Origin: Candidatus Lambdaproteobacteria bacterium RIFOXYD2_FULL_56_26
Lineage (GTDB): Bacteria; SAR324; XYD2-FULL-50-16
DNA length: 34,347 nt
Assembly (NCBI GenBank): GCA_001783715.1
Contig: MFNF01000024.1
Coordinates: 1 to 34,347 of the forward strand
Direction of reading: 5' to 3'
The notes under the pieces are model-generated. The model was not told the origin of the DNA. It ran no database searches and saw nothing but the letters and a program-made list of their open reading frames with translations. The translations under genes were made by a program, and so were the position numbers. Each line of letters starts with the position of its first letter. Position 1 is the stretch's first letter. Positions 1 to 34,347 of the stretch are shown one piece after another.

Positions 1-129
1 AGTCACGGTGCCAGTGGTACCAGGTGTTGTACTGGTTGTAATAGTAGCTTCTTGTTTGCAATTGGCGGTGCATTTGATCCTCTGTGCTTGGTTTGTTTTA
101 CCCCCTTCCAAACTTGACAGCGCCAGGAT
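1..129 (-). other. Thr-rich open frame running off the left edge
   Basis: On the minus strand, a frame following a TGA at 130-132 stays open to position 1. It encodes a Thr/Ser-rich stretch after a Cys (CKQEATITTSTTPG...), a composition like the linkers that follow the lipid-modified Cys in the lipoproteins at 26797 and 28571. No signal peptide, ATG or lipobox is visible in the frame, so it could be a decayed or spurious piece. A second minus-strand frame with an ATG near position 77 and AGAGG before it is also open to the edge. I cannot choose between them. The rest of 1-305 shows no gene I recognise and no clear terminator behind era. Confidence 0.2.
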
Positions 130-305
130 TCAGGAAACTTTCGCTCCCACTTGAGTCTCAAATTTTGCTCTTGTGTGGACGCAGTTGACCTTGGACCTGA
201 CTGTCGGGGTCAGGCAGGTGGAGAGCACAAAACGGGCCTTTATCAGGGGGGAGCCTCGGTTCGAGGCCAAGCTGGATGCGGGTTGGCAGAGGTTCTTTGC
301 CCAAC

Positions 306-1208
306 TTATTCTTCTTTATACCCAAATTCGGCCAACCGGGAACGGTTGTCCACCCAACCTTGGGCCACTTTGACATGGAGGTCCAAAAAGACTTTGGAGC
401 CCACAAGGGTCTCGATCCTTCTCCTGGCTCCAGTGCCGATGGTCTTTAACATCTCCCCGGCCTTGCCGATCAATATCTTTTTGTGGCTTTCCCGCTCCAC
501 AAACACCGTAGCCCAGATCTTCACCCTGACCCCTTCCTCCTGAAATTTATCCACTACTACCGCCACCCCAAAGGGCACCTCTTGGTGCAGCCTACGGTGG
601 ATCTGCTCCCGGATGAATTCTCCGCAAAGGACCTTCTCGGGCAGATCGGTCACTTGGTCCAATTCAAACAAAGGTGGGGAAACCGGCAGGGCCTTGGCCA
701 GCAACTCGGTCAACCCTTCCAACCCTCGTTTGGTCTGGGCGGAGATGGCAAAGGTTTCGGCAAAGGGGAACAGCTGGTTGTAAACCTCCAAGGACCGCAT
801 CACCTCGGCGGGGGAGTAGAGATCGATCTTGTTGAGCAGCAGGTAGGCCTTCTTTTCCAGCCCCGCCAACCGTTCTACAATTGCCTTGTCGCCGTTGCTC
901 GGGTCTTGGTGGAGCAACAAAGGCTCACACAAGTAAAAAACCAGGTCCGACTCGCTGATGCTTTTGTGGGCATAACCAACAATCCGTTTGTGCAGCTCGT
1001 TCTTGGGCAGGTGAATCCCCGGCGTATCCACCAAAATGGCCTGGAACCGGTCTTCGGTCAGAATCCCCCGGATCTGGTTTCTTGTTGTTTGGGGCTTGTC
1101 GGCGGTGATGGAAATCTTCTGGCCCAAAAGGCTGTTGAGCAAAGTGGACTTGCCCACGTTGGGCCGACCAACCAAAGCGACAAAACCGGCACGGAAATTT
1201 GCTTCCAT
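306..1208 (-). CDS. era: GTPase Era
   Basis: Era is an essential GTPase that binds the 3' end of 16S rRNA and helps 30S subunit maturation. The 300-residue product matches the usual Era length (about 300). The P-loop GRPNVGKS is at residues 14-21, followed by a DTPG switch II motif and an NKID base-specificity motif. The C-terminal third is a KH domain with the GKAG loop (ILIGKAGEML). I chose the ATG at 1208 because the longer frame upstream would run through the divergent promoter and tRNA-Thr gene and has no homologous N-terminus. The gene is divergent from the tRNA/ribosomal-protein operon. Its ending shows no clear intrinsic terminator. Confidence 0.97.
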   Translation of the reverse strand: MEANFRAGFVALVGRPNVGKSTLLNSLLGQKISITADKPQTTRNQIRGILTEDRFQAILVDTPGIHLPKNELHKRIVGYAHKSISESDLVFYLCEPLLLHQDPSNGDKAIVERLAGLEKKAYLLLNKIDLYSPAEVMRSLEVYNQLFPFAETFAISAQTKRGLEGLTELLAKALPVSPPLFELDQVTDLPEKVLCGEFIREQIHRRLHQEVPFGVAVVVDKFQEEGVRVKIWATVFVERESHKKILIGKAGEMLKTIGTGARRRIETLVGSKVFLDLHVKVAQGWVDNRSRLAEFGYKEE

Positions 1209-1293
1209 TTCATTGACCAGGGGATCAGGCTTGAACTTAGAGCCAATTTTAAAGCGAATCGGCAAAGAAACAGAGTAGGCGAAGAAAAGGGGA

Positions 1294-1322
1294 TTGACAA
1301 GCAGCAAACCCTTCTTTAAGTT
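1294..1322 (+). promoter_or_regulatory. Sigma-70 type promoter of the tRNA/ribosomal-protein operon
   Basis: TTGACA at 1294-1299 is a perfect -35 box. A 17-base spacer leads to TAAGTT at 1317-1322 as a -10 box. Transcription would start near 1329, about 25 bases before tRNA-Thr. A near-consensus promoter fits a stable-RNA operon that continues into rpmG, secE, nusG and rplKAJL. Confidence 0.65.
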
Positions 1323-1354
1323 TACACATTCGCAGGAATCGAAAGAATGTTTTT

Positions 1355-1429
1355 GCTGGCTTAGCTCAGTGGTAGAGCGGCTGTTTTGTAAACAGCGGGT
1401 CGGGAGTTCGAGTCCCTCAGCCAGCACCA
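1355..1429 (+). tRNA. tRNA-Thr (anticodon TGT)
   Basis: Acceptor GCTGGCT (1355-1361) pairs with AGCCAGC (1419-1425). The discriminator is A and CCA is encoded at 1427-1429. The anticodon loop TTTGTAA carries TGT and the T-arm has the normal GTTCGAG loop. It reads ACA and its relatives. It heads the Thr-Tyr-Thr-rpmG-Trp-secE-nusG block that precedes the ribosomal stalk genes in many bacteria. Confidence 0.97.
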
Positions 1430-1439
1430 GACCCCAGGG

Positions 1440-1524
1440 GGGGAGATTCCCGAGTGGCCAAAGGGAACAGACTGTAAATCTGTCGGCTCCGCCTTCGAAG
1501 GTTCGAATCCTTCTCTCCCCACCA
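1440..1524 (+). tRNA. tRNA-Tyr (anticodon GTA)
   Basis: Acceptor GGGGAGA (1440-1446) pairs with TCTCCCC (1514-1520). The discriminator is A, with CCA at 1522-1524. The anticodon loop CTGTAAA gives GTA. It has the long variable arm of class II tRNAs, as expected for bacterial tRNA-Tyr. It lies 10 bases after tRNA-Thr in the same transcript. Confidence 0.97.
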
Positions 1525-1566
1525 ACGACCTGCGCTTTCGGTTTCTTACATTTTCTAGAGTTTCGG

Positions 1567-1641
1567 GCCCGGGTAGCTCAGGGGTAGAGCGTTTCCTTGG
1601 TAAGGAAAAGGTCGTCAGTTCGATTCTGATCCTGGGCTCCA
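1567..1641 (+). tRNA. tRNA-Thr (anticodon GGT)
   Basis: Acceptor GCCCGGG (1567-1573) pairs with CCTGGGC (1631-1637). The discriminator is T, followed by encoded CCA at 1639-1641. The anticodon loop TTGGTAA gives GGT, which reads ACC and ACU. In the common bacterial order a tRNA-Gly precedes this tRNA and a tuf gene follows it. Here neither is present, and rpmG follows after 24 bases. Confidence 0.95.
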
Positions 1642-1665
1642 CACGTTTCACCAAAGAAGTTTAAG

Positions 1666-1815
1666 ATGAGAGACATCATTCAGCTTCAATGCACCGACTG
1701 CAAACGGCGCAACTACAGCAAGACCCGCAATAAAAAAGCGAAGCCCCAGAAAATGGAGCTGAAAAAGTACTGCCCCTGGTGCCAAAAGCACACGGAGCAT
1801 AAGGAGACGAAGTAA
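1666..1815 (+). CDS. rpmG: 50S ribosomal protein L33
   Basis: The product is 49 residues, the normal L33 length. It begins [17 protein letters not shown] and ends near [14 protein letters not shown]. The two CxxC pairs (CTDC, CPWC) form the zinc-ribbon version of L33. It is a small large-subunit protein that binds 23S rRNA near the E site. It sits between tRNA-Thr and tRNA-Trp in the operon, its usual neighbourhood next to secE-nusG. The frame is too short to stand out by length and was recognised from translation. Confidence 0.95.
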
Positions 1816-1841
1816 TTTTTTTGTCTCCTGCAATCCAATGT

Positions 1842-1918
1842 AGGCCAGTAGCTCCAATTGGTAGAGCATCGGTCTCCAAAACCGAGTGTTGTGGGTTCGA
1901 GTCCCCCCTGGCCTGCCA
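1842..1918 (+). tRNA. tRNA-Trp (anticodon CCA)
   Basis: Acceptor AGGCCAG (1842-1848) pairs with CTGGCCT (1908-1914). The discriminator is G, typical of tRNA-Trp, and CCA is encoded at 1916-1918. The anticodon loop CTCCAAA gives CCA. It lies between rpmG and secE, the conserved bacterial position. Confidence 0.97.
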
Positions 1919-1953
1919 AACTTTGAGGGACCAAGCCCCTTTTCGGATCAAGT

Positions 1954-2139
1954 ATGTTTAAACGGATCGCTGGTTTTTTCGCCGAAGTAAAAGGCGAATT
2001 CAAAAAGGTTAGCTGGCCCAGCCGAGAACAAACCGTGCGGCAGACCGGCGTGGTCCTGATGATCACCCTGATTGCCTCGGTATTCCTGGGGATCATTGAC
2101 TACGGGCTCTCCGAGGCCGTGAAACAGGTTATTCGATAG
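1954..2139 (+). CDS. secE: Preprotein translocase subunit SecE
   Basis: SecE clamps SecY in the SecYEG channel of the inner membrane. The 61-residue product is the short single-helix form. It has an amphipathic N-terminal segment containing the conserved EFKKVSWPSREQ motif (residues 15-26), then one transmembrane helix (about residues 30-52). It lies between tRNA-Trp and nusG, the classic order, and nusG starts 12 bases after its stop. Confidence 0.96.
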   Translation: MFKRIAGFFAEVKGEFKKVSWPSREQTVRQTGVVLMITLIASVFLGIIDYGLSEAVKQVIR

Positions 2140-2151
2140 GATCGACTCAAA

Positions 2152-2703
2152 ATGACCGAAGCTAGCTCTCCTTACAAGTGGTACATCATCCAGGCCTACG
2201 CCGGGTATGAAGAGAAGGTGAAACTTCTGCTCAACGAACAGCTCAAGATCAACAAAATGGAAGAGCTGGTCCAAGAGATTTTTATCCCTTCCGAAGAGGT
2301 TACCACCAAAAAGGGCGAGAAGGTCAGGAAGACCAAGGTCACCTACTTTCCGGGCTACATCCTGATCAAGATGAACTTGACCCAGGACCTTTGGCACATC
2401 ATCCGCAACGTACCCAAGGTTTCGGGTTTTGTGGGCGGGGAGCAAACCAACCCCAAGTCGGTCTCCGAAAAGGAACTGGAATCCATCCGTGGCCAGATCT
2501 CTTCGGGGCTCAAGCAGCAGGAGATCGACTCCACCTTCACCATCGGCCAGACCGTGGCGGTGATCGACGGTCCTTTCGCCGAGTTTAACGGCGTGATTGA
2601 TCAGGTGGACAAGGAACACAACAAGCTGACTGTTTTGGTCAGCATTTTTGGCCGCTCGACCCCGTTGGAGTTGAGCTTCGAGAAAGTCCGGTTGGTGGAC
2701 TGA
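2152..2703 (+). CDS. nusG: Transcription termination/antitermination factor NusG
   Basis: NusG binds RNA polymerase, suppresses pausing and links it to Rho or to ribosomal S10. The 183-residue product is of normal length. The NGN domain starts with KWYIIQAYAGYEEKV and includes FIPSEEV and the FPGYILIKM strand. The C-terminal KOW domain contains VAVIDGPFAEFNGVI and ends FEKVRLVD. It is co-transcribed with secE and the L11 operon. Confidence 0.98.
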   Translation: MTEASSPYKWYIIQAYAGYEEKVKLLLNEQLKINKMEELVQEIFIPSEEVTTKKGEKVRKTKVTYFPGYILIKMNLTQDLWHIIRNVPKVSGFVGGEQTNPKSVSEKELESIRGQISSGLKQQEIDSTFTIGQTVAVIDGPFAEFNGVIDQVDKEHNKLTVLVSIFGRSTPLELSFEKVRLVD

Positions 2704-2740
2704 ATTGAAGGCTAATAACGAGTCATTTTAGAGAACCGGA

Positions 2741-3172
2741 ATGGCAAAGAAAATTACGGGCTACATCAAGTTGCAAATCCCTGCCGGGAAAGCAAACCCC
2801 GCTCCCCCGATCGGCCCCGCTTTGGGCCAGCACGGGGTCAACATCATGGAGTTCTGCAAGACTTTTAACGCCAGAACCCAGGCACAAGACGGCATGATCA
2901 CCCCGGTGGTGATCACCGTTTATGCAGACCGCAGCTTTACCTTCATCACCAAAACCCCTCCGGTGCCGGTGTTGATCCAAAAAGCCCTCGGGCTGGCCAA
3001 AGGCTCGCCGGAACCGAACCTCAAAAAGGTCGGCAAGATCAGCGAAGCCCAAATCGAAGAAATCGCCAAGGTCAAACTACCGGACCTCAACTGCTATGAC
3101 CTCCTGGCAGCAAAGAAAATGGTAGCAGGTACTGCCAAAAGCATGGGCGTTGAAGTCCCTGCTCCTTGGTAA
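2741..3172 (+). CDS. rplK: 50S ribosomal protein L11
   Basis: L11 binds the GTPase-associated region of 23S rRNA at the base of the stalk. The 143-residue length is typical. Visible signatures are the N-terminal [22 protein letters not shown] proline-rich segment and the C-terminal RNA-binding domain ending in [10 protein letters not shown]. It starts 37 bases after nusG and leads the rplK-rplA pair, which is usually autoregulated by L1 binding to the mRNA near the rplK start. Confidence 0.98.
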
Positions 3173-3197
3173 CCGACACTAGAACCTAAGAGACCGA

Positions 3198-3893
3198 ATG
3201 CCAAACCTTTCCAAACGTAAAAAAGAGTGGCTCAAGGAGCTTGACCGCACCAAGAAGTACTCTCTCGAAGAAGCGATCGCTCTGGTCCAAAAGTATTCCA
3301 CCGTCAAGTTCGCCGAGAAGGTGGACGTTGCGGTTCGTTTAGGGATCGACCCCCGCAAATCCGACCAAATGGTCCGGGGCTCTTGTATCCTCCCCCACGG
3401 CACCGGCCAAAAGCTTCGAGTTTTGGTGTTCGCCAAAGGGGATAAGGAAAAGGAAGCCTTGGATGCCGGTGCCGACTACGCCGGTGGCGAAGAGTTGGCC
3501 GACAAGATCCAGGCGGAAAGCTGGTTTGAATTTGACCGGGTGGTGGCTACCCCCGACATGATGGGCGTGGTAGGGAAGATCGGTCGTCTTTTGGGCCCCA
3601 AAGGCCTGATGCCAAACCCCAAGGTTGGCACCGTGACTTTGGACATCAAAACCGCCGTCACCGAGATCAAAAAAGGTCAGGTCCAGTTCCGTACCGACAA
3701 AGGGGCAAACGTCCACTCTACCTGTGGGTTGGCCAGCTTTGAAGTCACGGCGCTCAAGGAAAACGTTCAGGCCATCGTCGAAACCTTGGTTCGTCTCAAG
3801 CCCTCGTCGGCCAAAGGGACTTACATCAAAGGGGTGACCCTTTCCTCGACCATGGGTCCGGGGATTAGGCTCGAAGAAGGCCAGTTCCGCTAG
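3198..3893 (+). CDS. rplA: 50S ribosomal protein L1
   Basis: L1 forms the mobile stalk beside the E site and represses its own operon. The 231-residue product has the L1 signature: [17 protein letters not shown] near the start, the [14 protein letters not shown] motif in the middle domain, and a C-terminal [16 protein letters not shown]. It follows rplK by 25 bases. A hairpin right after the stop separates it from rplJ. Confidence 0.98.
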
Positions 3894-4181
3894 TTTGTTG
3901 GGTTTACCCGGAGGCCTCCCGCCTCCGGTTGGTTCTTTCGTCCCCCTGGGGGCCGCAAAAAATTGACGGTTATTGAAGACCGCAGGTGCCCAGAAGGCTT
4001 AATCCCCTGCCGAGATGACCCCCGTCTGCAACTCGTTTGTGTCTCAAACGGTTGGTCCTCTCGTTTTCCTACAAAAGTCTCTTCAATACCCCCAAAAGCT
4101 CTTGGTCCAGAGTTAAAACAGGGCAGAACTCCCCTTTGAAGTTTTAAAGGGGAAAATGTTTCAACATTGTTAGGAGAATTC
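3894..4181 (+). promoter_or_regulatory. rplJL leader region (probable L10 autoregulatory leader)
   Basis: This 288-base non-coding gap between rplA and rplJ holds several structures. The first is a perfect 8-bp hairpin, CCGGAGGC (3908-3915) with GCCTCCGG (3921-3928), followed by a T-rich stretch that may act as an attenuator. The second is a 7-bp hairpin, CCCCTTT (4131-4137) with AAAGGGG (4146-4152), 19 bases before the rplJ Shine-Dalgarno. Long leaders here normally bind the L10-(L12)n complex and repress rplJL translation. That role is inferred from position. I did not identify the kink-turn motif. Confidence 0.55.
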
Positions 4182-4709
4182 ATGGATCGGTCGCAAAAAG
4201 AGCAACTGGTCGCCGAATTCGGGGACATTTTCAAAAAAGCCCAGTCAGGGGTCTTGGTTGACTATCAGGGGATCGGTGTCGAATCCTTGACCAGTCTGCG
4301 CAAGTCGCTTTTTGCTCAAGGGTCTCGGGTTCGGGTGATCAAAAACACCTTGGCCAAGATCGCCAGCAAAGGCACTCCCTACGAAGCTTTGTCCAAAGAA
4401 TTCGTCCAGACCCGTGCCATTGTTTATACCGAAAAGGACGCAGTCTCCCAAGCCAAAGTCATGACCGAGGCCGTCAAGACCAACGACAAGTTGAAAATTG
4501 TCGCCGGTCTTTTGGTCACCGGCGGACAAGGTAAGTTGCTGAGCGCCAAGGATGTGGATGCTCTGAGCAAGTTGCCTTCAAGGGAAGAACTGTTGACCAA
4601 GTTGCTGTTCGTTATGAACGCCCCGGCAACCAACTTCGTCCGTACCTTGAACGAGGTACCCACCAGTTTTGTTCGCTGTGTCAAAGCCATCGCAGAATCC
4701 AAATCGTAA
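4182..4709 (+). CDS. rplJ: 50S ribosomal protein L10
   Basis: L10 anchors L7/L12 dimers to the ribosome as the stalk base. The 175-residue product begins MDRSQKEQLVAEF. It has the GVLVDYQGI strand and the VRVIKNTLAKIA RNA-binding motif, and a C-terminal helix for L7/L12 dimers. I chose the ATG at 4182 because AGGAG at 4172-4176 sits at the right distance. A TTG at 4167 would give five extra residues and overlaps that ribosome binding site. rplL follows 23 bases later. Confidence 0.97.
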   Translation: MDRSQKEQLVAEFGDIFKKAQSGVLVDYQGIGVESLTSLRKSLFAQGSRVRVIKNTLAKIASKGTPYEALSKEFVQTRAIVYTEKDAVSQAKVMTEAVKTNDKLKIVAGLLVTGGQGKLLSAKDVDALSKLPSREELLTKLLFVMNAPATNFVRTLNEVPTSFVRCVKAIAESKS

Positions 4710-4732
4710 CCACTGTTTTTTAGGAGAATTCC

Positions 4733-5119
4733 ATGTCCGCAATCACCAAAGCCCAAGTTATCGAGTTTATCGCCAACATGTCCGTCCTCGACCTGTCCGA
4801 AATGGTCAAGGAAATGGAAGAAAAATTCGGCGTTAGCGCTGCTGCTGCCGTTTCTTTCGCCGGTGCCGCTCCTGCCGCTGCTGCTGCAGTGGAAGAAGAA
4901 AAAACCGAATTTGACGTGATCATGACCAGTTTTGGTGCCAACAAGATCAACGTCATCAAAGAAATCCGCGGGATCACCGGTCTGGGCCTCAAAGAAGCCA
5001 AAGACCTGGTTGAAGCTGCCGGTCCCGACTGCAAAGTCAAAGAAGGTGTTTCCAAAGACGAAGCTGCCAACATCAAAAAACAGTTGGAAGCTGCCGGCGC
5101 TGCCGTGGATGTCAAGTAA
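4733..5119 (+). CDS. rplL: 50S ribosomal protein L7/L12
   Basis: L7/L12 dimers form the flexible stalk that recruits translation GTPases. The 128-residue protein has the N-terminal dimerisation helices, an Ala-rich hinge at about residues 35-55, and the C-terminal domain with [24 protein letters not shown], the factor-binding helix. AGGAG precedes the ATG. An intrinsic terminator follows within 16 bases, so the operon ends here rather than running into rpoB as in most bacteria. Confidence 0.98.
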
Positions 5120-5134
5120 TCAGGTTCGCCTGTA

Positions 5135-5170
5135 AGCCCGGCTGCCCCAAGGGAGCCGGGCTTTTTTTTT
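5135..5170 (+). terminator. Intrinsic terminator after rplL
   Basis: AGCCCGGCT (5135-5143) pairs with AGCCGGGCT (5154-5162). The loop can extend the stem with CCC/GGG. A run of nine T follows from 5162. This is a strong Rho-independent terminator that closes the ribosomal-protein operon. Confidence 0.9.
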
Positions 5171-5300
5171 GCCCAAAAATTGGGGAAATCTTGGTTTTCA
5201 TCGGGGGAAGTGGTAACCTCCCTTACGCTCATTCCTTGGGAATGCTCCTATGATGAAAAGACCAAGTTTTTAAAGACTACTTCCTTCCCACAGAGGTTTT

Positions 5301-5891
5301 ATGGCCATAACTCTCCCAGAATTGCCCTTTCCCAAGACCGCCCTGGCTCCCTACATCAGCGCCAACACCTTGGACTTCCACCATGGAAAGCACCACAACG
5401 CTTATGTGACCAACCTCAACAAGCTGATCGAAGGCACCGACTTGGCCTCCAAGTCCTTGGAAGAGATCATCAAGGCCGTGGCCGGGGACTCCTCCAAAGC
5501 AGGGATCTTCAACAATGCCGCCCAGGCCTGGAACCACACCTTCTACTGGCATTGCATGAAGCAAAACGGTGGCGGTGAACCGACCGGCAAGATCAAAGGG
5601 ATGATCGAATCCACCTTTGGCTCTTACGCCAAGTTTGTGGAAGAATTCAAAAATGCCGGAGCCACCCAGTTTGGCAGCGGCTGGGCCTGGTTGGTCCTCG
5701 AAGGCGGGACCCTGAAGATCACCAAGACCCCAAACGCCGACACTCCGATGGCCCACGGCCAAAAGGCCCTGTTGACCGTTGATGTTTGGGAACATGCTTA
5801 TTACCTGGACTTCCAGAACCGCCGACCCGATTATTTGACCGCATTTGTGGATCACTTGATCAACTGGGATTTTGTGAATTCCAACCTTTAA
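5301..5891 (+). CDS. sodB: Superoxide dismutase [Fe]
   Basis: The enzyme converts superoxide to hydrogen peroxide and oxygen in the cytoplasm. At 196 residues it matches FeSOD length. Metal ligands by alignment are His27 (in FHHGKHH), His79 (in AWNHTFYW), Asp161 and His165 (in DVWEHAYY). Gln75, in NNAAQAWNH before the second His, is the position that marks the Fe-type enzyme, as opposed to the Mn-type Gln in the later GGH motif. It stands alone between two terminators and has no signal peptide. Confidence 0.96.
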   Translation: MAITLPELPFPKTALAPYISANTLDFHHGKHHNAYVTNLNKLIEGTDLASKSLEEIIKAVAGDSSKAGIFNNAAQAWNHTFYWHCMKQNGGGEPTGKIKGMIESTFGSYAKFVEEFKNAGATQFGSGWAWLVLEGGTLKITKTPNADTPMAHGQKALLTVDVWEHAYYLDFQNRRPDYLTAFVDHLINWDFVNSNL

Positions 5892-5911
5892 TTCGTCCCG
5901 GTTTTCTGTTT

Positions 5912-5952
5912 GCCTTGGCCGGGGGGAGAAGCTCCCGGTTGAGGCTTTTTTC
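5912..5952 (+). terminator. Intrinsic terminator after sodB
   Basis: GCCTTGGCCGGG (from 5912) pairs with CCCGGTTGAGGC (5934-5945), with some G-T pairs. A TTTTTTCT tail follows. It lies 20 bases after the sodB stop and ends 22 bases before the next start codon. Confidence 0.7.
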
Positions 5953-5974
5953 TCCTTCTCTTGGGGTGCCCCAC

Positions 5975-6256
5975 ATGTCTTGGGAACAGCAGTATCTGGA
6001 GTTGCGGCTCAAAAACCAAATCTCCATTCACGACACACAGGTCAGTCCACAGGTCTTTGTGCAAGGCTTGGCGGAGATTTACAAAAATCTGTTTTTAGCG
6101 GTCAAGGAAGAGCAACCGGGGGCCAAAGTCAAGCTGGCCGATTTTGCGGTGGAATACCTCAACATCGCCCGGTCGGTCCACCAAGCGGGCCCCGAATACC
6201 AAGCCATCAAGGCCAAGATCATGCTCGACCTCAATACGGTCAAGGGAACCCTCTAG
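5975..6256 (+). CDS. Unrecognised 93-residue helical protein
   Basis: I do not recognise this family. The product begins MSWEQQYLELRLKNQ and looks soluble and mostly helical, with no signal peptide, cysteines or membrane segment. The ATG at 5975 was chosen because the longer frame runs back through sodB. Ribosome binding is weak (TTGGGGTGCC upstream). Its TAG stop overlaps the stop of the convergent J-domain gene by four bases, so the two genes share the tetranucleotide CTAG region. The codon use matches the neighbours, which supports a real gene. Confidence 0.6.
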   Translation: MSWEQQYLELRLKNQISIHDTQVSPQVFVQGLAEIYKNLFLAVKEEQPGAKVKLADFAVEYLNIARSVHQAGPEYQAIKAKIMLDLNTVKGTL

Positions 6257-6699
6257 GGTTTTTCGCCCCACTGGGCCAAAAGCCGTTCGTAGGTTTCCCC
6301 CAGGATCTGCACGATCCGGTTGGCGGACTGCATTTTCTCCGGGTCATGGGCAAACCGGTCGGGGTGGTATTTTTTCAGCTCCAGTTTGCGGGCCTTTTTG
6401 AGCTCCTCCAGGGTCACCGGAGGGGTGAGGCCAAATGCGGCCAAGTCTCGTAACATGGCATCGCTGTACTTGCTCGCCCTGGGGGGCCTGGGTCCGAAGT
6501 TGAAGTTTGGCGGCGGTTCCGGGTTTGGTTGTTTGGCCTTCTGCCCCTCCCCAGCTTTGGGTTCTTCGATGCCCAGCCTCTGTTCCCAAGCCCGCAGCCC
6601 TTGGTCCAAGGCTTCGTAAAAACCGTCAAACTGCTCTTGCCCCAGACTTTTGAGTAACCGGGTAATCCTTTGGTTCAAATCCATCGGTGCTCCTGCCAT
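6253..6699 (-). CDS. J-domain (DnaJ-like) protein
   Basis: The C-terminal 60 residues form a J domain: VTLEELKKARKLELKKYHPDR, with the HPD tripeptide at residues 112-114 that stimulates DnaK ATPase. The N-terminal 90 residues hold a helical segment and a Pro/Gly-rich linker. There is no zinc-finger or CTD region, so it is a type III J protein whose client is unknown. The ATG at 6699 has AGGGG before it. An alternative ATG at 6684 has GGAGC before it. It is divergent from ftsH and convergent with the 93-residue gene. Confidence 0.85.
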   Translation of the reverse strand: MAGAPMDLNQRITRLLKSLGQEQFDGFYEALDQGLRAWEQRLGIEEPKAGEGQKAKQPNPEPPPNFNFGPRPPRASKYSDAMLRDLAAFGLTPPVTLEELKKARKLELKKYHPDRFAHDPEKMQSANRIVQILGETYERLLAQWGEKP

Positions 6700-6817
6700 T
6701 GGTCCCCTTTCCTTACTCCCACCGCCCTGGGAAGGTCAAGCCCGCCCACTGCTCGGGAGCCTGGGTAAAGCAGGACCCCAAAGTTTTATTATCCGAAAAC
6801 CTCCGCCTCCTTTTCGC

Positions 6818-6846
6818 TTGGAAGATTGGGGAAAAGGCCGTAGAAT
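6818..6846 (+). promoter_or_regulatory. Promoter of the ftsH operon
   Basis: TTGGAA at 6818-6823, a 17-base spacer and TAGAAT at 6841-6846 give a good sigma-70 type promoter. The start would be near 6853, about 24 bases before the ftsH ATG. It would drive ftsH-folP-cdaA-cdaR-pdxJ. Confidence 0.55.
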
Positions 6847-6876
6847 CCAGAGCGGATTAACCTCTAGAGGAACCTC

Positions 6877-8667
6877 ATGCAGCCCACACCCAAAAATCTG
6901 ATCCTGATCCTGGCCCTGGTGCTTGGATTTGTCTTGGTTTACGCCATCAGCAGCGCCCCCGGCAAAGGCAAGGACGTACCCTTTTCCGCCTTCTTGAATC
7001 TGGTGGATGCCGGTCAGGTCACCGATGTGATCCTCAAAGGCACCTCGGTCACCGGCCGGACCCAGGCCCAGGAAGTCTTCACCACCACGATTCCCCGCTA
7101 CTTTGCGGTGGTGCCGTTGTTGCACGAAAAAAGGGTGCATTTCCGCATCGAGTCGGGCGAATCTTCCAACCTCTTTTTTGCCATCCTTTCCAGCTGGCTG
7201 CCGATCATCCTGATCATTGGGGTTTGGGTCTTTTTTATGCGCCAGATGCAGGGGGGCAACAAGGTCATGGGTTTTGGCAAGTCCAAACCCAAAAAGACCG
7301 ACGAAAACACCGTCAAAGTCACCTTTGCCGACGTAGCCGGGATTGATGAATCCAAGGCGGAGCTGGACGAGATCGTAGAATTCCTCAAAGACCCCTCCAA
7401 GTTTGAAAAACTGGGGGGCCGCATCCCCACCGGCGTACTGCTGGTGGGCGAGCCGGGGACCGGCAAGACCCTGCTGGCTAAGGCCATTGCCGGTGAGGCG
7501 GGGGTTGCCTTTTTCTCCATCTCCGGTTCCGATTTTGTGGAGATGTTTGTCGGGGTAGGGGCCAGCCGGGTGCGGGACCTGTTTGCCCAAGCCAGAGCAG
7601 CGGCCCCTTGCATCATCTTCATCGACGAGATTGATGCCGTAGGCCGCCACCGAGGGGCGGGCCTGGGCGGCGGCAACGACGAACGGGAGCAGACCTTAAA
7701 CCAGCTTTTGGTGGAAATGGACGGCTTCAACGGCAACGAAGGGGTGATCGTTGTGGCCGCCACCAACCGACCGGACGTACTGGACAGCGCCTTGACCCGG
7801 CCCGGCCGGTTCGACCGCCAAGTGACCGTGCCCAAGCCAGATCTGGCGGGCAGGCAACGGATCCTCCAGGTCCACACCAAGGGCATCACTCTGGACAAGG
7901 ACGTGGACCTCAAAGTGGTGGCCCAGGCGACCCCAGGCTTTACCGGTGCCGATTTGGCCAACTTGGCCAACGAAAGCGCCTTGGCGGCGGCCCGGAAAAA
8001 CCAGGCCACCGTCTGCATGGCCGACTTTGAGGAAGCCAGAGACAAACTGATGATGGGCAAAGAGCGGCGCTCTATGGTCATCCCGGACAAGGAAAAGCGG
8101 ACCACCGCCTTCCATGAGGCCGGGCACGCCCTGGTGGCCGCCTTGACCCCCGGCGTTGACCCGGTCCACAAGGTGACGATCGTCCCCAGAGGCCGGGCCT
8201 TGGGGCTGACCATGCTCCTGCCGACCGAAGACCGATACTCCCAACACCGCAGCCAACTGGTGGGGATGTTGAGCATGATGATGGGCGGAAGGGCCGCCGA
8301 AGAGATCATCTTCAACCACTTCACCACCGGTGCCAGCAACGACCTGGAACGGGCCACCCAAGTGGCCCACAAGATGGTCTGCAACTGGGGCATGAGTGAG
8401 AGGGTGGGGCCGGTTTATCTGGCGGTCGGCCAAGGGGAGGTCTTTTTGGGCCGAGACCTGATGAAGAAAAAAAGGATCAGCCAGTCTTCGGCAAGGCTGA
8501 TCGACCAGGAGGTCAAACGGATCGTCAACGATGCCTACCAACAGGCCAAGTCGTTGCTGCAAAGCCACCTGGAGCAGCTCAATCTGGTCACCGAGCGGCT
8601 GATCGAACGGGAGACCATCGACGGTTCCTACATTCTTGAGGTGTTGGGCAAACCGGCACCGGCCTGA
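6877..8667 (+). CDS. ftsH: ATP-dependent zinc metalloprotease FtsH
   Basis: FtsH is a membrane AAA+ protease that degrades misfolded membrane proteins and regulators. It has an N-terminal transmembrane helix (about residues 8-25), a periplasmic domain, and a second helix (about 104-121). The AAA module has Walker A GEPGTGKT (191-198; Glu instead of the usual Pro at the second position), Walker B FIDEID, and the second region of homology RPGRFDRQV. The zinc site is HEAGH (413-417), with Asp489 in NDLERAT as the likely third ligand. At 596 residues it is slightly shorter than E. coli FtsH. AGAGGA precedes the ATG. Confidence 0.97.
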
Positions 8668-8670
8668 GGG

Positions 8671-9819
8671 ATGGAACTGCTTTTCTCCCTGCCTGCTCTG
8701 CCTGCCCAAGCGGTGAGGGAACACCTCACCCTTTGGTTCAACCGCCCCGCCATTCTGCCGCCTCAAGGCGAACCTTTGGTCTTGGTCCTGGGGCAGGCGG
8801 CGGACCTGCCTCGTGGTTTTGCGGCGCTGCAAGCCCGTTTCCCGGACCGCTTTTTTTCCCACCCGCCCTTTTTTGCCCTCGCCTTGGGCTTCTCCACTTG
8901 GCCCGGATTGAGCGGCCAGATTGCCCAAGAGGCACCGGACTTTTTTGAGGCCTTGGCCGAGGCGCTCCAGCCCAAACCGGCCACGTTCCGGCTCCTAGAC
9001 AGGGAATACCTGCCCCAAGAGCCCCAGGTGATGGGGATCTTGAACCTGACCCCCGATTCCTTTTACGACGGAGGCCAGTACAACCGCCTGGAGGCCGCCT
9101 TGGACCGGGCCAGGACCTTGGTCGAAGAAGGAGCGGACCTGTTGGACCTGGGAGGGGAATCCACTCGGCCCGGCTCGGAACCGGTCAGCGTCCAAGAGGA
9201 GCTCAACCGGGTCTTGCCGGTCTTGCGGGCGATCCGGGAGCGGTGGCAGATCCCCCTTTCGATCGACACCACCAAACCCCAAGTGGCCCAGGCCGCCCTG
9301 GCCGCCGGGGCGAGTTTGGTCAACGATGTCTCGGGGCTTTCCGGGGGCAAGGAAATGGTGGAAGTGGTCAACCAAGCCCAAGCGGGATATGTGTTGATGC
9401 ACACCCAAGGGCAGCCTAGAACCATGCAGCAAAACCCCAGCTACCAAAATCCGGTGATTGAGGTGTACCGATTTTTCCAGGACCGTTTGGACTTTTGTTC
9501 CGCTCTGGGCCTCAATCGAAACCGGATTCTACTTGACCCTGGGATTGGTTTTGGTAAACTGCTGGCACACAACCTAGAACTGTTGCGAATGGCGGCGGCG
9601 TTTACCCGGACCGGGTCGTTGACCCTACTGGGGACCTCCAACAAGTCCTTTTTGGCCAAAGCCCTTGGCCTAGACCTTGAGGAACGGGCTGCCGCCAGTT
9701 TGGCGACCCAGGTCTTGGGGTTGGTTTCCCAGGCCAGTTTCTTTCGGGTTCACCAAGTCAAGGAAACCAAGCAGGCGCTCGCTCTCGCTCGTTTATACCG
9801 GAGTTTTGGCCCTTCATGA
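8671..9819 (+). CDS. folP: Dihydropteroate synthase with N-terminal extension
   Basis: The enzyme joins p-aminobenzoate to the pterin pyrophosphate in folate synthesis and is the sulfonamide target. The DHPS domain starts at about residue 119: MGILNLTPDSF at 121, then DLLDLGGESTRPGSEPV and LSIDTTKP, with a late GTSNKSF. The first 115 or so residues are an extension absent from the E. coli enzyme, of unknown function. The start is three bases after the ftsH stop, and its end overlaps cdaA, so translation is probably coupled. Confidence 0.93.
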   Translation: MELLFSLPALPAQAVREHLTLWFNRPAILPPQGEPLVLVLGQAADLPRGFAALQARFPDRFFSHPPFFALALGFSTWPGLSGQIAQEAPDFFEALAEALQPKPATFRLLDREYLPQEPQVMGILNLTPDSFYDGGQYNRLEAALDRARTLVEEGADLLDLGGESTRPGSEPVSVQEELNRVLPVLRAIRERWQIPLSIDTTKPQVAQAALAAGASLVNDVSGLSGGKEMVEVVNQAQAGYVLMHTQGQPRTMQQNPSYQNPVIEVYRFFQDRLDFCSALGLNRNRILLDPGIGFGKLLAHNLELLRMAAAFTRTGSLTLLGTSNKSFLAKALGLDLEERAAASLATQVLGLVSQASFFRVHQVKETKQALALARLYRSFGPS

Positions 9820-10643
9820 TCGATTTGCTTTCTTCCCTTCGTTGGCAGGACTTGGTGGACATCGCCCTTTTGACGGCGATTTTCTACGGGTTCATTCTGC
9901 TGTTGCAGGGGTCGAGGACGGTCCAGATTGCGGCGGGCTTTTTTCTGGTCGGGGTGATCTATTACCTGACCGACCTCTTGGGGTTGGCGGGGCTCAACTG
10001 GCTGTTGACCAACCTCTTTTCCTCGATCGTGGTGGTCATCATCGTCCTATTCCAGGCGGACATCAGGAAGGCCTTGGCCCAGATCGGCACCCAGACGTTT
10101 TTTAGGGACTTCAACCCCCGCAAGGCGGTCACCTTGATCGACCAACTGATCAAGGTTTGTGAACACTTCGCCAAAACCAGGACCGGAGCGCTGATCGTCT
10201 TGGAAAAGGACATCGGCCTCAAGGAATATTACACCAACGCCACTAGGCTCGATGCCGTCTTCAGCCCCAAGCTGTTGGCCACCATCTTCAACACCCATGG
10301 CCCGCTGCACGACGGGGCCATCGTCATCGACAAGAGCCAGCATATCTCCCATGCCGGTTGCATCCTGCCGCTTTCCAACCAAGAAGACCTTTCGGGCAAC
10401 CTGGGCACCCGCCACCGGGCGGCGCTGGGCCTCTCTGAGGTGTGCGATGCAGTGATCCTGGTGGTCAGCGAAGAAAGGGGCGTGATCAGCATCGCCAGGG
10501 GCGGAGAACTGATCCCCGGCGGTTCGGACGCAGAGTTGCGCAAAAAGATCTACGAACTGTACATGAACAAGTCCCAAGACAGCCGACCCCCAGAACCCAA
10601 ACCGGAGGCAAAGACCGAAGCCAAAGGGGAGGCAGCTCCATGA
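9816..10643 (+). CDS. cdaA: Diadenylate cyclase CdaA (c-di-AMP synthase)
   Basis: CdaA makes cyclic di-AMP from two ATP at the inner membrane. Three predicted N-terminal transmembrane helices cover about residues 15-85. The DAC domain carries the two catalytic signatures: DGA at 166-168 (in LHDGAIVID) and RHR at 199-201 (in GTRHRAALGLSE). The last 20 residues form a charged Pro/Lys/Glu tail. It overlaps the folP stop by four bases (ATGA) and the cdaR start in the same way. The 275-residue length is typical. Confidence 0.96.
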   Translation: MIDLLSSLRWQDLVDIALLTAIFYGFILLLQGSRTVQIAAGFFLVGVIYYLTDLLGLAGLNWLLTNLFSSIVVVIIVLFQADIRKALAQIGTQTFFRDFNPRKAVTLIDQLIKVCEHFAKTRTGALIVLEKDIGLKEYYTNATRLDAVFSPKLLATIFNTHGPLHDGAIVIDKSQHISHAGCILPLSNQEDLSGNLGTRHRAALGLSEVCDAVILVVSEERGVISIARGGELIPGGSDAELRKKIYELYMNKSQDSRPPEPKPEAKTEAKGEAAP

Positions 10644-11632
10644 ATCAGGTCAAAAAAAACCTGCTGCTCAAGGTCCGAAACCTCTCCCGCAGTTTTGGAG
10701 TGTTGAGGATCAAAAACAACTTCCTCCAAAAAGCGTTGGCCTTTTTGCTGGCTCTGTTCGTTTGGGCGGTGGCTCCGACTCCCTCCAAAAACGGCAAGAC
10801 CGAGATTCAGTTTTTTGTCCCCATCACCTACATCAATGCGCCCAAGGACCTAGAGATCACCAGCCAGCCTTTGCAAACGGTCAGCATCTCGGTGGAGGCG
10901 GTCTCGACCAGCCTCTCTCAGGTCCACCCCAGCAATTTCCAGGCGGTGGTGGATTTGGCCGGTTCGGTGGCCGGGACCAAAACCTACAAGATCCAAGACG
11001 GCAACCTCAAGATCCCCAGAGGGGTCAAGCTGGTTTCGGTGACCCCCGAATCGGTGGATTTGACCTTTGAAGAGGCGATGGACAAGGTCCTGCCGATCCA
11101 CCCGGTTTTGGTGGGCACCCCGGCCAAGGGATTTGTGGTCGAAAAGGTGGCGGTCCTGCCCGAGAAAATCCAGGTCCATGGCTTGGCCAGCGCTCTCAAG
11201 GATCTGGAGCAGTTGGAAACCAAGGCCCTGAACATCGAAGGGGTGGACGGGGAGATTGAAATGTATGTCCAGGTCAACTGGCCCCCCGGTGTCAAACCGG
11301 TCTCGGCCAACCAGGATGCCTTTACCGCCCGAATCCAGGTGGGCTCCGAACCGACCAACCGACGGTTTGACCTGGTCCCCATCGGGCTGGTCAACCAAAC
11401 CTACGTGACCAGGTTTAACCCCAAATCCCTGCACATCGTAATCCGAGGCCCCCGAAGTTTGGTGGAAAACATGAACCCAGAGGACATCCAAACCTTCATC
11501 GACCTTAAAAACTTTCCGCCCGGCACCTACAAACTCAAAAGCCCGGTCGTCCGGCTGCGGCCCGAACTGAGCGTCCAGGAGATCTGGCCTCCCATCGACC
11601 TTTGGGTCCTCAACCAAAAAATCTACGAATGA
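10640..11632 (+). CDS. cdaR: YbbR-domain protein CdaR, regulator of CdaA
   Basis: CdaR is a membrane-anchored protein with YbbR repeats that modulates CdaA. The 330-residue product has a basic N-terminus and one transmembrane segment (about residues 33-51, [16 protein letters not shown]). Extracytoplasmic YbbR-like repeats follow, each with a VSISVEA- or IQVHG-like core and an SVDLTFEE- or IVIRGP-like end. I chose the ATG at 10640, which overlaps the cdaA TGA. A longer frame only re-reads the cdaA end. Its own stop overlaps pdxJ. Confidence 0.9.
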
Positions 11633-12354
11633 CCCTACCGATTTTACATGTCAATGTGGACCACATCGCCACCTTACGCCAAGCAAGGCGGACCATCGAG
11701 CCGGACCCGGTGTACGGGGCTTTGGTCGCCGAGCAGGCGGGGGCACGAGGGATCACCGTGCACCTGCGGGAAGACCGTAGGCACATCCAGGACCGGGACG
11801 TGGAAGTGCTTCGGCAGGTAGTCCAGACCAAGCTCAACCTGGAAATGGCCGGGACCGACGAGATGGTCAAAAAGGCATTGTCGGTCCGCCCGGAGATCTG
11901 CACCCTGGTGCCAGAAAAGCGGGAAGAGGTGACCACCGAAGGGGGGCTCAACCTGCTGGGCCAAATGGAACACCTCTCGGAGGTGATCGCTCGGCTGCAA
12001 GGGGTGGGGATTCGGGTCAGCCTGTTCATCGACCCGGTGGATGCCCAAATCGAAGCCGCCAAAACCCTCAAGGCGGACGACATTGAGCTGCATACCGGCG
12101 AATATGCCCACGCCAAAGAGTTGGAAGGCCGGGCCTTCCAACTCAAACGGCTGCAAGAAGGGGCGAGATTGGGCCAGGAATTGGGCCTGCAGGTAAACGC
12201 CGGCCACGGCCTGACCTACTTCAACGTAGGCCCGGTGGCGAAGATTGTGGGGCTCAAGGAATTGAACATCGGCCACAGCATCATTGCCCGGTCGGTGTAC
12301 GTAGGCATGGCGGCGGCGGTCAGAGAAATGATCGCCCTGATCGGAGCACCCTAG
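11629..12354 (+). CDS. pdxJ: Pyridoxine 5'-phosphate synthase
   Basis: PdxJ condenses 1-deoxy-xylulose 5-phosphate with 3-amino-2-oxopropyl phosphate to give pyridoxine 5'-phosphate (vitamin B6). The 241-residue product is the normal length. Signatures are [16 protein letters not shown] at the N-terminus, [14 protein letters not shown], the [12 protein letters not shown] loop and the phosphate-binding end [15 protein letters not shown]. The ATG at 11629 overlaps the cdaR stop (ATGA). In many relatives glmM occupies this place after cdaR. Confidence 0.97.
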
Positions 12355-12365
12355 AGGGGGCTTCC

Positions 12366-12662
12366 CTACTCTTTGGGGTAATTGTCCAAGGGGATGATCT
12401 TGGCGCAGTGACCCATCTTGTCGTTGAGGGTCTTAGTGATCACCGGGCCTTCCCGGCGCATGTCCAATTCCCGTTGGATGTTGGATTTAAGGCACCAGTA
12501 GGTGACATCTCCAGCATGTTTTAAGATACAGCGGATGTTGGAATCCAAACAAACCTGGGGTTTTTTGTAGCCCCCCACCTCATCGTTGGTCTTGGCCCAA
12601 AGTTGCGGGCTGAGGGCCAGAGCGAGGCCCAGGAGGGTGAGAATCAATTTCCAGGTCTTCAT
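12366..12662 (-). CDS. Small secreted protein with four cysteines, unknown
   Basis: I do not recognise this 98-residue protein. It starts at the ATG at 12662 with a clear Sec signal peptide (MKTWKLILTLLGLALALS, cleavage probably after QLWA, about residue 23). The mature part has four Cys (in KPQVCLDS, NIRCILK, YWCLKS and GHCAK) that could form two disulfides in the periplasm. It is the last gene of the dnaX-ybaB-recR strand, 124 bases after recR, and converges on pdxJ with an 11-base gap. Confidence 0.6.
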   Translation of the reverse strand: MKTWKLILTLLGLALALSPQLWAKTNDEVGGYKKPQVCLDSNIRCILKHAGDVTYWCLKSNIQRELDMRREGPVITKTLNDKMGHCAKIIPLDNYPKE

Positions 12663-12786
12663 CGGTTCCGCTCGAAGGGGTTGTTGGAACCGGGGCTTGG
12701 TGCGCTTGGAGCTGCCGCCGGTCCGTTCTTCTGAAGGTAATTCAAAGAACATGCCTTCTTGGGGATAGTTTCTTAGGGAGGGAGAT

Positions 12787-13383
12787 TCAACCCAGCGGTT
12801 GCCGCCCTTCAAAGGCGCGGGCCAGAGTGGCCGCATCGGCAAACTCCAGGTCGCCCCCCGAAGGCATCCCCCGGGCAATCCGAGAGACCTTGATCCCGGA
12901 GCGGGCGAACAGGTCGGTCAAGTAATGGGCGGTCGCTTCGCCTTCCAAGGTGGGGTTGGTGGCCAAGATCAGCTCCTTGACCTCCCCTTCTTCAATCCGC
13001 CGCTCCAACTCGCCGATCCTCAAGTCTTCGGGATAAACCCCCGAAAGCGGGGAAATCGAGCCACCCAAGACATGGTACATCCCCCGGTAAACGTTGCTTT
13101 GTTCGATGGTGAAGATGTTGCGCCCTTCTTCGACCACACAGAGCATTTCCCGGTTGCGTCTGGGGTCGGAACAAAGGGAGCAGCGTTCCCCTTCACAAAG
13201 GCCAAAACAAACCGGACAGATCCCGATCCGGCTGGTCGCCGCCTCAATGGCCGCCGCCAAGGCCAGCGCCTCGGCTTTGGGCTGATTGAGCAGGTGAAAG
13301 GCCAGCCGTTTGGCCGACTTTTTCCCTACCGAAGGCAGCTTGGACAGCTCTTCGATCAGCCGCAACAACGAAGGGGGCAACAT
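12787..13383 (-). CDS. recR: Recombination mediator RecR
   Basis: RecR acts with RecO (and RecF) to load RecA at single-strand gaps. The 198-residue product has the N-terminal helix-hairpin-helix (LSKLPSVGKKSAKRLAFHLL), a four-Cys zinc motif (CPVCFGLCEGERCSLC), and a Toprim domain starting LCVVEEGRN and including LILATNPTLEGEATA. It ends with the usual SRIARGMPSGGDLEFAD. Its ATG touches the ybaB stop, which suggests translational coupling. Confidence 0.97.
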   Translation of the reverse strand: MLPPSLLRLIEELSKLPSVGKKSAKRLAFHLLNQPKAEALALAAAIEAATSRIGICPVCFGLCEGERCSLCSDPRRNREMLCVVEEGRNIFTIEQSNVYRGMYHVLGGSISPLSGVYPEDLRIGELERRIEEGEVKELILATNPTLEGEATAHYLTDLFARSGIKVSRIARGMPSGGDLEFADAATLARAFEGRQPLG

Positions 13384-13736
13384 TACTTCTCCCCTCCAAA
13401 GGGAAAGCCCATCTGGGAGAGTTTGGAGAGGTCAAAATTGCCGAACAGATCGTTGAGGTTGCCGCCGCTGCCCAGTTCCTGGGCCTTTTTGAGGTTTTCG
13501 TTGACCGCCGCTCGGATCAGGTCTTCCAAGGTTTCCTTTTCCTCCCGTTTGATCACTTCCGGGTCAATCTCGATGGACAACAGTTCCAGGTTGCCGTTCA
13601 TCACCGTTTTGACCATGCCTCCGCCCACTTGGGACCCAACGGTCCGTTTGCCCGCCTCGGCCTTTTTTTGTTGCATCGCCTTTTGTAATTCCTGGGCCTT
13701 GCCCAAGATTTCGTTCATGTCCATGCCTTTAAACAT
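13383..13736 (-). CDS. ybaB: Nucleoid-associated protein, YbaB/EbfC family
   Basis: A 117-residue DNA-binding protein of the YbaB/EbfC family, thought to form a tweezer-like dimer. It starts MFKGMDMNEILGKAQELQKAMQ and contains the VGGGMVKTVMNGNLELLSIEID core. A Gly/Leu-rich tail (GSGGNLNDLFGNFDL) follows. It lies two bases after dnaX and overlaps recR, the conserved dnaX-ybaB-recR cassette. Confidence 0.95.
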   Translation of the reverse strand: MFKGMDMNEILGKAQELQKAMQQKKAEAGKRTVGSQVGGGMVKTVMNGNLELLSIEIDPEVIKREEKETLEDLIRAAVNENLKKAQELGSGGNLNDLFGNFDLSKLSQMGFPFGGEK

Positions 13737-13738
13737 CG

Positions 13739-16147
13739 TCAGTCCTCCTTCAAGTCCAGTTCAGGGAAGTTTTTGATTTTGCTGTCAGGAAAAGCCTCCA
13801 ACAGGTTTGTCACCTGGGGGTCCAAAGCGGCCCTGGCCTTCCGCTGTTCCAACTCCGACTCCCGTTGGAGCAGTTCTTTGGCCCGGAGCGAATCCGCTTG
13901 GCCTTCGGAGCTTTGGACAAACTCCAGCTTCGGAGCGGCACCAAAATAGCTCCGGGCAAAGCCGGCCAATTGTTCCCGCTTCTCCGGGGTATAAAGCGAG
14001 GGGTTTTGGTTGCCGATCACCAGCTTTTGTGGGCCAAACTCCAGAGCCACACTGGCCTTGAGGGTGGCCACCAGATTGGGGGAGCCCATTTGGGCAAACC
14101 GAGCGACAAAGTCGGGCCAGTTGGAGTCCCCTTCCCCCTCAGTGGCCACCGCTACGGCCGCCCAGAGGGTGGGGGTGTCCCGGCCATTGGGCAGGGGGAA
14201 AAACTCGGTTTCCTGCTCCAGGTCCACCGCCTCGACCAGCGGCGGTCGTGGGTCCGGCCCGGCTTCCCGGTCATCCGGTTCAGTGGGTTCCTCGCCCCGC
14301 AGTTCGTCCTCTTCCTCCGCCCAGTCCTCGGCCCTCGCCCTCTTTGGGGGCGTAGGGTCCAGACCTTCCATCTCTTCGGGGCTGGGGTCGTAGTCACCGT
14401 CGTCCTCTTCCCACAGGTCTTTACCCACAGGGGCAGGAGGGGCCAGAGGTCCGGCCAGGGAGGGTTCAAAAGCCTGGGTTTCTTCTTCGTCGCTCGCCCA
14501 AAAGGGGGCCGCCTCTGGAAGAGGGCTCACCCGAGCCGCAGTCGCCGCAACTGTTTGCGCCGGGGCTCCAACCAAGGCCGCCACCGGGGAGGGGGCTGCC
14601 GGAGCGGGTACCGCCGGAGGTTCGGGGTTTGTCGCCCCCAAGGGAGGTCGCTCCGGCACCGGAGGAAGAACGGGAGCCACCAGAGGTTCGGGGTTTCGGG
14701 CCGGGGGTGGGCTCACTGACCTCAAGGGAGGAGCCGGGGACAAAACCTCGCCCGCCGAGCTGGGGGCCTCCCAGGTTTCCTGGACCGATGGCTCCGAATC
14801 TTCCGGCTCTTCCAGTTCCAGCGGCTCTTCGGGCGGCTCCATCTGGGACAGGGCTTCCAGTTCCTCCCGGTCCGGCGGCTCGGGCAGGGTGGAGACCGGT
14901 TCGGGGGCGGGTGTTTGCACCACAGGTTCAGCCAGGGCCTGGTTGGGCTCCGGTACCGCCGGTGTGGCCGGGGCCGTAGGGGCCGGTTCCGAGGTTCGTC
15001 TTTTCCCGGCCTTGGCCTCGCCCATCAATCCCAGGATCTCCGCCAAGCCCCGAACCTGGGCCAATCGGCAGATTTTGACCAACGCCATTTCCAGAGCCAA
15101 GACCGCCTGGGAACTGCGGCGGATCTGATGCTCCGTTTCCAGCAGAATCTGGAACACCTGCTGCAACCCGGCGGTGGTGCAGGATTCGGCCAACTTTTGG
15201 TAGAGCACCATTTGTTCGGGCAGCAGCTCCCGCCAACCCAACTTGTCGGGCGGCAGCTCCTTGACCAGACTCAGGTCCTTGACCGCCGTCATCAATTCGC
15301 TCAAGAGTCGGTCGAGGCTCCGGCCTTTTTTCAGTTGGTTTTCCAGGCTGGCGAGTACCTGCCCCAGGTCCTTGTGGACCAAGGCTTCCACCATCCGGTC
15401 CATCTCCTGGGCCCCGCCCAGGCCCAACAAGGTGACTACCGAAGCCTCCTCCACCTGGGTGCCGGAAAAACTGACCAACATGTCCAAGGTGGTCAAAGCG
15501 TCCCGCATCCCGCCCACCGAAGCCCTGGCGATCAACCGCAGGGAATTGGGACTGATTTTGATTCCCTCTTGGGCCGACACCTCTTCCAAGTAGCCCACCA
15601 TCTTGGTCTGGGGGATGTAACAAAAGTCAAACCTCTGGCACCGGGAGACCACGGTACTGGGGATCTTGTGCGGGTCGGTGGTGGCCAGGATGAACTTGAC
15701 GTGGGAAGGCGGCTCTTCGAGGGTCTTGAGCAGGGCATTGAACGACTCGGTGGTGAGCATGTGCACCTCGTCGATGATGTAGGTCTTGTACTGCCCTTTG
15801 GAGGGAGAGAACTTGACCGACTCCCGCAGTTCCCTAATGTGCTCAATCCCCCGGTTGCTGGCCGCATCAATTTCCATCACGTCCGCCGAAATCCCCTGGT
15901 TGATCTCCAGGCAGGATTCGCAGCGGTTGCAAGGTTCAAATTCTTGGGGGTTGGCGCAGTTGAGCGCCTTGGTCAGGATCCGGGCACAGCTGGTCTTGCC
16001 CGTCCCTCTGGGGCCGGTGAACAAGAAGGCATGGGCGACCCTTCCGGTCTTGATGGCATTGATCAGGGTCTGGTGGATTGCCTCTTGACCGATCAGGTCA
16101 ACAAACCTCTGGGGCCTGAGCTTTCGGGCTAGGACGAGGTAAGACAT
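13739..16147 (-). CDS. dnaX: DNA polymerase III subunit gamma/tau
   Basis: The clamp-loader ATPase that links the polymerase cores. Walker A GPRGTGKT is at residues 45-52. The zinc ligands C64, C73, C76 and C79 match the DnaX finger. DEVHM is at 126-130, followed by the sensor region ATTDPHKIPSTVVSRC. Domain III reaches about residue 370. Then comes an unusually long Pro/Glu/Ala-rich linker (about 380-640) and a C-terminal domain of about 150 residues for polymerase binding. At 802 residues it is long for the family. I saw no A-AAA-AAG frameshift site near the linker, so a separate gamma form is not supported. Confidence 0.96.
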   Translation of the reverse strand: MSYLVLARKLRPQRFVDLIGQEAIHQTLINAIKTGRVAHAFLFTGPRGTGKTSCARILTKALNCANPQEFEPCNRCESCLEINQGISADVMEIDAASNRGIEHIRELRESVKFSPSKGQYKTYIIDEVHMLTTESFNALLKTLEEPPSHVKFILATTDPHKIPSTVVSRCQRFDFCYIPQTKMVGYLEEVSAQEGIKISPNSLRLIARASVGGMRDALTTLDMLVSFSGTQVEEASVVTLLGLGGAQEMDRMVEALVHKDLGQVLASLENQLKKGRSLDRLLSELMTAVKDLSLVKELPPDKLGWRELLPEQMVLYQKLAESCTTAGLQQVFQILLETEHQIRRSSQAVLALEMALVKICRLAQVRGLAEILGLMGEAKAGKRRTSEPAPTAPATPAVPEPNQALAEPVVQTPAPEPVSTLPEPPDREELEALSQMEPPEEPLELEEPEDSEPSVQETWEAPSSAGEVLSPAPPLRSVSPPPARNPEPLVAPVLPPVPERPPLGATNPEPPAVPAPAAPSPVAALVGAPAQTVAATAARVSPLPEAAPFWASDEEETQAFEPSLAGPLAPPAPVGKDLWEEDDGDYDPSPEEMEGLDPTPPKRARAEDWAEEEDELRGEEPTEPDDREAGPDPRPPLVEAVDLEQETEFFPLPNGRDTPTLWAAVAVATEGEGDSNWPDFVARFAQMGSPNLVATLKASVALEFGPQKLVIGNQNPSLYTPEKREQLAGFARSYFGAAPKLEFVQSSEGQADSLRAKELLQRESELEQRKARAALDPQVTNLLEAFPDSKIKNFPELDLKED

Positions 16148-16176
16148 GGACGACCTTTGTCGAGGCTGGTGGTTTT

Positions 16177-16263
16177 AAGTGATCCGCGCACATCTTCAGG
16201 TGTTTAGTGCTGCTTCCTTTCGGACCTGACACGATTCACCCCCTCCAATTGCGCGGATCACCC
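16177..16263 (-). ncRNA. ffs: 4.5S signal recognition particle RNA (bacterial small type)
   Basis: The minus strand carries the universal SRP RNA tip, TGTCAGGTCCGAAAGGAAGC, followed by AGCACT. This is the symmetric-loop and GNRA-tetraloop region that binds Ffh. The ends pair perfectly over 11 bases: GCGCGGATCAC at 16251-16261 with GTGATCCGCGC at 16179-16189 (plus-strand reading). That gives a roughly 87-base hairpin RNA. It lies 10 bases downstream of tRNA-Ser and 30 bases before dnaX, a well-known gene order. Confidence 0.93.
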
Positions 16264-16270
16264 AAACTGC

Positions 16271-16360
16271 TGGCGGAGAGAGGGGGATTCGAACCCCCGA
16301 TAGAGTCTCCCCTATACACGCTTTCCAGGCGTGCTCCTTCAACCACTCGGACACCTCTCC
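16271..16360 (-). tRNA. tRNA-Ser (anticodon GGA)
   Basis: On the minus strand the acceptor GGAGAGG pairs with TCTCTCC (one G-T pair). The discriminator is G and CCA is encoded (16271-16273). The anticodon loop CTGGAAA gives GGA, read between stem CACGC and GCGTG. The long variable arm is as expected for tRNA-Ser. It follows tRNA-Arg and precedes the SRP RNA on the same strand. Confidence 0.97.
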
Positions 16361-16390
16361 GCAAGGTGTGGGATCTTGTATCCCTTCTGC

Positions 16391-16467
16391 TGGTGCACCT
16401 GGAGGGATTCGAACCCCCGGCCTTTGGCTCCGCAAGCCGACGCTCTATCCAACTGAGCTACAGGTGC
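16391..16467 (-). tRNA. tRNA-Arg (anticodon GCG)
   Basis: The acceptor GCACCTG pairs with CAGGTGC, the discriminator is A, and CCA is encoded (16391-16393). The D-loop AGTTGGATA has the A20 typical of tRNA-Arg. The seven-base anticodon loop reads TTGCGGA, which gives anticodon GCG (codons CGC and CGU). Most bacteria use ACG modified to ICG instead. The anticodon stem TCGGC/GCCAA has a C-A mismatch at the second pair. The rest of the fold is normal. Confidence 0.88.
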
Positions 16468-16538
16468 AACGTTCTTTCCCGCCGCCTTTGGGGCTACGGT
16501 CCAAACCGGGGAGTGAGGCCCGGCTTGATCGATCTGTG

Positions 16539-16567
16539 ATCCTAAAAAAACAAACCCCAATTGTAAA
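16539..16567 (-). promoter_or_regulatory. Promoter for tRNA-Arg/tRNA-Ser/ffs/dnaX
   Basis: Read on the minus strand: TTTACA (16567-16562), a 17-base spacer and TAGGAT (16544-16539). Transcription would start near 16532, about 65 bases before tRNA-Arg, and could continue through dnaX, ybaB and recR. Confidence 0.5.
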
Positions 16568-16613
16568 GCACCAATTCCAGGGTATGCTTCTTGGGGCCAG
16601 GGCGCTCTTTCTC

Positions 16614-16642
16614 TTTACGGCGGTGCTCCAAACAGTTAGGTT
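16614..16642 (+). promoter_or_regulatory. Promoter of the DUF3422 gene
   Basis: TTTACG at 16614-16619, a 17-base spacer and TAGGTT at 16637-16642. The start would be near 16649, about 27 bases before the GTG start codon at 16676. Confidence 0.4.
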
Positions 16643-16675
16643 GGAGTCAAACCCTGTTATTCAAAAGGATTGACC

Positions 16676-17974
16676 GTGAAATTTGCGCTGCCCAAAGTCC
16701 ACCCCAGCTATGAAACCCTGCTCGGGGAGGTCCATTCCCGGCCTTTTCCTACCCTGCAATGCCCCACCAGCGTAGTCCAGCTGACCTTGCTACAAGGTTG
16801 GCTCTCCAAATCGGCAGAGGCGGACCACCTGGAGCGGCTGTGCAAGGAACTGGAATGCACTCCGGTGAGCCACAGCACCCGGAGCTTTCGGGCCCAGATC
16901 GGGCACCTGGAGGTGCGGATGCAACGACACCTGGAATTTTCGATCTACCAATTCATCCGTACCACCGGGGGGTCCCCGTTCAGCGAAAGCCCCCTGGAGA
17001 TGTTGCCCCCCGGTTGGCTGGAAGGGCTGTCTGGGGAGTTGATTTCGGCGGTCTGGCTGGAAGCCGAACCTTACGGCAAAGACCAAACCACTACCCCCGA
17101 ACGGCTCCACCAGCTTTTGGGCGAGGAATCCCCCAAGGGCTCGCTGGTCCGCTCAGGGAAAACCATGGTTTGGAGCAATTTTCTACCCGATGAAAATGGT
17201 TTTGTCCGCTATCTGGTGCAAAACAAAACCCTTGGCTCCGCCCAACTGGGCCGGTTGGTGCAACGGCTGTTGGAGGCAGAGACCTACCGGTTGCTTTCCT
17301 TGTTGGCCCTGCCGATGCTCAAGGACATCGGACCCATGTTGGACCGGATGGAATACTCCATGTTGCTGATCAGCGACCACATCCAACGGATCAACAGCAT
17401 CGACGACCAAAAGAGCCTCCTGGCCAAACTGAGCGCCCAGGCGGCAGAGGTGGAACTGCTCCGGTCCAACGACTACCGGTTCAGCGCTTCCCATGCCTAC
17501 TTTGACCTCTACGATGAACGACTGGGGGAGCTGAAGGAAGAAAAAATGGAAGGGATTCTGACCTTTGGGGAATTCCTCAACCGCCGGATGGGCCCCGCCC
17601 GCCGGACCATGCGCCACTCCCAACAGCGGCTGGCCGACTTGAGCAGCCGGATCGGCAGCGCTCGGGAACTGTTGCAAACCAACATCAACATGACCATCGA
17701 ACACCAGAACCAGGAACTGTTGCTGTCCATGGAAAAGCGCAGCCACCTGCAACTGAGGATGCAAGAAGCGGTGGAAGGGCTCTCCATCGCCGCCATCAGC
17801 TATTACATGGTAAGTTTGGTCAAGTATGTCTTGGAGGGGCTCAAGACCATTGGAGTGCCGCTCAACAAGGAAATGGCCACCGGTCTGGCGGTGCCTTTGG
17901 TACTGCTGACCGTTTGGTTGGCAATCCACAAGATCAAAGACCATGTCTTGGGCTCGGAAGAAGAGGAACACTAG
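16676..17974 (+). CDS. DUF3422 family membrane-anchored protein
   Basis: The N-terminal HPSYETLLGEVHSRPFP and the overall 432-residue plan match the DUF3422 family, whose function is not known. A soluble N-terminal part is followed by a long helical, probably coiled-coil region (about residues 230-380). Two hydrophobic segments lie at the C-terminus (around 372-395 and 400-420, ATGLAVPLVLLTVWLAI). I prefer the GTG at 16676 because AAGGA lies six bases before it. A TTG at 16670 would abut that site. A sigma-70 type promoter is upstream. Confidence 0.8.
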   Translation: MKFALPKVHPSYETLLGEVHSRPFPTLQCPTSVVQLTLLQGWLSKSAEADHLERLCKELECTPVSHSTRSFRAQIGHLEVRMQRHLEFSIYQFIRTTGGSPFSESPLEMLPPGWLEGLSGELISAVWLEAEPYGKDQTTTPERLHQLLGEESPKGSLVRSGKTMVWSNFLPDENGFVRYLVQNKTLGSAQLGRLVQRLLEAETYRLLSLLALPMLKDIGPMLDRMEYSMLLISDHIQRINSIDDQKSLLAKLSAQAAEVELLRSNDYRFSASHAYFDLYDERLGELKEEKMEGILTFGEFLNRRMGPARRTMRHSQQRLADLSSRIGSARELLQTNINMTIEHQNQELLLSMEKRSHLQLRMQEAVEGLSIAAISYYMVSLVKYVLEGLKTIGVPLNKEMATGLAVPLVLLTVWLAIHKIKDHVLGSEEEEH

Positions 17975-18035
17975 GGGGTAAAGGCCACGACCTCCCTACC
18001 GCCCCAAACCACCCTCATTTGAGTTAAGAGAAATC

Positions 18036-18386
18036 ATGTCCCTACCTTGGTGGATCAAACTCTTGTTGACCGGAGCGATCGTCACCGGTGCCTCCGAGCT
18101 GGCCAAACATTCCGGCCGGTTGGGGGCCTTGGTCATGGTCCTGCCCTGGATCACCCTGAGCACCCTCTTTTGGCTGGAGTCCGAAGGGCAAGGTCAGCTC
18201 ATCTCCCCATTGTTGCGCTCCGGGTTTTGGTACCTGTTGCCCAGTCTGCCTTTGTTTTTGGTTCTCCCTTGGATGCTTGACCGTGGGTACGGGATTTGGA
18301 CCGGCTTGGGGGCCAGTTGCCTTTTGGCCGTCACCTTGTTTCTGGCGGAGCAATGGATCTTGGGCCGGTTTGGAGTGGAGCTGTAA
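18036..18386 (+). CDS. DUF3147 family inner-membrane protein
   Basis: This 116-residue protein has four predicted transmembrane helices. Its N-terminal half carries the SELAKHSGRLGALVMVLPW segment, which I associate with the DUF3147 family, and it ends with RFGVEL. The role is unknown. It follows the DUF3422 gene by 61 bases on the same strand and may share its transcript. Confidence 0.7.
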   Translation: MSLPWWIKLLLTGAIVTGASELAKHSGRLGALVMVLPWITLSTLFWLESEGQGQLISPLLRSGFWYLLPSLPLFLVLPWMLDRGYGIWTGLGASCLLAVTLFLAEQWILGRFGVEL

Positions 18387-18520
18387 GCTCGCTCCCCTGC
18401 CACTCTCGCTCTACAAACCCCAATTGTCAGCCCCCCAAAACTCGGTTACAATGAGGTGCGAGGCCGGCCCCCTCTGGCCGAATGCCCCGGCCTACCCCAA
18501 CTTCACCCACAGGAGGCCCC

Positions 18521-19003
18521 ATGGAAGCCGAGACCCAATGTTGCCCCCCTTTTGACCCTACCCCTTGGGACGAAACCACCTTGGACTTTGCCGGAAAGTG
18601 GTTTGTCCAGGACCGGGTGCGCAGTTTTTTCCACATCCCCCTCAATTTTGGTGCCGTTATGACCCGGATGATGGACTTGGTCCTCCAGGCCCAGGCGAAG
18701 CCTGGGGAACAGATTATCTTGAGCGACGAAACCTCCCTTTGGGGGTCGGAGGTTTATGTTTATGTCACCAAAGAAGTTCCAGGGGCCCGGATGCGCCGGA
18801 TCGAGGGCCGGTATTTTTCCAAGGCCTTTGACGGTCCTTACGGCCAAATCGGCAGGTTTTGCAAGGAGATGAACCAACTGCTTGCGGCCAAAGGGTTTCC
18901 CCAAGGTCACTTTTTGTTTGGTTACCCTCTGTGCCCCAAGTGCGCCAAAAAATACGGCCACAACCCGATCCTGATCCTCTCTCGGACTGATGGAGGGGCC
19001 TAG
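18521..19003 (+). CDS. Unrecognised 160-residue protein with CPKCAKKYGHN motif
   Basis: The ATG at 18521 has a perfect AGGAGG at 18511-18516. The product is soluble and without a signal peptide. It contains an aromatic-rich middle part (RYFSKAFDGPYGQIGRFCKEM) and a CPKCAKKYGHNPILILSR end. I have a weak memory of such proteins being labelled only 'hydrolase' in databases, and I assign no function. The two Cys of CPKC could bind metal or be redox-active. It is separate from the upstream membrane gene by 134 bases. Confidence 0.65.
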   Translation: MEAETQCCPPFDPTPWDETTLDFAGKWFVQDRVRSFFHIPLNFGAVMTRMMDLVLQAQAKPGEQIILSDETSLWGSEVYVYVTKEVPGARMRRIEGRYFSKAFDGPYGQIGRFCKEMNQLLAAKGFPQGHFLFGYPLCPKCAKKYGHNPILILSRTDGGA

Positions 19004-19180
19004 GCGGTCTTGAGGCCCCCCCCTAAAAGGGGCAACATCAAGCGTATTTTGCCTCCTTTTGCCCCAACCGGCCTAGGTGCAACGGGAAAAGTCAAAAAAT
19101 CTTGCATTTTCATCTAACTGTTATCATTTATTTTAGATACCTACTCGACTGACCTGATCAAATTAGTCCGAAGTTTTCTT

Positions 19181-19210
19181 TGACAGCCTTGGAGTCCTAA
19201 GGATAAAACC
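19181..19210 (+). promoter_or_regulatory. Promoter of the HU gene
   Basis: TTGACA at 19181-19186 is a perfect -35 box, 18 bases before TAAAAC at 19205-19210. An alternative -10, TATAAA, lies just downstream near 19213. The 150 bases upstream are markedly AT-rich. The expected start leaves a short leader before the ATG at 19253. Confidence 0.5.
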
Positions 19211-19252
19211 CCTATAAACCGTTCCCCACTAACCCTGTTCTACAAAAGAAAC

Positions 19253-19543
19253 ATGTCCAACTTAACCAAAAGCGACTTAACCGCCCAAGTTGCAGAAGCA
19301 ACCGGCCAATCCAAAGCCAGTTCCGAGAAAGCAGTCAACGCCATGATCGAAGCCATCAGCGGTGCTTTGGCTCACGGCAAGACCGTTACCTTGGTTGGCT
19401 TTGGTACTTTCACCATCGCCAAGCGCTCCGCTCGGGAAGGCCGCAACCCCAAAACCGGGGCCAAGATCAAGATCAAAGCCTCTACGGTGCCCAAGTTCCG
19501 GCCCGGCAAAGCTTTGAAAGATGCGGTTGCCAAAGTAAAATAA
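19253..19543 (+). CDS. hup: DNA-binding protein HU
   Basis: A 96-residue histone-like protein that bends and compacts DNA as a dimer. It has the N-terminal helices (MSNLTKSDLTAQVAEATGQ) and the conserved GFGTFTIAKRSAREGRNPKTG arm, where the intercalating Pro sits (RNPKTG). It ends VPKFRPGKALKDAV. It is transcribed alone, with its own promoter and terminator. It could belong to the HU or IHF subgroups. The RNPKTG arm and context fit HU best. Confidence 0.93.
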   Translation: MSNLTKSDLTAQVAEATGQSKASSEKAVNAMIEAISGALAHGKTVTLVGFGTFTIAKRSAREGRNPKTGAKIKIKASTVPKFRPGKALKDAVAKVK

Positions 19544-19583
19544 AGTAACCTTTACTCTGAGACTAGGGAAAGGAAGGAAGAAG

Positions 19584-19617
19584 CGGGCGGTTGTGGTACA
19601 ACGGCCCGTTTTTTTTG
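19584..19617 (+). terminator. Intrinsic terminator after HU
   Basis: CGGGCGGTTGT (19584-19594) pairs with ACAACGGCCCG (19598-19608), with one mismatch. A run of eight T follows from 19609. It ends 25 bases before the stop of the convergent methyltransferase gene. Confidence 0.85.
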
Positions 19618-19641
19618 CCTTGAAATTGGAGCCGGGAAACC

Positions 19642-20832
19642 CTAGTCCAAAGCGACCAGCAGGCCCTTGAGGTAGTCCCCTTCGGGAAAATTGAGGTTCG
19701 GCCCATGGTCGGGACCGGGTCCCAGCCGCCGGAGCAGGTGGGCTTCCTTGTGTGCGTCCAAGGCCGCATCGGCCAAAATCTTTTGGAACAACTTGGGCTC
19801 CATCGCCCCGGAGCAAGAGAAGCTGACCAACAGCCCACCGGGACGGATCAGCTTCATGGCCAAAAGATTGATGTCCTTGTAGCCCCTGGCCGCCTTGTCC
19901 AGTTGGGACTGGGATTCGGCAAACTTGGGCGGATCGAGGATGACCAGATCAAAGCTTTTGCCCTGGTCCCGCATCAGCCGCAATTCCTTGAACACGTCCT
20001 CTTCCCGTACCGTCACGGCCTCACTGCCCAGGGCGTTTAAGGCCAGATTTGCCTCAAACTGCCGGTTGGCCGGGCCCGAAAGCTCCACCTGGGTCACCTT
20101 GGTGGCCCCGCCTTGGAGAGCGGCCAGGGAAAAACCGCCAGTGTAACCAAAACAATTGAGGACTTCCTTGCCCTGGGCCAGTTGGCGGACCACTGCCCAA
20201 TTCTCCCGTTGGTCTAAGTAATGGCCCGTCTTGTGGCCTTCAAGCAGGTCCACGGCAAAGTGAATCCCGCCGATCTCCACCGGCACCGGCCCCGAGGGGA
20301 GGGTCCCGGCCAAGAGGCCCTTGACCGGAGCGAGGCCTTCCTTTTCCCGCACCGAAACATCGGACCGCTCCACCACCCCTTGAGCGGGCCAAAGGTTTTG
20401 CAGCGCTTCTAGGATCATGGTCTTGGCGGTTTCGGTCCCAGCGCTCAGAAACTGGCAGACCAAATAATCCCCGTACCGGTCCACCACCAACCCCGGCAGG
20501 CCATCGTTTTCCCCGTTGACCCACCGGAATGCGGCGGGCAGACCCAAGGGCCAGATTGCTTGGCGGCGGGCCAGCGCTTTTTGCAGTTGGCCGACAAAAA
20601 AGTCGAGTTGGACCGATTGGGTCGGGTCATAGTTCCAAAACCTCGCCCGGATCTGGGAGGCCGGAGAATAGGCCGCCCAACCGACCAGCTGGCCGTCTCC
20701 ATCCCGGACCAAGAGGCTTTCGCCCATCCCCGGGTCCCCGGTCACCTTCTCCACCGCTCCAGAAAAGATCCAGGGGTGGTGTCGTTTGGAAGATTTTTCT
20801 CGGCCTTTTTTCAACAACAGTTCTTTTGCCAT
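19642..20832 (-). CDS. rlmI: Class I rRNA (cytosine-C5) methyltransferase, RlmI family
   Basis: The 396-residue product matches RlmI (YccW), which makes m5C in 23S rRNA. An N-terminal PUA domain (residues 1-75) contains RHHPWIFSGAVEKV. The SAM-binding motif is CFGYTGGFSLAAL (about 217-229). The catalytic region is LVILDPPKFAESQSQL, followed by GYKDINLLAM and a late VSFSCSGAM with the catalytic-type Cys. The exact target base is inferred from family membership. The gene is convergent with HU and divergent from the beta-barrel gene. Confidence 0.88.
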   Translation of the reverse strand: MAKELLLKKGREKSSKRHHPWIFSGAVEKVTGDPGMGESLLVRDGDGQLVGWAAYSPASQIRARFWNYDPTQSVQLDFFVGQLQKALARRQAIWPLGLPAAFRWVNGENDGLPGLVVDRYGDYLVCQFLSAGTETAKTMILEALQNLWPAQGVVERSDVSVREKEGLAPVKGLLAGTLPSGPVPVEIGGIHFAVDLLEGHKTGHYLDQRENWAVVRQLAQGKEVLNCFGYTGGFSLAALQGGATKVTQVELSGPANRQFEANLALNALGSEAVTVREEDVFKELRLMRDQGKSFDLVILDPPKFAESQSQLDKAARGYKDINLLAMKLIRPGGLLVSFSCSGAMEPKLFQKILADAALDAHKEAHLLRRLGPGPDHGPNLNFPEGDYLKGLLVALD

Positions 20833-20990
20833 GGCTCCTTTGACTTTTGGTCTTTAAGATCGTCTCTCTTGGGTGTGCCGTCAACGGTTTCTTGGTTCGT
20901 CCCGGCAGGTAAAACCTCCGCCTTGTGGCCTTAAAAAAAGGGAGCGGAGGGGCCAAGGCCTTGGGTGGGCGACAGATCTTTGTACCCGTT

Positions 20991-21006
20991 TTGCACCCTT
21001 TTTGCA
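20991..21006 (+). promoter_or_regulatory. Sigma-54-like promoter before the beta-barrel gene
   Basis: TTGCAC at 20991-20996, five bases, then TTGCA at 21002-21006. Against the sigma-54 consensus TGGCAC-N5-TTGCW, the spacing and the -12 GC are exact, while one G of the -24 GG is T. The start would be near 21016, 31 bases before the ATG at 21047. Confidence 0.35.
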
Positions 21007-21046
21007 TGAACCTTTGGTATGCCTACAAATCTCTACCGGTGGTGTG

Positions 21047-22117
21047 ATGGTCAAAAAAATCTGGTCCCCTCTTTTGGGGCTTTGCCTTTGTGCCCTGCAA
21101 GCCCATGGGGCGGAATACTACCAGGGGCTCCGTAGCCCCAGAGCCCTAGCCATGGGCAACACCGGGGTGGCGGCGGCCAACGATTCCTACGCCTTGAGCT
21201 ACAACCCGGCGGTGCTGGCCAACACCAAAAAATGGTGGGTGGACTACGCCGCTTGGACCGTTGAGGGCTCCAACGGCCTCACCGCCTTGGACGTGCTGCC
21301 CAGCATCGCCCAACTGACGTACCCCTACGTCCAGGAAACCGGTCTGGCCGAGGCCTCAAGGGCCAGTTTCCTGCTCAAAGCCGATCCGCACATCCGGGCC
21401 ACTGCGGGGCTCAACTTTGTGGCCCACTTGGCCGACGAGGGACTGGCGGTCGGGGCAAACTACCTTCGGGAAGTCACCATCCAGGGGCTCAACAGCAATA
21501 CGGTTTTGTACCAACGGAACGACCGGATCACCCAAACCGGATTTTCTCTGCCCTTGGGCCAAGGCAGTCTGATCTTGGGGGTCGGGTTCCGCCAGATCGA
21601 CCGGCGGGATGCCAGTTCCGACGGCACGGCGGTGCCCAGTTTCCCGAGCACCTACCAACAAGGCCGAGCCTACGATGTGGGCCTGTTGTGGCGGATGGCC
21701 AATGCCGCCCGAGTGACTTGGGGGCTGGTGGTGCAAAACTACGGCAGCATGGACATCGGCACCACCAAAGCCGCAGAGCCCCAAGAAGTTCATGGCGGGG
21801 TGAACCTTTCGCTGGAGTTTGGGATCTTCAAACTGGTCCCGACCTTGGACATCCGAGGACTGCAAACCACCCGGGAACGGGAAAACCGGATCCATGCCGG
21901 GGTTGAATTGGGGCTGTTCCCCAACGAAACCGGCGGCAACTGGCTGAGCCTCAGGGCCGGTTCCAACGAAGGTTACGCCACTTCCGGGGCGGAACTGAAC
22001 CTAGCCAACCACGGGATGATTTTGGGGGCCAGCCGGTACTATGAGGAAATCGGCACTTCTACGGCCAAGCAACAAAGCAGCGAGCGGATCTTGGCCTACT
22101 TCTCCCTGGGCTTTTAA
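21047..22117 (+). CDS. Predicted outer-membrane beta-barrel protein
   Basis: The 356-residue product has a Sec signal peptide (VKKIWSPLLGLCLCALQAHG). The mature start, LRSPRALAMGNTGVAAANDSYALSYNPA, is typical of FadL/PorV-like barrels. Alternating short amphipathic strands run through the rest. It ends YFSLGF with a terminal Phe, the BAM recognition signature. The ligand is unknown. I chose the ATG at 21047 because the signal peptide starts there. A longer frame from 20873 has no sensible N-terminus. A four-base stop overlap joins it to the convergent response regulator. Confidence 0.75.
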   Translation: MVKKIWSPLLGLCLCALQAHGAEYYQGLRSPRALAMGNTGVAAANDSYALSYNPAVLANTKKWWVDYAAWTVEGSNGLTALDVLPSIAQLTYPYVQETGLAEASRASFLLKADPHIRATAGLNFVAHLADEGLAVGANYLREVTIQGLNSNTVLYQRNDRITQTGFSLPLGQGSLILGVGFRQIDRRDASSDGTAVPSFPSTYQQGRAYDVGLLWRMANAARVTWGLVVQNYGSMDIGTTKAAEPQEVHGGVNLSLEFGIFKLVPTLDIRGLQTTRERENRIHAGVELGLFPNETGGNWLSLRAGSNEGYATSGAELNLANHGMILGASRYYEEIGTSTAKQQSSERILAYFSLGF

Positions 22118-23391
22118 CCTCGCCCCAGGTTGGCCAACAGCCGGTCGATCTCCGACTGGACTCCCCCGAACTGCCCCGGCTCCAGGGCTACGGCGTTGGA
22201 CTGGCCGGTCAAAAGGTCGTTCAATTTCTCGATGTTGACCAAAAACTTTTGGTCGGCCACTTCTTCCTTGGAAAAAAGCTGGAAGGCCTGGGCCGCCCAG
22301 GCGGAAAAAAATCCCTTCAGATCTTCCTGCTGTCCTTTGGGCAGGGTCGCTGCCCGTTCCAAGAGGCCCTGCTCCAGGGCTTCCAACTGGTCCATTTGGG
22401 TTTCCTTGAGCGACTGGTAGGTCTTTTTTACCAACCGAAACTCTTGGGTGCTGGCGGAAACTACCAAACGCATCTGTTGGTGCTGCCGGACCATATCCTC
22501 TTGGGCCGCAAAGGCCAAAAGCCTTTCCTCAAACTGTTCCACAAGGCTGGAGATCACATAAATCGCCAATAGTTTTTCGTTGGTCGCTTCGGGGGTGTTG
22601 CGGATCAATACTGCCACCTGCCCGCTTTTGGAAGGGATGGCGGTGTAGGTTCCTTGGTGGAGAATCACCGTTTGGGCCAAGCAATTTTCCAAAATCATGC
22701 TGTCCAGCTTGCTGGAAACCCCCCGGTCGCTCAAGTCCACTTCCTGCCCCGAGCGGCTGCGTATACTGCAACGGAGTTGTTTGAACTCCTCTGGCTCCCC
22801 TTCCTTGGCTGCAGAATCAAACTTAAGGGTATGTACCGAGACCACCAAAAGCTGGCAGAGTTCTTCATAAGAATGGGCATTCAGACTTGAGGCATAAAAC
22901 TCGTTGATCGCCCTCAAGGTTGAGGTATCTACGGAGGCCTTTTGCCGCTCCCGTTCAATTCGAGTCAAGGCAAACTCCCGGATGGACTCCTTTTCGTCCT
23001 TGAGGGCTAACAAATTTCGGTAGGAGTCCAAGGCTTGTTTGACCACTGCCACCATCAATTCGTTTGGCACTGGCTTTACAAAATACTGGTAAACCCCCGC
23101 CTCAAAGCTGGTGACTTGTTTTTCAACTTGTTGCTGCCCGGTCACCATGATCACCGGAATGTCCTTGTACCTTGGGTCGGCTTTGATGTTGTTGAGGAAA
23201 GTGGGGCCATCCATCACCGGCATCACCCAGTCGAGCAGGATGGTGCCAATACCTGGGTGTTTGGCCAAAATATCCAGGGCTATGGCTCCGTTTTGCGCCG
23301 TATGGGTCACAATCCCGGCGGCATTGAGGCCGGTTTGGGCCCGGGTCAGACTGACCATTTCATCTTCTACGATCAATACCGATTCTTCCAT
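22114..23391 (-). CDS. Response regulator with unrecognised output region
   Basis: Residues 1-125 are a CheY-like receiver: acidic pocket VEDE (8-11), phosphoacceptor Asp54 (ILLDWVMP), Thr84 and Lys106 (FVKP). The remaining 300 residues match no DNA-binding, GGDEF, EAL or HD-GYP motif that I recognise. Residues 170-300 show strand-rich segments with a GAF-like look. The last 120 residues are helical, with a likely coiled coil. There is no kinase in the window, so it is an orphan here. AAGGAG precedes the ATG. Confidence 0.85.
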   Translation of the reverse strand: MEESVLIVEDEMVSLTRAQTGLNAAGIVTHTAQNGAIALDILAKHPGIGTILLDWVMPVMDGPTFLNNIKADPRYKDIPVIMVTGQQQVEKQVTSFEAGVYQYFVKPVPNELMVAVVKQALDSYRNLLALKDEKESIREFALTRIERERQKASVDTSTLRAINEFYASSLNAHSYEELCQLLVVSVHTLKFDSAAKEGEPEEFKQLRCSIRSRSGQEVDLSDRGVSSKLDSMILENCLAQTVILHQGTYTAIPSKSGQVAVLIRNTPEATNEKLLAIYVISSLVEQFEERLLAFAAQEDMVRQHQQMRLVVSASTQEFRLVKKTYQSLKETQMDQLEALEQGLLERAATLPKGQQEDLKGFFSAWAAQAFQLFSKEEVADQKFLVNIEKLNDLLTGQSNAVALEPGQFGGVQSEIDRLLANLGRG

Positions 23392-23733
23392 AGTCGCTCC
23401 TTATCTTTCCAGTAAAGTATCTTAAGGGTACCTCGAACCATTGGGACCCTTGTGATTCACGGTGATGAATCCCAAAATGCCCCCTCCCATTCGCAACGGT
23501 ATCATTGTATCTGAATTACAAAATATTTCCATCGGGCTAGCGCCTTAGGAGCGTGGTCGGCAACCTTGGGATTCTCCCTAAACCTTGTCAGTCCTGCCCT
23601 TAGGTTTTCTCAGTTTTATTTGTTTGGCCCACCAAACAAAGGCGGCCAGACTCAGGTTTGGATCGGTTTTGGCCTATCGGTTCTTTTTGCCTTGGGCTAA
23701 ACTGGGGCCAAACCCCTTTTCCTACGGTCACAA
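23392..23733. promoter_or_regulatory. 342-base divergent control region between the response regulator and glpD
   Basis: No gene is visible here. It holds three inverted repeats. GATTCA and TGAATC flank six bases near 23453-23470. TTGTA and TACAA flank seven bases at 23505-23521. TTTGTTTGG and CCAAACAAA flank four bases at 23619-23640. On the minus strand TACAAT overlaps the second repeat and could be a -10 box for the response regulator, with only a weak -35. No clear glpD promoter could be fixed. Confidence 0.35.
23619..23640. promoter_or_regulatory. Perfect 9-bp inverted repeat upstream of glpD (candidate operator)
   Basis: TTTGTTTGG at 23619-23627 and CCAAACAAA at 23632-23640 are exact reverse complements around CCCA. 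The site ends 93 bases before the glpD ATG. No T-run follows, so it is unlikely to be a terminator. A repressor site, for example for a GlpR-like regulator, is possible but untested. Confidence 0.35.
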
Positions 23734-25293
23734 ATGGCATTCCCTTTTTTCCAAGTTGCGGTGATCGGCGGCGGCATCAACGGAGCGGGAATCGCCAGAG
23801 AGGCCGCCTACCGGGGGTACAACTGCCTCTTGGCCGAACAGGGGGACTTCGCCGGAGCCACCAGCAGCCAGTCTTCCAAACTGATCCACGGCGGCATCCG
23901 GTACCTGGAACAGGGCCGGATGGGGTTGGTGTTTGAGGCGCTCCACGAACGCAAGACCCTCTTGGCCATTGCCCCGCATCTGGTCTCCCCCTTGCGGTTC
24001 CACATCCCGGTTTACCGGGGGGATTCTCGGGCCGGGTGGTTGATCGGTCTGGGCTGCAAGCTTTACGACCTCTTGGCAGGCCCCCACAACCTGACCCCTT
24101 CCAAACGGATCCAACCCCAAGAATTCGGCCAATTCCCCGAGCTGGCCCAAGAGGGGTTGCAGGCGATTTTTGCTTATTCCGATGCCCAGGTCTTTGATGC
24201 AAGGCTGACCTTGGAAACCGCCCTTTCCGCCTCTTTGGCCGGGGCAGTGGTGCGCAACTACTACCGGTTGGTCCAAGCCCAGCCCAAGGGGGACCGGTTT
24301 TTGTTGGAATTTTTGGATCTCCGTACCCAAACCACCGAATGGGCAGAGGCCCAGGTGGTGATCAACGCCGCCGGGGCCTGGACCCCCCAACTGGACCGCT
24401 GGTTTACGGCCAAGAAAAAACGTCCGGGCCTGCGGTTTTCCCGGGGCATCCATCTGGTTGTCCGGGCCAAAGATCCGCACCAACACGGCTTCCTGACCTT
24501 GCCCGAAGGGGGCCGGGTGGTGTTTGTGTTGCCTTGGGCCGGGAATTACACCTTGATCGGCACCACCGAAAGTTTGTACGAAGGCACGGATTTCGCCCAC
24601 ATCCCCCCTTCGGAAGAGGAAATTTTGTACCTCTTGGAGGTGTACCGCCGTTATTTTCCGGCCCAGGAGATCAAACGATCCGAGGTCCTGCACATCCATT
24701 CGGGGGTCAGGAGCCTGATCGACCAGGGGGAAAGCGACCTGGGCCAAATGTCTCGGGAGTACCACATCGAAGGGGAACGGCTGCGAGGCGGCCAGGGCTA
24801 TTGGGCGGTGTTCGGCGGCAAGATCACTACCTACCGTTCTTTGGGGGAAAAGGTGATGGACCAGGTGGGGCGAGGGTTTCCTGCCTCCGCCCAGACCGCC
24901 AAAAGCACCAAGGCCTCACCTCTGCCCGGAGCGCTTCCTTTGGCAAACGGCCAGGAGCAAACAGCGAGGGCCGCCCTCCAAGAGGCCGGGCTGGACCCTA
25001 GTCTAGAGGCGCTGTGGAGAGGCCGTTACGGCAACCGTTGGGTGGCGGTGGCGGGGTTGCTGGGGGAAAACCCCCGGTACAAGGAACAGCTGTTGCCCCA
25101 AGGCCTGTGGTGGGCCGAGCTGGCGTACCTGATGGATTTTGAGCTGGCCCATCTGGCCGAAGACGTGCTGCTGCGCCGGACCCTGTTGGGGTACGAAACT
25201 GGGCCAGCGGAAGCGGAAAAGCTGCAAGCGGCGATGGTGGACCTGGGGGTTCGTTCCGGCCAAAGCCCCCCACCAACCCCCGGCCTACACTAG
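23734..25293 (+). CDS. glpD: Aerobic glycerol-3-phosphate dehydrogenase
   Basis: A FAD enzyme at the inner membrane that oxidises sn-glycerol 3-phosphate to dihydroxyacetone phosphate and feeds electrons to quinone. At 519 residues it is of normal length. The FAD dinucleotide fold is at residues 8-20 (VAVIGGGINGAGI). SSKLIHGGIRYLE follows, the GlpD signature, and later GVRSLI and WAVFGGKITTYR. The C-terminal DAO_C-like helical domain starts near residue 400. It has no glp neighbours in the window and converges on the CDGSH gene with a 7-base gap. The ATG at 23734 has only a weak ribosome binding site. Confidence 0.94.
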   Translation: MAFPFFQVAVIGGGINGAGIAREAAYRGYNCLLAEQGDFAGATSSQSSKLIHGGIRYLEQGRMGLVFEALHERKTLLAIAPHLVSPLRFHIPVYRGDSRAGWLIGLGCKLYDLLAGPHNLTPSKRIQPQEFGQFPELAQEGLQAIFAYSDAQVFDARLTLETALSASLAGAVVRNYYRLVQAQPKGDRFLLEFLDLRTQTTEWAEAQVVINAAGAWTPQLDRWFTAKKKRPGLRFSRGIHLVVRAKDPHQHGFLTLPEGGRVVFVLPWAGNYTLIGTTESLYEGTDFAHIPPSEEEILYLLEVYRRYFPAQEIKRSEVLHIHSGVRSLIDQGESDLGQMSREYHIEGERLRGGQGYWAVFGGKITTYRSLGEKVMDQVGRGFPASAQTAKSTKASPLPGALPLANGQEQTARAALQEAGLDPSLEALWRGRYGNRWVAVAGLLGENPRYKEQLLPQGLWWAELAYLMDFELAHLAEDVLLRRTLLGYETGPAEAEKLQAAMVDLGVRSGQSPPPTPGLH

Positions 25294-25300
25294 GCTTTGG

Positions 25301-25531
25301 CTACAGCCCCTTGTGGGTCCCGTCACAAAAAGGATTGTTTTTGGACTGGTGGCAACCACAGAGGTAGGCTTTTTTGTCTTCGGTAAAGTCCACTTTCTTG
25401 GGAGCAGCACCGGCAATCGCCTTGTGGGAGCCGTCACAATGGGGGGCATTTTTGCTCTGCCCACATTGGCAAAGGTACAAGGATTGACCGGCCTTGACTT
25501 CAACGGCGTAAGGGGCTTTTTGGTGAGACAT
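25301..25531 (-). CDS. Double CDGSH iron-sulfur domain protein
   Basis: The 76-residue product has two CDGSH [2Fe-2S] motifs. The first has ligands C21, C23, C32 and H36 (CQCGQSKNAPHCDGSH). The second has C58, C60, C69 and H73 (CGCHQSKNNPFCDGTH). The three-Cys one-His ligation is the mitoNEET type, and tandem prokaryotic forms exist with unclear roles in redox or cluster transfer. I chose the ATG at 25531 because upstream residues of the longer frame are Pro-rich and not part of the family. It is divergent from the LysR gene. Confidence 0.9.
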   Translation of the reverse strand: MSHQKAPYAVEVKAGQSLYLCQCGQSKNAPHCDGSHKAIAGAAPKKVDFTEDKKAYLCGCHQSKNNPFCDGTHKGL

Positions 25532-25696
25532 CTGGGGTCCTGGATCGGGTGGATGGAATGGGGCGGGTGCCCTCTTTGCCCCAGCCCACAAGGGCTGGAA
25601 TCTCAAGACCCAAGGTAGGGGCTTTTTCCTGCTTGAAAAAGAGGACGAAACTAGAAAGGATTGTTCAACATATGGAACAATCTCCCCGGACTACCG

Positions 25697-26584
25697 ATGG
25701 ATCTCAATCTTCTGAATACCTTTTTGAAGGTCGCCGAACTGGGCAGCTTTACCAAGGCCGCCGCCTACCTGCGACAGCCCAAGTCCCGAGTCAGCCGGGC
25801 GATCAGCCGTCTGGAGGAAGAGCTCCACACCGAGCTGATCAAACGAAGCACCCGCAAGCTGCAACTGACCCCCGCCGGTTGTAGGCTCTTCCAGAACACC
25901 AGGCCCCTGATCGACCAGCTCAACCAAGAGGCCCAAACCTTGGCTGCCAGCGCCCAGGACCTTTCAGGCAAGGTCCGGTTCTCCGCCCCCGAGGACATCG
26001 CCAGCCTTTTGTTTGGCGTTTTGTTGGCTGAATTCATGGAAACCTATCCCCAGATCGATTTGGAATTGGTCTTGAGCGCCCAATACTTGGACCCGGTCGG
26101 GGAGCGGCTGGACTTTGCGCTTCGGGTCGGCAACCTCAAGGACAGCTCGCTCAAACAGGTGCGGGTAGGGCAGATTCGGCTGGTCCTAGCGGCGAGCCCT
26201 TCTTACCTGAAAACCTTTGGCCAGCCCACCGACTTGGCAGCCCTGACCAGCCACAAAATTTTGGCCTTTTTACCCAACCACCAGCCCCAAGGCGGTGAAC
26301 CAGCCCCCTATGAACTGCTCAACCAAACACTGGCTCCTCTTTTGGTTTGCAACAGTTTTGGGTTGTTGATGGAGTTGCTGTTGAGGGACAAAGGGATCGC
26401 CCTTTTGCCCGACTATTATTGCCGGTCCGAGATGTTCAAGGGCCGGTTGGTGCGGCTTCTGCCGGACCTCGACTTTGGGGGACGGAACCTGCAAATCCTC
26501 TACCCTCCCGCCAAAGTGCTGTCCCCCAGGACTCGGGTTTGTCTGGACTTTTTTGCCTCCCGACTTTCGCCGTTTTTTGCCTGA
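25697..26584 (+). CDS. LysR-family transcriptional regulator
   Basis: The 295-residue product has the N-terminal winged helix (MDLNLLNTFLKVAELGSFTKAAAYL, then SRVSRAISRLEEEL) and a C-terminal periplasmic-binding-like sensor domain (from about residue 90). I start at the ATG at 25697 because the family begins MDLNLLNTF. A TTG at 25661 preceded by AAGGA would add 12 residues and cannot be excluded. Divergent orientation to the CDGSH gene, with 165 bases between, is the usual LysR layout and makes that gene the first candidate target. Confidence 0.92.
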   Translation: MDLNLLNTFLKVAELGSFTKAAAYLRQPKSRVSRAISRLEEELHTELIKRSTRKLQLTPAGCRLFQNTRPLIDQLNQEAQTLAASAQDLSGKVRFSAPEDIASLLFGVLLAEFMETYPQIDLELVLSAQYLDPVGERLDFALRVGNLKDSSLKQVRVGQIRLVLAASPSYLKTFGQPTDLAALTSHKILAFLPNHQPQGGEPAPYELLNQTLAPLLVCNSFGLLMELLLRDKGIALLPDYYCRSEMFKGRLVRLLPDLDFGGRNLQILYPPAKVLSPRTRVCLDFFASRLSPFFA

Positions 26585-26667
26585 AGGGCAGGTTCATTTT
26601 TTGCTTCTTTTCCCTCTAGGCTCTTTTTTCTTTTCCCCCAGCGGTTTGCTTTCCGCTCTAGGTTGCC

Positions 26668-26692
26668 GGGATTGCTGTTTCCAGCAATTCCC
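26668..26692 (+). terminator. Hairpin after the LysR gene (possible terminator)
   Basis: GGGATTGCTG pairs with CAGCAATTCCC with one bulge. T-rich DNA follows, including a run of eight or more T near 26708-26715, although 16 bases separate it from the stem. A second small hairpin, AGCGG/CCGCT, lies just upstream at about 26640-26657. Termination is likely but not certain. Confidence 0.4.
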
Positions 26693-26717
26693 AAAAGTTT
26701 CCCTCCCTTTTTTTTCT

Positions 26718-26733
26718 TGGTACAATCCTGGCA
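26718..26733 (+). promoter_or_regulatory. Sigma-54-like (-24/-12) promoter before the DUF1566 lipoprotein
   Basis: TGGTAC at 26718-26723, then ATCC with A as R position, then TGGCA at 26729-26733. Fourteen of 16 positions match TGGCAC-R-N4-TTGCW, including the -24 GG and -12 GC at exact spacing. The start would be near 26745, about 52 bases before the ATG at 26797. No activator gene is in the window. Confidence 0.5.
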
Positions 26734-26796
26734 GTAAAACTACCTAGATACTTTACGGTTTGGCCAATTCACGTTTTCCCACTTGGAGGAGGGGGT

Positions 26797-28383
26797 ATGA
26801 GAAAGATCACTCTGATTTTGTTGCTGGTTTCCGCATTGGCAGTGGTGGGTTGCAAAAAGAAGTCCGAGGCCACCAGTGAATCATCCAGCAGCACCACCGT
26901 TGATGCTTCGGCAGACTTGGCAACCACCAAAGCCTTGTCCGCCTTCCAATTCCTAGCGACAAAAAACAGCAACTTTACTGCCGACGTGACCGGAACCAGC
27001 TCCGGGACCGCCATCACCGCCACCATCCCCTTCAAGGCTGACCTGACCAAACTGGTCGCCACTTTCACCACCGACGGCGCTTCGGTCAAGGTGGGGACCG
27101 TTTCCCAGGTCAGCGGGACCACGGAGAACACCTTTGCCTCGCCGGTGGTTTACACGGTGACCGCTGAAGACTCCAGCACCCAGGACTATACGGTGACCGT
27201 CTCCAAGACCGCCGGGAAGACCGACAAGGCCATGAGCAGCTTTAAGTTCCTCAGTGCTTCCAACTCGGGGATTGGTGGGGATTATACCGGGACCATTTCG
27301 GGGGCCACGATCACCATTGCCGGATCGGACACCAACTCCAAGCGGTACATTGCTCGGGGACAGTTGGCCAACCTCAAGGCGACCTTCACCACCACCGGCG
27401 AATCGGTTAAAGTGGGCAGTACGGCTCAAACCAGCGGGACCACAGCCAATGACTTTAGCAGTGGCCAGACCTACCGGATCACTGCCGAGGACGGCAGCAC
27501 CCAGGACTACCAAGTCACCTTGTCCAGCCGTGTGCCGATCCCCGATACCGAACAAACCACCAGCTTTACCGCTACCTTCGGGGAGGACCACGACTATGTC
27601 CAAAATGCCCAGTCCTACACCGACAACGGGAACGGGACCTTGACCGACAACGTGACCGGGCTGGTCTGGCAAAAAGCACCGGATGCCACCACCCGCACCT
27701 GGACCGACTCCAAGACCTACTGTGAAAACAACACCGCCGCTCTGCCAGGCTCCGGTTGGCGTTTGCCGAGCTACCGGGAGTTGTCGGGTTTGCTGAAGAT
27801 GAATACTTCCTCACCTTTGATCAACACCACTGTTTTCTCTGGGGTGCAAAACAACAACTACTGGTCCAGTACCACGGTGGCCACCAATTCGACCAACTCT
27901 TGGTACCTCAACCTCAGCTCCGGGTTGATGGCCGACTTGAGCCAAGGTGGACTCCAGTACGCCCTTTGCGTCCGTGGGACTGCCGAACCTTCCTTGAACA
28001 TGGTCAGCAACGGAGACGGCACGGTGACCGACTTGGTCACTGGGCTGGTTTGGGAGGCTAGGGACGAGTCTGCTGCTGGACTGGTCACCTGGGAGGGGGC
28101 CATCGCTTTTTGTGAAGGGTTGGACTATGCCGGGCAGACCGACTGGCGGTTGCCCAACACCAAGGAACTCTCCACTTTGGTTGATTTAACCAAATCCACG
28201 ACCGTAAAATTCGACCAAACCCTGTTCCCAACGATGAAAAACAGTTTTTATTGGGCTTCCACCACTTCAAACAGCAGCAGCACCTGGGCGTACGACTTCA
28301 GTATGTCGTCAGCCGGTAGCTACACCACCTACACCAAAACCAACGTTGCCGACTATGTTAAATGCGTCCGGGCGGGGGACTGA
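26797..28383 (+). CDS. Lipoprotein with two Ig-like repeats and two DUF1566 (Lcl C-terminal) domains
   Basis: The 528-residue product has a lipoprotein signal peptide with Cys19 (ALAVVGCKKKSE). Two related repeats follow (about residues 45-135 and 140-245), each ending in a TAED-S-STQDY-V-T-S motif that resembles bacterial Ig-like surface repeats. Two DUF1566 copies come next: one starts NGTLTDNVTGLVWQKA and contains WRLPSYREL; the other starts DGTVTDLVTGLVWEAR and contains WRLPNTKEL. The DUF1566 fold is related to formylglycine/C-type lectin folds and is common in surface lipoproteins. The function is unknown. AGGAGG precedes the ATG. Confidence 0.85.
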   Translation: MRKITLILLLVSALAVVGCKKKSEATSESSSSTTVDASADLATTKALSAFQFLATKNSNFTADVTGTSSGTAITATIPFKADLTKLVATFTTDGASVKVGTVSQVSGTTENTFASPVVYTVTAEDSSTQDYTVTVSKTAGKTDKAMSSFKFLSASNSGIGGDYTGTISGATITIAGSDTNSKRYIARGQLANLKATFTTTGESVKVGSTAQTSGTTANDFSSGQTYRITAEDGSTQDYQVTLSSRVPIPDTEQTTSFTATFGEDHDYVQNAQSYTDNGNGTLTDNVTGLVWQKAPDATTRTWTDSKTYCENNTAALPGSGWRLPSYRELSGLLKMNTSSPLINTTVFSGVQNNNYWSSTTVATNSTNSWYLNLSSGLMADLSQGGLQYALCVRGTAEPSLNMVSNGDGTVTDLVTGLVWEARDESAAGLVTWEGAIAFCEGLDYAGQTDWRLPNTKELSTLVDLTKSTTVKFDQTLFPTMKNSFYWASTTSNSSSTWAYDFSMSSAGSYTTYTKTNVADYVKCVRAGD

Positions 28384-28398
28384 CTTAGAGATTTTCTG

Positions 28399-28429
28399 AC
28401 TGGTAGCTCCTTTGGAGTGGCCGGTTTTT
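28399..28429 (+). terminator. Intrinsic terminator after the DUF1566 lipoprotein
   Basis: ACTGG and CTCC pair with GGAG and CCGGT around a TTT loop, with an internal bulge. TTTTT follows. It begins 16 bases after the stop codon. Confidence 0.75.
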
Positions 28430-28439
28430 CATTCAACCC

Positions 28440-28480
28440 AAGGCGGTTTGGACCTGTTGCCCAGGCCGCCTTTCTTTTTC
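28440..28480 (+). terminator. Second hairpin with T-rich tail, tandem terminator
   Basis: AAGGCGG (28440-28446) pairs with CCGCCTT (about 28466-28472), with an inner CCTG/CAGG stem. TTTCTTTTTC overlaps and follows the stem. Placed directly after the first terminator, it gives two-step insulation of the two lipoprotein genes. Confidence 0.6.
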
Positions 28481-28570
28481 TTGCCCCAGAGAACCCAATG
28501 GGATACAACCGCATAGGCTTGTGTTGACGTGAGGGTCGGAAGGGGTGTTACGAATTAACCTGGAGAAAAG

Positions 28571-30559
28571 ATGAAGGTGATCAGATACGGGCTTCCTTTG
28601 GCCTTGCTGGTGGTTTTGGCCTTTGGAGGCTGCAAAAAGAAGTCTGAAAGCTCCGTTTCCTCCGGCACCACCACAACGACCGTTTCCGTTTCTTCGGTCA
28701 GTCCGGCAGAAGGGGCAGCCAGCGTGGCGATTACCACCAGTCTGGTGGTCACGTTCAGCGAAAAAATGGCCGCCAGCACCGTCACCGTAAGCGCGGACAC
28801 AACCTGTACCGGCAGCGTCCAACTCTCGGCCAACGACTTTTCCAGCTGCATCGCCCTGGGTGACCCCACCGCCGACAGCACCGGGGCGATTTTTACCACC
28901 ACCCCCAAAACCAGTTTGGCCAACGGCACCACCTACAAGCTGAAGGTGACCACCGCCACCACCAATGAGGCCGGGGCGGCCTTGTCGAGCGAGTACAGCT
29001 CAACCCAAGGCTTTATCACGGTTTCGGCCACCACCGCCGTGGCCGACACCACCGCCCCCGCCTCCCCGAGCATCACTATCAACAGCGGGGCCAGTTTGAC
29101 CGACAGCACTGCGGTGAGCCTGGTCTTGAGCGCTACCGATGCAGTAGGAGTGACCAAAACTTACGTTTCCAACAGCAACAGCACTCCGGCCGCCTCCAAT
29201 TCCGGGTGGACCTCGGTAACCTCTGCGACCAGCCTTGCCTCCACCGCCTCTTATACTTTGACTGGCACCGCAGGCTCTCAGACCCTGTACGCTTGGTTCC
29301 AGGATGCGGCGGGGAACGTGAGTGCCGCTGCCTCCGCTTCGATCACCCTGGTTTTGTGGCCAGGGACGGCGCAGTTTGGGACCTCGTTGGACGATGCCGC
29401 TTTTGCCGGGGCCATATCGGCCAGCAACAAACTCTACCTCACCGGCTACACGGCAGGTGGCTTGAGCGGCACCAGTGCAGGGGGCAACGACATTGTCTCC
29501 CGCCAGTATGACCTCAACGGGGCCACCGGATGGACCGCCCAGGTCGGGAGTGCGGCTTCGGATATCGCCTATGGGTTGGCGCTGGACAGCAGCGAAAACG
29601 TTTATGTCGCCGGTCAATCCATGGGCGCTTACGACGGCGGAACGCTGGTCGGCTCTTCGGACATTGTGCTGACCAAGTACAACAGCTCAGGGACCAAGCA
29701 ATGGTCCTTGGAGTACGGAACCGTCAACGGCGACCAAGCCCAGGCGGTTGCCGCCGACAGCGCCGGGAACTCCTACCTGACCGGTTTCACCAGAGGCGGC
29801 CTGGACGGCAATACCCTAACGGGGATCTACGACTTCTTCTTGAGCAAGGTTGGCCCCACCGGGACCTTACAATGGACCAAGCAAATCGGTTCTACCGGGG
29901 GGATCGGCTACTCCGGTCGAGGGGTGGCGGTGGACAGCGCCGGAAACATCATCGCCGTGGGCTACGCCGACAAGTCTTTTGACGGAAACAGCATCGTGGG
30001 CACTTCCGATTCCATCGTGATTTACAAATGCGACAGCTCCAACACCAAGATCTGGTCCAAACAAATCAGTTCGGCCAGCATTGAAGAGGCCTACGGAGTG
30101 GCCGTGAACGGGACCACGATTTACGTGGTCGGTTATTCAGCGGGCACCATCGGCGGAACCCAGGCCGGGGCCGGGGACCTGTTCTTGGGCAGTTATGATG
30201 CCAACGGCAACCAGAATTGGACCACCCAGTTGGGCACTTCGGGCCAAGAGTATGGTCTTGGGGTAACGGTGGACAAAAGCGGAAATGTGTACGTCACGGG
30301 AAAAACCGCCGGAGCCTTTACGGGGACCAATGCCGGAGGGACGGATATCTTTGTGGCCAAGTACGACAGTGCCGGGAACAAGCAATGGGTCAGCCAGATC
30401 GGTACTGCGGGCAACGACTTTGGCCAATCGGTGACCACCGACTCTTTGGGCAATGTTTATGTGATCGGTTATGCCGCCGCTTCCTTGGACGGCAAAACCT
30501 ACCAAGGAGGGTTTGACATGGTAGTCCTCAAGTACAGCGCTTCGGGGGTGTTGCAATAA
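28571..30559 (+). CDS. Lipoprotein with Big_5-like domain and SBBP beta-propeller repeats
   Basis: The 662-residue product has a lipoprotein signal peptide with Cys21 (VVLAFGGCKKKSE). A Big_5-type Ig-like domain follows (about residues 40-150, SPAEGAASVAITTSLVVTFSEKM). A second Ig-like stretch starts DTTAPASPSITINSGA. From about residue 265 a series of six or more repeats of about 60 residues carries DSAGNVYVTG- and GTDIFVAKYDSAG-like cores, the SBBP beta-propeller repeat. It is probably exported to the outer membrane or surface. The function is unknown. GGAGAAAAG precedes the ATG. A weak TTGACG box lies at 28524. Confidence 0.85.
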   Translation: MKVIRYGLPLALLVVLAFGGCKKKSESSVSSGTTTTTVSVSSVSPAEGAASVAITTSLVVTFSEKMAASTVTVSADTTCTGSVQLSANDFSSCIALGDPTADSTGAIFTTTPKTSLANGTTYKLKVTTATTNEAGAALSSEYSSTQGFITVSATTAVADTTAPASPSITINSGASLTDSTAVSLVLSATDAVGVTKTYVSNSNSTPAASNSGWTSVTSATSLASTASYTLTGTAGSQTLYAWFQDAAGNVSAAASASITLVLWPGTAQFGTSLDDAAFAGAISASNKLYLTGYTAGGLSGTSAGGNDIVSRQYDLNGATGWTAQVGSAASDIAYGLALDSSENVYVAGQSMGAYDGGTLVGSSDIVLTKYNSSGTKQWSLEYGTVNGDQAQAVAADSAGNSYLTGFTRGGLDGNTLTGIYDFFLSKVGPTGTLQWTKQIGSTGGIGYSGRGVAVDSAGNIIAVGYADKSFDGNSIVGTSDSIVIYKCDSSNTKIWSKQISSASIEEAYGVAVNGTTIYVVGYSAGTIGGTQAGAGDLFLGSYDANGNQNWTTQLGTSGQEYGLGVTVDKSGNVYVTGKTAGAFTGTNAGGTDIFVAKYDSAGNKQWVSQIGTAGNDFGQSVTTDSLGNVYVIGYAAASLDGKTYQGGFDMVVLKYSASGVLQ

Positions 30560-30606
30560 TTTTGCACTCCCACCCTTGGGCGGGTTCCAGCGCTGCCCAA
30601 GGACGC

Positions 30607-30648
30607 AAAAAAAAGGGCCTTCAGATTCAACCTGAAGGCCCTTTTTTT
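30607..30648. terminator. Bidirectional terminator between lipoprotein and tRNA-Ser
   Basis: AAGGGCCTTCAG (from 30613) pairs with CTGAAGGCCCTT around ATTCAAC. It is flanked by an A-run at 30607-30614 and a T-run at 30642-30648. It can end both the plus-strand lipoprotein transcript and the minus-strand tRNA-Ser. Confidence 0.88.
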
Positions 30649-30653
30649 GTTTC

Positions 30654-30741
30654 TGGAAGAGGGTGGGGGATTCGAACCCCCGGAGCTGTTACACTCGACG
30701 GTTTTCGAAACCGTTACTTTCAACCACTCAGCCAACCCTCC
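30654..30741 (-). tRNA. tRNA-Ser (anticodon CGA), unusual acceptor end
   Basis: The anticodon loop TTCGAAA between ACGGT and ACCGT gives CGA (codon UCG). The long variable arm and GTTCGAAT T-loop are normal. The acceptor GGAGGGT pairs with ACCCTCT, so position 1-72 is G-U rather than G-C. The discriminator before CCA is U instead of the near-universal G73 of tRNA-Ser. It could still be charged because SerRS mainly reads the long arm. Confidence 0.9.
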
Positions 30742-30818
30742 CCAAGAATCCCGATTTCTCCTTTTACCCCTAGGTCTAGGCAGGGTGAGTCGGTAAGCTC
30801 CACCTGCGAGGCAATCCT

Positions 30819-30912
30819 AGAAACCGAGCTGCAATTTAGCTGGGTTTCTGCTTGCCGTCAATCGGGGGATTGGGGCAAACAGCTGCCTGCCCCTTAACTC
30901 CGGTCAAGGAGT
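30819..30912. other. Cluster of three hairpins in the tRNA-Ser/cupin gap
   Basis: AGAAACC...AGCT (30819-30830) pairs with AGCT...GGTTTCT (30838-30849), with one mismatch. GGGGCA (30872-30877) pairs with TGCCCC (30888-30893). CTCC (30899-30902) pairs with GGAG (30909-30912). None has a strong T-run on either strand. They lie after the stop of the minus-strand cupin gene. They could be a 3' UTR structure or a small RNA. Confidence 0.3.
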
Positions 30913-30916
30913 CCCC

Positions 30917-31402
30917 TTATTCTTCCCCGTCATAATACCCACAAGCGCCGTCCTTTTTGTGCACCTGCCAAAGGCTCCCGGCACTGGGCGGTAGGCCGGG
31001 GACCATCCCCGCAAAAACCCCTACCTTGTTGGAATCCGGGTATTCTACAATCTCGTTTGGGGTGAAGGTGGAAAAGGCGAGGTATTTAAACACTTGGTCC
31101 GACTGGTTGGCCAACTGGTGGGCAAAGGCCTTGCCTGCCGGTAGGGGTACATAGTCCCCCTGGACCAAGGTGAGCCGCTCCTCCCCCAACCGCAAGGTGC
31201 CTTCCCCTTCGAGCACTAAAATCGCTTCTTCCGCAGCATGGTGGAAATGAAAGGGAAAGGACTTTTTCCCTGGGGCCAATTCGTAATAGGAACAGCCCAA
31301 CTGCTGGGCCGCCGTGCCTTGGGTCAAGGAGCCACGGGTAAAACCAAAGTTTCCCTGTTCCCGGTGGTTTAGTTCCAATTGGTGAAGGTTGGTTTTTTTC
31401 AT
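30917..31402 (-). CDS. Cupin-domain protein
   Basis: The 161-residue product has a single cupin_2 beta-barrel. Motif 1 is represented by FPFHFHHAAEEAILVLEGEG (residues 49-68, with His and Glu as likely metal ligands) and motif 2 by DYVPLPAGKAFAHQLANQ. No signal peptide is present. Such proteins bind a metal and a small molecule, often a sugar or dioxygen substrate. I cannot name the substrate. It follows the PhnA-like gene on the same strand by 23 bases and may be co-transcribed with it. Confidence 0.85.
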   Translation of the reverse strand: MKKTNLHQLELNHREQGNFGFTRGSLTQGTAAQQLGCSYYELAPGKKSFPFHFHHAAEEAILVLEGEGTLRLGEERLTLVQGDYVPLPAGKAFAHQLANQSDQVFKYLAFSTFTPNEIVEYPDSNKVGVFAGMVPGLPPSAGSLWQVHKKDGACGYYDGEE

Positions 31403-31425
31403 CCGAATCCTTGGGTTTGGGGGGC

Positions 31426-31635
31426 CTAGGCCTTTTTAAAAAATTCGGTTTTTAAGACGATTTGGGCCTTGCCGATCTTACATTCAATCTCATCGGGGTT
31501 TTCGGTCAGCCGTATTTTTTTGATCGTTTCCCCTCGTTTGAGGGTGATGTTGGAGCCTTTGACCTTCAGGTCCTTGGTCGCCTGCACCGAATCTCCGTCG
31601 ATCAATTCTTTGCCGTTACAATCTTTGGTGGTCAT
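31426..31635 (-). CDS. PhnA-like (YjdM C-terminal type) small protein
   Basis: The 69-residue product matches the C-terminal domain of the PhnA/YjdM family: DCNGKELIDGDSVQATKDLKVKGSN, then LKRGETIKKIRLTENPDEIECKI. The N-terminal zinc ribbon of E. coli YjdM is absent, as in many short relatives. Despite the name, these proteins have no proven role in phosphonate use. It lies between the DUF2846 lipoprotein and the cupin gene on one strand. Confidence 0.85.
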   Translation of the reverse strand: MTTKDCNGKELIDGDSVQATKDLKVKGSNITLKRGETIKKIRLTENPDEIECKIGKAQIVLKTEFFKKA

Positions 31636-31665
31636 GGTTTTTTGGGGGTTGGGGGAAGGGAAAAC

Positions 31666-32136
31666 TTATTTCGGCTCAAACCGATGGAGGTTTAATGTTG
31701 CCAGTTCTTGTAACGCTTGGTTTTGTTGTACCCATTCCAGATGGCCAACAAACTTGACCGGCAACAGATATTTGGTCTGACATTCCAGGGTGAGGCGGGC
31801 AAAATTCACTGCCCCCAGCTGGGCTGGGACCAAAACCGAGACATCCGGGATGTGAAAGCCCCCCTCAGGTCGTGGGAACAAAAACTTCACCTCATGCTCT
31901 CCTTGGCGCACCGGTAGGTAGGTAAAGCTCCTACTTTCCAAGAGCACGATATACCGGTCATCCACCAAAAGGTTAAAATCAACAGCCGAACCACAAAATT
32001 CGCTGGGCCGATAAACATACAGGAGCGCTTGGCCTGCGGGCGGGGTTTCGAGCCCGGCGAACCGGGGGCCGCTGGCCGAACAGGAGGCCAGGAGAAACCC
32101 CAGGAGCAGCAGCCGAACCAACTCAAATCTTTTCAT
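31666..32136 (-). CDS. DUF2846 family lipoprotein
   Basis: The 156-residue product starts at the ATG at 32136 with a lipoprotein signal peptide and lipobox LASC (Cys19). The mature part (GQALLYVYRPSEFCGSAVDFNLLVDD, then FTYLPVRQGEHEVKF) matches DUF2846, a family of envelope lipoproteins of unknown function. A longer frame from 32325 has no signal peptide at its start. A good promoter lies upstream at 32240-32268. It is probably the first gene of a lipoprotein-PhnA-cupin unit. Confidence 0.82.
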   Translation of the reverse strand: MKRFELVRLLLLGFLLASCSASGPRFAGLETPPAGQALLYVYRPSEFCGSAVDFNLLVDDRYIVLLESRSFTYLPVRQGEHEVKFLFPRPEGGFHIPDVSVLVPAQLGAVNFARLTLECQTKYLLPVKFVGHLEWVQQNQALQELATLNLHRFEPK

Positions 32137-32239
32137 TTTTTGGGCTCCAGAACGCTGGCAGGCAAGGCAGTTTTTGTAAACCCAGGGGCCTTCCCCAGCG
32201 CTCCCAAAGGGGCAGGGACTCCAAGGAATATTTTTTAGG

Positions 32240-32268
32240 AATGTAAATCCCGCCGAGCGGCGAGGCAA
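32240..32268 (-). promoter_or_regulatory. Promoter of the DUF2846 lipoprotein with a palindrome in the spacer
   Basis: On the minus strand: TTGCCT (32268-32263), 17 bases, TACATT (32245-32240). The spacer contains the inverted repeat CGCCG-N2-CGGCG (32251-32262) directly next to the -35 box. A repressor bound there would block RNA polymerase. The start would be near 32233, giving a leader of about 97 bases. Confidence 0.45.
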
Positions 32269-32410
32269 GGAAAAAAGGAGTTCGGTTGCCGGGCCGGTTC
32301 GTTTACCTTGACCTGCAACCCCCAAAAGGGGCCAAATCCCTCAATTGCCTCGGGACAAGACCTGATAATGAGCCCAAGAATCTGGATAAGAAGGTATCAT
32401 CCTGATATTC

Positions 32411-32545
32411 CTACTTCCAGTAGTACAAGGTCTGCTCGGTGATACCCAATCTTCCGACCAACGCCTTAACCTTTGTCCCTTGTTCTGCTTCCAGCAGGGC
32501 TAGGCTTATCAGTTGATCCAAGAATTTTGCTTTTTTCAGTTTAAT
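32411..32545 (-). pseudogene. Remnant of an IS3-type transposase OrfA
   Basis: A 44-codon open stretch without a normal start translates on the minus strand to a helix-turn-helix like that of IS3-family OrfA: KKAKFLDQLISLALLEAEQG followed by TKVKALVGRLGITEQTLYYWK, then a TAG. Intact OrfA proteins read KK..F..EQI...L.EAE.G..V..L.R..GIS..T.Y.WK..YGG. Here ATT stands where an ATG is expected and the frame ends inside the motif. No OrfB or clear terminal repeats are visible. The rest of the 489-base gap 32137-32625 holds the DUF2846 promoter and nothing else I recognise. Confidence 0.65.
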
Positions 32546-32625
32546 CTTCCTTCTGGGGACTTATCAAAATCTTGCCATTCTAAACAGTCCTGGTTCGGGT
32601 TCAACGTCAACTGCCGCAATCAATC

Positions 32626-33822
32626 CTATAGCATTTGCTCTGCCTTGATAAATCGATAGATTTCTTCCGCTACAATTTTATTTTCAGAGTCAGGAAGATG
32701 CACTACGTCCAGAAAAATGGACTCATCTTGAACAAAATCAAGCAGTGAAAGGTATCGCCCTGAAGCATGTTGTTGGCGATCCCATTTTTCAAACCTATCT
32801 TCTACCGAGTAATAATAAAACTCGTGCATATCGCACCTTGCGCTAATGGCTAACTCTTTTTTACAAGTCTCTTTTTGGGCTCTTTGTTTGTTTTTTGCCG
32901 GCTGCAAAACACCAAGAAACTTGATGTTATACGCATGTGCAATCTTTGCCATTTTTTCAACATTGGATAAATAAAAATCCCTGACCTGAACAATTTCTTC
33001 TGCCGGCGTGCTGGCATATTTTGGATTTGGGTGCTCAAGATCATCCAGCGGTAATTTCCGTGGATTATGAACGGCGCTCCAATACAAACCAGGCCATCCT
33101 ATTACAGGGACTGCAGAGGTATAATTATCGAGATCATTATATCCATCATAAGCTACCAGCAGGTCAATATTCATGTCTAATAATTCTTCAACAAAAACTG
33201 CGAGTTCTTGCTTGGAAATGTAACCAACATGGCTTGCATTAATGAATTCGACTTTTTTCCCATCTTTGTTCATTATCTCAGAAAGATAACCTATTATGGT
33301 TGTTTCGTTTTCACAGCCTGAATGACCAGCGGACCCACTAACCATCGCTATTCGGATGGTACCGTTCACTTTCGGGCCGATATTGTCTGACCGAAAGCCA
33401 TGAGAATCTGTTTTAATGATCGTTTTTATATCTTTTTGTTTTTCATGCTCACATTTACCTTCATAAATCTGTTGTGGCGCATACCTGTATCCAGAATAAG
33501 GGTCCAGTACACTCACCAGAGCGGCAACCTTTTTATGTGCTTGCTCTTGATTTAACATTGTGGCCTGAAATATTTTGCCCGTCTTTGAAGGCTCAATGGA
33601 TTGACTTAGAGATACACGATCCGAACGATCAATCCACATTTGGGTCAGCGCATTAACCGTTTGCCCCACGTAAGGCCAATCAGTAAGGCGCTTCATTTTT
33701 CGCAACAGGACATTCTCACCTTGTGGATCAACAGCAAAGATCAACAAGGGAACGGCAAAAAACGAGGCAACCATTATGCAGGTGGCAACAAGGATTTTCT
33801 TTTTATGGATGTATCGGTTCAA
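32626..33822 (-). CDS. SGNH-fold protein, probable polysaccharide O-acylation partner
   Basis: The 398-residue product has an N-terminal membrane anchor or signal (ILVATCIMVASFFAVPLLIFA, about residues 10-30). SGNH-hydrolase blocks follow: a degenerate block I VSGSAGHSG (nucleophile candidate Ser162 or Ser164), a block III-like DGYNDL (226-231), and the C-terminal DVVH (372-375) for the Asp/His pair. The start is TTG at 33822, overlapping the MBOAT stop by four bases. Such pairs transfer acyl groups to exported glycans, as AlgJ/AlgX do with AlgI. The base composition is AT-rich, unlike the rest of the window. Confidence 0.8.
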   Translation of the reverse strand: MNRYIHKKKILVATCIMVASFFAVPLLIFAVDPQGENVLLRKMKRLTDWPYVGQTVNALTQMWIDRSDRVSLSQSIEPSKTGKIFQATMLNQEQAHKKVAALVSVLDPYSGYRYAPQQIYEGKCEHEKQKDIKTIIKTDSHGFRSDNIGPKVNGTIRIAMVSGSAGHSGCENETTIIGYLSEIMNKDGKKVEFINASHVGYISKQELAVFVEELLDMNIDLLVAYDGYNDLDNYTSAVPVIGWPGLYWSAVHNPRKLPLDDLEHPNPKYASTPAEEIVQVRDFYLSNVEKMAKIAHAYNIKFLGVLQPAKNKQRAQKETCKKELAISARCDMHEFYYYSVEDRFEKWDRQQHASGRYLSLLDFVQDESIFLDVVHLPDSENKIVAEEIYRFIKAEQML

Positions 33823-34347
33823 AACTGGAAATAAATGAACGAGGTTTCAATATGCTGTATGGAAAGAATAAAATACAACATCAATCCGGACAATAAAGAT
33901 TTTTCGTAAATACCAGGCTTTGGAAACCCCGTTGTTTCGAAGGCCAAGGCTCTAATGTGGATAATGAACAGCGGAACCAGCAAGACAAAGGGATACGTGA
34001 ACTCTTCAAGGTAAACCCCGGGGTTTTGAAAGTTTTTTACAATTTGAATTGCCTGGGGAACGTCACCTGCCCTAAAGAAAATCCACGTTATGTAAACTAC
34101 ACACTGAGTAAAGAAATACCAAAACAGTTTGACAGGCAAAAATTTGTTTTCCCCGTTTATCTTAAGAATTCGTTCAAAGATCAAAGCAAGCCCGTGGATA
34201 GCTCCCCAAACAACAAAATGATTGGCCGCGCCATGCCATAACCCACCAAGCACCATAACTATAAATAAATTAGGGTCTTGACTAGCATAGCAGAGATAAA
34301 ACCTGCTAGACATAGTCATGGAAAGACTCAACAGGTATGCAAAGCGT
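33819..34347 (-). CDS. MBOAT-family O-acyltransferase, C-terminal part (cut by window edge)
   Basis: The frame is open to the right edge, so only the C-terminal 175 or so residues are present. It contains the MBOAT signature GGLWHGAANHFVVWGAIHG, whose second His is the conserved active-site residue, and several transmembrane helices. The family moves acyl groups across the inner membrane to glycans or peptides. Its TGA overlaps the TTG of the SGNH gene, so the two are translationally coupled, as in alginate-acetylation-type systems. The AT-rich composition suggests acquisition. Confidence 0.88.
   Translation of the reverse strand, partial: RFAYLLSLSMTMSSRFYLCYASQDPNLFIVMVLGGLWHGAANHFVVWGAIHGLALIFERILKINGENKFLPVKLFWYFFTQCVVYITWIFFRAGDVPQAIQIVKNFQNPGVYLEEFTYPFVLLVPLFIIHIRALAFETTGFPKPGIYEKSLLSGLMLYFILSIQHIETSFIYFQF

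Follow-up and report, generated by a model that had tools for sequence, protein, structure and literature searches.

Two lipoproteins with an identical tether

Two large predicted lipoproteins are encoded side by side in the window, that is, the whole 34,347-nucleotide stretch of Candidatus Lambdaproteobacteria bacterium RIFOXYD2_FULL_56_26 analyzed here (contig MFNF01000024.1). Both start with the same residues after the lipidated cysteine and end in different domains, which raises the question of whether the tether is a signal that sends these proteins to the cell surface or was acquired in another way. The account that we favor, and hold to be fairly probable as a whole, is that both are modular lipoproteins with an inherited tether that Lol would move to the outer membrane, and that ORF A bears a fixed head akin to the targets of a diversity-generating retroelement (DGR). 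The features of the locus were as follows.

26797..28383, + strand: ORF A, predicted lipoprotein of 528 aa, with signal peptide, CKKKSE tether, two Ig-like (DUF5018-like) repeats and two Lcl_C domains
26851..26868, + strand: ORF A lipidated Cys and KKKSE (+2 to +6), from sequence and DNA pattern
26923..27525, + strand: ORF A Ig-like repeats (about aa 43-138 and 145-243), an internal repeat with limits set by eye
27634..27975, + strand: ORF A Lcl_C domain d1, subtype of DGR 'big' targets
28018..28371, + strand: ORF A Lcl_C domain d2, subtype of DGR 'small' targets
28398..28426, + strand: terminator hairpin 1, then a T-run (z -2.67, 6/200 shuffles as good)
28440..28472, + strand: terminator hairpin 2, then a T-rich tail (z -3.08, 0/200 shuffles as good)
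28571..30559, + strand: ORF B, predicted lipoprotein of 662 aa, with signal peptide, CKKKSE tether, Big_5, second Ig-like domain and SBBP beta-propeller
28631..28648, + strand: ORF B lipidated Cys and KKKSE (+2 to +6), from sequence and DNA pattern
28673..28999, + strand: ORF B Big_5 domain (aa 35-143; Pfam E 1e-09), homologous to the C57 N-terminus
29033..29356, + strand: ORF B second domain (about aa 155-262), taken as Ig-like; limits and type by eye from aligned homologues
29366..30556, + strand: ORF B beta-propeller, predicted all-beta (pLDDT 72, pTM 0.80); best PDB match the CylK propeller
30615..30641, no strand assigned: strong hairpin 3' of ORF B between an A-run and a T-run, terminator

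Both proteins have the n-region, hydrophobic core and lipobox with Cys of a lipoprotein, in the sequence and by motif script (ORF A, ...SALAVVG-CKKKSEATSESSSSTT; ORF B, ...LLVVLAFGG-CKKKSESSVSSGTTTTT), and this motif supports lipid anchoring of both. As the original prediction had described, lipobox-GCKKKSE is followed by a Ser/Thr linker in each, and similar tethers carry different heads. In our analysis these were two Ig-like and two Lcl_C domains in ORF A versus Big_5, an Ig-like domain and an SBBP propeller in ORF B. The C-type-lectin-like domain Lcl_C (PF07603, formerly DUF1566) matched ORF A in two stretches (E 2e-50, 170.4 bits against a cut-off of 34.9), with d2 joined to d1 in frame via a 42-base linker. 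The Ig-like region is a genuine internal repeat, with 50 identical residues in an alignment of 100 columns; its Pfam match was weak (DUF5018, E 0.02, below cut-off), and paralogs of ORF A gave DUF5018-related or Cadherin-like matches. Sequence searches of the PDB with ORF A returned weak matches only (CBP21, E 0.022; 8Q4E, E 0.04; the rest up to 0.8), and single-sequence structure prediction of its heads reached a mean pLDDT of 33, so that model was left unused.

Localization of ORF A and ORF B

We infer outer-membrane placement, outward orientation and ligand binding for ORF A and ORF B, and consider their surface display plausible: Lol would most likely move both to the outer membrane with the heads held away from the membrane, where these would bind glycans or proteins. 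In the bacterium's own genome LolA scored above cut-off, while LolC/E scored below it (251 of 362 bits), with a model that also matches 13 of 14 control genomes. A search for a Slam-type exporter gave no match in the own genome, nor in any control genome, so that this negative carries no weight.

An unlikely but still sizeable alternative is that both proteins are periplasmic, at the inner membrane or at the outer membrane facing inwards, and act as scaffold or sensor. Lys at +3 belongs to a set of residues that were proposed to retain lipoproteins in the inner membrane of Pseudomonas aeruginosa, although the same paper counts it in only 5 of 40 likely inner-membrane lipoproteins (PMC6469965). 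Against this alternative, the enterobacterial Lol avoidance residue, Asp at +2, is absent from ORF A and ORF B, which both have Lys there. Moreover, the Lcl_C proteins of studied location are surface-associated adhesins, as described for Lcl (PMC11162425, in excerpt); Lsa25, of the Lcl_C type, is called 'likely to be surface exposed' (PMC3444417, in excerpt); and a surface-displayed DGR lipoprotein is reported for Legionella. Given that a DGR diversifies the same head elsewhere in this genome (see below), an exposed binder is suggested.

These likenesses have limits. ORF A resembles the Leptospira surface adhesin Lsa25 (NF047850) in its Lcl_C-type region (E 2.1e-14), but scored 53.8 bits against a family cut-off of 260 and differs in having a stalk and two Lcl_C copies. 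It shares with the C-terminal domain of Legionella Lcl (PDB 8Q4E) the Lcl_C family by name, along with the weak match given above, whereas Lcl is collagen-like with a trimeric C-terminal domain (PMC11162425, in excerpt) and ORF A is an Ig-stalk lipoprotein.

Rarity and meaning of the CKKKSE tether

The tether identity between ORF A and ORF B is more than chance: they agree at 5/5 of the residues +2 to +6, whereas none of the 325 pairs among 26 lipoproteins from a 787-kb sample of the own genome exceeded 3/5. This sample was drawn by motif script (42 rows, 28 from random stretches), and two rows (L155), integral membrane proteins by eye, were dropped from the 28 to leave 26. At the DNA level, the GCKKK pattern followed by an S/T/R/C-type codon occurred at two sites in the own genome, both here (reversed control, 0).

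The further proposal, that the shared residues form a common sorting signal, found no support. In the 3.08-Mb assembly GCKK occurred at 38 sites (reversed control, 17), and all 38 were read by eye; only three were lipoprotein lipoboxes, namely ORF A, ORF B and a paralog, C57. Homologues of ORF A or ORF B had a lipobox in the longest frame at 27 of 50 loci, the other 23 being left without a resolved one, and among the 24 of these 27 that came from other genomes CKKK was found in none, CKKS in one and Lys at +2 in four. Across 39 genomes the GCKKK pattern had 17 sites outside the own genome (reversed control, 9), two of them in lipoproteins, one being an M30-like peptidase and the other a Peripla_BP_6 protein. 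On the reading of the 38 GCKK sites, together with the tethers of relatives, we rejected CKKKSE as a general signal.

A narrower version, in which this lineage uses CKKKSE as a dedicated signal to export lipoproteins to the surface, is improbable. It would account for the 5/5 identity of ORF A and ORF B and for the 3/5 identity of both with C57, but at least two of the three GCKK lipoproteins are homologous, and the DGR-target lipoproteins, which are the best surface candidates, carry CKQAK, CKVKD and CKSKD instead. The absence of CKKK from the 24 relatives and its presence on a periplasmic-binding-type protein also speak against it. Lys at +2 was enriched among stalk/head paralogs (9/12 versus 5/26 sampled lipoproteins, p 0.0026), also without ORF A and ORF B (7/10, p 0.0069), but the 12 paralogs were selected by homology to ORF A or ORF B and are non-random, and once merged by paralog group the excess was only 3/6 (p 0.15). 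Three further tethers, CGATM (L056), CKDTA (L184) and that of the window's CSASGP gene, belonged neither to the paralog group nor to the sample. Finally, Capnocytophaga MucG, with KKEVEEE after the Cys, is surface-exposed, but the export signal of that genus is described as requiring K-(D/E)2 or Q-A-(D/E)2 close to the Cys (PMC5080379, in excerpt), and CKKKSE lacks the acidic pair. The tether itself is ordinary.

Probable shared descent and module swapping

Descent and module swapping explain the tether better than a sorting signal does. C57 is 43% identical to ORF B across ORF B residues 20-184, and given that the two N-termini are homologous, the GCKK tether of C57 was probably inherited. 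BLASTP between ORF A and ORF B gave no significant similarity, and full-length homology was rejected; the case for descent therefore rests on the homology of ORF B with C57 and on a loose likeness of the 5' ends. From these comparisons, the tether is apparently common to ORF A and ORF B by descent and is not a proven export signal.

In G005, of the same family but another genus, one lipoprotein joins an A-type signal/Ig module to a B-type Ig-propeller body, which indicates that modules swap. This fusion lipoprotein is 42% identical to ORF A over 137 aa, signal peptide included, its N-terminal module being matched by the first Ig-like repeat of ORF A, and 38% identical to the Ig and propeller parts of ORF B over 532 aa. 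Paralogs in turn carry Kelch, FG-GAP, fn3, carboxypeptidase-regulatory-like or Lcl_C heads on Ig-type stalks. ORF A and ORF B would then be members of a modular envelope-lipoprotein family built from a lipid anchor, a tether that is short and polar, a stalk of one or two Ig-like domains and an exchangeable head for ligand binding, and the identical tether would have been inherited via a 5' module common to C57, with no demonstrated sorting code. Such swapped stalk-and-head architectures represent natural chimeras for testing the surface placement of these lipoproteins.

ORF A and the DGR of the same genome

Outside the window, C42 encodes a DGR with RT (PF00078), Avd (PF22296), a MutS-like protein (PF01624), a template repeat (TR) and two variable repeats (VRs), whose mismatches fell at TR adenines in 21/21 and 19/19 cases; the C42 Avd scored 45.5 bits with Pfam bAvd (cut-off 40) and 41.8 bits with the NCBIfam model, below its cut-off of 80. 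The DGR RT query matched 18 of 39 genomes, own included; many of the rows fell within the MutS-like part of the query (residues about 383-507), and some RT matches in relatives may be other RT types.

The targets of the C42 DGR are paralogs of ORF A, and the two Lcl_C domains of ORF A have the subtypes of these two targets, in the same order. In a tree of 19 Lcl_C domains, which leaves out C43_a and C43_b, one branch (100/100) split a big/d1 group (8) from a small/d2 group (8), with one ORF A domain in each. The branches leading to these two domains are long, at 1.24 and 1.17 changes per column, and of the 16 inner branches of the tree 14 were unresolved. The C-terminal Lcl_C head and Ig-type stalk likewise recall the DUF1566/Lcl_C lipoprotein targets of DGRs in the human microbiome and Treponema denticola, from which ORF A differs by its tandem-fused heads and by showing neither a template nor an adenine bias in d1.

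It is very hard to credit that the C42 DGR actively diversifies ORF A as a remote target: family, subtype order and genome are the same, and remote targets exist in Treponema (PMC4891356, in excerpt), but the TR had no match in the window at E 0.01 in a search of the window plus about 0.94 Mb of own sequence, and d1, the domain covered by the test (d2 aligned inadequately to the TR), had mismatches at 21/41 A versus 49/88 non-A sites (p 0.71). In addition, matches of the ORF A tail in the own genome below E 1e-4 (C42, C62, C61 and C43) lay only outside the parts that correspond to the variable parts of DGR targets (27838-27975 and 28220-28371); the best match inside these was 40 bases at E 0.007, without extension, in another protein (second variable part, C43). 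A template for ORF A was not found among the 40 of 61 candidates scored; in a 68-contig, 97% complete assembly, it could lie in a gap. By sequence, ORF A is a non-varying, fixed relative of the DGR targets of the same bacterium; ORF A would have lost, or never had, a template, leaving its head now fixed.

How this fixed head arose can be addressed tentatively. It is possible, though we would not call it probable, that a collapsing DGR cassette ended up as ORF A when deletion of the retroelement core fused its two flanking targets in frame; such a collapse would turn two lectin heads that were once hypervariable into a single fixed, constitutive receptor at the surface. Contig 61 (C61) is demonstrably a collapsed DGR cassette. 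The coexisting stages would be the intact C42, C61 with the core deleted and both ends left, the tandem fusion of C62, and ORF A as the old, fixed form. The second domain of C62 is still adenine-biased, and its first domain, which aligns with a gap, was left out of this test; the counts for C61 and C62 were made against the C42 template, own templates for the two not being found in the stretches read. In Treponema, targets left behind when a DGR was lost have been described (PMC4891356, in excerpt). One genome appears to contain the same lectin-headed lipoprotein in diversifying as well as in non-diversifying versions, and the fate of DGR-made binders after loss of the retroelement can therefore be addressed directly. 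If useful variants are kept as fixed receptors, some of the DUF1566 adhesins regarded as 'plain' may once have been DGR targets.

The propeller of ORF B

SBBP (PF06739) matched ORF B in five stretches (E 1.8e-34, 117.9 bits against a cut-off of 20.5), and Pfam score, structure model and fold search all place ORF B among SBBP-propeller proteins. From strand count and the next-best PDB matches, we infer seven blades for the predicted propeller; Pfam found no match to the second domain. ORF B shares its propeller with the LipL53 family (NF047494; E 7.4e-55) but scored 186.4 bits against the cut-off of 400, and adds Big_5 and the second domain ahead of the propeller.

CylK (PDB 7FH6, 7RON) is the closest solved structure, both in sequence (E 1.7e-61) and in fold search (Z 44.6, 373 aligned, 2.9 A, 32% identity), but there is next to no likelihood that ORF B is a CylK-type enzyme alkylating at a propeller, as Glu374, Asp440 and Tyr473 of CylK align to Gln, Ser and Ser in ORF B (a single BLOSUM62 alignment in which X stood for 14 unprinted CylK residues), and Arg105 comes from the CylK N-terminal domain (PMC8916777, in excerpt), which Pfam did not find in ORF B, where Big_5 precedes the propeller instead.

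Hairpins between and behind the genes

The two terminators claimed between ORF A and ORF B were borne out, in sequence, by the two hairpins with T-rich tails at 28398-28426 and 28440-28472. A simple consensus terminator scan found none in this gap and 7 sites in 26400-31000 versus 6.8 expected, and a consensus promoter scan found no promoter-like site directly 5' of ORF A or ORF B. The hairpin at 30615-30641 is probably bidirectional, serving also tRNA-Ser (30654-30741, - strand).

Two Adjacent Lipoproteins With a Shared Tether

The ORF list of the window contains two tandem genes on the same strand:

26797-28383, + strand: ORF A, predicted lipoprotein of 528 aa
28571-30559, + strand: ORF B, predicted lipoprotein of 662 aa

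The original prediction described both correctly. Each starts with a signal peptide, a lipobox whose cysteine is followed by KKKSE (the tether, CKKKSE), and a Ser/Thr-rich stretch, after which the domains differ and BLASTP similarity between the two proteins is not significant. The two Lcl_C domains of ORF A (PF07603, formerly DUF1566) follow a duplicated internal repeat, whose copies have 50 identities in 100 aligned columns. This repeat is labeled Ig-like because paralogs of A match DUF5018-related and Cadherin-like models; A's own match to DUF5018 reaches only E 0.02. In ORF B, a Big_5 domain comes first, then a domain interpreted as Ig-like, then five SBBP stretches. The two predicted terminators were recovered in the gap as hairpins with T-rich tails (z = -2.67 and -3.08 vs. 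shuffles), and it is on these hairpins that A and B may be considered independently transcribed. A third, very strong hairpin follows B (z = -6.60 vs. shuffles) and adjoins a tRNA-Ser on the opposite strand.

Origin of the Tether

The tether shared by A and B exceeds chance. All five residues at +2 to +6 are common to both, while none of 325 pairs among 26 lipoproteins had more than three of five identical; this sample came from a motif script applied to 787 kb of the genome (28 rows minus two judged membrane proteins by eye). The DNA pattern for GCKKK[S-like] occurred in the 3.08 Mb genome only at the A and B sites, with zero occurrences in the reversed control.

It is more likely that the tether was inherited along with the 5' module than that it constitutes the common sorting signal originally proposed, given the homology of B to a gene on contig 57, the rarity of CKKK among lipoproteins, and the mismatch to a known surface signal. 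The proteome search suggested for lipobox-CKKKS proteins did not uphold that proposal: the GCKK pattern had 38 sites in the genome vs. 17 in the reversed control, and reading all 38 individually yielded three lipoboxes, those of A, B, and the contig 57 gene (N-terminal sequence GCKKKGTENTASSSTGTTTS). The contig 57 gene encodes Big_5 and carboxypeptidase-regulatory-like domains and is paralogous to B, sharing 43% identity across B residues 20-184. Among 50 loci gathered by homology to A or B, the script found a lipobox in 27 longest frames, 24 from other genomes and 3 from this one; in those script-read frames, CKKK occurred in 0 of the 24 homologs from other genomes, CKKS in one, and Lys at +2 in four. 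Across 39 genomes, GCKKK[S-like] had 17 sites beyond this genome vs. 9 in the reversed control, two of them in lipoproteins, an M30-like peptidase (L219, G001:C158) and a Peripla_BP_6 protein (L221, G013:C23). The Capnocytophaga surface signal is described as requiring two acidic residues after Lys or Gln-Ala (PMC5080379), a pair absent from KKKSE, and the retention residues proposed at +3/+4 in Pseudomonas are reported as weak predictors (PMC6469965).

What stands of a sorting role is the frequency of Lys at +2, its best remaining support, which covers that position alone. Among the genome's other large paralogs built of stalk and head, tethers read CKSQS, CKAQE, CKVEN, CKVKD, CKQAK, and CKSKD, and others without this lysine carry CGGQT, CQTEP, and CNNGN. 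Lys occupied +2 in 9/12 paralogs of this class, A and B included, vs. 5/26 sampled lipoproteins (p = 0.0026), and in 7/10 with A and B removed (p = 0.0069), but merging by paralogy left 3/6 groups (p = 0.15), and the full motif is not general. Overall, the observation was correct and the inference weak; the tether is ordinary, and the point to keep is the kinship of ORF A with targets of a diversity-generating retroelement (DGR).

Kinship of ORF A With DGR Targets

The genome has 14 Lcl_C matches, counting the DGR template itself as one. Contig 42 harbors a complete DGR, with a reverse transcriptase (RT; PF00078) carrying the motifs IGNLTSQ and YMDD, which we take to be DGR-typical. Alongside it are genes for Avd (PF22296) and a MutS-like protein (PF01624), the latter documented as a DGR accessory (PMC10053308). 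The template spans 143 bases. One variable repeat ends a lipoprotein frame of 876 aa with an Ig stalk and a CKQAK tether, and the other ends a small Lcl_C protein, secreted-looking by eye; mismatches to the template fell at adenines in 21/21 and 19/19 cases (Fisher p = 1e-12 and 2e-11). Besides the separate MutS-like gene of the cassette, the RT (L058:2339-3895, -) has its own C-terminal MutS domain I (E 2.6e-07), and a Fic/DOC-family gene with DUF4172 (L058:605-1792, -) lies directly downstream of the small target.

Contig 61 contains a collapsed copy (L176:12516-12930) with both core ends partly kept and the middle missing: between the big and small targets there survive 81 bases matching the beginning of the MutS-like region (94%) and 73 matching the RT end (86%). 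In its variable repeats, 19/23 and 22/27 mismatches still fall at adenines of the contig 42 template. On contig 62, two Lcl_C domains are fused in frame in one lipoprotein, the second with 23/32 mismatches at adenines. DUF1566 is already reported as a DGR target (PMC4159848); for Treponema, both lipoprotein targets and remnants left after DGR loss have been described (PMC4891356). Two Lcl_C tails in G003, of another genus (G003:C39, L182:2113-2254 and 2681-2819, -), are variable-repeat-like and 85% and 83% identical to the template, and no RT match was found in G003 at E 0.001 (three candidates scored); these tails are either orphan targets, or an assembly gap hides the RT.

In a phylogeny built from 19 Lcl_C domains (11 from this genome and 8 from G003 and G005, leaving out two on contig 43), one branch (100/100) separated the big-target subtype from the small-target subtype. 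The first domain of ORF A groups with the big targets and the second with the small, and their tandem order is that of contig 62 and G005 contig 10. By this placement and order, ORF A is kin of DGR targets. At present it does not resemble one: a search of the window with the contig 42 template gave no hit at E 0.01, and the first domain lacks adenine bias against the template (21/41 vs. 49/88 other bases, p = 0.71). Among the 40 of 61 candidates scored, genome matches to A's tail below E 1e-4 lay solely outside its variable parts, with none inside them, where the best match covered 40 bases (E 0.007) and did not extend. ORF A may derive from a collapsed cassette, as contig 61 did, or the Lcl_C tandem may be older and the DGR core inserted later; the long branches of A and the 14/16 inner branches left unresolved limit the choice.

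Module Exchange, Propeller, and Predicted Display

Stalks and heads recombine in this lipoprotein family, judging from a composite in G005 (another genus, same taxonomic family) and from the varied heads on Ig-type stalks of paralogs (Kelch, FG-GAP, fn3, or Lcl_C). The G005 composite, a 672-aa lipoprotein with tether CGKIDKKPAG, matches A in its first part including the signal peptide (42% over 137 aa), and its remainder aligns with the second domain and propeller of B (38% over 532 aa).

A single-sequence model of the B propeller was of fair confidence (pLDDT 72, pTM 0.80, 29 strands). The nearest solved structure was CylK (Foldseek E 3.4e-24; VIA Z 44.6, 373 residues, 2.9 Å, 32% identity), followed by a designed seven-bladed propeller (Z 34.0), and B probably has seven blades. 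A CylK-type enzyme was considered and rejected: CylK Glu374, Asp440, and Tyr473 align with Gln, Ser, and Ser in B, and a domain search of B did not find the CylK N-terminal domain, which supplies Arg105 (PMC8916777). Given these replacements and this absence, ORF B is best read as a putative binding propeller. It is akin to the Leptospira LipL53 family, yet scores below the family cut-off.

From their lipoboxes, A and B would be lipidated, and Lol would then carry them to the outer membrane. Such transport is possible given that a profile search of the genome found LolA and, below cut-off, a LolC/E-like protein. The head types and DGR-diversified kin suggest outward display, with heads as putative binders by analogy with Legionella Lcl, reported to recognize sulfated glycosaminoglycans (PMC11162425), and Lsa25, reported to bind laminin partly via sugars (PMC3444417).

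Other Genes in the Window

A third lipoprotein-like gene (31666-32325, -; LLASCSASGP...) has an ordinary CSAS tether and a weak DUF2846 match below cut-off, and was not picked up by the lipobox script. Further genes were:

1355-1918, + strand: four clustered tRNA genes (Thr, Tyr, Thr, Trp)
25301-25606, - strand: small protein from the ORF list in which two iron-sulfur motifs of the CDGSH type are seen by eye
32626-33822, - strand: protein of 398 aa, SGNH-type hydrolase-like by eye, with a hydrophobic stretch at its N-terminus
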